From Candidatus Cloacimonadota bacterium (GTDB lineage Bacteria > Cloacimonadota > Cloacimonadia > Cloacimonadales > Cloacimonadaceae), in NCBI GenBank assembly GCA_012522935.1, contig JAAYJN010000040.1, positions 1 to 40,516 on the forward strand: a DNA stretch of 40,516 nucleotides, given 5' to 3'. The notes beneath the pieces were generated by a model that had not been told where the DNA came from, did not search any database, and saw only the letters and a list, made by a program, of their open reading frames with translations. The position numbers were made by a program, and so were the translations under genes. Positions 1-40,516 of this stretch are shown here, in pieces. Position 1 is the first letter of the stretch. Each line of letters starts with the position of its first letter.

Positions 1-1
1 A

Positions 2-217
2 ACCTTTTTGATTACAGGCACCTTGGAGAGCTATGGCCGCAAGGAGATGGAGGCAATGATTGTGTCTCATGGAGGCAAGATTTTGGGCTCTGTATCCAAA
101 AAGCTGGATTACCTGATTGTGGGCGCCAAAGCCGGCTCCAAGCTTACCAAAGCGCAAAAGCTGGAAAGCATCAAGATTATCAGCGAAAAAGATGCCCTGC
201 AGATGATGGGAGAGTGA
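2..217 (+). CDS. ligA: NAD-dependent DNA ligase, C-terminal BRCT domain (5' partial)
   Basis: This is the 3' end of a gene that begins before the window; the frame is open from base 2. The 71 visible residues form a BRCT domain: an FLITGTL strand, an R-K-E-M-E-A helix, the [19 protein letters not shown] segment and [11 protein letters not shown]. That order and spacing are typical of the last domain of bacterial LigA, which seals nicks with NAD+ during replication and repair. BRCT domains occur in other proteins, but the GSKLTKA motif just before the C-terminus favours LigA. The stop at 215-217 lies 4 nt before the lptF start, so the two may be co-transcribed. The catalytic domains are not visible. 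Confidence 0.85.
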
Positions 218-221
218 AGCC

Positions 222-1550
222 TTGAAAATCCTCTCCCGCTACATCCTAAAAGAGCACATCGCCCCGTTCTTTATCTCCCTGGGCGTGGTGACGATGGTTC
301 TATTGATTGATCGCATCATAGATCTCCTCAATCTCATCATCGAAAAGAAACTACCTGCACCCATCATCGTGGAGGTATTTGCACTCTCGCTGCCCTATAT
401 GCTGGCGCTTTCCATCCCCATGGCAGTATTGGTGGCAACCATTCTGGCTTTTGGGCGGATGACGGTGGATAGGGAAACCATTGCGATGAAATCCAGCGGA
501 ATAAACCTCTATTCCATGATCAAACCGCTGGTGGTGGTGGCAATTTTGCTCACGGGATTGATGGTGTATTTTAATCACTGGTTTTTGCCGGAGACCAATC
601 ACAAGCTGAAAAACCTGATGGTGAAGATAGCCTATTACAAGCCGATGACCATCATCAAGGCGGGAGAATTTACCCCCATTGCGGATTATACCGTGTATGC
701 CAAGGATAACGAAGGGGACCTCTTGCGGGAATTGATAATCTATGACCGCAGCCAAACCACCTTCCCGCGGGTGATTCGCGCCCAGACGGGCACCGTGCAG
801 CAGATGGATAGGGGCAACACGCTAAAGCTGACCTTGAAAAATGGAGAAATGCACGAGCGGGTGGAAAAGGAGCCCACCAAGTATTCCCTGCGCAGCTTTG
901 ATACCTTTGTGGTGCATATCCGCGATTTGGGACACGATCTGGATATAGGCGAAAGCGGCTACCGCACAGATCGGGAAATGACCTATGGGCAATTGCGCCT
1001 GGATATCAAGGATAAAGACGAGGAGCTGAGGCTAAAGCATGCAGAGGTGAAAGAGCTCAGCCAGCGGATTGATGCCATGCAAAATCAACCCTTTTCCCAT
1101 GAAAAAGCGGTGGAACACAGACGCCTGAGCATTATGCGCAAAATGGCGGAAGACAGAATCAGCGAGCTGGACCTGGGACAGCGCTCCCTGAAGGTGGAGT
1201 ATCACAAAAAGTTTGCCCTTTCCTTTGCCATCATCATCTTTATCCTGATTGGCATCCCCCTGGGATTGATGACGCGCTCCAGCGGTATCGGCATGGCGTT
1301 TTCCGTATCTTCCATCATCTTCCTCATCTATTATGTGGCGCTGAATGGCGGCGAAAACCTGGCGGATAAAGGGCTGGTGAGTCCCTTTTTGGCAATGTGG
1401 CTTTCCAATATCATCTTCTTTATCTTGGCGATAGCTTTGATACTGGCATCCATCCGGGAAAAAAGCTTGATCAACCTCAATCTGCTGGTGTGGCGCCTCA
1501 AACATCTGCGCAGCAAAAAAGCCAGCGCACCGGATGAATTAATCCACTAA
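222..1550 (+). CDS. lptF: LptF/LptG-family LPS export permease (first copy)
   Basis: This is a 442-residue inner-membrane permease of the YjgP/YjgQ family. With LptG and the LptB ATPase it extracts lipopolysaccharide from the inner membrane. Three N-terminal membrane segments (about residues 12-32, 50-77 and 98-120) precede a periplasmic beta-jellyroll (about 125-250), then a charged helical stretch (about 255-330, likely coiled coil), then three C-terminal membrane segments. The helical stretch makes it longer than the usual 360-390 residues. The start is TTG, chosen because GGGAGAG lies 7 nt upstream and the ILSRYILKEHI N-terminus is typical of the family. The next permease starts 9 nt after the stop. 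Which copy is LptF and which LptG cannot be settled from sequence alone. Confidence 0.85.
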   Translation: MKILSRYILKEHIAPFFISLGVVTMVLLIDRIIDLLNLIIEKKLPAPIIVEVFALSLPYMLALSIPMAVLVATILAFGRMTVDRETIAMKSSGINLYSMIKPLVVVAILLTGLMVYFNHWFLPETNHKLKNLMVKIAYYKPMTIIKAGEFTPIADYTVYAKDNEGDLLRELIIYDRSQTTFPRVIRAQTGTVQQMDRGNTLKLTLKNGEMHERVEKEPTKYSLRSFDTFVVHIRDLGHDLDIGESGYRTDREMTYGQLRLDIKDKDEELRLKHAEVKELSQRIDAMQNQPFSHEKAVEHRRLSIMRKMAEDRISELDLGQRSLKVEYHKKFALSFAIIIFILIGIPLGLMTRSSGIGMAFSVSSIIFLIYYVALNGGENLADKGLVSPFLAMWLSNIIFFILAIALILASIREKSLINLNLLVWRLKHLRSKKASAPDELIH

Positions 1551-1559
1551 GAGCCTGCT

Positions 1560-2651
1560 ATGATACGAAAATTAGACCGTTATATCATCCGCGAATTCCT
1601 GCGTACCTATCTGATTATCTTCTTCTCCTTTGCCGTCATCTTTATCGTGATAGATGTGATTGACAACCTCCCGCGGCTGATGCGCGCCGGAGCCACCACC
1701 CAACTTGCCATCACCTATTACCTCCTCCGGCTGCCCTACCTATTGGTGCTCACCTCGCCGGTGACGGTGCTCTTGACAGGCCTTTTTATGATGAATGGGC
1801 TTTCCAAGCATAACGAAAGCGTGGCGATTCGTGCTGCCGGAGTGAGCATCAAGCGGGCGATGCTGCCCCTATTTGTGATCGGACTCCTGATAAGTGCAGG
1901 CGTAGCAGTGTTTGGAGAGTATCTGCTCCCCTGGGCAGAGGCAAAGCGCGAATACGTGTATAACGTGCAAATCAAAGGCGAACAGCCCGATGACCAGATG
2001 CTGAAGGCGAGGGTGCACTATCAGGGGGATAACAACGATTATTACTATTTTGGTTTCTTTGATGGCTATCAAAACACGCTGCGCATCATCGATATGGTGA
2101 AGCTGGACCCGGAAACCAAGGAAGTGACGGAACACCTGAATGCCCTATCTGCCAGATGGGATGGCAAAAAATGGATAATACAGGAATGTGCCATCCGCAA
2201 GTTTGAAGGCGGGCGGCAGGTGCATTGGGAATTTTATCCCCAGACGGATAAAGAGCTGTTGGACGTGGTGCCCCAGGATTTTATCCGCATCACCAAAAAG
2301 ACCCTGTCGCTGAACTTTATGGAACTTAAGGAGTATATCAGCCGCCTGCAGAAGATGGGCGAAGAGGCAAACAGGGAGATCGTGGACCTGCATATGAAGA
2401 TAGCTTTCCCGCTTACCAACCTGGTGGTGATCTTTTTCTTTATCCCCGTGGCAACCTCCAATATCCGCTCACGGGGCAGGGGTCTGATCTTCCTCCTGGG
2501 GCTCACCGTTTGCTTTATCTATCTGATCGTGGTGAGGGTGATCCAAAGCCTGGGTTATAATGGCGTGATCCCTCCCATCTGGGCTGCCTGGCTACCCAAT
2601 CTGGCGTTTACCATGTTGGGCTTTGTGTTTCTGAAAAAAGCGGAAGTGTAA
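1560..2651 (+). CDS. lptG: LptF/LptG-family LPS export permease (second copy)
   Basis: This 363-residue partner permease has the same architecture as its neighbour but lacks the long helical insert: three membrane segments within residues 15-122, a periplasmic jellyroll at about 125-265, and three further membrane segments to the C-terminus. It begins with the family's typical LDRYIIREFLRTY amphipathic helix. It would form the heterodimeric LPS-extracting channel with the upstream gene, to which it is tightly linked (9 nt). A bidirectional hairpin terminator follows directly. The presence of both permeases implies an LPS-bearing outer membrane and fits the large glycan locus further along the window. 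Confidence 0.85.
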   Translation: MIRKLDRYIIREFLRTYLIIFFSFAVIFIVIDVIDNLPRLMRAGATTQLAITYYLLRLPYLLVLTSPVTVLLTGLFMMNGLSKHNESVAIRAAGVSIKRAMLPLFVIGLLISAGVAVFGEYLLPWAEAKREYVYNVQIKGEQPDDQMLKARVHYQGDNNDYYYFGFFDGYQNTLRIIDMVKLDPETKEVTEHLNALSARWDGKKWIIQECAIRKFEGGRQVHWEFYPQTDKELLDVVPQDFIRITKKTLSLNFMELKEYISRLQKMGEEANREIVDLHMKIAFPLTNLVVIFFFIPVATSNIRSRGRGLIFLLGLTVCFIYLIVVRVIQSLGYNGVIPPIWAAWLPNLAFTMLGFVFLKKAEV

Positions 2652-2684
2652 GGCTTGTAGATAGCTTTATTGCAAATATAAAAG

Positions 2685-2720
2685 AAGACAGGCACGGAAC
2701 TTCAAATCCATGCCTGTCTT
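2685..2720. terminator. Bidirectional hairpin terminator between lptG and the SUMF1-domain gene
   Basis: AAGACAGGCA-C-GGA at 2685-2698 pairs with TCC-A-TGCCTGTCTT at 2707-2720: a 14-position stem with one C-A mismatch and an 8-nt loop. It is followed by a T-rich stretch on the plus strand and by CTTTTAT on the minus strand. It lies between two converging genes and can serve both. Confidence 0.75.
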
Positions 2721-2738
2721 TAATTACTTTTGGTTAAT

Positions 2739-3941
2739 TTAATTAATGCCTTTCACAGGATAGTGGCGGTCGCGAATCATCAAACGGAAGCCATTGTAAA
2801 ACTGACGGTCATCCGCCCAGTGAACGTTGTAGGAATCCGGATGGCCGGGTGCGTAGAAGTTTAGGTTGGGTACCGTGCCCCAATAACCCCCACGGATTAT
2901 TCTGGCAATGGGCGTATTGCCAAACATAACCGGGTCACACACAACTTCCCACACGTTACCGCTCATATCGTACAAGCCCAGTTCGTTGGGAGCCTTGGTG
3001 CCCACGATGTGGGATTTTTGGCCTGAATTGCCATAATACCAGGCTACGGCGTCGATGTCGTTACCACCGCTGTAGGTGTAGTTTTGGCTATAATTGCCAC
3101 CGGTGGCTGCGTGTTGCCACATGGCGTCGGTTGGCAATCTGTAAGCCGTTACAGTGGGGTCCACCTCAAAATAGCGGAAGCTTTCACACACACAGTCGGG
3201 ATCATATTCGCCGGGAGATACAGTGTCATCCCAAATATCGTCCCAGCCTTCCGGCCAATCGTAGGGGTTGTAACCATAATCACCCTCTGGCAAATAATCA
3301 TCATTTGCTGGCACCACCATTTTATAAAAAGGCGTGAGACCCCTGTGCAGGCTGCGCAGGTTGCTGTAAGCCACGGCATCATTCCAGCTTATGGAAAATA
3401 CGGGGTAGTCAGGTCCAAAACCATAATCAATCCCGCAATCACACATGGGCACATATTCCATCACGGCTTCATAGTCCGCCTGAGTCACCTCGAATCTATC
3501 CAAATAATAATCGGCAAGACCGTCGGTTCCATCAATCTTGAGAAATGAGGTAAAGTAGTCTTCCGGGTCTCCATAAAGACCGGTGGCGGCAGGAGGAGGG
3601 GGAAGCTGTTCGCGAGCGATTACTTTGAAGCGATATTGGTCTGTCACGTTATAGCCGCTGCCGGCGGGATTCCAATACACCTTCATATTGGTGGCGGGAT
3701 ACACAAAATCACCCCAATCACCGGTAAGGTCATAATCTCCATTACTGAGGAAGATATTGAAATAGGAGGAGCCGGGCTCTTTGCCCACCACGGTGATCTC
3801 ACAATCGTATTCGGTTTCCACCACGTCAAATGTGATTTCCACAATGCCATTATTCATGTTGCAAGTAACGTTTTCCACTTTGATGGCATAGGCGCTGAGC
3901 GATATAAGGGCTATGGCTAAGATGATAAAATACTTTTTCAT
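2739..3941 (-). CDS. Secreted SUMF1/FGE-sulfatase-domain protein
   Basis: This is a 400-residue exported protein. Residues 1-19 form a signal peptide (MKKYF, hydrophobic core, SAYA cleavage). About 100 residues of beta-rich sequence follow, then a formylglycine-generating-enzyme-like domain from about residue 125 to 390, with the hallmarks RFEVTQADY, FSISWNDAVAYSN, YRLPTDAMWQHAA, GLYDMSGNVWEVV and RIIRGGYW. True FGE carries cysteines in the last part of this fold; none is seen after RGGYW, so sulfatase-activating activity is unlikely and a binding or structural role is more plausible (inference). The start has AGGAGG 7 nt upstream, overlapping the stop of the preceding sorting-tail gene, so the two are almost certainly translated together. 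Confidence 0.8.
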   Translation of the reverse strand: MKKYFIILAIALISLSAYAIKVENVTCNMNNGIVEITFDVVETEYDCEITVVGKEPGSSYFNIFLSNGDYDLTGDWGDFVYPATNMKVYWNPAGSGYNVTDQYRFKVIAREQLPPPPAATGLYGDPEDYFTSFLKIDGTDGLADYYLDRFEVTQADYEAVMEYVPMCDCGIDYGFGPDYPVFSISWNDAVAYSNLRSLHRGLTPFYKMVVPANDDYLPEGDYGYNPYDWPEGWDDIWDDTVSPGEYDPDCVCESFRYFEVDPTVTAYRLPTDAMWQHAATGGNYSQNYTYSGGNDIDAVAWYYGNSGQKSHIVGTKAPNELGLYDMSGNVWEVVCDPVMFGNTPIARIIRGGYWGTVPNLNFYAPGHPDSYNVHWADDRQFYNGFRLMIRDRHYPVKGIN

Positions 3942-3953
3942 GACAAGTCCTCC

Positions 3954-4667
3954 TTATTTTGCCAACACGATTTTGCGGGATGATTTGACGCTGGGAGAGG
4001 TCATCCTCACCATATAAACGCCGCTGGATACTTCGCTGCCGGATTCGTCACGACCATTCCAGAAATATTGATAAGAGCCGCTTTCCAGGAAGCGATCGGT
4101 AATACGCTTCACCAGCTGACCTTTCATATTGTAAATAGCCACATGGGTATCCCCTCTTTCAGGAACACCATAAACGATGGTGATGGAAGGGTTGAAGGGA
4201 TTGGGATATGCCATATTGATGCCGGGAATCATCGGGATGGAAGGGGCGCTGCCGCCGGATTCACCGGTAACGGTAGCCATCACGGGACCATGAAACTCTG
4301 AGGTGCCATCAAATTCGATGTGTTGCAGCCAATAATAGTAGTTGCCCTCGGCCAAGATTTCCTCATCTTCAAACACATATCTCTGCATTGAAGAGGTGTT
4401 TGTGCCCTGTATGAAGGCGTTCAAACGAAGTGCGGAAGCCAAGTTGATCTCTTCGTTTCGATAAATCTGGTAGCCTTGGACATTGGTTTCGGATTGGGTG
4501 ACCCACTGCAACTGTACCAAGCCATAAGACGAAATCGCTGCTGTGAAGCTGGAGAGCTCTACGGGAACGGTGGAATCATTCGGCCATTCACAAATGCCAA
4601 ATGCAGTTGCTGCTTGCATAGCTATCACCAGGCTCACCATCAGCAAACTAAATACTAATTTCTTCAT
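3954..4667 (-). CDS. Free-standing Fn3-like plus FlgD-like sorting-tail protein
   Basis: This 237-residue exported protein consists of little more than a secretion tail. A signal peptide (MKKLVFSLLMV to about residue 24) is followed by an Fn3-like module starting DSTVPVELSSFTA and by a C-terminal beta-sandwich with AYPNPFNPSITI, IYNMKGQLVKRI, WNGRDESG and a final RKIVLAK. The same two modules occur at the end of the deiminase-like protein at 11408-14044. The ATG at 4667 is chosen over an upstream in-frame start because AGGAGA lies 7 nt before it and a signal peptide begins there. The gene leads a two-gene unit with the SUMF1-domain gene. No catalytic domain is visible, and no function is assigned. 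Confidence 0.75.
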   Translation of the reverse strand: MKKLVFSLLMVSLVIAMQAATAFGICEWPNDSTVPVELSSFTAAISSYGLVQLQWVTQSETNVQGYQIYRNEEINLASALRLNAFIQGTNTSSMQRYVFEDEEILAEGNYYYWLQHIEFDGTSEFHGPVMATVTGESGGSAPSIPMIPGINMAYPNPFNPSITIVYGVPERGDTHVAIYNMKGQLVKRITDRFLESGSYQYFWNGRDESGSEVSSGVYMVRMTSPSVKSSRKIVLAK

Positions 4668-4696
4668 ATTACTATCTCCTAAGTTATTGATGATTC

Positions 4697-4730
4697 TGCG
4701 CATTGATGCCCTTGAAAGGCACACGGCGCA
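4697..4730 (-). other. Hairpin in the 5' leader of the sorting-tail gene
   Basis: TGCGC (4697-4701) pairs with GCGCA (4726-4730), and an inner TGCCCTT/AAGGCA pairing strengthens the stem. It lies in the roughly 110-nt leader between the putative promoter and the start codon. It may be a regulatory hairpin or chance; nothing more can be said. Confidence 0.3.
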
Positions 4731-4785
4731 GAGATACGATCAATAGATAATATTTTTACGTCGTGCACAATAGACGTATGTTACC

Positions 4786-4812
4786 ATTATCTATACTATA
4801 AGTTTTTGTCAA
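4786..4812 (-). promoter_or_regulatory. Putative sigma-70 promoter for the 4667-2739 unit
   Basis: On the minus strand a perfect TTGACA (4812-4807) is followed after 15 nt by GATAAT (4791-4786), 5 of 6 to TATAAT. The spacer is 2 nt shorter than ideal. It lies in an AT-rich gap upstream of the sorting-tail gene. Confidence 0.4.
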
Positions 4813-4866
4813 GATAAAACAAACATCTTTGTGTAAATTCATAAACTCACAAGGACAAACCTGCTT

Positions 4867-6516
4867 CTATTTTACCAGCAGGATTTTATGATTTTGGACG
4901 CTATCCGCTGTTTTTAGACGCAGAAAATAGATACCTGCCGCCAGCGGCTTGCCGTTTGCATCCTTCCCATCCCATTGCCATTGAAGCCCTTCTGCTGTTT
5001 TCACGCCCTCTTCCAGCTCTTTTATCTTCTGTCCTTTAAGGTTGTAGATACTCACTTCCCCCGCTCCGGGTTTGGGGCTTTTCACGCAAATCGTGGTGCT
5101 CTTTACAAAGGGATTGGGATAGTTGTAAATCCCCTGCTCATAGGGCGTCACGGCATCTTCCACACTCATCTGATCAAACCAATAGCCTGCCACAAAGCCG
5201 TTTTGCTTGGCATCAGAGCCACTATCCAGACTGAGATCCCCCATCTGCATCAAACCGCTATACCAGCCGCCGCTAAACTCCCAGCTTTCATGCTGGCGCA
5301 CCAAAGCGGAGATTACGTCCGTATTATAGGAACCAAAATAGGTTAAAGGGTCTTTTTTATCTTCGCGGATTATCGCGCAATCCCAACTGCCCAAGGATTG
5401 TGCCATCAGCCCCTGATACCAGAAGCTATCCTCAAAAGAGGCAGCCACTGCGCAGCCATAAAGCTCATGCGCATAAGCGGCGCGTCCTTTATCCGAACCC
5501 GCTTGGCCGATGATTTGCACTTCGTCCCATGCTCCGCTGCCCAAAGTGTATTTGGCTATGAAGATATCGTCGCTATCCTCATAGCTATTATATGTTTCTC
5601 CTCCGAAGATGGCAGAGCCGGTTACCCGTCCGGTCAGAATTGCACACGGATTTTCATTCATAGATTTGGACACACCGATATTGATTGGGTTGGCATGCTG
5701 TGCCGAAATGTGATCCAAAATATTACCATTTGTATCGTAAATGGCGAGATACATACCACCATAAACCTGTGTGAGGCCGTCAAAAAAAGCCCCCGCACCC
5801 GCCGAGCCTGTGCAATAAGCATTTCCCTGGGCATCCACATCCACCTTAAAGCCGTAATCCACGCCGATATCTCCTCCATGGCGCGCCCATAGACAGTTTC
5901 CATCCGGATCAAAACGCGCCACAAACATATCGCTGCCGCCGTATGATTGCAGATGGATACCGTTTCCAAAATCGATGCTATCGGCAAACCAACCGGTGAT
6001 GACAAAATGATCTGTAAAATCCACCGCAATGCCATAGCCGATATCGTTCAAAACCCCTCCGAATCTCTTGAGCCACAAGAGGTTTCCATTTGTATCCAGC
6101 TTGCCGTAAAACACATCCCAGAGCCCGGCGGATTCCAGCTCGATATCATCTTCCTGCATGGTACCGTTGAAGTATCCCGTAAAATACGTATTACCTTGTG
6201 CACCATAACCTGCTGCCACAGAAAAGCATACATCCTCTTCGGGAGAGCCAAAGCTTCTGAACCACAGTTCTTCGCCTTCCAGCGAATACTTTGCCACAAA
6301 GGCATCCGGTTCGCCCTTGCCGGGATATTCTTCCCCGTTAAAATGCATGGTACCAGTAAATTGCCCAGCTGCCCGAACGGCATCATAGTCATAAGATACC
6401 GTCAAATCCCAAACGCGCACCATGTCTGTGGCGTCCAGATCCCTCACCCATGCCCAGTCTGCACTCAGAAAGCTTATCATCGAGACGAGTGTCAATATAA
6501 GAATCATCTTTTTCAT
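4867..6516 (-). CDS. Secreted SBBP-type beta-propeller protein with FlgD-like C-terminal tail
   Basis: This is a 549-residue exported protein. It has a short signal peptide (MKKMILILTLVSMISFLSA). From about residue 25 to 440 it has repeated blades of the type DAFVAKYSLEGEELWFRSFG, DVFYGKLDTNGNLLWLKRFGG and DMFVARFDPDGNCLWARHGG, typical of SBBP beta-propellers. The tail is YNYPNPFVKSTTI, IYNLKGQKIKEL, WDGKDANGKPLAAGIYFLRL and a final NHKILLVK. The ATG has AAAGGA about 8 nt upstream. It is probably a surface or adhesive structural protein rather than an enzyme; no active-site motif is seen. It is transcribed divergently from the LVIVD-propeller gene across a 594-nt gap. Confidence 0.75.
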   Translation of the reverse strand: MKKMILILTLVSMISFLSADWAWVRDLDATDMVRVWDLTVSYDYDAVRAAGQFTGTMHFNGEEYPGKGEPDAFVAKYSLEGEELWFRSFGSPEEDVCFSVAAGYGAQGNTYFTGYFNGTMQEDDIELESAGLWDVFYGKLDTNGNLLWLKRFGGVLNDIGYGIAVDFTDHFVITGWFADSIDFGNGIHLQSYGGSDMFVARFDPDGNCLWARHGGDIGVDYGFKVDVDAQGNAYCTGSAGAGAFFDGLTQVYGGMYLAIYDTNGNILDHISAQHANPINIGVSKSMNENPCAILTGRVTGSAIFGGETYNSYEDSDDIFIAKYTLGSGAWDEVQIIGQAGSDKGRAAYAHELYGCAVAASFEDSFWYQGLMAQSLGSWDCAIIREDKKDPLTYFGSYNTDVISALVRQHESWEFSGGWYSGLMQMGDLSLDSGSDAKQNGFVAGYWFDQMSVEDAVTPYEQGIYNYPNPFVKSTTICVKSPKPGAGEVSIYNLKGQKIKELEEGVKTAEGLQWQWDGKDANGKPLAAGIYFLRLKTADSVQNHKILLVK

Positions 6517-6739
6517 AAATCATATCCTTTGCGGAGGTTTCTACAGGCTCTCCATCAGCACGTAAAGAGAGATGAAGGACTGAATCTGTCAAGGGAATTT
6601 GCCTCCTGCCATGAGAGCACACACATTTTCGAGAGTCCTGGCTGGTTGTGGGCAGCTTGGTTAAACCCTGGTAATACAGTAAGGCTTAACCTCGATACGT
6701 GGATAAAAGCCAGGGGATACAGCACTCCTTCCCCATTAA

Positions 6740-6796
6740 CCACCCTTGTCTCTCCTTTGCCTCGACAAGGGTGAGACAAGGGTGGTACAAGGGTGG
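6740..6796. repeat. 11-bp tandem repeats with inverted repeat (ACAAGGGTGG family)
   Basis: Three units of the form ACAAGGGTG(G/A)N start at 6765, 6776 and 6787, an exact 11-bp period. The inverted 13-mer CCACCCTTGTCTC at 6740-6752 is perfectly complementary to 6773-6785, so the block can fold as a hairpin. The block abuts the truncated end of the repressor relic at 6797-6931. Confidence 0.7.
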
Positions 6797-6931
6797 CTAA
6801 CAGGCAAGCGACTTGTATCCTGTGCTTTTAGCGACAATGACGTCATCGTGCATGATATTGGGTTCCATGCGGTCTCCATCTACCTTGAACGCCAAATACT
6901 TAGTGTCACCGCCCGGTATCTCCCACGTATT
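6797..6931 (-). pseudogene. Relic of an S24/LexA-type repressor domain
   Basis: The minus strand between a TAA and a TAG encodes 44 residues containing KYLAFKVDGDRMEP followed by NIMHDDVIVAKS. This matches the core of the S24 peptidase fold (family pattern V-x-GDSMEP, then a DGD-x-V-x-V segment) found in LexA, UmuD and CI-type repressors. The catalytic serine position reads Arg (GDR instead of GDS). There is no start codon, no N-terminal DNA-binding domain, and the C-terminal half with the catalytic lysine is absent. It is therefore probably a decayed prophage or mobile-element repressor fragment. The truncation falls exactly where the 11-bp repeats begin. The rest of the 594-nt gap (6517-6739 and 6932-7110) shows no gene. 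Confidence 0.5.
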
Positions 6932-7110
6932 TTATTTACTTGGAAAACCCATTCGATGTTTTTGATGATACAATACAGCATTTGATGGGGTAACTGCCCA
7001 TTAAATAAATTGTTAGCTTGTGTTTGTCACAATCGATTTTTTTTGCTTGACATCTCTCACTAATATTCAATCCTTGTATTTATCTTGTCTATTCTTCAAG
7101 GAGGTGAATG

Positions 7111-9393
7111 ATGCTTGCATACCTTTTACCTGATCATAAGATAAATAGAACCTGCATTTTTTGTAACAGGGGCTCCAAAGCTATGTTATGTTTTGCCATT
7201 GGAAGAGCTCGCACACTGGTTTTACTTTGCTTGTTTTTATTAACCAGCCAAGTAATCGCGGCTCAGGGTATGCGTAACCTGAGCTTGGTATCCCGCTCGA
7301 TGGTGCAATGGAAGTATGTGCTGGACATTGTGTTGGATGGTGATTATGCATATCTGGGAACCAGCGGTACCGGAGTTCGGGTAGTTGATATCACAAATCC
7401 GCAATCAATTGAGGAGCTGGGATTTTATTGGCTTGGATACTATGTTTCCAGAATGATCTTACATGATAACCTCCTCTACGTCAAATCTGGTGAATCTATC
7501 ATTTGTTTAAACATCAGTAACCCCACCCAGCCGCAAATGGTGGGCACTATTTATTCATTGTATGACGCCAAGGACTTCGATATTGATGGAGATCATCTCT
7601 ATGTATGCTCCAGTTATACGATTCACACAATTAACATTGCTGATCCTGACAATCCATGGCTGGTAGGGATCTCTGAACCAGATTGGAACGTAACCCCCTG
7701 GTATTCGGCACACTTGTACAAGATAAGAGTAAGAAACAATATTGCATACCTTGCTTGTGATACCTACGGCTTTGCTGTTCTGGATATATCTGTACCGGGC
7801 ATAGCGCATTATCTGGGATCCTGTCCTTTTCTGCTGGGACATACTTTATCGATGGCGGGCATTGAGGTTGAAGGAAATCTTGCTTATACATGTTGCGGAG
7901 ATGCTTTTTCAATCTACAATATTGATCAATCCTTTATTCCCAGCCATATCGGTAGTCTGAGCATGCCTGATGTAAGAAATTTTACCTTGCAAGACAATGA
8001 AGTGTTTATTACCACCTACAACGCTCATTACCGTGTTGATGTCAGCAAACCGGCACAGCTTCAGATTATTGATACTATAGCCGATCCTCAATCCCCAACC
8101 TCAACCTGGATTGGGAACAAACTCTATGTGAGCGATGGCGCATGCCATCCCTGGGGCGGATTGAGGATTCTGGATGTACAGGAACCAGGCAATACCCAGT
8201 ACCTTGGATCATACAAAGCAAACTGGAACATGACTGCTTTAGACAAGACCGGTGATCTTTTGTATGTGCTTTCACCTGAGCAGAGAGGCGTGGATATCAT
8301 AGATGTTTCAGAGCCTGAGGCACCTGAAATAGTAGGAAATATGACTTTCGGGGATTATTTTCCGTCCAAGTTTGTTATTGACAATGGGCGGGCTGCCTTC
8401 CAAACTCGAAAACCCTTGGGTGGTGATGCTCACGATTGGCGTGTCAGGTTGTATGATCTCAGCGACCCCTTGAATCCTCAACTCGCGGGAATCCTGCATG
8501 CTGAGTCTACAGCCCTGGACATTGATAATACCCTATTAGCTTGTTGGAATGGTTTTCAAATCCAGCTTTGGGATATTGGCGATACCTACAATCCTCAATT
8601 GCTGAATGTTTATACTCACACAGAAGAGGGTAGCTGGCAAGACATAATACTGGATGGCAGTTATATGTATATCCTCAAAGGTACCAGCCTGGAGGTTGTG
8701 AATATCAGCGATATTGCTAATCCTCAACAGATAAGTGTGACAGGTGGATTTACAAAAGCGCATTGTATGGATAAAAATGGAGACAATCTCTATATAGCCG
8801 GAACTTACGGATTAATAATCATCTCTGTCAGCGATCCTGCAAATCCATCTTTGCTGTCTTTTACCCCCGCAAGTTTTCTCAATGAAAGAATCACAGTGCG
8901 AAATGGAATATGTAGTGTGGCATATCGAAACAAAATCAACGCTTATGATGTTTCTGATCCCTGCAATCCTGTGCTTGTTGATTCCCAGACAGTTTTTGGT
9001 TCTCCCAGAGACCTGATAGCAGATGGGGATATGTTATATGTTGCAGATTACACCAGCCTGTTAATTTACTACTGCAGCCCGGTTTCAAATTCTGATCCAG
9101 TGCTTCCCTCTGCAAACCTCATGGGAGACCTGATTTGCTACCCCAATCCATTTGTTGATGCCACTAAAATTTCTTTTAGTTTGAAAACACCAGCGGATCT
9201 GGCGATAACTATTTACAATGTCAGGGGTCAAAAAATCAGGGATATATCTTCAGGGCCTCTCCGTAGCGGTAAGCATAGCTACGGTTGGGATGGCAAAGAT
9301 AGAAACGGACGCAAAGTATCTTCCGGCATATACATGATCAAATTGTCTTCTGGAAATACTCACCTGGTGCGTAAAGTATTGTTAATGAAGTAA
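7111..9393 (+). CDS. Secreted LVIVD-repeat beta-propeller protein with FlgD-like tail
   Basis: This 760-residue exported protein has a long N-region followed by a hydrophobic signal segment (LVLLCLFLLTSQVIAAQG). About a dozen LVIVD-type blades follow, recognisable by repeats such as GTGVRVVDITNPQSIEELG, YGFAVLDISVPGIAHYLG and TSLEVVNISDIANPQQI. The C-terminus is the sorting sandwich with CYPNPFVDATKISF, IYNVRGQKI, WDGKDRNGRKVSSGIYMIKL and a final RKVLLMK. Two adjacent ATGs (7108 and 7111) follow a perfect AAGGAGGTGA; 7111 gives the better spacing (6 nt from GGAGG). An internal ATG at 7183 would give a more conventional signal peptide and cannot be excluded. It is likely a surface protein; no catalytic motif is seen. 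Confidence 0.75.
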   Translation: MLAYLLPDHKINRTCIFCNRGSKAMLCFAIGRARTLVLLCLFLLTSQVIAAQGMRNLSLVSRSMVQWKYVLDIVLDGDYAYLGTSGTGVRVVDITNPQSIEELGFYWLGYYVSRMILHDNLLYVKSGESIICLNISNPTQPQMVGTIYSLYDAKDFDIDGDHLYVCSSYTIHTINIADPDNPWLVGISEPDWNVTPWYSAHLYKIRVRNNIAYLACDTYGFAVLDISVPGIAHYLGSCPFLLGHTLSMAGIEVEGNLAYTCCGDAFSIYNIDQSFIPSHIGSLSMPDVRNFTLQDNEVFITTYNAHYRVDVSKPAQLQIIDTIADPQSPTSTWIGNKLYVSDGACHPWGGLRILDVQEPGNTQYLGSYKANWNMTALDKTGDLLYVLSPEQRGVDIIDVSEPEAPEIVGNMTFGDYFPSKFVIDNGRAAFQTRKPLGGDAHDWRVRLYDLSDPLNPQLAGILHAESTALDIDNTLLACWNGFQIQLWDIGDTYNPQLLNVYTHTEEGSWQDIILDGSYMYILKGTSLEVVNISDIANPQQISVTGGFTKAHCMDKNGDNLYIAGTYGLIIISVSDPANPSLLSFTPASFLNERITVRNGICSVAYRNKINAYDVSDPCNPVLVDSQTVFGSPRDLIADGDMLYVADYTSLLIYYCSPVSNSDPVLPSANLMGDLICYPNPFVDATKISFSLKTPADLAITIYNVRGQKIRDISSGPLRSGKHSYGWDGKDRNGRKVSSGIYMIKLSSGNTHLVRKVLLMK

Positions 9394-9397
9394 CCCT

Positions 9398-9420
9398 GCA
9401 ATAAGCTTTTGAGCTTATGC
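9398..9420 (+). terminator. Weak hairpin after the LVIVD-protein gene
   Basis: ATAAGCT (9401-9407) pairs with AGCTTAT (9412-9418), extended by two G-C pairs across a bulged A, with a 4-nt loop. No clear U-tract follows, so a terminator role is only possible. The rest of the gap to 9548 shows nothing. Confidence 0.3.
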
Positions 9421-9548
9421 CTTGCATGCAGCGGATTTGTGCGATTTGTAGTTTTAGAGAGTGGATTTGCAGTTTTCAGTGAAGGTTTATTGTGAGGGTT
9501 TATAATAATTGCCACCAACCCCGTGGCATCCTAAGCTGAATAAATGTC

Positions 9549-9577
9549 TTGACTTATTATTAACGTTCGAATAAACT
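9549..9577 (+). promoter_or_regulatory. Putative promoter of the DUF5678-like/aspartic-protease pair
   Basis: TTGACT (9549-9554) is separated by 17 nt from TAAACT (9572-9577), 5/6 and 4/6 matches to the sigma-70 consensus with ideal spacing. The first gene of the pair starts 23 nt downstream, behind AAGGAG. Confidence 0.45.
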
Positions 9578-9600
9578 GTATTTTAGAAAAGGAGTCAATC

Positions 9601-9849
9601 ATGAAAGCAACATACGATTTGGAAACAGAATACAAGTTCTTCCAAGAACATTTGCCAGAGTTCGTTAAAGAATATCTTGGGAAATATCTTGTGATAATAG
9701 GTCAATCTGTCTTAGGCTTCTATAACTCCATATCCGAAGCACTTGCTGAAGCAGTAAAAGAGCATGAGCCCGGATCGTTCTTCATTGAACTTTGTACAGA
9801 TAACAAGGACTATTACAACGTTGTCTTGTATAATTGGAGCGTTGCATAA
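9601..9849 (+). CDS. Small DUF5678-like protein paired with an aspartic protease
   Basis: This is an 82-residue soluble, acidic protein with no signal peptide. Its core GKYLVIIGQSVLGFYNSISEALAEA (from about residue 27) resembles the DUF5678 pattern G-K-(W/Y)-V-A-I-x2-G followed by a helix. That resemblance is from memory of the family and was not tested. AAGGAG lies 7 nt before the ATG. The stop codon directly abuts the ATG of the protease gene, so translation of the two is coupled. The function is unknown; it could be a partner, inhibitor or substrate of the protease (inference). Confidence 0.6.
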   Translation: MKATYDLETEYKFFQEHLPEFVKEYLGKYLVIIGQSVLGFYNSISEALAEAVKEHEPGSFFIELCTDNKDYYNVVLYNWSVA

Positions 9850-10398
9850 ATGCCGCAACCTATCTTACCCCAAGCCTTTTCTATTAGATTTAGTGGCTTG
9901 GCTTCCGTTTTGGTATGTGATGTGGGCGTAGGTTTCTCAGAGCTCATGAATGTAAATAACGTGAAACCAGTTTCCGATAAATCAGCATTATGGGATACAG
10001 GCGCCACCAGTTCTGTGATCTCAAAAAAGCTTGCACATGAATTAGGCTTGGTTCCCACAGGCAGGACCATGGTGACTGGTGTGAATGGCTCATTTGAGTG
10101 CAATAAATATGTTGTTGATATTTATCTGCCCAGCCGTGTCCGAGTGCGGGATGTATTGGTTACAGAAAGCTCCGGCATCCCTTACGATCTGTTAATTGGA
10201 ATGGATATTATCAGGCTTGGTGATTTTGCTCTGACTCATACTGACGGATTAACGATATTCTCGTATCAAATCCCTTCGACACATCAAATTGATTTTGTTG
10301 ATGAGGTCAATGAGCTTGGGAGGAAGATAGCAAAGAACAAAGCAAATAGCTCTTTTAAACGGGGCATATCACGCATAAATAAAAAAAAGCGAAAGTAG
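9850..10398 (+). CDS. Retropepsin-like aspartic protease
   Basis: This 182-residue protein has a single-domain retropepsin fold. The catalytic D-T-G is at residues 49-51 within ALWDTGATSSVIS. A probable flap follows (TGVNGSFECNKY), then the second conserved hydrophobic-hydrophobic-G element in YDLLIGMDIIRLGDF (residues 112-126). Such one-domain proteases must dimerise to be active. There is no signal peptide or membrane segment, so it should act in the cytoplasm. The C-terminal 25 residues are strongly basic (KRGISRINKKKRK) and may bind nucleic acid or be disordered. No Shine-Dalgarno site is seen; translation probably depends on the abutting upstream gene. The substrate is unknown. Confidence 0.8.
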   Translation: MPQPILPQAFSIRFSGLASVLVCDVGVGFSELMNVNNVKPVSDKSALWDTGATSSVISKKLAHELGLVPTGRTMVTGVNGSFECNKYVVDIYLPSRVRVRDVLVTESSGIPYDLLIGMDIIRLGDFALTHTDGLTIFSYQIPSTHQIDFVDEVNELGRKIAKNKANSSFKRGISRINKKKRK

Positions 10399-10436
10399 CA
10401 GCCTCTACTTAAATATCTTTCAATATAGGAGGCTAC
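10395..10436 (+). terminator. Imperfect hairpin after the aspartic-protease gene
   Basis: GTAGC (10395-10399) pairs with GCTAC (10432-10436), and GCCTC-TA pairs with TA-GGAGGC inside it, with one bulge on each side. The loop is long and the following T-run is short, so termination efficiency is uncertain. Confidence 0.35.
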
Positions 10437-10472
10437 CAGTCTCTTTCACGTTTAAAAGTAGCCACATACCTG

Positions 10473-10484
10473 GTGGTGCACCAC
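10473..10484. other. Perfect 12-bp palindrome upstream of groES
   Basis: GTGGTGCACCAC is a perfect dyad about 25 nt before the CIRCE element. It could be an operator half-site pair or chance; no regulator is suggested. Confidence 0.25.
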
Positions 10485-10509
10485 AAACCAAGAAAGCTAT
10501 TGACTCATT

Positions 10510-10536
10510 TTAGCACTCAGAATTTTGGTTTGCTGA
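10510..10536 (+). promoter_or_regulatory. CIRCE operator (HrcA site) upstream of groES
   Basis: TTAGCACTC (10510-10518) is a perfect left CIRCE arm. After exactly 9 nt, GTTTGCTGA (10528-10536) matches the right arm GAGTGCTAA at 6 of 9 positions. CIRCE is the binding site of the heat-shock repressor HrcA and normally precedes groE or dnaK operons. Here it overlaps the -35 region of the putative groES promoter, where a bound repressor would block RNA polymerase. Confidence 0.75.
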
Positions 10537-10557
10537 TAACTGAAATCCACTTATACT
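10530..10557 (+). promoter_or_regulatory. Putative groES promoter
   Basis: TATACT (10552-10557, 5 of 6 to consensus) lies 16 nt after TTGCTG (10530-10535), a weak -35 that falls inside the right CIRCE arm. Transcription would begin near 10564, giving a leader of about 35 nt before the GGAGG of groES. Confidence 0.4.
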
Positions 10558-10598
10558 ATATAAAAGACAAAAATAAATATCTGAAATGGAGGATACAA

Positions 10599-10871
10599 AT
10601 GAAACTGAGACCTATCGAAGACAGAGTGGTGGTAAAGATTCAAGCCGCTCAGGAAGAGAAAACAATAGGTGGGATTATCATCCCTGATACTGCCAAAGAA
10701 AAGCCGCAGATGGCGGAAGTGATCGCCGTGGGCACCGATGAGGACCTCATCGAAACCATCAAAGTGGGCGACGTGGTTCTTTATGGCAAATACTCTGGCA
10801 CGGAAGTGGAAGTGGAAGGCGAAAAGCTGCTCATCCTTTCCAAAAGCGACATTCTGGCAATAGTAGAGTAA
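10599..10871 (+). CDS. groES: Co-chaperonin GroES
   Basis: This is a 90-residue GroES (Cpn10) subunit, the heptameric lid of the GroEL folding chamber. [13 protein letters not shown], the mobile loop [27 protein letters not shown], and [34 protein letters not shown] are all canonical, and the length is normal. The ATG at 10599 is chosen over an in-frame start 126 nt upstream because GGAGG lies 6 nt before it and the family N-terminus begins here; the longer version would run through the CIRCE element. The next gene is a thioredoxin, 5 nt away, not groEL, so the partner must be encoded elsewhere. A CIRCE site upstream predicts HrcA-controlled heat induction. Confidence 0.95.
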
Positions 10872-10876
10872 ATACC

Positions 10877-11191
10877 ATGCAAGACGTGACAAGCGCTGAT
10901 TTCGAAGCCCAGGTACTGCAATCCGAGATTCCCGTTTTGGTGGACTTTTGGGCGCCTTGGTGTGGGCCTTGCAAAGCCCTCTCGCCCAGCGTTGCCAAAA
11001 TCGCCGCCGAAACCGAAGGCAAATTGAAGGTTGTGAAATGCAATATCGACCAAAGTCAGGATATCGCATCCCGTTACTCTATCATGTCCATCCCCACGCT
11101 CATGCTCTTTAGCAAAGGTGAAGTGGTGGAACAGCTGGTTGGATTGGTGAAACCAGATAAAATTATGGAGAAGGTAAAGCGTTACATCTAA
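10877..11191 (+). CDS. trxA: Thioredoxin
   Basis: This 104-residue thioredoxin reduces protein disulfides in the cytoplasm. The active site WAPWCGPCKALSP (CxxC about residues 31-34) and the conserved cis-proline in SIPTLMLF are intact, and the length is normal. It starts 5 nt after groES and shares its transcript, so it should also respond to HrcA and heat or oxidative stress (inference). A strong terminator follows 19 nt after the stop. Confidence 0.95.
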   Translation: MQDVTSADFEAQVLQSEIPVLVDFWAPWCGPCKALSPSVAKIAAETEGKLKVVKCNIDQSQDIASRYSIMSIPTLMLFSKGEVVEQLVGLVKPDKIMEKVKRYI

Positions 11192-11210
11192 ACGTATTTT
11201 ATCCTGATGC

Positions 11211-11252
11211 AAAAATAACCCGATTGCTTGTGTGTGATCGGGTTATTTTTTT
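11211..11252 (+). terminator. Rho-independent terminator of the groES-trxA operon
   Basis: AAAAATAACCCGAT (11211-11224) pairs perfectly with ATCGGGTTATTTTT (11237-11250) around a 12-nt loop. The right arm runs into a T7 tract ending at 11252. Confidence 0.9.
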
Positions 11253-11330
11253 GGCATTTTTACAGATCATGGGCAGGGGAAAAGGATGTGCTTCATCAAA
11301 GGCAAGCAGCCGTTGGCTCTGTAAATGCCA
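11252..11330. repeat. 79-nt element with 13-bp terminal inverted repeats
   Basis: TGGCATTTTTACAGA (11252-11266) and TCTGTAAATGCCA (11318-11330) are inverted repeats matching over 13 bp with a 2-nt bulge. The element fills most of the space between two opposing terminators. It may be a very small decayed mobile element or simply a structured spacer. Confidence 0.35.
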
Positions 11331-11344
11331 AGGTAAAAATGGGC

Positions 11345-11381
11345 AAAAATAATGCCGGACAACGTTTCCGTCGCCCGGCAT
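11345..11381 (-). terminator. Terminator at the 3' end of the polysaccharide locus
   Basis: On the minus strand ATGCCGG (11381-11375) pairs with CCGGCAT (11358-11352) and is followed by TATTTTT. It lies 27 nt after the stop of the deiminase-like gene, the last gene of the long minus-strand series. Confidence 0.75.
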
Positions 11382-11407
11382 CAATTTATTAGGTTTATTT
11401 ATCTTGA

Positions 11408-14044
11408 TTATTTCATCAACACCACTTTGCGGAGGTAACTGTCATTACCTACATTCATGCGGATGTGATAGATTCCAGTTCCACAAATGCGCCCCAAATC
11501 GTCCCTTCCATCCCATTCGATGCGATGGTATCCTGCGGTTTTTTGTCCCAGCGGGAAGCTCTTTACCAGCTGTCCGCGCACATTATAGATTTCGATGCTG
11601 ACACTGCTGTGGCTCTTCAAGCTGAAGGGAATGTATGCCCTGGGATTGAAGGGATTGGGATAAATGGCATCAAGCTGTGTGACCAGAGGGATTTCCGGAA
11701 TGCTGCCGCCTGGCGTGTTAAAATGGATGCTGATGGGTCCGTGAAAACCGGTGCTGCCATCCAAGTCGTTGTGTTGCAGCCAGTAAAAATAATCTCCAGC
11801 GTCATACAGTTCGGTATCCTTGAATACGTATCTCTGCATCTCGGAGGTGTTGGTGGCAGGAATCAGATTGCTCACCGTGGTTGCGTTAGCCAGATCACTT
11901 TCTGTATTGCGAATCACATAGAAGCCCAGAACGCCGGTTTCGGTTTGGGTCACCCAGCTCAGATTCACAAAGCTATCTGCGGAAATGGAGGCAGTGAAAG
12001 AGGAAAGCTCCACGGGAACGGTGGAATCACCCTGTGTTTTATAGATGGTGTTTGTACGGCAGTGAATGGCGTCCAGATTTGTCCAAGGTTCATCAGGGCG
12101 GGACAAGTAACCCTTCACGGTATAGCCCGGCATGGCACTTTCATATACTGCCAATGCAGCCAAGTCGGGGCTGTCACCGCCCATAAAGGGTACGTAAACT
12201 TGGTCGTTTAAAATATAAGAGTTTGTGTAGGGCTCATTATCGGGGCAATTTATCCGGACTATATTGTAGGTACCTCCCACACAGGTTGGAAATAATGCCA
12301 TTTCTGCGGCGATGGCATCCAAGGCAGCCTCGGTATTTCCACCCATACCACCTGCAATCAGCAGGGTATTGGGGGAAAGCAATTTTGCCCAACGGTCTAT
12401 GTGATGCAGATAGTCTCCCAAGGGATCAGGCCACAAATGAAAGCCATTTTCAATCAATTCACCACGATAAAGCTGCATCAAATCCAGAAACTCCGTGAGC
12501 GTATACTGGTAGTCGTGAGGGTTTTCATCGTAACCATCTAATGAGGGAAGGCCGGTTAAGGGGTCAGTGTCGTTTTGTTGAAAGACCCAATCATCTGCAA
12601 ATTCCTGACACTTTCCATTGGTGAGGATATTGCCTCCGCTGGTAGCAATGGGAAGGAAGAAGTAATCGAGGTTAAGCTGATCGGCAATAGCAGCATTCAC
12701 AGCATTATCACCATCGCGGGGACGGTTGTAGGAAAAGTCCAAGATAGCCAGTTTGCGGTTTCCCGTGGGACCATGGAAGATGGACATGGGTCCGTAATCT
12801 CTCACCCACTCTGAATCTGTGTATGGCACCTCGATCCAAGTGACCTGGTTTGGATCGATATCAAGGGTGTTTTGAAAGTAATTATATGCATATTCGGTGT
12901 CGATATAGTGTTGACCAACCACAACAAACAGCTCATCATTGTTATGGAAAAGGTCTTGCACCATCTCATCCGGAATTACAAGGGGATAATGAATAATAGC
13001 ACCGCGGGCAGGCTCCCATTGGGCGATATGCCTGGGCTGCACAGGGATGGAAGCGGTGGTAACCTTCATGCTCACAAAAAGAGTTATCGGCCCTGCGCTT
13101 GATTGCATTGCCAGATTAACGGTGTGTTCTCCAGCCGTCATTCCACCGGCATTCAGGGTATAATTGATATCTATGCTGCCATTGGCAGGAATTGTGGTCG
13201 GGGTTATCAAATCATGTGTGAGCCAGGAGGGAGGTGCTGATATGGAATTTATCGTAACGTTTGTATTGCTCTTGTTACTGAGGGTAACCTTATCCTGCTT
13301 GATGGTATTCACAGACAAATATCTGGTGATGCTGTTGGGGCTGATTTCAAAAAATGGGGGTGTCCAACGATATCTGAGGCCGCTGGCTGGATAGTTATTC
13401 TGTCTCCATCTCATAGTATCATTAGCACTTGTTCCAGCGCTTGAATTGGCCCAGTCACTCCCGGTACGGTTTGCATAATCCGGGGCTATGGCCTCTCCAC
13501 GTATGCCCACCTGTAAGTAATGGCTGTAATTACTGGTTCTTCCCCCGTAAACAATTTCCACCATATTGGTCGTTTCATGAAGACGAATTTGGAATGTCAG
13601 CAAATCGCGATTGCTGTTATCAGTTCTCAACTGGAAATTGTTGTATTGTATGGAGGCAATACGATTTGGTGCCGTTCCGTGAGTAAGATACCTAATGTCT
13701 CCTATTACTCTACCATTAATTGCTGCTGCACTAATACAATTTGAGCGGGGGGTGGAAAGAGGCGTATAATCTGTCACAGAAGGTTTGGCGCCCAAACGGA
13801 TAAAGCCATTTGAGCTGGCGCTAAACTGGGTAAAATCGGTGTTATTGAACCGGAACGTGAAGCCAATATCAATTAAGTCTGTTACCGCATCATCCTGTAT
13901 GCCTTCAAGTATCTGGGTTCCTGTAATTGATTGGAAAGCCGCATTCACTTGGCTAAAAACATAGTCGTTCACTCCAGCCCAAGCTGGTGAGAACATCCAG
14001 AACATCACAAATAGGTAAAAAACAAACACTGCCTTCTTTTTCAT
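11408..14044 (-). CDS. Secreted peptidylarginine/agmatine-deiminase-family protein with sorting tail
   Basis: This is an 878-residue exported multidomain protein. It comprises a signal peptide to about residue 24 (cleavage after AWA), a beta-jellyroll-like domain (25-240), an Ig-like domain (245-330), a deiminase domain (about 335-670), the Fn3-like module beginning DSTVPVELSSFTA, and a C-terminal sandwich (AIYPNPFNPRAYI, WDGRDDLGRICGTGIY, final RKVVLMK). The deiminase core keeps the family's catalytic set: Asp in WVRDYG (about 416), His and Asp in HHIDRW (548, 550), Asn in YTNSY (608) and Cys in AIHCRTN (662). Porphyromonas PAD is a secreted relative that converts protein arginine to citrulline; free agmatine is an alternative substrate. 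The ATG at 14044 has GGAG 6 nt upstream. It closes the polysaccharide operon. Confidence 0.85.
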   Translation of the reverse strand: MKKKAVFVFYLFVMFWMFSPAWAGVNDYVFSQVNAAFQSITGTQILEGIQDDAVTDLIDIGFTFRFNNTDFTQFSASSNGFIRLGAKPSVTDYTPLSTPRSNCISAAAINGRVIGDIRYLTHGTAPNRIASIQYNNFQLRTDNSNRDLLTFQIRLHETTNMVEIVYGGRTSNYSHYLQVGIRGEAIAPDYANRTGSDWANSSAGTSANDTMRWRQNNYPASGLRYRWTPPFFEISPNSITRYLSVNTIKQDKVTLSNKSNTNVTINSISAPPSWLTHDLITPTTIPANGSIDINYTLNAGGMTAGEHTVNLAMQSSAGPITLFVSMKVTTASIPVQPRHIAQWEPARGAIIHYPLVIPDEMVQDLFHNNDELFVVVGQHYIDTEYAYNYFQNTLDIDPNQVTWIEVPYTDSEWVRDYGPMSIFHGPTGNRKLAILDFSYNRPRDGDNAVNAAIADQLNLDYFFLPIATSGGNILTNGKCQEFADDWVFQQNDTDPLTGLPSLDGYDENPHDYQYTLTEFLDLMQLYRGELIENGFHLWPDPLGDYLHHIDRWAKLLSPNTLLIAGGMGGNTEAALDAIAAEMALFPTCVGGTYNIVRINCPDNEPYTNSYILNDQVYVPFMGGDSPDLAALAVYESAMPGYTVKGYLSRPDEPWTNLDAIHCRTNTIYKTQGDSTVPVELSSFTASISADSFVNLSWVTQTETGVLGFYVIRNTESDLANATTVSNLIPATNTSEMQRYVFKDTELYDAGDYFYWLQHNDLDGSTGFHGPISIHFNTPGGSIPEIPLVTQLDAIYPNPFNPRAYIPFSLKSHSSVSIEIYNVRGQLVKSFPLGQKTAGYHRIEWDGRDDLGRICGTGIYHIRMNVGNDSYLRKVVLMK

Positions 14045-14063
14045 CTGATTCTCCATACTATTC

Positions 14064-15671
14064 TTAATTACTGCGCGCCCTCTTTAAGAGGATATTATAA
14101 GAGCCTTTCCAAAAGTAATGCCAGTCTGTCCTCAAGGGACGCTTCATCTTTTGCTCCAGATAACGGCGTTCGGATTCCACTATTTCCTCAAAGGTATGCG
14201 GCATATCAGCATAGAAGGGGGGCAGGAGACCGGGCTTGAACTGGAGGCGCAGCTCTTGCATATCCGGTGGGTACAGCGAGAAATAGTGATCGCTGAGGGC
14301 ACGCACCCCCACCAAGGATAATTCGCCCTTGAAAAAGTTTAAAAATTGGGGCAGCTCGTCCAGCCACAGGCTGCGCATCACCTTCCCCCAGCTGGTCACG
14401 CGGAAGTCGTTCTTAAACTTGCCGCCTTCCTGCAGGGCATTGGTCTGAAACACATATTCCTGCAGGTATTCGCTATAGGGGTGCATGGTGCGGAATTTCT
14501 TTACATAGATCACTTTGCCGTTTTTGCCCAAGCGTTTGAGGCGGATCAGCGGGCCATAGGTGGGATTGGGATCGGTGCGCGGGGGACGGCTTTTCTTGAG
14601 GATAAAATTCATCTTGCCATTGATTTCCCGTTTGTGGATGAGGTCGAATCCGCAAAAGTAAAAGCGCCCTAACATCTCAGTTTCAGACAGGGCACGGTCG
14701 CGGCCTTTGGTGAGGGCAAAATACCAGCCTTGCAAGAGGGGGAGCTTGGGGAACACGCGCCGGAAGATGAAATCAACTCCATAGATGATGGCGCCCAGGA
14801 AGGGGGTGAAACGTCTGTAAAGCTCGTTGCGGCGCTGGCTGATGGTTTGACCATGGCAAATGAAGACTCCGCCGGGCAAGAGCAATTCATTCACCCTGAT
14901 CAGATAGTAGTTCAAGCGGCGCATGTCGTTGATTTTGTGCAGGTTGATGAATATCTGGCGGGATTCCGCCTCTTCATTTTGGATGTTGAAATAGCTCTCG
15001 GATTGCAGGATGAGAGTTTCAGACTTGGCAAAACGGGTGAGGTCCAAATAATCATTCACAAAATCAAAGAGCTGTTGGTCGTTTGCCAAGTAGGATTTCC
15101 AGAGTGGCATCATAATGCTATTCTGGGGGCTGCATTCCGAATAGGGAGGGCTGTAGCTATCCGAAGAGATCACCGGTACCACGTTTTCACTATCCAAAAA
15201 GAACTTGGGGCTCTGCGATTCTTCCAGTGCCTTGGAGCGCGTCACCAAGCGGGTGCTGGCAAAGGTCTTATTCTCCTTGTGAAACTTGAGCGCATAAAAC
15301 AGGCCAATGAAGAGGAATAGCTCCAGCGCCACCGTTCCCAGCATTGTGCCCAGCACGATTCCGCGCGAGTATGAAAATTGCTTGAAAACGTAGATGAGCC
15401 CAAACAAGATGGCGGTGGCAACCACATCGCATTTGAGCACGCGCCTTGCCATCTCGCTGCCATTGGCAATGTTGTGCAAGGAGTATTTCATCCCCCAGAT
15501 TCCCGAACCAATCCATATCGCAGTGAAGGGAATCAGGGAACGCCAATAATTGGCGATAATCACCCGGGTGCCGGTCTTGATCTTTGCAATAAACAAAAAC
15601 GAAAACAGCACGATGCCGATATTAAGGAGGAAAAGTAAGTACTTGGTAAGTCTGACTTTCATGGGGCTCAT
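14064..15671 (-). CDS. Polyprenyl-phosphate sugar-1-phosphate transferase (initiating enzyme)
   Basis: This protein of about 535 residues has four N-terminal membrane helices (to about residue 135). A soluble middle region contains a degenerate methyltransferase-like stretch (YLIRVNELLLPGGVFICHG) and a short membrane hairpin (GVDFIFRRVFPKLPLLQGWYF). The C-terminal bacterial sugar transferase domain has VKKFRTMHPYSEYLQEY, DFRVTSWGK, LWLDELPQFLNFFKGELSLVGVRAL and FKPGLLPPFYAD. The family transfers a sugar phosphate from a UDP-sugar to undecaprenyl phosphate, starting the repeat unit. The membrane hairpin lies some 60 residues further from the catalytic core than in PssY/WcaJ. The ATG at 15671 has AAGGA 4 nt upstream; the ATG at 15704, abutting the epimerase stop, is an alternative. 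Confidence 0.85.
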   Translation of the reverse strand: MSPMKVRLTKYLLFLLNIGIVLFSFLFIAKIKTGTRVIIANYWRSLIPFTAIWIGSGIWGMKYSLHNIANGSEMARRVLKCDVVATAILFGLIYVFKQFSYSRGIVLGTMLGTVALELFLFIGLFYALKFHKENKTFASTRLVTRSKALEESQSPKFFLDSENVVPVISSDSYSPPYSECSPQNSIMMPLWKSYLANDQQLFDFVNDYLDLTRFAKSETLILQSESYFNIQNEEAESRQIFINLHKINDMRRLNYYLIRVNELLLPGGVFICHGQTISQRRNELYRRFTPFLGAIIYGVDFIFRRVFPKLPLLQGWYFALTKGRDRALSETEMLGRFYFCGFDLIHKREINGKMNFILKKSRPPRTDPNPTYGPLIRLKRLGKNGKVIYVKKFRTMHPYSEYLQEYVFQTNALQEGGKFKNDFRVTSWGKVMRSLWLDELPQFLNFFKGELSLVGVRALSDHYFSLYPPDMQELRLQFKPGLLPPFYADMPHTFEEIVESERRYLEQKMKRPLRTDWHYFWKGSYNILLKRARSN

Positions 15672-15704
15672 AACATCCTTCGATTCTGGGTAAACAGCTG
15701 TCAT

Positions 15705-16634
15705 TTATTGAAAGAATGCCACCGTCCGCTCCAAGCCTTCCCTAAAATCCACGCGCACTTCATAGCCTAAGAGTTCCTGCGCTTTTTCTATCCCCGCCAA
15801 GGAGTGTTTCACGTCTCCGGCACGGTCTTCGTCAAATATGGGCTCTATATCCTTGCCCAAGATGCTATTGATCATCTGCACCAGCTCGATGAGGGTGTAT
15901 CTCTCGCCACAGGCGATATTGATCACCTTCCCCACCGCTTTCGGAGCCGTGCACGCTTGGATATTCGCCCACACATTGTTTTCCACAAAGGTAAAATCGC
16001 GCGATTGAGAGCCATCGCCGAAGATCACCGGCTGTTGATTGTTCATAATGAGACGGATGAATTTGGGAATCACGGCGCTGTATTGACTGGTGGGGTCCTG
16101 ATGGGGACCAAACACGTTGAAATATCTCAGTGCCACGGTTTCCAAGCCATAAAGCTGGGTGAATACCTGACAATAACGCTCCTGTGCATACTTGGTGAGC
16201 GCATAGGGAGACATCGGATTGATGGGCATCTCCTCCACCTTGGGCAGCTCCTCGCTATTGCCATAGATCGAGGAAGAAGACGCCAATACCACCCGTTTTA
16301 CGCCAAATTCCTTGGCAGCCTCCAGGATATTCAGCATGCCCAAGATATTGACATCGTTGGAGGTGATAGGATCATTGATAGAGCGCGGGACGGAGGGCAA
16401 GGCACCCTGATGTAGGATATAATCCACGCCCTTCACCGCGGAACGCACAATATGGAAGCTGCGCAAATCACCTTCTATCATGGTGAATAAGGGATTCTTC
16501 ATCATGGGGAGGATGTTTTCCCGCTTGCCGGTGGCAAAGTTATCCAAAACCACCACTTCCTGGCCTTGCTTGAGGAGCTCTGCTACAATATTGGAGCCGA
16601 TAAAGCCGGCGCCGCCTGTTACTAAGTATTTCAC
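15705..16634 (-). CDS. NAD-dependent nucleotide-sugar epimerase (GalE/WbpP-like SDR)
   Basis: This 309-residue extended SDR has the nucleotide-binding TGGAGFIGSNI at its N-terminus, a DNFATGKREN segment and the serine of the active site in VLASSSSIYG. It has YALTKYAQERY (Y-x3-K), RYFNVFGPHQDP and SRDFTFVENNVWA. This pattern is that of UDP-glucose or UDP-GlcNAc 4-epimerases and related UDP-uronate enzymes; the exact sugar cannot be read from sequence. It supplies an activated sugar for the polysaccharide. Its stop abuts the next gene, the initiating sugar transferase. Confidence 0.85.
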   Translation of the reverse strand: MKYLVTGGAGFIGSNIVAELLKQGQEVVVLDNFATGKRENILPMMKNPLFTMIEGDLRSFHIVRSAVKGVDYILHQGALPSVPRSINDPITSNDVNILGMLNILEAAKEFGVKRVVLASSSSIYGNSEELPKVEEMPINPMSPYALTKYAQERYCQVFTQLYGLETVALRYFNVFGPHQDPTSQYSAVIPKFIRLIMNNQQPVIFGDGSQSRDFTFVENNVWANIQACTAPKAVGKVINIACGERYTLIELVQMINSILGKDIEPIFDEDRAGDVKHSLAGIEKAQELLGYEVRVDFREGLERTVAFFQ

Positions 16635-16684
16635 GGTCTATCTACCTCGTTTTGATCTTGTATTATGTAAATGCCTCGGTCCAT

Positions 16685-17443
16685 CTAACGGGTAAGCGCA
16701 CGCTTTACCACGTTCTTTAGCTTCTGCGCCACCAGCTCTTTCATCCACGCCTGCCAGCCATCGTTCCAACGCTGGGGATGGGTATTGATCATAATCTTAT
16801 CGGGCAATTCATTGCCTTGGATGAGCTCGATGAGATGAAAGGTGCTTTTGATCTCATAATTAAAGGGGGTATCCACTTTATCACGAATGCTGGCATCCCG
16901 GTTGTTCCAGCTCCTGCCGGTATCAGTGAGATAGAGCACCTGCGTGTAATCTATATCAAAATAGGGCTCGCCGATGATGCCGTGTTCCCTATAAGAATAA
17001 TCCTGCCATAGATCACGATTGTCATATCTGGAAAGTGGACTGCCGTGCATACAGATGGTAGAAATAGGGGCAAGTTCACGCAATAGCATCAGATTCAGCG
17101 TAAAAGAAGCCATTGCCCTATCTTTATCCCCTTTGGCAAAGTCCATATCCTCGTAATGATAACCGATCTCATGCCCCATGCCTGCAACAGCCTTGATGAT
17201 GCTGGGTTTATAAGATACCGGCACCATGCGGAAATAATAAGACGCCAGCATCCCCAGCTTCTTTTCCAAAGCAGCAAAAGCCAGGGAATTAAGCGGCATT
17301 TTATCAACATCGTGACGCAAAATTACCACTCTCTCTTGGGGCATCTCCAAAAACTGAGCAAAGGTCTGCACTTGATACCCAGCTTTCTGCAGGGCAAGCA
17401 GCAGAGCTTCATAAGCCTTTACGGTAAAATCTTTATTCCTCAT
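16685..17443 (-). CDS. Polysaccharide deacetylase-like protein (NodB fold)
   Basis: This 252-residue protein of the carbohydrate esterase 4/NodB-like fold has VVILRHDVDKMP (the HDVD metal-binding segment), IGYHYED, CMHGSPLSRYDNRDLW and MINTHPQRW near the C-terminus. Members in polysaccharide loci either remove N-acetyl groups or act on related substrates; this short variant has no signal peptide and probably works in the cytoplasm (inference). It sits between the epimerase and the VanZ gene, 20 nt from the latter. Confidence 0.75.
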   Translation of the reverse strand: MRNKDFTVKAYEALLLALQKAGYQVQTFAQFLEMPQERVVILRHDVDKMPLNSLAFAALEKKLGMLASYYFRMVPVSYKPSIIKAVAGMGHEIGYHYEDMDFAKGDKDRAMASFTLNLMLLRELAPISTICMHGSPLSRYDNRDLWQDYSYREHGIIGEPYFDIDYTQVLYLTDTGRSWNNRDASIRDKVDTPFNYEIKSTFHLIELIQGNELPDKIMINTHPQRWNDGWQAWMKELVAQKLKNVVKRALTR

Positions 17444-17463
17444 TTTTACTCCCCAAATAACAG

Positions 17464-17859
17464 CTAATAACTGCCTAACTCGCTACCAGGCAAGGTAAAC
17501 TTCATCAAAACTGCCACAGCCAACCCCAATACCGCACCCAGCAAATTGGCGATCAGATCCATGGGATTGAAACTACGCCAAGGGATTATATATTGGATGG
17601 ACTCCAGCGCTATTGCAGCGACAAAGACGATTGAGTAAAACTTTAACAGAGGATAGGTCTTGAACCATTGCACACGCATTATGCTGCCCACTATCCAGAT
17701 AAATCCAAAGCACAAAAAGATAGCAGTATGCGCCAGATAATCATATCTAAAACGCCCGAGTTTATTGGTATTCAAACTTTTATTTGCTGCATTACCAATG
17801 GGGATGATGTTGATAACAATCACCACTATCAGCCACAGCCAAAAGAGTTTTTTGATCAT
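17464..17859 (-). CDS. VanZ-family small membrane protein
   Basis: This 131-residue integral membrane protein has four hydrophobic segments. The VanZ pattern is visible as DYLAHTAIFLCFGFIW, then ALESIQYIIPWRSFNPMDLIANLLGAVLG (E-x2-Q, then R-x5-D-x3-N-x2-G). VanZ confers low teicoplanin resistance in enterococci by an unknown mechanism, and relatives are frequent in glycan gene clusters of FCB bacteria. It lies 16 nt downstream of the DUF354 gene. Confidence 0.8.
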   Translation of the reverse strand: MIKKLFWLWLIVVIVINIIPIGNAANKSLNTNKLGRFRYDYLAHTAIFLCFGFIWIVGSIMRVQWFKTYPLLKFYSIVFVAAIALESIQYIIPWRSFNPMDLIANLLGAVLGLAVAVLMKFTLPGSELGSY

Positions 17860-17875
17860 TGCGGGAATACCTTAA

Positions 17876-18958
17876 TCATCTAAACCTGTCGAAATCCACT
17901 TTCCCCATCTTTGTCGCCTGCAAAGAGCCGGGGGCGTTTTCCAATAGCCAAGCCCAAAATGCCGTCACATCTATTTTTTCCGATAGCATCACATCTCTTT
18001 TTTCTGCCCATTCAGCTTTTACGTTATCTCGTTTTAGGATGTTTTCCATTTTCTTCAGCATCCAATCAAAGTGGCGGGGATGATAGCTATAAGCCAAGTC
18101 ATAATACTTTTCCACCTCTTCGATCACGGTCAGCTTTCCGGCAAAGGTATTACACCTAAAGGCAGGGGTACCCAATACCGCAGCTTCGGTGGTCATGGTC
18201 TGGCTATCGCAGGCAAGTAGCTGGGCATAATACATCAAGGAGTGCATCTTTTCGGGAGAAATGGGTGCTGCATAAAGCGTGAAATCGGGATCCGCCACCT
18301 CAGAGGTGATCAGCACTTTCCCATAAGGTTCCAAGAGTCTGATCAACTGCCATTTTTGCTCTTTAGATAGCCCATACATGCCAATATCATGATGGGCCTT
18401 GAAAGCTGTAAAGCGCAGGATTAAGAAGGGATCGCCCTCTTTTAATCCGCAATCATCCAAAACGCTGGGATCTGGTACAAATCTATTGGGATGAAGGTAA
18501 GCCAGTTCCTGATAGCCTGGATAGCAAATCTGTTTGGGGTGCTTCTGGAAGGAGAGCGCATCAGGGGTCATCAGGTAATCTGCAAAAGGATAAACTAATT
18601 TTGTTGCCAAAGGCAATACTGCAAGGTCGCTATCTGTGGTAGCAATGGAGATAGCTTTGGTGAACTTTGCCGCATGCACGTTTGATGCGGATGAGCCCAA
18701 GGCGATGTCTATATCATGCTCTTTTTGTAAACGGATACACTCAAGATCATATCTCACCTGTTTGATAGCCTTTTGTAGAATGCCATGTGACTTTGCTCCA
18801 TAACTATGGAACTCTATATTGTACGCCCTAAATAGTTGCTCAATGATGGGAACTTTTTTGGAGCTAAATACTATTTTATGTTTTTCGCCCAGCTCAAAAT
18901 ACAGATTCCGAAAGTAATGAACCTGTGCAGGGTGGTTGATATCAATCAGGATATTCAT
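17876..18958 (-). CDS. DUF354-family protein, glycosyltransferase-B-like
   Basis: This 360-residue protein begins MNILIDINHPAQVHYFRNLY, the DUF354 signature. It has ALGSSASNVHAAKFTKAISIATTDSD and PYGKVLITSEV followed by AQLLACDSQTMTTEAAVLGTPAFR. The overall two-Rossmann layout resembles UDP-GlcNAc 2-epimerases and GT-B glycosyltransferases, and the last motif resembles their nucleotide-sugar site. DUF354 members are found throughout archaeal and bacterial surface-glycan loci without a proven reaction. A glycosyltransferase or epimerase role is likely (inference). Confidence 0.75.
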   Translation of the reverse strand: MNILIDINHPAQVHYFRNLYFELGEKHKIVFSSKKVPIIEQLFRAYNIEFHSYGAKSHGILQKAIKQVRYDLECIRLQKEHDIDIALGSSASNVHAAKFTKAISIATTDSDLAVLPLATKLVYPFADYLMTPDALSFQKHPKQICYPGYQELAYLHPNRFVPDPSVLDDCGLKEGDPFLILRFTAFKAHHDIGMYGLSKEQKWQLIRLLEPYGKVLITSEVADPDFTLYAAPISPEKMHSLMYYAQLLACDSQTMTTEAAVLGTPAFRCNTFAGKLTVIEEVEKYYDLAYSYHPRHFDWMLKKMENILKRDNVKAEWAEKRDVMLSEKIDVTAFWAWLLENAPGSLQATKMGKVDFDRFR

Positions 18959-18961
18959 ACG

Positions 18962-20410
18962 TCAGTTTGATACTCCCGCTACCAAGGGTCTGTTACTGAT
19001 CGGCAAGAAATCTACCTTCGACACTAAAATGTGATAATTGGGGTCGGTTTCTCTTTCATTGTCTTTGTCAAATATCAGCTTTTTGATTTCATCAACATTG
19101 GTGGTGTACCAGTAGTTTTGTGTACAATCCAAGTGCACCGTGTCAGAGTTATGATACATACACTGTGATTTGATTCCATATCTTGTACATTGCAAATTAT
19201 TGTGATTGGCAGATATCCAAGCATAAACACGGTAGGCATATATCCCAATGGCAGCTTGTATATCATTATAATTTATGTACATCCGCCCTCGATAGTTATC
19301 TATTGCCTGGGGTGAATCTCGAAAAGTGTTATACTCCACCGTTCCCACACTTCCATAGTCAAAGCCCATGTCATACTTTGTGTTTAAATGAAAGTAATTA
19401 TTAGATACATTAACACCAGTACTGAAACCTATTCTTAATCCTATTTCATTTTCAAAGAAATGACACCTCTTTACTTCTATGTTATTACTAAATTCCACAC
19501 CCACAGCTCCTCGCACCGTGTCTTTCCCTTGAGAGATGGTGGCATACGAAAGTTTAAAACCCGGTGACGATCCCACAGAGATTGATTGGGCTGAATCCAG
19601 AAACACATTACTTAGATGGAAATCATTACAATCCTGAAACTTCATCCCCAATTCGTTGTTTTTCATTTTGATGCTATGAATATGCTTTGACGTTTGACTC
19701 AGGAAAACCATGCTGTCAAAATCCTCAATATCAGCTTCACCATGAGAGTGAGAGTACAGTTTATCAGAGGACATGATTGTTATGGATGATGTATCTTCCA
19801 TAACCCAGTTGCCATGAATATTAAGCTTGTGATGAGGGGGAACAAGTAGAGTTACCCCACTTCCAACATTCAATGTAGAGCCCGGCAAGAGGGTGAAATC
19901 TCCCGAAAGCAAATAAACCCTATCACTCAGCATCGTAGCTTCTCCATCAATCGCGGCAGGCAAGCTTAAGATATCGGATAAAATAACATTGTTATTGTTT
20001 TCGTTTTGATTGATCTTGATTTCTTTTTGGTATTTAAAGCCATACCCTTCTTTATAAGCCACGAGGTGGTAGGTGCCTTTACCAATTTTATTTAGTGAAA
20101 ACTCTCCCAGTGCATTTGACGATACCACTACCATGGGCTTTGCGGTGCGGTGATCGAAAGTGTCATACATGTCCAAATCCGCCCCAATATTGGGGAATTC
20201 TGTTTTGACTTCCAAAATCCCAGCCTTGATCTGCTGCTGCTTATAAAGCAACACTGTCGCTCCCTCAATACCCACGTTTTCTATGTCCAATATCTTTCCC
20301 GACAACGTATAACTCTTGCTTCGTACGCTGTTGCAGGAAAATATCAAAAGCATGAGCGACAACATAATCCATAGGCGAACAAGCCAAATCAATCTCATTT
20401 TATTTTTCAC
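18962..20410 (-). CDS. Parallel beta-helix lipoprotein with carboxypeptidase-regulatory-like domain
   Basis: This is a 482-residue putative lipoprotein. A hydrophobic N-terminus ends in the lipobox LIFSC, followed by a carboxypeptidase-regulatory-like beta-sandwich (about residues 30-140; SGKILDIENVGIEGATVLLYK, GEFSLNKIGKGTYHLVAYKEGY). A right-handed beta-helix of the NosD/pectate-lyase type follows (about 190-450; repeated turns such as SNNIEVKRCHFFENEIGLRIG and VNVSNNYFHLNTKYDMGF). The GTG at 20410 is preferred because GGAGG lies 5 nt upstream; that site lies across the last codons of the preceding gene. Beta-helix proteins bind or cleave polysaccharides, so it may modify or tether the product of this locus (inference). 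No catalytic residues can be assigned. Confidence 0.75.
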   Translation of the reverse strand: MKNKMRLIWLVRLWIMLSLMLLIFSCNSVRSKSYTLSGKILDIENVGIEGATVLLYKQQQIKAGILEVKTEFPNIGADLDMYDTFDHRTAKPMVVVSSNALGEFSLNKIGKGTYHLVAYKEGYGFKYQKEIKINQNENNNNVILSDILSLPAAIDGEATMLSDRVYLLSGDFTLLPGSTLNVGSGVTLLVPPHHKLNIHGNWVMEDTSSITIMSSDKLYSHSHGEADIEDFDSMVFLSQTSKHIHSIKMKNNELGMKFQDCNDFHLSNVFLDSAQSISVGSSPGFKLSYATISQGKDTVRGAVGVEFSNNIEVKRCHFFENEIGLRIGFSTGVNVSNNYFHLNTKYDMGFDYGSVGTVEYNTFRDSPQAIDNYRGRMYINYNDIQAAIGIYAYRVYAWISANHNNLQCTRYGIKSQCMYHNSDTVHLDCTQNYWYTTNVDEIKKLIFDKDNERETDPNYHILVSKVDFLPISNRPLVAGVSN

Positions 20411-20411
20411 T

Positions 20412-20885
20412 CTAACCTCCAAATCTTTTTATTACCTTTGCAGGCACACCCACTGCCACACAATAATCTGGAATATCCTTGGTGACTACGGCGCCAGCGC
20501 CTATGATGGCACCCTTACCAATCGTAACTCCCGGCATAATAATCGCGCCAATGCCAATATGCGCCCCTTGTTTGATATGAATAGGTGCCTTGATAAAAGG
20601 CATATCTCCCACCCAATCACCGGTTTTATAATTGCCAAGATCACGCTGGTGGGTCAAAAGCATACAGCCTGCGGTTAAAAAAACATCATCCGAGATGAAC
20701 ACACGTTCCGGTCCATCGTCATCTATCAGCACATCCAAGCCTATCAATACGTTTTTGCCGATATGAACGCCCCGCAAACGGTGGAAAAACACCCTCACCA
20801 CTCCCGGAAAGCTGTGCCGGGCAAAGTGATGTAAAAATCGGTTGAGTATCCCTTTCAATAGGGCTGGCAAAGAACGTTTCCTCAT
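20412..20885 (-). CDS. Hexapeptide-repeat O/N-acyltransferase
   Basis: This 157-residue left-handed beta-helix acyltransferase of the WbbJ/Maa type has hexapeptide turns GVHIGKNVLIGLDVLIDD, the catalytic-His region MLLTHQRDLGN and IKQGAHIGIGAIIMPGVTIGKGAIIGAGAVVTKDIP, and ends VGVPAKVIKRF. It transfers an acyl group, usually acetyl from acetyl-CoA, to a sugar hydroxyl or amine. It overlaps the upstream glycosyltransferase by 4 nt and lies 1 nt from the lipoprotein start. Confidence 0.85.
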   Translation of the reverse strand: MRKRSLPALLKGILNRFLHHFARHSFPGVVRVFFHRLRGVHIGKNVLIGLDVLIDDDGPERVFISDDVFLTAGCMLLTHQRDLGNYKTGDWVGDMPFIKAPIHIKQGAHIGIGAIIMPGVTIGKGAIIGAGAVVTKDIPDYCVAVGVPAKVIKRFGG

Positions 20886-21952
20886 TGTTTGATCACCTCG
20901 TTTAGCTCATTTTCCCAAAGCTTGATGGCGCTTTTGTGAGAGTGATGCTCTTCAATCATTTTACGCGCCTCTTTCTTCATTGTTTCCAGATTCGGCTCGT
21001 TTTCATAGGCATTCTGCATCAAATCCTTCAAGTTTTGCACTTCAGTCAAAGCAAATCCAAAACCGGTTTTTTCATTCACAATAATATCCGGGATATTGCC
21101 CACCAAGGACGAGATACACACCATCCCACAGCTCATGGCCTCCATCAAGGCGCAAGGCAAGCCTTCGTTATCAGATGCCATCACAAATATTCGTGCTTTA
21201 TGCAGCCAAGCCCGAGTATCTTTTTGAAACCCGTGAAAGCTGATATTACCATCCAAGCCTCTTTTTTGCACTTCTGTTTTCAATTCCTCTTCCAAACTGC
21301 CATAGCCCACCACGGCAAGCTTTACATCAGGATAAATCTTAATCAGCTCCACCATGGCGTTAAATATCCGGGGCAGTCCCTTATAAACCTCCAAACGCCC
21401 AATATAAATGAAATCAAATTCCTTGGTATCCGCGGTGGAGGGGATAAAACGCTCGGTATCAATAGTACTGTGTAAAATGTGCACATTGTCAAAGCCCAGT
21501 TCGTTCCAGCGTGCTTTTGATTTGGAACCAGGAACATTGAAAAACATGGCATTTTTTATTATCTTGCGGATAAACCAGCCCCTTACTGGTAAAGCCGCCA
21601 AACGGTGTACATCAGTGCCCGTATGTCCCAGGATATAAGGGGTTCCAGTAAGCTTGGCTGCCATATACACTAGGTAAAAATGAGGTATATAATGATATCC
21701 CAACAGTAGCTTCGCTTTATGCTTTTTTACCAACCTTGCCAAAATGAAGGGCGTGATAAGCAAGTTAAAAATTGGATTCTTGCACAGCCGAGGCAGCACT
21801 TGATATGATACCTTATCAATATCCGGTCCCAGCTCCTTTCTTGCCACCACGATCTTATCCACCTGCTGCACTTTACTAAGAGGGATAAACTTGGCTTCAA
21901 AAGTGCCGGGGCCCATCCTGCTGCTACTGATGATAGTGATGCTGTCTTTCAA
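20882..21952 (-). CDS. Glycosyltransferase family 4
   Basis: This 356-residue GT-B enzyme has the C-terminal domain motifs FDFIYIGRLEVYKGLPRI, VVGYGSLEEELK and ASDNEGLPCALMEAMSCG, the last with the E-x7-E of retaining family-4 transferases, followed by SLVGNIPDIIV and KTGFGF. It adds a sugar to the lipid-linked repeat unit on the cytoplasmic face. The start overlaps the previous coding region by 4 nt and the stop overlaps the acyltransferase start. Confidence 0.9.
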   Translation of the reverse strand: MKDSITIISSSRMGPGTFEAKFIPLSKVQQVDKIVVARKELGPDIDKVSYQVLPRLCKNPIFNLLITPFILARLVKKHKAKLLLGYHYIPHFYLVYMAAKLTGTPYILGHTGTDVHRLAALPVRGWFIRKIIKNAMFFNVPGSKSKARWNELGFDNVHILHSTIDTERFIPSTADTKEFDFIYIGRLEVYKGLPRIFNAMVELIKIYPDVKLAVVGYGSLEEELKTEVQKRGLDGNISFHGFQKDTRAWLHKARIFVMASDNEGLPCALMEAMSCGMVCISSLVGNIPDIIVNEKTGFGFALTEVQNLKDLMQNAYENEPNLETMKKEARKMIEEHHSHKSAIKLWENELNEVIKQ

Positions 21953-22629
21953 TATTCCACCTTTGATATTACGTATTTATGCTTTCCGGCAGCGCTGAGG
22001 GGGATATCATCCACTATCTGCACCTCTATGGCTATACCTTCTCCGGCATTATGCTGTAATAAAGTAACGATATCCTGCTCGTCTTTGGCTGTAAATGACG
22101 GAGTAACAACCAGCTTGATCACTATCAAATGCGGCTTTTCGTGGATTATCTGAAATTTGGAAAGCTTGTCTATCAAACCCTCAAAGGGGATAGAAAGCCC
22201 ATTTAAGACTCTGCCATTGGGCAGGTAAAACACATCAGACACTCGTCCCACTATTTTATCCAACACGGGTAGCTTGATTCCACATTCACAGGGTGCTGCA
22301 CTGGGTATAGCCTGATCTGATGGGGCATATCTGATCAGAGGCATGGCATAGTCGTGCAAAGAGGTGAGCACAATCTCGCCTGTATCTCCGGGCTGGGTTT
22401 TGGTTTTTAGATCTTTATCCAAGACCTCCATGATGCTGGTCTCGGTATTAATATGATATTTTTGCGATAGCGCACATTGGCTGGCGCCACCCATCCCATC
22501 TCCACAACCATAGGTATCTATTATTTTGCAAGCAAAGGCTTCTTCAATGCTCTTTCTATCCACTTCCAGCAACATTTCAGCAGTGGTGAATATCTTATCC
22601 ATCCTAAGTTGGATATTATGCTGCTGCAC
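21949..22629 (-). CDS. CapK/PaaK-family protein, C-terminal half of a gene split by tandem stops
   Basis: These 226 residues correspond to the second half of a phenylacetate-CoA-ligase-like (CapK) protein: IFTTAEMLLEVDRKSIEEAF, IDTYGCGDGMGG (family YG-x-E region), CECGIKLPVLDKIVGRVSDVFYLPNG and a C-terminal SAAGKHKYVIS. It is in the same frame as the N-terminal half, separated only by TAA TGA, and would have to start at the GTG at 22629, which has no Shine-Dalgarno site. Motifs are intact and no further stops occur. It is either a recent pseudogene or a two-chain enzyme using reinitiation. Confidence 0.65.
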   Translation of the reverse strand: MQQHNIQLRMDKIFTTAEMLLEVDRKSIEEAFACKIIDTYGCGDGMGGASQCALSQKYHINTETSIMEVLDKDLKTKTQPGDTGEIVLTSLHDYAMPLIRYAPSDQAIPSAAPCECGIKLPVLDKIVGRVSDVFYLPNGRVLNGLSIPFEGLIDKLSKFQIIHEKPHLIVIKLVVTPSFTAKDEQDIVTLLQHNAGEGIAIEVQIVDDIPLSAAGKHKYVISKVEY

Positions 22630-22632
22630 TCA

Positions 22633-23289
22633 TTAGGCAAAACTGGATGTTGCTGAGGGATAGCCACGCATAAAACGGATTTTTTGCGACGCCATATCTT
22701 GGGCATACATATTCATTTGTTCATCGCTCATGGACATGATGTTAAAGGAATAATTTCGCTGGGTCCAGCGCCACAACCTTGCCTTGAGGCTGATCTTGCC
22801 TTCGTTGTACATGGAGCCACCCTTCAGGATGGCAATTTTATCTCTTCCCAGGTGGTAACCGCCCCATCCAAAAGCCCGGATCTTGGTAGCCCAGTTTAAA
22901 CCCCAACTGGCTGTATCATTGTAATACTTAAAAGGAATACCAGTGGTTCCTCCGCTGGAGCGTGGTAGAGGGCGATGGGTTTGGAAGTCTGATGCCAAAA
23001 AATCATCAGGATTTGCCCGTACATCGCTTTTACCGATGATGGGAAAACGCTGTAAATCAGCAAGTGACCTAATATCACCTGGCTCCATCCCCAGCTCTTG
23101 CATCACCTTGCGATAATGTGGCACCTTGTAATAAACATGGGTAACCAATAACTTTAATCTCTGCAATTGATAGGCATGGGTTTGATCTTCACTCCAGTAT
23201 TGGTTTTCATTCACAAACCTTACCATATTCCTTAGGTCAAAACCGTACCTTTTACCAAGCAAGAAAAAGCTGAGATCGGATCTATTCAT
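22633..23289 (-). CDS. CapK/PaaK-family protein, N-terminal half of a gene split by tandem stops
   Basis: These 218 residues match the first half of the neighbouring intact CapK paralog. MNRSDLSFFLLGKR aligns with MYNNRITDLLSGKR, YKVPHYRKVMQELGM matches YQQVPYYRKLMDGLAM, and the adenylation loop PRSSGGTTGIPF is present. It ends at RGYPSATSSFA with TAA immediately followed by TGA. By ungapped alignment the two stops occupy the positions of Gln-Asp in the paralog, so there is no indel. The family activates carboxylates as acyl-AMP. The start overlaps the upstream paralog by 8 nt. Confidence 0.65.
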   Translation of the reverse strand: MNRSDLSFFLLGKRYGFDLRNMVRFVNENQYWSEDQTHAYQLQRLKLLVTHVYYKVPHYRKVMQELGMEPGDIRSLADLQRFPIIGKSDVRANPDDFLASDFQTHRPLPRSSGGTTGIPFKYYNDTASWGLNWATKIRAFGWGGYHLGRDKIAILKGGSMYNEGKISLKARLWRWTQRNYSFNIMSMSDEQMNMYAQDMASQKIRFMRGYPSATSSFA

Positions 23290-24610
23290 TGGGGGTTTGC
23301 ATGCCCTTTATTTCGCTGATTACGGGTCTATACTTTCCAGATTTCGAGTTTTCGATATCCGTCTCTTGGATATAATCAACCTTAATCTGGGGCAGTTTAT
23401 CTGTGATCAATTGGGTAAGCTGTAGTTCATCTGTTTTACTCATTTGCTTCCCCACATATCTGAATTTCAGGCGTGTATCTTTCTGCTGTACAACCTGAAA
23501 TTTTTGCAGGGCAATCTTTTGCCCAATGCCGCTTTCAAAAAGGATCTTCCAGATATAAGAGCTATGCAGCTTTTCACCATTATGCCCATAGATATAATCA
23601 ACCACTCTGCCCTTGATATACTTAATCTTTTGGCTTTTTCTGCCACAGGTGCATTCTTGATTATCAAATTCCGCCTCGTCCCCATTCCAATAGTTTATAT
23701 ATGGCATAGCATAATTATCGAGGTCTGTCAACAAGAATTCGCCATTATCCTTGGTGTTTACGATCACTCTCTCCTCGGTGATATGCAGCCCCGTATGAGC
23801 AGGGCATTCATAAGCGATACCACCGATTTCTCCACATCCATATTGATCAAAAACCTCTGCTGAAAACACCTTTTCAAAGAGTTCTCTGTGCTGGGGCAAA
23901 AGCGGCTCTGCCGTGGTCATGATAGCCCCCACAGAAAAGCGCAAACCTTGGCTATCCAAATCCTGGGCAATGTTATACAAGAATTGTGGGTAAGACCTGA
24001 TCAAGGCTATATGATGCTTGCTCAAAAGATCGCTTATATATTGAAGGTTTGAGGCATAATCTCCATAGGTATCTACAGGTATCTCGTGATTAAGTTTGTT
24101 GATCAGTATTTTTATAATCTGTTTCAAGGAGCGCTTCCCCTTGCCATACCCACCGGACAAGTCAAGCTTCTGATCCTTGAGCTTTATCCCCATCCAATCT
24201 ACAAATCGCATATACCCCCCCCAAACCGAGCTCCTGGTTTGGGCATCATTCCTTTTGAGGAGTGCCCCTCCCGTGGTACCACCCGTGTAGCTTTGTTTCA
24301 CACCTTTTATGCTTTGTAAATTCGATGGGGTCAGATCTTGATAGTTCTCTAATATAATCTCTTTGGTGAGGATAGGAAAATTGTGTAAGATTTCCAAGGA
24401 ATTCACGTCTTGGGGGTGCATCGCCAGTCCATCCATCAATTTACGGTAATAAGGCACCTGCTGATAGACGTGGTGAATGAGCCTTTGCAGCTTATCCAGT
24501 CTGAAGGCATACATCTCGTCTTTGCTATACCACTGTGTTTGGCTATAGAGGCGGTAATAATATTGCACCCGCTTACCGCTCAATAAATCTGTTATTCTGT
24601 TGTTGTACAT
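23282..24610 (-). CDS. CapK/PaaK-family adenylate-forming protein (intact paralog)
   Basis: This 442-residue phenylacetate-CoA-ligase-like protein is of the CapK type common in capsule and O-antigen loci. It has SYTGGTTGGALLKRND (phosphate-binding loop), TTAEPLLPQHRELFEKVF, YGCGEIGGIAYEC, CTCGRKSQKIKYIKGRVVDY and a C-terminal SGKYRPVIS. CapK proteins adenylate a carboxylic acid, here probably for transfer to the glycan (inference). The ATG at 24610 is chosen because its N-terminus aligns residue for residue with the downstream paralog; a TTG at 24643 would add 11 residues. The 170-nt gap upstream holds no gene and no convincing promoter. Confidence 0.8.
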   Translation of the reverse strand: MYNNRITDLLSGKRVQYYYRLYSQTQWYSKDEMYAFRLDKLQRLIHHVYQQVPYYRKLMDGLAMHPQDVNSLEILHNFPILTKEIILENYQDLTPSNLQSIKGVKQSYTGGTTGGALLKRNDAQTRSSVWGGYMRFVDWMGIKLKDQKLDLSGGYGKGKRSLKQIIKILINKLNHEIPVDTYGDYASNLQYISDLLSKHHIALIRSYPQFLYNIAQDLDSQGLRFSVGAIMTTAEPLLPQHRELFEKVFSAEVFDQYGCGEIGGIAYECPAHTGLHITEERVIVNTKDNGEFLLTDLDNYAMPYINYWNGDEAEFDNQECTCGRKSQKIKYIKGRVVDYIYGHNGEKLHSSYIWKILFESGIGQKIALQKFQVVQQKDTRLKFRYVGKQMSKTDELQLTQLITDKLPQIKVDYIQETDIENSKSGKYRPVISEIKGMQTPNE

Positions 24611-24780
24611 AGTTATCTTAGGCTTAATCCATCTTAATAGCAATTTTCATATCTTATAATACCCCACGAAAAACGTCTTACAGGATTTTAAGTTCAATTT
24701 ATCGTTCAAATATATTTTTGAAGTCATAGCCTATTGGGTAGGATCTAAACTCTCAATATCAAAACTAATACGGGCATTAT

Positions 24781-26208
24781 TCAAGTTGGGGTTTTAACGC
24801 GTCCCATGCTACTAATAGGAATCATCCTCTGTCCCGTAACCATAGATACATTCTTTACTTTGGCACTTTCAAGATCTTTTGACACATAAAAGCGCACCAA
24901 CCAAATAGCAAGGATAAATATTGTAGCCCTGATATGACTGTTGATCAATGCGCCGCTATACAATATCATATCCCAAAATAAGTAGAAGGAAAATGCCAAT
25001 CTGGCTTTTTTATCTGGAATAGTGGCGATAAGGTTCAAATATATCAATATCAAGAGGAATGTAGCTGGCCAACCGTTTTTGATAATTGATGATCCGATTC
25101 CCGACATCATCGTCCCTGGAAGCAATCCATACTCCAAGGGGTCAAAATCTTCACTTATTGTGCCTCTTCTGGATCTTCCCCATCCCAAAAGAGCTTCCAT
25201 AGAAAATGGATTCACCATAGTGGTACGATAAATCTGCAAACTGGCACCCCATCTACCTTGGGCATAGTCGCTTTCCATCTTTTCCTCTGAAACACCAGAA
25301 TAGTTGAGTGAATAATTCCAAGCATATTCAAAATCAAAACTGCCCCACAGTTTGGTTTCCGGGTTTAATGAGGGGTTGAGCCTAAACCCAAAATATACCA
25401 ATACAGGTACCAAAATAAACGCCATAGCTACGTTTCTAACGCTGTTACGAGACAATTCACCAATCATGAGGATTGCTAATAGCGCTGGCACGATAAACCA
25501 GGTAGCTCTTTTGTTGGAGGCAATGGGGAGCAACAAAAGTAAAAATACAAACCACCAATCCTTTCTTTTAAATTGTGAACCCTGCTTCGCCCAAAAAATT
25601 ATGATCCCAAAGATTGCGTAAACCAAACCCACTGAGCCACCGGTATTTGTAATTGTGCCAACAATGTTTTCTCTAAAGCCCAATACGAATAACTTCACTA
25701 CAGAAAACACAATCTGAAACTTAAAAAGTTTTAATATGAGATCTCCATAATATTCGGTTTGTCCTGCATCCAGATTTAGCCCCCGGATGGCATAATACAG
25801 CATGATGGGGAAAAAATATTTAAAATACTGCAAGGTGGCCCAAATAAGACTTACTTCATTTACTATATAATTAAGGTAATAAAGAATAGAGAAAGCAACA
25901 AACATAAAGAAAGCCATTCTTTCTTTTTTGTTCAAATTGCGTAACTTAATTTGAATGAGCAGCATGAAAACAAATAGCACCAGGAGTCCTTTCAAAACTG
26001 CCGTACCAGTTCCCCCAAAAAAAGATTCGAAATATCCAGCGTTAAAAATTGTGAATATTGTAATCGTAAGAACGGTGGGCTTTAACCCTCTTAAAAAGAG
26101 CAGATAGATGGCAGTAAGGATACCATAATAGGTCAAAAGAACAGGTAACGCAATTACACTGGTTGCAGTGATAGTCTCAAATTGTATAAATTGTTGAAAT
26201 AATCTCAT
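24781..26208 (-). CDS. O-antigen/polysaccharide polymerase-like membrane protein
   Basis: This 475-residue integral membrane protein has about a dozen hydrophobic segments and a large periplasmic loop around residues 265-370 (rich in Asn, Ser and Trp, including GWGRSRRGTISEDF). That is the layout of Wzy or O-antigen-ligase-like proteins, which polymerise undecaprenyl-linked repeat units. Sequence conservation in the family is low, so the call rests on topology and on its place next to a flippase and a GT4. It overlaps the upstream glycosyltransferase by 4 nt. Confidence 0.7.
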   Translation of the reverse strand: MRLFQQFIQFETITATSVIALPVLLTYYGILTAIYLLFLRGLKPTVLTITIFTIFNAGYFESFFGGTGTAVLKGLLVLFVFMLLIQIKLRNLNKKERMAFFMFVAFSILYYLNYIVNEVSLIWATLQYFKYFFPIMLYYAIRGLNLDAGQTEYYGDLILKLFKFQIVFSVVKLFVLGFRENIVGTITNTGGSVGLVYAIFGIIIFWAKQGSQFKRKDWWFVFLLLLLPIASNKRATWFIVPALLAILMIGELSRNSVRNVAMAFILVPVLVYFGFRLNPSLNPETKLWGSFDFEYAWNYSLNYSGVSEEKMESDYAQGRWGASLQIYRTTMVNPFSMEALLGWGRSRRGTISEDFDPLEYGLLPGTMMSGIGSSIIKNGWPATFLLILIYLNLIATIPDKKARLAFSFYLFWDMILYSGALINSHIRATIFILAIWLVRFYVSKDLESAKVKNVSMVTGQRMIPISSMGRVKTPT

Positions 26209-27350
26209 CGCATTACACCCTTTTTAGTAATCAGGGATTCCAGAAGGGGTAAAAAACTATTTTTTACTTTCTGTTCATTAGATAGATGTAAGATAGATTT
26301 TCGAATCTCTTCAGGTTTATATTCAAGGCGTCTGTAATATACATATTCCAAAGCCTCTGCAAACGCCAGTGCGTTATCTTGATGTAAGATACCGTTGGAT
26401 TCATTGATATATTCTTCTCTAAATTTACTTTGCGTCGCAATAACTGGCAGCCCAGCAATCAGGTATTCAATTGTTTTTGTACTTGCATAACCATATATCT
26501 CATTTATTGGTATATAGCTTACGCCAATATTACTGTCTTGTATCAATTTTGCTGCCTCTTCTTGGGATAAAAAACCATGAAATCTCACTATTGATTCCAG
26601 CTTGTGTTTTTTAATTGCATTTTTAATTGATTCAGCTTCCTGAGGCTTATTTTTACCAGCAATTTCATACGTCACTTTGGCATCCTTGTTTTTACTTAGG
26701 AATATGGCCAAACCTTCGATGGTCCTTTCGATCTCTCTGCCTCCAAATACCCCCAAGTAAACGAGTTTTAAAGTACTCAAATCCTTCGCAGCAAAACCAA
26801 AATCATTAAAACCCAATTCATAATATCTCAGCTTTCTTTTGGGTAGCCTCAATCTATCGTGCCGCCAAGCCCTGGGAACCATTAAGTTATTAAACAACAT
26901 AAGGTTAATCTGCAATATTCTGTTTTGAAGGGTTCTTAACCATTTTCTTTGATCAACACTGGGGGTTGCCATCAAGATGGCAAATTTTTGTTTTGGTGCC
27001 AGAAGGCGATACAAAAACCTGATGTCCAGCTTGGCAGGTGCGCCTGATAACACTACCAAGGCTGGCCTGTGCTGTCTCAACCATTTACAAATGCTGAATA
27101 TTTGCGCCAAAGATGTGATGGGTTGTTTACGTTCAAGGGCAGGGTTCCCCTTTAGGTAAATAATGTTTTCGTTATTGGGTATATTATTTTTTTGGTGATG
27201 GTAAATGAGAGCTTTGGCATTCCCATACTTGGCAGAGGCATAAAACATTTTTCCAGAGGCAGTACTAACCAGTATTCCCTCATCGTGTACCCCATATCCA
27301 GTAAACACAAAGATTATTGATTTGGTATAGTCCTGATTTCCAATTTTCAT
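26205..27350 (-). CDS. Glycosyltransferase family 4-like
   Basis: This 381-residue GT-B protein has KLVYLGVFGGREIERTIEGL, VTYEIAGKNKPQEAESIKNAIKKH, IVRFHGFLSQEEAAKLIQDSNIGVSY and ASTKTIEYLIAGLPVIATQ. These correspond to the usual GT4 C-terminal elements, with the second Glu of the E-x7-E region retained in TIEYL. It is more divergent than the GT4 at 20882-21952. Its ATG abuts the Wzx stop (TAAATG) and its stop overlaps the polymerase start. Confidence 0.8.
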   Translation of the reverse strand: MKIGNQDYTKSIIFVFTGYGVHDEGILVSTASGKMFYASAKYGNAKALIYHHQKNNIPNNENIIYLKGNPALERKQPITSLAQIFSICKWLRQHRPALVVLSGAPAKLDIRFLYRLLAPKQKFAILMATPSVDQRKWLRTLQNRILQINLMLFNNLMVPRAWRHDRLRLPKRKLRYYELGFNDFGFAAKDLSTLKLVYLGVFGGREIERTIEGLAIFLSKNKDAKVTYEIAGKNKPQEAESIKNAIKKHKLESIVRFHGFLSQEEAAKLIQDSNIGVSYIPINEIYGYASTKTIEYLIAGLPVIATQSKFREEYINESNGILHQDNALAFAEALEYVYYRRLEYKPEEIRKSILHLSNEQKVKNSFLPLLESLITKKGVMR

Positions 27351-28778
27351 TTATGCACCTCTGTTTACTTTTTTATTGATATACTTTACTTTTTTCAAAT
27401 GGTGCCTGTGCTGCCAAGGTTGCAACGACAATACAAGGATCAGCAAAAGGGGTAGTCTGATAAAAATCGATGTTTCTATTATCAAGAGTATGGATGCCAA
27501 AACAAGTAGCGCCCACAGCCAGTATTCCTTAAAATAGCGATCCTTTCTATTAATCACCTTTTGGGTATATCCAAATGTGATGAGATATTTTATCAAATTG
27601 GGCAAAGTAAAGGCAAAGCCAATCCCAATGAAACCTAATAATGGCGATACATACCTTAAGAATGATACTCCCACAACAAAGGTAAGGGCACTTAATATTG
27701 AAAGATAATAAGTCTTTTTTGCCACCTCAAATCCAAATCCTCTCAACATCTCAAGATTAGCAAGTATGTTTCCAATCAAGAGTAAACCCACCAGCTTTCC
27801 AGAATCATAGTATTCTACTGTGCCGATCACTCTTATCAATTCCGGTGTAAATACGGCGATTACAATACCCGATGCAATAAGGATCTTGCCCACAAACCGG
27901 GATATTCTGAAGTATTCTTTTCCAAAGTTCTGCTTTTTGATATTCTCATACAACATTGGTCTCCAGGATAGCCGTATTGAGTTTTCTATCAGTGCCATTA
28001 TGGAAACCAATTTTAAAGCAAAGGAAAAAAGGCCCAGTTCGGAGAAAGAATAAATCTTCGCCAATTCCACCCGCATGGTTGGTTGATAAAACCCAACCAA
28101 AAATAAGCCTGGAACCAAGGGTATGGAAAACTTTAAAATGTCTTTCATAATTTGAGTGCTGAACACAGGCCTGAGATAAACAAGGGAAATTGAGCCGTAC
28201 AGTATAGTAGATAATATCGCACCCGTCAAGTTACCTAAAACTGCCCCTAAAATACCCATCTTTAACACCACAACATAAACAATAGTGCTCACGAGCTTGG
28301 TCAAAAAGCTCAATGCGTTATACAGTACAAACAATTTTGCCTTTTTCAAGTAGCGGGGAAGCACACTTAAATATGTGGATATGGCAGCAAACACTGCCCA
28401 GATAATGCCCACATTAACCTCAGTAGTGTAGATCTTTTCTTTAAACATGAGCATGGCTATCTGCTGTCTGAATAGAAAAGCAAAAATCAGTATTACAACT
28501 GCCGCCGCAAGCGTCATTATCATACCCGTGGAAATTAGTTTCCTTTTCTCCTTTAGGCCATCACACTCAAAGAAAAACCTCCCTACGGCACCATAAAATT
28601 CGAGATTGATGGCAAAAATCAAAAAATTGGCTGATGATATTATCAGCTCCACCACCCCAAAATCATGTGAAGAGAATACCCTTACATAGATAGGAACCAA
28701 CAGAAAGCTGGCAAACTTGGTGAATACAGGCAGGATTCCATATATGGAAAGGGATTTGATAAAATCTTTTAATCTCAC
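27351..28778 (-). CDS. Wzx-type lipid-linked oligosaccharide flippase
   Basis: This 475-residue MATE-like membrane protein has 12 or more predicted helices. The family start is typical (GILPVFTKFASFLLVPIYVRVFSSHDFGVVELI), with FSIPLVPGLFLVGFYQPTMRVELAKIYSFSELGLFSFALKL in the middle. It moves the undecaprenyl-linked repeat unit across the inner membrane for polymerisation. It overlaps the LpxD-like gene by 4 nt and abuts the following glycosyltransferase, showing that these are one operon. Confidence 0.88.
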   Translation of the reverse strand: MRLKDFIKSLSIYGILPVFTKFASFLLVPIYVRVFSSHDFGVVELIISSANFLIFAINLEFYGAVGRFFFECDGLKEKRKLISTGMIMTLAAAVVILIFAFLFRQQIAMLMFKEKIYTTEVNVGIIWAVFAAISTYLSVLPRYLKKAKLFVLYNALSFLTKLVSTIVYVVVLKMGILGAVLGNLTGAILSTILYGSISLVYLRPVFSTQIMKDILKFSIPLVPGLFLVGFYQPTMRVELAKIYSFSELGLFSFALKLVSIMALIENSIRLSWRPMLYENIKKQNFGKEYFRISRFVGKILIASGIVIAVFTPELIRVIGTVEYYDSGKLVGLLLIGNILANLEMLRGFGFEVAKKTYYLSILSALTFVVGVSFLRYVSPLLGFIGIGFAFTLPNLIKYLITFGYTQKVINRKDRYFKEYWLWALLVLASILLIIETSIFIRLPLLLILVLSLQPWQHRHHLKKVKYINKKVNRGA

Positions 28779-29683
28779 TCTTTTCTATCCCTCAAATATC
28801 TTGCCGGATTTCCAACCCAAACCTCACCATCTGGCACATCGCCAATCACTACGGCACCTGCGCCGATCAATGCAGATTTGCCAATATGTTGATGCCCCCT
28901 AAAGCATACATTGGGTCCTATCCACACATTGGCTCCAATAGTTGTTGATCCCGAAATAGTAGAGTTCCCTGCAATTATAGTATTTTCACCAATCAAAACG
29001 TTATGAGCAATATGACAAAGATTGTTTATTTTAACCCCATCCTCGATTATGCTGTTGGAAAGAGATCCTCTATCAATACAAGTATTGCCACCAATTTCCA
29101 CATCATTCCCTATCATCAATCCTCCCACCTGAGGGAACTTTTCAATTTCCCCAATTTCACTCTTTACAAAGCCAAACCCTTCATGCCCCAGCCGTGCCCC
29201 ACTTTTTATTAAAACATTGTTGCCTATGGTCACATTATCACCAATAAACACATGGCTATGGATAATACAATCATCCCCAATTTCACATTTACCGATATGG
29301 CAAAAGGGACCTATATAAACGTTGTTCCCAATAGTTGCCTCATCAGCAATAAGCGTATTCTCATGAATTCCCGGATCAGGCTTCTTTACAAATATATCCG
29401 TGGCAATCCTTGTAAAAAGCAGGATGGGGTTTTTGGTAAAGATCAGCGTTTTATCTTTGGCAAATTCCAGATCCTCACTTATCAGTGAGAGTGGGGCAAT
29501 TATAACTGAAGCGCGCGAAGACCTTAGATACTCCAAAGCATCTTGCCTGTTGGGATGTATCCAATCCAAGGTATCTTCATCAATATGCTCTGCATCTCCC
29601 AGTTTTGTGAAGCCTTTATCTGTATCACCTCTTATTTGATCTGTTTCGTTTAGCAGGTGTAGGATATCTTTTACCCTGATCAT
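28775..29683 (-). CDS. LpxD-like N-acyltransferase
   Basis: This 302-residue protein has a short N-terminal uridine-binding-like domain (about 1-100; LDWIHPNRQDALEYLRSS) and a long left-handed beta-helix. The LpxD hallmarks are GARLGHEGFGFVKSEIG, FPQVGGLMIGNDVEIGGNTCIDRG and, with the presumed catalytic His, NNLCHIAHNVLIGENTIIAG. LpxD transfers a hydroxyacyl chain to the amine of UDP-glucosamine in lipid A synthesis. This copy is shorter and sits in a glycan locus directly after a PIG-L deacetylase, so it probably acylates a freed sugar amine of the polysaccharide precursor (inference) rather than serving lipid A. Confidence 0.8.
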   Translation of the reverse strand: MIRVKDILHLLNETDQIRGDTDKGFTKLGDAEHIDEDTLDWIHPNRQDALEYLRSSRASVIIAPLSLISEDLEFAKDKTLIFTKNPILLFTRIATDIFVKKPDPGIHENTLIADEATIGNNVYIGPFCHIGKCEIGDDCIIHSHVFIGDNVTIGNNVLIKSGARLGHEGFGFVKSEIGEIEKFPQVGGLMIGNDVEIGGNTCIDRGSLSNSIIEDGVKINNLCHIAHNVLIGENTIIAGNSTISGSTTIGANVWIGPNVCFRGHQHIGKSALIGAGAVVIGDVPDGEVWVGNPARYLRDRKE

Positions 29684-30358
29684 CTATATATTCCGATAAA
29701 TCATTTGAAATGCTTCGGCATATTTCACGCCAATTCTGGAACCACGATATCCCGCCAGAGCTTTTATAGCATGCGAGCTTCTTGGTAGAGGATCAGGCAT
29801 TACTTCGGTATGATAATACTGCATGATTCTCAGCTTTTCTTCCATATAGTCGCTAATATCAATAAAGGTATTGGGGATAAAAGCTTTTTCTGGGAGTGGG
29901 GGGGCAAATTCTGTTTCAGACAGGGTTTCATACATCAGAATTTCTTTGATATAAAACGAGCGAAAGTTTTTGGCGGCAGAAAACAAAGCCTCAAAAGCCA
30001 CCCGATGATCTGAATGGATATCACTGCGGTTGGGCACAAATATTGTATCTGGGCTTATTTCATCATATACTTTTTTTATAGACCCAATCAATAGCCTCGG
30101 CTCCACGCTTTCCAACATCTGGGTAGGATAATTAAGATTTCTTGTATCGGAAAACCCATAAGCCTCGATTACTTTCTTTACTATTTCATCTCTTTGATCA
30201 AGCATCTCTTGAGAGAATCCATACGGATGCTCCAGTGAGCCACCGGTTATGTTTAACCAAAAGATTTCTGCGGATTCAGCTTTGCATTTCAGGATTGTTC
30301 CTCCACATCCCAATGTCTCATCATCGGGATGCACGGAAACGAATAATACTCTTTTCAA
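29684..30358 (-). CDS. PIG-L/LmbE-family deacetylase
   Basis: This 224-residue zinc-dependent N-deacetylase has the metal motif SVHPDDETLGCGG (residues 8-20) and the downstream SDIHSDHRVAFEA. The family removes N-acetyl groups from GlcNAc-type sugars. The TTG start is supported by AAGGAG 9 nt upstream. A 7-bp inverted repeat (TTAGTTT/AAACTAA at 30370-30389) lies against that ribosome-binding site and could modulate access. The gene abuts the LpxD-like gene (TAGATG), suggesting deacetylation followed by re-acylation. Confidence 0.85.
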   Translation of the reverse strand: MKRVLFVSVHPDDETLGCGGTILKCKAESAEIFWLNITGGSLEHPYGFSQEMLDQRDEIVKKVIEAYGFSDTRNLNYPTQMLESVEPRLLIGSIKKVYDEISPDTIFVPNRSDIHSDHRVAFEALFSAAKNFRSFYIKEILMYETLSETEFAPPLPEKAFIPNTFIDISDYMEEKLRIMQYYHTEVMPDPLPRSSHAIKALAGYRGSRIGVKYAEAFQMIYRNI

Positions 30359-30407
30359 TTATGAGCTCCTTAGTTTATTATGAAACTAAAATTAGTCTAT
30401 CATTAGT

Positions 30408-30431
30408 GGTCTTCGGCTTTTGCCTTTGACC
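30408..30431 (-). other. Hairpin in the gap before the PIG-L gene
   Basis: GGTC pairs with GACC and, inside, GGC with GCC around a TTTT loop, with a 3-nt internal mismatch. It lies between the uncharacterised 148-residue gene and the deacetylase. It could be a weak attenuator; no U-tract follows. Confidence 0.25.
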
Positions 30432-30475
30432 ATCTGAGTAACATATTAATGTGCTGCTTATTATGACGCAAGCCC

Positions 30476-30922
30476 CTATATCAGGCTAACCAGGCTCTCC
30501 CAACCTGGCACCTTCTCCAAATATCCAGCCTCCACTGCTGCTGCTATACTCTTGCAGGGCAGATCCCGCTCCAGCACTTCCTCACGGGTGAGAGTGGTAA
30601 AATCAACATCCGGAAAGGCCTTTACCAGGGCACGCATTATCTTCATATACACGTTTGGCCAAGTGTTCATCGCTCTGCCTTGACGGCGGAAATGACGATT
30701 GAACAGCTCAATATAACGCCGGCAATCATCAAGATAGCCATCCGTCACAGAGATGCGCCTCCTGAACGCGTGCATCTGCTGCGTAAGAGAATGCTCCGGC
30801 GTAAATTTTGGTTTCACCTTTCTGCGGACAATATACTTGTTCAGCTTGGAATTGTAGTAGATTACCACATCATCCATATTGCCGCTAAAACCAGGGAGCA
30901 GAACTTTCAATTTTGCTTTCAT
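30476..30922 (-). CDS. Uncharacterised 148-residue protein
   Basis: I do not recognise this protein with confidence. It is basic, with a beta-rich N-terminus (LKVLLPGFSGNMDDVVIYYNSKLNKYIVRRKVKP) and a helical C-terminal part (LDDCRRYIELFNRHFRRQGRAMNTW, then VLERDLPCKSIAAAVEAGYLEKVPGWESL). The N-terminus faintly recalls DUF6266-like proteins of Bacteroidota. There is no signal peptide or membrane segment. It interrupts the run of glycan genes between the FemAB-like and PIG-L genes, with gaps of over 110 nt on both sides, and a large hairpin lies just upstream. This spacing, unlike the overlapping genes around it, suggests a later insertion. Confidence 0.6.
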   Translation of the reverse strand: MKAKLKVLLPGFSGNMDDVVIYYNSKLNKYIVRRKVKPKFTPEHSLTQQMHAFRRRISVTDGYLDDCRRYIELFNRHFRRQGRAMNTWPNVYMKIMRALVKAFPDVDFTTLTREEVLERDLPCKSIAAAVEAGYLEKVPGWESLVSLI

Positions 30923-30968
30923 ATATTTTTTCCTACCTCGAATGTAACCTTCCTGCCCATTTCATGCC

Positions 30969-31025
30969 CTTGTGATGTGGTTGTGCCTCCTTGCAAATTG
31001 CTGGGTATCACAACCGTATCACAAG
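30969..31025 (-). repeat. Large imperfect hairpin upstream of the 148-residue gene
   Basis: CTTGTGATGTGGTTGTG (30969-30985) is complementary to CACAACCGTATCACAAG (31009-31025) at 15 of 17 positions, the exception being a 2-nt internal loop. The loop is 23 nt. It lies in the 153-nt gap between the FemAB-like gene and the uncharacterised gene. No U-tract follows, so it may be a structured repeat or attenuator rather than a simple terminator. Confidence 0.6.
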
Positions 31026-31075
31026 CGTATCTAATAGGAGAGGTCTTTGGTTGACACTTCAATTTGTTGTAATTT

Positions 31076-32161
31076 TCACCCATCCAGCTTTCTATAGCCC
31101 TGCAAGAGGTGGGCACTACTTTCTGCTGCAATGGGGTGCTTTGTCTTCCATTGCTGCTGGACTTGCTCATAGACGGCTGGGTTATGGATTTTTTTACCAA
31201 TAAAAAAGGGATTGTCACATCCTTTGGCAAAGCTCATCTTAAAATTATAGATGCCATCGCCACGGGAGGCACCGCCACCCATGGAGTATTTTTTGATACC
31301 GATGGGTTCCAGATATTTCAGAAGTTCCCATCTTTGAAAGGTATTAGCTTTGTATTGATAATATTCACTGAGGGTGCCGCCCAAAAAGCCAAAGGCAAGC
31401 ATCCCATCCAGCAGGATCAATTCTGTACTGATGGGCGTATCTTGATAATAGGTAATCAAAAGCAGCAGCTTTTCTTGCAGGTTGAGCGCCAGATTGTAGA
31501 AAAAATCGAAATCGAAGAAATAAAAGTCATCGGCTTTGGTGCGCTGCATGGTGCTATTGTAGATTTCAAAGAAGACCTCAAGGAGGCTTTTTGTGATCTC
31601 TTGTCCTCTAAAAAACTGAGTGATCAAATCGTAAGATACACCCTTCCTGACTGTTTTGCGCACGCGATATTCAAAAGAATCATTCCATACACCATCCAAG
31701 CCTTGAGATAAATCAATAAACACATTATCCAATACGTCCAATTGTTGGGTATAGTTGTGATATTTCCTGTTCCCTGTGATGGGGCAATATCTCACAAATT
31801 CCGTCACCACACTATTATTTTGTAAAAAGGCTTGCAACTTCGTATTGAATAGGCCCATAAACTGCTGGTCACTCACCTTACCCATTGGGCCATTATAGCC
31901 ATAGGCACCGGAGATATCGTAATGCTGGGCATTCAAGTCATACCCCAGGGCATTGATGCTTTTTTTGATAAAAGGGTAAAAAAGGAAGTTATCCTCATCC
32001 TGCATTCCCCAAAAGCACAAGGTCTCCCCATCCTCCACCTCCACATAAGAGCGATAATATCCAGAGGTAAAAAAAGGGGATTTCTTTTGCGGATCAAGTA
32101 AAGAGTAGAGTGCGTCCCATTGGGGACTTTTGCTCAGTGATTCAATACCAAAGTTGGTCAA
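31076..32161 (-). CDS. FemAB/GNAT-like acyltransferase
   Basis: This 361-residue protein has the duplicated GNAT fold of FemAB/BioF2-like enzymes: FFTSGYYRSYVEVEDGETLCFWG, YDISGAYGYNGPMG, RKTVRKGVSYDL, LLITYYQDTPISTELILLDGMLAFGFLGGTLSEYYQYKANTFQRWELLKYLEPIGIKKYSMGGG and YNFKMSFAKG. Members transfer amino acids from aminoacyl-tRNA (FemXAB) or acyl groups from a CoA donor to cell-envelope precursors; many occur in glycan loci with unknown substrates. The TTG start has GAGG 8 nt upstream, inside the end of the preceding GNAT gene. Confidence 0.75.
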   Translation of the reverse strand: MTNFGIESLSKSPQWDALYSLLDPQKKSPFFTSGYYRSYVEVEDGETLCFWGMQDEDNFLFYPFIKKSINALGYDLNAQHYDISGAYGYNGPMGKVSDQQFMGLFNTKLQAFLQNNSVVTEFVRYCPITGNRKYHNYTQQLDVLDNVFIDLSQGLDGVWNDSFEYRVRKTVRKGVSYDLITQFFRGQEITKSLLEVFFEIYNSTMQRTKADDFYFFDFDFFYNLALNLQEKLLLLITYYQDTPISTELILLDGMLAFGFLGGTLSEYYQYKANTFQRWELLKYLEPIGIKKYSMGGGASRGDGIYNFKMSFAKGCDNPFFIGKKIHNPAVYEQVQQQWKTKHPIAAESSAHLLQGYRKLDG

Positions 32162-32164
32162 TCG

Positions 32165-32713
32165 CTATACCTCGTATTGTTCCAGTACTTTTTCAAAATC
32201 CTCTCTTAATACCCCTACAATCACGATGTTTTTAAATTCACCATCCACAAAGGCACCCTTGCGCATCAGGCCTTCCACCTTATATCCACACTTTTCTGCC
32301 ATACGCAAAGAAGCTGTGTTTTCCTCAAAGACGCCTGCCCACACCCTTTCCAAACCTTTGTCATAAAACACGTGTTTAAGCATCAAAATGAGGGCATCAG
32401 TGGCATACCCCTTGCTCCAATGCTGTTTTTCCCCGATAAAGCAACCACTCACACCGTTTTTGTTGAGCAAATCAATACTATTGATAAAAACGCAGCCAAT
32501 CGCCTCACCAGTTTCTTTTAGGCAGGTGACGCAGCTTACACTGTTTCTATCAAATATCCGGTCTTCAAGCCACTTCTTTTCATTCAAAGTGGAGGTAAAA
32601 CGCCTGGTTCCGCTAAAAAATAGAGCAACCTCATCATCGTTTCTCCATTTATGAATGATTTCATAATCTTCAGGCTCCAACGCCCTTAAAAATACTCTGA
32701 ATTGCTTTTTCAT
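32165..32713 (-). CDS. GNAT-family N-acetyltransferase (RimJ-like)
   Basis: This 182-residue single-domain GNAT has FLRALEPEDYEIIHKWRND at its start and GCFIGEKQHWSKGYATDALILMLKHVFYDKGLERVWAGVFEENTASLRMAEKCGYKVEGLMRKGAFVDGEF covering the acetyl-CoA binding motif (Q/R-x2-G-x-G/A). Related GNATs next to sugar aminotransferases acetylate the new amino group on the nucleotide sugar. It overlaps the LegC-like aminotransferase by 4 nt, so it probably acts on that enzyme's product (inference). Confidence 0.82.
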   Translation of the reverse strand: MKKQFRVFLRALEPEDYEIIHKWRNDDEVALFFSGTRRFTSTLNEKKWLEDRIFDRNSVSCVTCLKETGEAIGCVFINSIDLLNKNGVSGCFIGEKQHWSKGYATDALILMLKHVFYDKGLERVWAGVFEENTASLRMAEKCGYKVEGLMRKGAFVDGEFKNIVIVGVLREDFEKVLEQYEV

Positions 32714-33990
32714 ACTAACCTCGCTGAACTTGGTATATTTACAAGCCTTGACGCAATCTCTTTTGACACAGTCAAATCTGCCGCCAGGGAACCCTTGAAC
32801 ATCTCCAGCTCGTTCATCAGGATCCAGGCGGGACGCGTCATCACTTTATTTTCGTTTGTTTCTTTTAGGAATGTCTCCTGCTGGATTTGGTCCTTGAGCA
32901 GGATTGCATTTAACCAATAATTAGATGTGCTGTGAGGGGGCTCCGGCTGGTATTGGATATCGGCAATATCGGCAAATAATTCCCGATAAAGCATAGCCGT
33001 CTCGCGTTTATTGGCAAGGATGGTCTCCAGCAGTTCCATCTGGGCACAGCCCAAAGCGGCATTCACGTTGGGCAGGCGGTAGTTATAGCCCACCATATCG
33101 TGTTCAAATTTCCAAGGATGCGGCTTTTTGGCGGTGGTGGTGATATGCTTTGCCAAGGGTCCCAAATGCTCGTCATCCGTCAACACCATTCCTCCGCCTC
33201 CGGTGGTGATGGTTTTATTGCCATTAAAGCTCAAGATCCCCAATTTGCCAAAGGTGCCCGTGTGCCGATCTTTATAATAGGAGCCCAGGGATTCGGCGGA
33301 ATCCTCCACTACGGGGATATGATAGCGGTTGCAGATATCCACGATTTTGTCTATACGGCAGGGATGGCCGAAGGTGTGCATGGGAACGCAAGCGGAGATT
33401 GGGCGGCGCAGCGTTTTGTGTATAGCAATAGTTGAAGATGGTCGAGGGCTGCGCCTTGTTGAGCGGACTTCGTCCTGTTGAGTGGGCTGCGCCCGGTTGA
33501 GTGGGCTGCGCCCAGTTGAGAAGGCAGCGTCTGGCTGAACGTGTTCGAGTTCAAAACTATCCAAACTGAGCACATCAACATTTTGGGTGAGCCAGCTTTC
33601 CAGGGCTTCTGGGGACATGCCCATGGTATCAGAATCCACATCCACAAAGACGGGCTTAGCACCGCAGTAGGAGATGGCATTGCAGGTGGCGATAAAGGTG
33701 AGGGGTTGGGTGATCACCAAATCCCCCGGCTGTACACCGGCAAGCAGCAGGGCAATATGCAAGGCAGCGGTACCATTCACCGTGGCGATGGCGTATTTGG
33801 CTCCCGTGTATTCCCGGATCATATCTTCAAAGCGATCTACGTATTTGCCCACAGAGGAAACGAAAGTGGTGTCTATGCAATCGGCAAGATACTTCTTTTC
33901 GTTGCCGGCAAAGTAGGGTTCGTGAAGGGGGATGAAGTCTTTATTGGGATAGAGGGAGCGGAGGAAGTCGATTATGTGTTTGTATTTCAC
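32710..33990 (-). CDS. DegT/DnrJ/EryC1 sugar aminotransferase (LegC-like) with in-frame repeat insertion
   Basis: This 426-residue PLP enzyme matches LegC-type aminotransferases: PLHEPYFAGNEKKYLADCIDTTFVSS, ATVNGTAALHIALLLAGVQPGD, CVPMHTFGHPCRIDKIVDI, IPVVEDSAESLGS and the PLP lysine in ILSFNGNKTITTGGGG. LegC enzymes transfer an amino group to C4 of a UDP-keto-deoxy sugar. Between FEL and AIHKTLRRPISACVPMH, where relatives have only a short loop, lies an extra stretch of about 40 residues rich in Ser, Arg, Pro, Thr and Gln. It is encoded by 19-bp hairpin repeats at 33441-33552. The frame is kept and the active-site residues are intact, so the enzyme may still work. The start is GTG with GGAG 7 nt upstream. 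Confidence 0.82.
   Translation of the reverse strand: MKYKHIIDFLRSLYPNKDFIPLHEPYFAGNEKKYLADCIDTTFVSSVGKYVDRFEDMIREYTGAKYAIATVNGTAALHIALLLAGVQPGDLVITQPLTFIATCNAISYCGAKPVFVDVDSDTMGMSPEALESWLTQNVDVLSLDSFELEHVQPDAAFSTGRSPLNRAQPTQQDEVRSTRRSPRPSSTIAIHKTLRRPISACVPMHTFGHPCRIDKIVDICNRYHIPVVEDSAESLGSYYKDRHTGTFGKLGILSFNGNKTITTGGGGMVLTDDEHLGPLAKHITTTAKKPHPWKFEHDMVGYNYRLPNVNAALGCAQMELLETILANKRETAMLYRELFADIADIQYQPEPPHSTSNYWLNAILLKDQIQQETFLKETNENKVMTRPAWILMNELEMFKGSLAADLTVSKEIASRLVNIPSSARLV
33441..33552 (+). repeat. Array A: 19-bp GTTGAG-hairpin repeats inside the aminotransferase gene
   Basis: Four clear 19-nt units start at 33458, 33477, 33496 and 33515, each GTTGAG followed by a short hairpin, for example GTTGAGTGGGCTGCGCCCG. 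Degenerate units flank them (GTCGAG at 33441, GCTGAA at 33534). Stems differ but remain complementary: GGAC/GTCC, GGGC/GCCC, and AGGC/GTCT with a wobble pair. The roughly 114-nt block is a multiple of three, so the host gene stays in frame. Confidence 0.85.
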
Positions 33991-34012
33991 TTAGTGACTC
34001 CAATAGTGGTCA

Positions 34013-34118
34013 GTTGAGCGCACTCGCAGGCTCGTGCTGTTGAGATGCACTGCGTGCAAGTTGAGTGGGCTACGCCCGGTTGAGATGCGCTTCGCGCAAG
34101 TTAAGAGGGCTGCGCCCT
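34013..34118 (+). repeat. Array B: GTTGAG-hairpin repeats downstream of the four-helix-bundle gene
   Basis: Units start at 34013, 34039, 34060, 34079 and 34100 (the last GTTAAG). They are 19-26 nt long, each a GTTGAG box followed by a hairpin: GCAC/GTGC, TGCAC/GTGCA, GGGC/GCCC, TGCGC/GCGCA and GGGC/GCCC, mostly with 3-nt loops. The array runs from the stop codon of the four-helix-bundle gene to within 12 nt of the ribosome-binding site of the aminotransferase, so these hairpins would sit in the shared mRNA. Confidence 0.85.
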
Positions 34119-34507
34119 TATTTACGAGTAGTCTTGTTTTGTTCATTTTGCAGGGCAGCTTTCCTTAGAGCATTAAGCCTATAAGCCACCTTGTCTATTT
34201 TATCTCTTATGGTTTTGTATTCGTTCTCGGTTAAATAGTTTATATCAATGCATAAGGTCATCTGGCAGAGTAGTTCCATCAAGCTGGCATAGGCTGTTTG
34301 ATAGAAATGGGCTTGATCCTTGCAGCTAACCCTGGAAGAACCTTCTGCTATATTTGAGCTTACAGAAACAGCAGATCTTTGAATTTGACTGATTAGTCCA
34401 TACCTCTCACTTTCAGGTATCTTTTTGGTCAGGAGATAAACATCTTTAACCAACTGGCGTGAATCATGCCAAACCTCAAGCTTCTCATATCCATACTGCC
34501 TTTTCAA
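34118..34507 (-). CDS. Four-helix-bundle protein (S23/23S rRNA intervening-sequence family)
   Basis: This 129-residue all-helical protein has the S23 family signature RQLVKDVYLLTKKIPESERYGLISQIQRSAVSVSSNIAEGSSR followed by FYQTAYASLMELLCQMTL. Relatives are encoded in 23S rRNA intervening sequences and as stand-alone genes; they form pentameric barrels and, as Avd, work with diversity-generating reverse transcriptases. No rRNA or reverse transcriptase is seen here. The TTG at 34507 is chosen (GGTGG 4 nt upstream, normal family length); an open frame extends to 34600 but runs through repeat array C and is unlikely to be translated. The gene is bracketed by GTTGAG-hairpin arrays. Confidence 0.8.
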   Translation of the reverse strand: MKRQYGYEKLEVWHDSRQLVKDVYLLTKKIPESERYGLISQIQRSAVSVSSNIAEGSSRVSCKDQAHFYQTAYASLMELLCQMTLCIDINYLTENEYKTIRDKIDKVAYRLNALRKAALQNEQNKTTRK

Positions 34508-34552
34508 TCTACCACCTATTAAATGTGACTCACTACCTGTGAAGAGCAACCC

Positions 34553-34670
34553 CTCAACTGGGCGAAGCCCTATCAACCGTGCAGCAAGCTTTGCTTGCAA
34601 ACACTCAACAGGCGCAACGCGCCGCTCAACTTGCGCCCACAGCGCATCTCAACTGATGCGCAGCATCAAT
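34553..34670 (-). repeat. Array C: GTTGAG-hairpin repeats upstream of the four-helix-bundle gene
   Basis: On the minus strand GTTGAG boxes (CTCAAC on the plus strand) lie at 34648-34653, 34625-34630, 34604-34609 and 34553-34558, with a GTTGAT variant at 34572-34577. Associated stems include GGCGC/GCGCC, GCAAGC/GCTTGC, GGGC/GCCC and, at the right end, GATGC/GCATC (34655-34667), which contains part of the stop codon of the upstream acyltransferase. Spacing (19-32 nt) is less regular than in array A. Confidence 0.8.
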
Positions 34671-35184
34671 CCGGTTTAGACGCTTTCAACCTGATATGCT
34701 TCGCTGGTACACCACCCACTATTTCGTAGGGAGCAACATCTTTTGTGACAACGGAATTGGCGCCGATGATGGCATTATCTCCAATGGTGACACCTTGTTT
34801 TATGTAACAATTTGCCCCAATCCACACGTTATCGCCTATCGTGATATCAGCTTCCGAATAGGGTCTGGATCCATGCTCACCCGTGGGTATCTCATTATCA
34901 TGGGTGATGGCGGATATCATGGAATTATAGCCTATAGCGCACCACTGGCCAATTGAGACAGACGCTTCAAAACCAGCAACAATCATGCAGCGGTTGAAAT
35001 ATGTATTTTCTGCAATTCTAATTCTCCCGCCAGAGCTTCTTACTATCGTCTCATTGGCTTGGAAAAACACGACAGAAGGGTGAATGTCAAACTTGTTTCT
35101 CCATTCTTTGACCCTTGCTTTTGCATTTTCGGTTCTTCCTACCCGGTATATGGTCATAAAAATCTTCTTTAATATCTTTTTCAT
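34666..35184 (-). CDS. Hexapeptide-repeat acyltransferase (xenobiotic-acyltransferase type)
   Basis: This 172-residue left-handed beta-helix enzyme has SIGQWCAIGYNSMISAITHDNEIP (catalytic His region), then DITIGDNVWIGANCYIKQGVTIGDNAIIGANSVVTKDVAPYEIVGGVPAKHIRLK. It transfers an acetyl or other acyl group to a sugar hydroxyl or amine, most likely on an intermediate made by the neighbouring epimerase and aminotransferase. The stop codon overlaps the outermost hairpin of repeat array C. The epimerase gene lies 15 nt upstream. Confidence 0.85.
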   Translation of the reverse strand: MKKILKKIFMTIYRVGRTENAKARVKEWRNKFDIHPSVVFFQANETIVRSSGGRIRIAENTYFNRCMIVAGFEASVSIGQWCAIGYNSMISAITHDNEIPTGEHGSRPYSEADITIGDNVWIGANCYIKQGVTIGDNAIIGANSVVTKDVAPYEIVGGVPAKHIRLKASKPD

Positions 35185-35199
35185 GAGATAGCACTCTTG

Positions 35200-36171
35200 T
35201 TAGATGTTTGAATACTTCTTATCATAAGGATCCGAGATGATCCCGTCTTCCAATATTTTAATTATCTCCTGCATGCCATCCGGCACCCGCTTTGTAATCT
35301 CAAAACCCAAGGTGTTATTGATCTTCTCAAAGGCGACGCGGTAGTCCCTGGGGTCTTCATTCTTTTGCACGTATTTTACCTGCATCTGGGGGATCAGCTT
35401 TTGCAGTTCCTCGGCAAGCATTTTCTTCTGATAGTTTTCGTTGGTGTCGCCCACATTAAATACTTCCTTTCTCACCAGGGGCATGTCCGCTTCCAGCACG
35501 GCAATACAGGCACGCGCCAAATCTTCCACATGGCAATAGGGGCGCCAAAATTGCTCACCAAATATCACCAACTCTTTGCCCAAGGCAACGTCACGCGTAA
35601 ACTCATTGACTGTGAGATCAAAACGGAGGCGGGGAGACAGCCCATACACGGTGGAAAATCTGAGGGCGGTGGGAGAGAAATCTTCGCGATACTCAGCATT
35701 AAGGAGGTGCTTTTCAAACTTTACCTTCAGCTCCGCATACAGTGAAATGGGCTTAAGGGGGGAATCTTCTGTGATCAGTTCATCGCCATCCATCTTGCCA
35801 TAGTTGCTGCAGGTGGAGGCGAAGACAAACCGTTTTATCCGTGGCTGGGCATGGGCAAGCTCCAAGATGGTGGAGGCACCCTGCCAGTTGATTGATTCCG
35901 CCAGCTCGGGCTCTTTGGCACAAGCGGGGTCTCCCACGATGGCTGCCAAATGCACCACGGCATCCACATCCTGGAGGGCCGGCTGCATTACCTCTATATC
36001 GCGGATATCGGCTTTGATAAAGCTAAACTGGGGATGATTGTAAACCGAAATGATGGCATCACCGCCAAACATGAGGTTATCCACGCCCAATACATCATAG
36101 CCCTTTCTCAAGAGCTGATTTACCAAAACGGAACCAATATAGCCAGCGGCACCGGTTACCATTACTCTCAT
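35200..36171 (-). CDS. NAD-dependent epimerase/dehydratase (extended SDR)
   Basis: This 323-residue nucleotide-sugar SDR has VTGAAGYIGSVLVNQLL (NAD binding), VHLAAIVGDP, FASTCSNYGKMDG and YAELK (the Y-x3-K catalytic pair), RFSTVYGLSPRLRFDLTVNEFTRD and EQFWRPYCHVEDLARA. The group includes 4-epimerases, 4,6-dehydratases and reductases of activated sugars; the substrate is not readable. GGAG lies 6 nt before the ATG. It probably works with the nucleotidylyltransferase and FAD oxidoreductase upstream as one sugar-synthesis module. Confidence 0.82.
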   Translation of the reverse strand: MRVMVTGAAGYIGSVLVNQLLRKGYDVLGVDNLMFGGDAIISVYNHPQFSFIKADIRDIEVMQPALQDVDAVVHLAAIVGDPACAKEPELAESINWQGASTILELAHAQPRIKRFVFASTCSNYGKMDGDELITEDSPLKPISLYAELKVKFEKHLLNAEYREDFSPTALRFSTVYGLSPRLRFDLTVNEFTRDVALGKELVIFGEQFWRPYCHVEDLARACIAVLEADMPLVRKEVFNVGDTNENYQKKMLAEELQKLIPQMQVKYVQKNEDPRDYRVAFEKINNTLGFEITKRVPDGMQEIIKILEDGIISDPYDKKYSNI

Positions 36172-36198
36172 CTTATTCTCCTTAAAATACCTTGGGTA

Positions 36199-37302
36199 TT
36201 ATCTATTATTTAAAAGTGTTTTTACATACTTGGCTATCGCCAATGCTGCAGTGAGACCCGGCGATTCCATTCCGATCAGATTGATTAGGTTGGGACAGCC
36301 ATTGCAGGATTCTTCAGAAATATAAAAATCCCTAAAGCCATCTTGGGGACCCTGCAGCTTGGGGCGAATACCACAATCATCAGGAACCAATTCCTCCCTT
36401 ATCACCTCAAGATAGCGGTTTACGGAGCTGTAAAACTCCTCAAAGTAGCTTTCATCAAAGCGGTAATCGATGGCATCCACATAGAAAGCGTTGGGACCAA
36501 AGCGGATTTCGCCGGCAAGATTGATGGTGAGATGAATGCCCAGAAAGATGCCTTTGGGGTCTGCAACCGGATAAATCAGGCGCTTGATGCCCGATATTTT
36601 GGTGCTTTTGTAGTACTGTCCTTTGCACCAGTATTGTCTGATGCCCAGAGAGTCAATATCTATTCCAGCCAGGCCGGCAATCTGATCTGCCCACAAACCT
36701 CCGGAATTGATCAGGGTGCAGCATTGATAGGCTTCCCCATTGGCAAAACGCAAAATATAGCCTGCGGATAACTTCTCTATCTCTATAAGATCGTTATCGT
36801 AAACGATGAATGCACCCTGCTCTTCCACCAAATCGGCAAGCTTTTCCATAAAAAGATGGGTATCAAAGATACCTGTGGAGGGGATATGGAGCCCGGCAAT
36901 ACACTTTGCCTGGGGCTCAAGCGTATTTACCTCTTCCTGGGTTAGTAGTTCAAATCCCTTACATCCATTGGCTGTACCCCGTTGTATATAATCGTCCAAT
37001 ATCTTCAGCTCGTCTTCGCTGGTGGCTACTATTATTTTTCCAGTCTTTTGATGGGGCAGTGAGTGCCGCTCTAAAAAATCATAGAGCATGTCATTGCCTT
37101 CCACGCACAGTCGTGCCTTTAGCGATCCTGTATCATAATAATGTCCAGCATGGATCACTTCACTATTTCTGCTGCTGGTATGCCGTCCAAAGCTTTTTTC
37201 TTTTTCCACCACCACGAGGTCCGGATTGGTTTTGGATAGTTCATGAGCTATCGCCAAACCAATGGCCCCGGCACCTATTACTACAGTATCAATCTTTTCC
37301 AT
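36199..37302 (-). CDS. FAD-dependent oxidoreductase, L-2-hydroxyglutarate oxidase (LhgO)-like
   Basis: This 367-residue DAO-superfamily flavoprotein has the dinucleotide-binding VVIGAGAIGLAIAHELSK, the E-K-E ribose segment, and SRNSEVIHAGHYYDTGSLKARLCVEGNDMLYDF, highly typical of LhgO/YgaF. It also has FDTHLFMEKLADL, CTLINSGGLWADQIA and a C-terminal NLIGMESPGLTAALAIAKYV. LhgO oxidises L-2-hydroxyglutarate. Inside a glycan operon, 3 nt from a sugar nucleotidylyltransferase, it more likely oxidises a hydroxy acid or sugar precursor of this pathway (inference). Length is a little below LhgO (about 400). Confidence 0.8.
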   Translation of the reverse strand: MEKIDTVVIGAGAIGLAIAHELSKTNPDLVVVEKEKSFGRHTSSRNSEVIHAGHYYDTGSLKARLCVEGNDMLYDFLERHSLPHQKTGKIIVATSEDELKILDDYIQRGTANGCKGFELLTQEEVNTLEPQAKCIAGLHIPSTGIFDTHLFMEKLADLVEEQGAFIVYDNDLIEIEKLSAGYILRFANGEAYQCCTLINSGGLWADQIAGLAGIDIDSLGIRQYWCKGQYYKSTKISGIKRLIYPVADPKGIFLGIHLTINLAGEIRFGPNAFYVDAIDYRFDESYFEEFYSSVNRYLEVIREELVPDDCGIRPKLQGPQDGFRDFYISEESCNGCPNLINLIGMESPGLTAALAIAKYVKTLLNNR

Positions 37303-37305
37303 AAA

Positions 37306-38007
37306 TCAGTTATCGTTGGAAAACCTTTCCTTATAGATTTCCTGCGCCTTTTCATAATCCTTCACTTGACCTATATCCAGCCAGTATTCCTGGATGGGGT
37401 AGTGGGTGATGGGAAGGTTTAAATCTAACATTTTACGGATCAGGGCATCCATGCCAAAGTATTCGTCATCGGGAATCAGCTCCAGGATTTGGGGCTTGAA
37501 GATATAAATTCCAGCCAGGATAGTGGTGCGCAGGTCTGGCTTTTCTTCGATGCCGCTCACGTAATCGCCATCGGTGTGGATATTGCCAAACTGGAAGGGG
37601 GTCACAATCTCTTTGGTAGAGATGGTGAGCAGGGAGTCTTTGGATATGGCAAAGTCATACAGATTTTTATAGGCAAGCTGGGTGAGGATATCGCCATTCA
37701 TCACCAAAAAAGGCTCGGTGAGATGCTCTTGCAGCAGTTTCACGGGGCCGGCAGTGCCCAAGGGCTTTTCTTCTTTGCTTACCATTAGCTTCACGCCATA
37801 TTTGCTGCCATCGCCAAAGAAGTTTTCTATATAGCCAGATTTGTAGTTGGTTGCCAAAAATATATGATTGAATCCATTGGCTTTGAGGTGCTCAATCTGA
37901 ATCTCCAAGACTGCCTTCTCCCCTATGGGCAAAAGAGGCTTGGGAATCACTTCTGTAAAGGGTTTTAGGCGTGTGCCCAAACCTCCGGAAAGTATTACTG
38001 CTTTCAT
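37306..38007 (-). CDS. Sugar-phosphate nucleotidylyltransferase
   Basis: This 233-residue NTP transferase has the signature GGLGTRLKPFT followed by PKPLLPIGEKAVLE, then GTAGPVKLL, FLVMNGDIL (metal-binding Asp), a GIEEKPDL segment and a C-terminal YWLDIGQVKDYEKAQEIY. It activates a sugar 1-phosphate with a nucleoside triphosphate. RmlA-, HddC- and ManC-type specificities are possible; the short length fits the HddC/GCD1-like group. It is the first gene after a 116-nt gap (38008-38123) that shows no clear promoter. Confidence 0.85.
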   Translation of the reverse strand: MKAVILSGGLGTRLKPFTEVIPKPLLPIGEKAVLEIQIEHLKANGFNHIFLATNYKSGYIENFFGDGSKYGVKLMVSKEEKPLGTAGPVKLLQEHLTEPFLVMNGDILTQLAYKNLYDFAISKDSLLTISTKEIVTPFQFGNIHTDGDYVSGIEEKPDLRTTILAGIYIFKPQILELIPDDEYFGMDALIRKMLDLNLPITHYPIQEYWLDIGQVKDYEKAQEIYKERFSNDN

Positions 38008-38123
38008 TTGTTGTTTATCCTATATTATGTTCTATATTAAAAGATTTATGTTTGGGAGCCTGTATCAGATAGTCCAAATACTCACACTACACATCACCAT
38101 GATATCCCCTGCATAGCTAACTA

Positions 38124-39404
38124 TTAGGGCAATAGTTTTGCAGCCGAAAACAGAGATAACAATGGTATAAGTAAAAGTTGTCCAATAAGAAGTATCTTTT
38201 GCCATCGCTCACTCATCTCTTCAAATCCATAAATCCCAATTATGAGTGCTGAAATAGATGCCGTAAAAACCCATCTATGCTCAATATAATTGATTATCGC
38301 CAAGGATACTCCACAGGCAACTGAGAAAAACACAGCCAATAAAGCTAATATCTGGGGTGATAGGGTACGCAACCAGGATTCTGGGCATCTAACAATTCTT
38401 AAAAATCCCAGAAGAAGCAGCCCTGTACTCATCAGCAGAATATAGGGAATCCTGAAGAATAGATTGACGATTGTGATATCAGTTTTCAATTTGGGGTTGT
38501 CTATGAAAACACCCAAAACCCCTCGCGGAATACTCTGTTTCCCGTGCGATTCAATATACTCATCCACAAAGTCCCACTCTACTCTTCTGTAGGCAAATAC
38601 GGAACCTGAGGGCAGCTGCTGCTTTTGTGTAAGCCAGTTTCTGTGCCCCCAGCCTCCTAAGCCACTTCCAATTTTTCGCTCAAATGAGATCTTTTGATGC
38701 TGATGAATACTGGGGATCTGAACCACAAGCAGAACTATGATAAAAATAACGAAAAAGAGAAGCAGTTTGCCAAGATGAGGCAGAGCTCTTTCTCTCTTGA
38801 ACAGTGGGATAAAAGCTACCGATGCCAAGATTCCACCAAATATTATAATGGCGAAATTCCTAACCCAAAACATCATGCCAGAGAATAGGGCTGCGAGGAT
38901 CAAATCCTTCAACTTGTATTCCCTTACATACTTGGTTACAAAATAAATCGCCGTGAGAGCCAAGGTGGTCATCAAAGGATCACTAATTGCCCTGTAATGC
39001 ATGGCACCAGATTGACTGATAAATATGGCATAGGTGGCAGTGCAAAGGGCAACTGACATGGAGAGCTTCTTTAGATTCAAGGGCTTGAGGATAAGATATA
39101 TCAAATAAAGATCAAGTAAACCCAATACCAGATTCAATAGCCGCATTATTATCAGGCTGTTTAGTGGCAAAAAAGATACCAAATACCAGATTGACATAAA
39201 TAGGTGAGACACGCCCCTGGAAAATGTATTCCAAACCCCATTAGTGTGGAATCGGGCAAGTTCGCTTAGATAAAAATTTTCATCGCCCTGAGGTATGGGC
39301 TGGAATGCGGATGTAAGTATTTTGAATAAAATAATTAAAATGACCGAACCCCACGCCACATATTGAAACACTTTTTGTAGCATGGTACTTGCATCTTGCT
39401 TCAT
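38124..39404 (-). CDS. GT-C-type membrane glycosyltransferase (GT39/ArnT-like)
   Basis: This protein of about 426 residues has around ten hydrophobic helices. The first periplasmic loop carries PIPQGDENFYLSELARF, the acidic D-E pair characteristic of GT-C enzymes that use polyprenyl-linked sugars. Further features are a FSRGVSHLFM segment and a large loop around residues 225-300. Such proteins add a sugar to lipid A, glycans or proteins on the periplasmic face. The ATG at 39404 overlaps the wecE stop (TGATG) and has GGAG 7 nt upstream; a GTG one codon earlier is possible. Confidence 0.7.
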   Translation of the reverse strand: MKQDASTMLQKVFQYVAWGSVILIILFKILTSAFQPIPQGDENFYLSELARFHTNGVWNTFSRGVSHLFMSIWYLVSFLPLNSLIIMRLLNLVLGLLDLYLIYLILKPLNLKKLSMSVALCTATYAIFISQSGAMHYRAISDPLMTTLALTAIYFVTKYVREYKLKDLILAALFSGMMFWVRNFAIIIFGGILASVAFIPLFKRERALPHLGKLLLFFVIFIIVLLVVQIPSIHQHQKISFERKIGSGLGGWGHRNWLTQKQQLPSGSVFAYRRVEWDFVDEYIESHGKQSIPRGVLGVFIDNPKLKTDITIVNLFFRIPYILLMSTGLLLLGFLRIVRCPESWLRTLSPQILALLAVFFSVACGVSLAIINYIEHRWVFTASISALIIGIYGFEEMSERWQKILLIGQLLLIPLLSLFSAAKLLP

Positions 39405-40516
39405 CACTTATCTCCCAGTGTTTTTATAATCGCTTCACACACCCGTGCTATCTCTTCTGCCCCAATATCTGCATACATAGGCAATCTCACCAAGCAATCG
39501 GTATAGTAATCACTCATCTTGCATTCTTTGTGTTTTCCAATCTTTTTGCCAGCAAGCGAGTTGTGCAGGCTTTGATAGTGAAACACCGCACTTATACCTG
39601 CGGTTTTGGTGCCCAACAAAAGCCTGTCTCTATGTTTTTCATTTTTTGTTGTCAGGTAAAACATATGTGCATTGTTTGTGGCAAAACCTGGGATAGAAGC
39701 CATCCTCAGACCCACCTCCGCTGCAATGGGCGAGAGCAGTTTATGATACATCTCCCAAGCTGCGATTCTCTTTCTTTGTAAGTCCTCCAAGTCTTCAAGC
39801 TGTGCCCACAGATACGCTGATAACAGATCTGAAGGCAAAAATGAAGAGCCGATATCCACCCAACCATATTTATCCACCTCACCGCGGAAGAAGGCTTGAC
39901 GATTGGTGCCTTTTTCCCAGATGATCTCGCTACGGGCGATAAATCTCTCGTCATTTATTATCAATAATCCGCCCTCACCAGAAGAGATGTTCTTTGTCTC
40001 ATGGAAGGAGAAGCAGCCCAAATGCCCAATGCCACCCAGTGGACGACCTTTGTAAAAGCTATCTATGCCCTGCGCTGCGTCTTCTATCACAAAGAGATCA
40101 TATTTACTTGCCAATGCCATGATCTTGTCCATATCACAAGCCACACCTGCATAATGAACCGGCACAATGGCCTTGGTCTTATCGGTAATAAGCTCTTCTA
40201 TCCTGTCTTCATCGATGCCGGGGTGATCCGCCCTGCTATCACAAAATACAGGAACAGCACCACGCAATACAAAGGCATTGGCTGTGGATACAAATGTATA
40301 GGATGGCATGATTACTTCATCACCGGGCTGGATATCAATCAAAATAGCCGCCATCTCCAAGGCATCCGTGCAGGAGGTGGTCATCAGGCATTTTGCAAAG
40401 CCGTATTTAGCTTCAAAAAATGCCTGGCACTTCTGGGTGTAAAACCCATTGCCGGATACGTGGCCCCGGGCTATGGCATCCTGCATATAAGCAAGCTCTT
40501 TCCCAGTGCTATAGGC
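39404..40516 (-). CDS. wecE: dTDP-4-amino-4,6-dideoxygalactose transaminase (5' partial)
   Basis: 370 residues are visible; the start lies beyond the window, as the frame is open to the edge and begins AYSTGKELAYMQDA. The sequence follows WecE/RffA closely: GHVSGNGFYTQKCQAFFE, TTSCTDALEMAAILIDIQPGDEVIMPSYTFVSTANAFVLRGAVPVF, VPVHYAGVACDMDKI, IEDAAQG, the PLP lysine in CFSFHETKNISSGEGG, and EKGTNRQAFFRGEVDKYGW. WecE aminates dTDP-4-keto-6-deoxyglucose at C4 to give dTDP-Fuc4N, an O-antigen and ECA precursor. About ten N-terminal residues are missing. Confidence 0.9.
   Translation of the reverse strand, partial: AYSTGKELAYMQDAIARGHVSGNGFYTQKCQAFFEAKYGFAKCLMTTSCTDALEMAAILIDIQPGDEVIMPSYTFVSTANAFVLRGAVPVFCDSRADHPGIDEDRIEELITDKTKAIVPVHYAGVACDMDKIMALASKYDLFVIEDAAQGIDSFYKGRPLGGIGHLGCFSFHETKNISSGEGGLLIINDERFIARSEIIWEKGTNRQAFFRGEVDKYGWVDIGSSFLPSDLLSAYLWAQLEDLEDLQRKRIAAWEMYHKLLSPIAAEVGLRMASIPGFATNNAHMFYLTTKNEKHRDRLLLGTKTAGISAVFHYQSLHNSLAGKKIGKHKECKMSDYYTDCLVRLPMYADIGAEEIARVCEAIIKTLGDK

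Follow-up and report, generated by a model that had tools for sequence, protein, structure and literature searches.

A block of the GTTGAG-linked hairpin repeats that this uncultured Cloacimonadota bacterium carries dispersed between its genes lies, in frame, within the coding sequence of a LegC-family aminotransferase. Very probably this genome-resident block was copied, with the array directly upstream as its most likely source, into a β-hairpin loop of the enzyme that is predicted to tolerate extra length, and has persisted there. The transfer would have run by recombination or template switching between repeat units. Persistence would be owed to a stop-free orientation, a total length that keeps the frame, an addition of ~30 residues that are predicted to be disordered, and the intactness of the conserved residues; the insert itself is probably close to neutral for the enzyme. 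The window, the whole 40,516-nt stretch analyzed here, is contig C166 of the host genome (G000; 2.13 Mb in 170 contigs), and the gene and its array are laid out as follows.

32710..33990, minus strand: LegC-family (TIGR04181) sugar-nucleotide aminotransferase, 426 aa, from the open ORF and profile matches.
33445..33540, minus strand: in-gene array of five 13-nt stem-loops separated by GTTGAG linkers (read as CTCAAC in the coding direction), from the sequence, TRF, linkers and stems.
33445-33457, 33464-33476, 33483-33495, 33502-33514 and 33521-33533, minus strand: the five in-gene stem-loops, from stem pairing.

By profile score and conserved residues, the product of 32710-33990 is a LegC-family aminotransferase. 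It scores 528.9 bits against TIGR04181 in the profile search (cut-off 420), and the invariant family columns are intact despite the insert (D230, the PLP lysine K259, N303 and R305), in agreement with the initial annotation, which had described the PLP motifs as preserved. The profile matches split into two stretches around the insert, which occupies the loop before CVPMHTFGHP, and relatives of known structure in the PDB include PglE and GDP-perosamine synthase. In the AlphaFold model (mean pLDDT 90.1), the only stretch with pLDDT below 50 comprises residues 156-182, between strands 138-142 and 187-191, with all invariant residues outside it. Low confidence between two strands suggests that the insert is a disordered excursion from a β-hairpin, and the loop in which the initial annotation had placed it is predicted to be flexible.

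The in-gene array, which encodes residues 151-182, has four intact GTTGAG linkers (at 33458, 33477, 33496 and 33515) and a decayed one, GCTGAAC, after the fifth stem-loop. TRF reports a period of 19, 3.9 copies and a score of 101 over 33446-33520, and the stems vary yet stay paired (GGAC/GTCC and GGGC/GCCC). That a repeat array lies in frame in a LegC-like aminotransferase had been proposed initially, and TRF, the linkers, the open 426-aa frame and the TIGR04181 match bear this out. The extent needs revision, because the array had been taken as about 114 nt of six 19-bp units and is actually five hairpins with four intact linkers over ~96 nt. The protein is indeed lengthened in a loop, but by more than the ~38 residues first estimated: the segment between the same motifs has 88 residues here versus 44 in ordinary homologs, an excess of 44 residues (132 nt) that, set against an array of ~96 nt, must also hold ~12 non-array residues. 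Five hairpins within a 44-residue excess also mean that the phase is made up by non-repeat codons. The insert is open, as had been stated, but its length is a multiple of three only when taken in full, and the proposed rule that units are tolerated only in multiples of three does not hold for the insertion itself. Nor was a step of three units seen between species; the one change seen is a unit swap at constant number, and threes would be needed only for later gain or loss. What the initial annotation overlooked, besides the different repeats that other genomes carry in the same loop, is a constraint of orientation. Read from the sequence, the CTCAAC strand of the 19-nt unit has zero stops in all three frames, whereas the GTTGAG strand meets a TGA within every three units; the in-gene array has the stop-free orientation, with CTCAAC on the coding strand.

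The repeats of the gene belong to a family resident in the genome, and they share it with the nearby arrays, as had been supposed. The pattern GTTGAG-N10-17-GTTGAG has 48 matches in G000 versus 0 for a backwards control, which rules out chance occurrence of the array, and similar arrays stand at ~20 other places. Our census of G000 consisted of this pattern search and the reading of 30 of the 48 matches with their surroundings. None of the other 30 matches read in context is inside a recognizable gene (their locations are short incidental frames or the edges of ORFs without Pfam matches), and the aminotransferase is the only recognizable interrupted gene found among the matches read. A match in L007, inside an unrelated 454-aa ORF, was dismissed as chance. 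The 38 distinct units read in G000 form a mean of 4.2 pairs versus 3.0 in shuffles; 14 of them have a GNA triloop where 1.8 are expected, an over-representation that may point to selection on single-stranded shape. Many seemingly unpaired units do pair once neighboring G.A mismatches are allowed, and many, with a sequence like GAGC-GAA-GCGA (L002-L010, L140-L182), pair only when tandem G.A mismatches are counted. G000 also carries a second dispersed repeat, of CACGAAT type (40 versus 0 in the control; e.g., C73:6273-6423), which is absent from its LegC gene. The presumptive source of the in-gene block lies just ahead of the gene.

34013..34117, plus strand: array B, immediately ahead of the aminotransferase start, containing the GGGC-stem unit type shared with the gene, from the sequence, TRF and stems.

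In the places listed for G000 and its sister species, the GGGC and GGAC stem types with a GTTGAG linker occur otherwise only in arrays adjoining the gene, and local spread, as first suggested, is therefore likely.

The sister species (G004, JAAYQD010000230.1, same genus) has a LegC protein 88% identical to that of G000, and the same insert is present in its independently built assembly, so that an assembly artifact can be rejected. Over the 93-nt array the two species differ at 8 positions, of which five lie in the first unit and the other three at the right-hand edge. Through the five first-unit changes, CTCAACTGGGCGCAGCCCA becomes CTCAACAGGACGAAGTCCG, which is identical to the third unit; all five are silent in the frame of the unit, and the stem stays paired. 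The residues just outside the in-gene array are more diverged between the two species. Array B differs between them in the number and order of its units while the in-gene array is constant in length, and together with the in-gene swap this suggests an exchange of repeat units inside the locus that leaves the length of the in-gene array unchanged. The G004 genome holds 60 GTTGAG linker pairs.

Most homologs fetched, from Campylobacterota, Pseudomonadota and many Bacteroidota, have a short loop, and the alignment confirms that they lack the stretch; these residues were found in no unrelated genome, only in the sister species of the same genus. Away from the N-terminus, insertions of at least 4 residues occur at this loop in 25 aligned rows. 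A second such site, close to residue 300 of L051, is used in a few Bacteroidota and in G050, and two Campylobacterota rows have an insertion near residue 20. The inserts in the loop differ among genomes, and several match the dispersed repeats of their own host. The G014 insert consists of two 9-mer runs inverted relative to each other, and the 9-mer repeat stands directly upstream of the gene as well; its 11-mers have 437 matches per 100 kb versus ~4 for shuffles, with 139 pairs. In Anaerophaga thermohalophila (L061, G098) the insert is a 6-mer whose pattern, GGYTRAGGYTRAGG, has 555 sites versus 2 for the control; the 6-mer occurs at two places in LegC, and no other gene was hit in the stretches that were read. 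The second, short 6-mer run of Anaerophaga lies in another loop, near residue 320 (L061; G098 C34:13544-13561). The insert of G037 is of CACGAAT type, and a nearly identical copy stands immediately upstream of the gene; CACGAAT pairs number 12 in G037 and 44 in G029, versus 0 in the control. These repeats are common in G000 and G003 as well, although LegC lacks them there, and so they are not specific to genomes that bear them in the loop. Counts of the insert repeat exceed the control in G100 (26 versus 2) and G102 (37 versus 10) and are weak in G099 (11 versus 5). The G008 insert gave no clear match in the sampled G008 genome, and in the multi-genome count the 7-mer of G103 (L070) matched mostly at the gene itself and its surroundings.

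A tree of LegC homologs from which the loop columns were omitted places all ten Cloacimonadota in a single group (support 96), each with an extension of at least 7 residues; six Bacteroidota rows have an extension of at least 6 residues, and five changes of state are required for the extension. Because the ten Cloacimonadota are grouped and all extended, their loop may have been lengthened once, long ago, and its content later exchanged or supplemented, without repeated independent gains; to account for the different repeat families, sequence must nevertheless have been acquired several times. With several relatives in two phyla carrying other genome-specific repeats at the same spot, the loop looks, from these comparisons, like a place in which spreading repeat DNA settles time and again. 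A bolder reading, which we rate slightly less likely than not, makes this loop and the second one a hot spot shared across phyla: it would repeatedly take up whichever intergenic repeat family is spreading in its host, fed by arrays directly upstream, and so keep a running record of repeat invasions, with the neighboring IVP gene perhaps taking part.

If the insert were instead an old, fast-evolving low-complexity loop that grew in place by replication slippage, its likeness to the intergenic repeats would be incidental. Extended loops in all Cloacimonadota homologs of the tree, and inserts that in some cases resemble simple tandem peptides, agree with such growth. We nevertheless think it improbable, given that inserts match the host's own dispersed repeat class at high excess in G000 and G004, in G014 and in Anaerophaga, and that simple slippage does not yield hairpin units with conserved linkers. 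Slightly less probable still is that selection maintains the array as an RNA or DNA structure by which gene expression is controlled from within the coding sequence. The G000 units do pair more than shuffles, and the G014 and L082 inserts fold strongly as RNA (z of -6.55 and -5.65), but the insert of the window reaches only -1.63 as RNA and -1.34 as DNA, and those of L094, L070 and L049 are practically unstructured, so that structure is not a common property of the loop.

Two explanations remain. The tagged hairpins are like REPs in layout, and G000 has one Y1_Tnp gene, which would fit REP elements moved into the gene by a RAYT-type Y1 transposase. This route is not supported by G004, which is repeat-rich and has the same in-gene array but, in a genome 89% complete, no Y1_Tnp match; G028 likewise has 81 linker pairs, by pattern count alone, and no Y1_Tnp match. 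Moreover, the tag is neither GTAG nor CGTC, and no array was among the matches listed on the transposase contig of G000 (C77). We thus regard this route as very unlikely. The other explanation concerns the gene beyond array B.

34118..34600, minus strand: 23S_rRNA_IVP/TIGR02436 gene for a four-helix bundle, lying between arrays B and C and with an uncertain start codon, from PF05635 (119.5 bits) and TIGR02436 (107.9 bits).
34553..34660, minus strand: array C, in opposite orientation, upstream of the small four-helix gene, from the sequence, linkers and stems.

The IVP-family gene sits here among protein-coding genes, not in a 23S rRNA intervening sequence. It adjoins LegC in G000, G004, G014, G029, G006, G050 and L094 and lies between oppositely oriented arrays both in the window and in G014, as might be expected if this IVP/Avd-like gene and its flanking arrays formed a unit, mobile or loop-diversifying, by which LegC is supplied with repeats. 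Against this, no IVP gene lies within 3 kb of LegC in the long-loop L045, L047, L061 and L082, whereas L066 and L114, whose LegC genes have short loops without an insert, do have one nearby, and relatedness confounds the count. We give such a unit hardly any credence, less than any of the other alternatives, and favor copying from a neighboring array. In G014 the tail of the IVP gene is encoded by the 9-mer array, just ahead of the LegC start (C1 ~767716-768030; L188:12698-13120).

Palindromic repeats inside genes are already known from Rickettsia and from REPs, and the present case is of that kind. In the account given in PMC10969869, citing Ogata 2000 and 2002, Rickettsia palindromic elements are genome-resident palindromes of ~150 bp that lie in frame in many unrelated protein genes of one genus, where the protein fold is thought to be compatible with them. 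The LegC-array class likewise occurs both in frame inside a protein gene and between genes, but the in-gene insert consists of arrayed 19-bp hairpin units, was found in a single gene, and has counterparts from other repeat families in the same loop of other genomes. REPs, palindromes tagged with GTAG or CGTC, are short, mostly intergenic and sometimes grouped hairpins, some of which lie inside ORFs, where dimers or groups add 20-30 residues and clusters 43-82 (PMC3733652); recB of two Xanthomonas species has different REPs at about the same site (PMC3733652). The LegC-array units are also short, tagged and mostly intergenic hairpins. They differ in that the tag, GTTGAG in the arrays read, stands between all units, head-to-tail, that the sister species has no Y1 transposase match, and that, unlike the recB case, the sharing of the LegC loop extends over two phyla and involves three or more repeat families. 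The short tandemly repeated repetitive (STRR) sequences of cyanobacteria are genome-specific intergenic arrays of short units, and the 9-mer of G014 and the 6-mer of Anaerophaga resemble them in this respect, whereas the repeat of the window is a hairpin unit with a linker; we know of no STRR residing in frame in one enzyme loop. Searches of the literature on Cloacimonadota repeats and on LegC repeat insertions returned nothing relevant, and we found no description of one loop holding different repeat families across two phyla, which is apparently new. Intragenic repeats are usually studied genus by genus, and the LegC loop can be compared across genomes with unrelated repeat families. It thereby provides a naturally occurring experiment on the movement of small bacterial repeats, on the sites where they are tolerated, and on whether they stay neutral or become a source of new protein sequence.

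Repeats touch a few other genes of the relatives. One array in G100 is in a gene, at its very 3′ end. Two further G014 ORFs with an array-like stretch have no Pfam match and look spurious; besides LegC, 1.2 Mb of that genome contains a similar stretch only in the inter-domain linker of a kinase-FGE protein (L299:10132-12048), a VEKIEKVEKVEE linker encoded by DNA like the 9-mer repeat of the genome.
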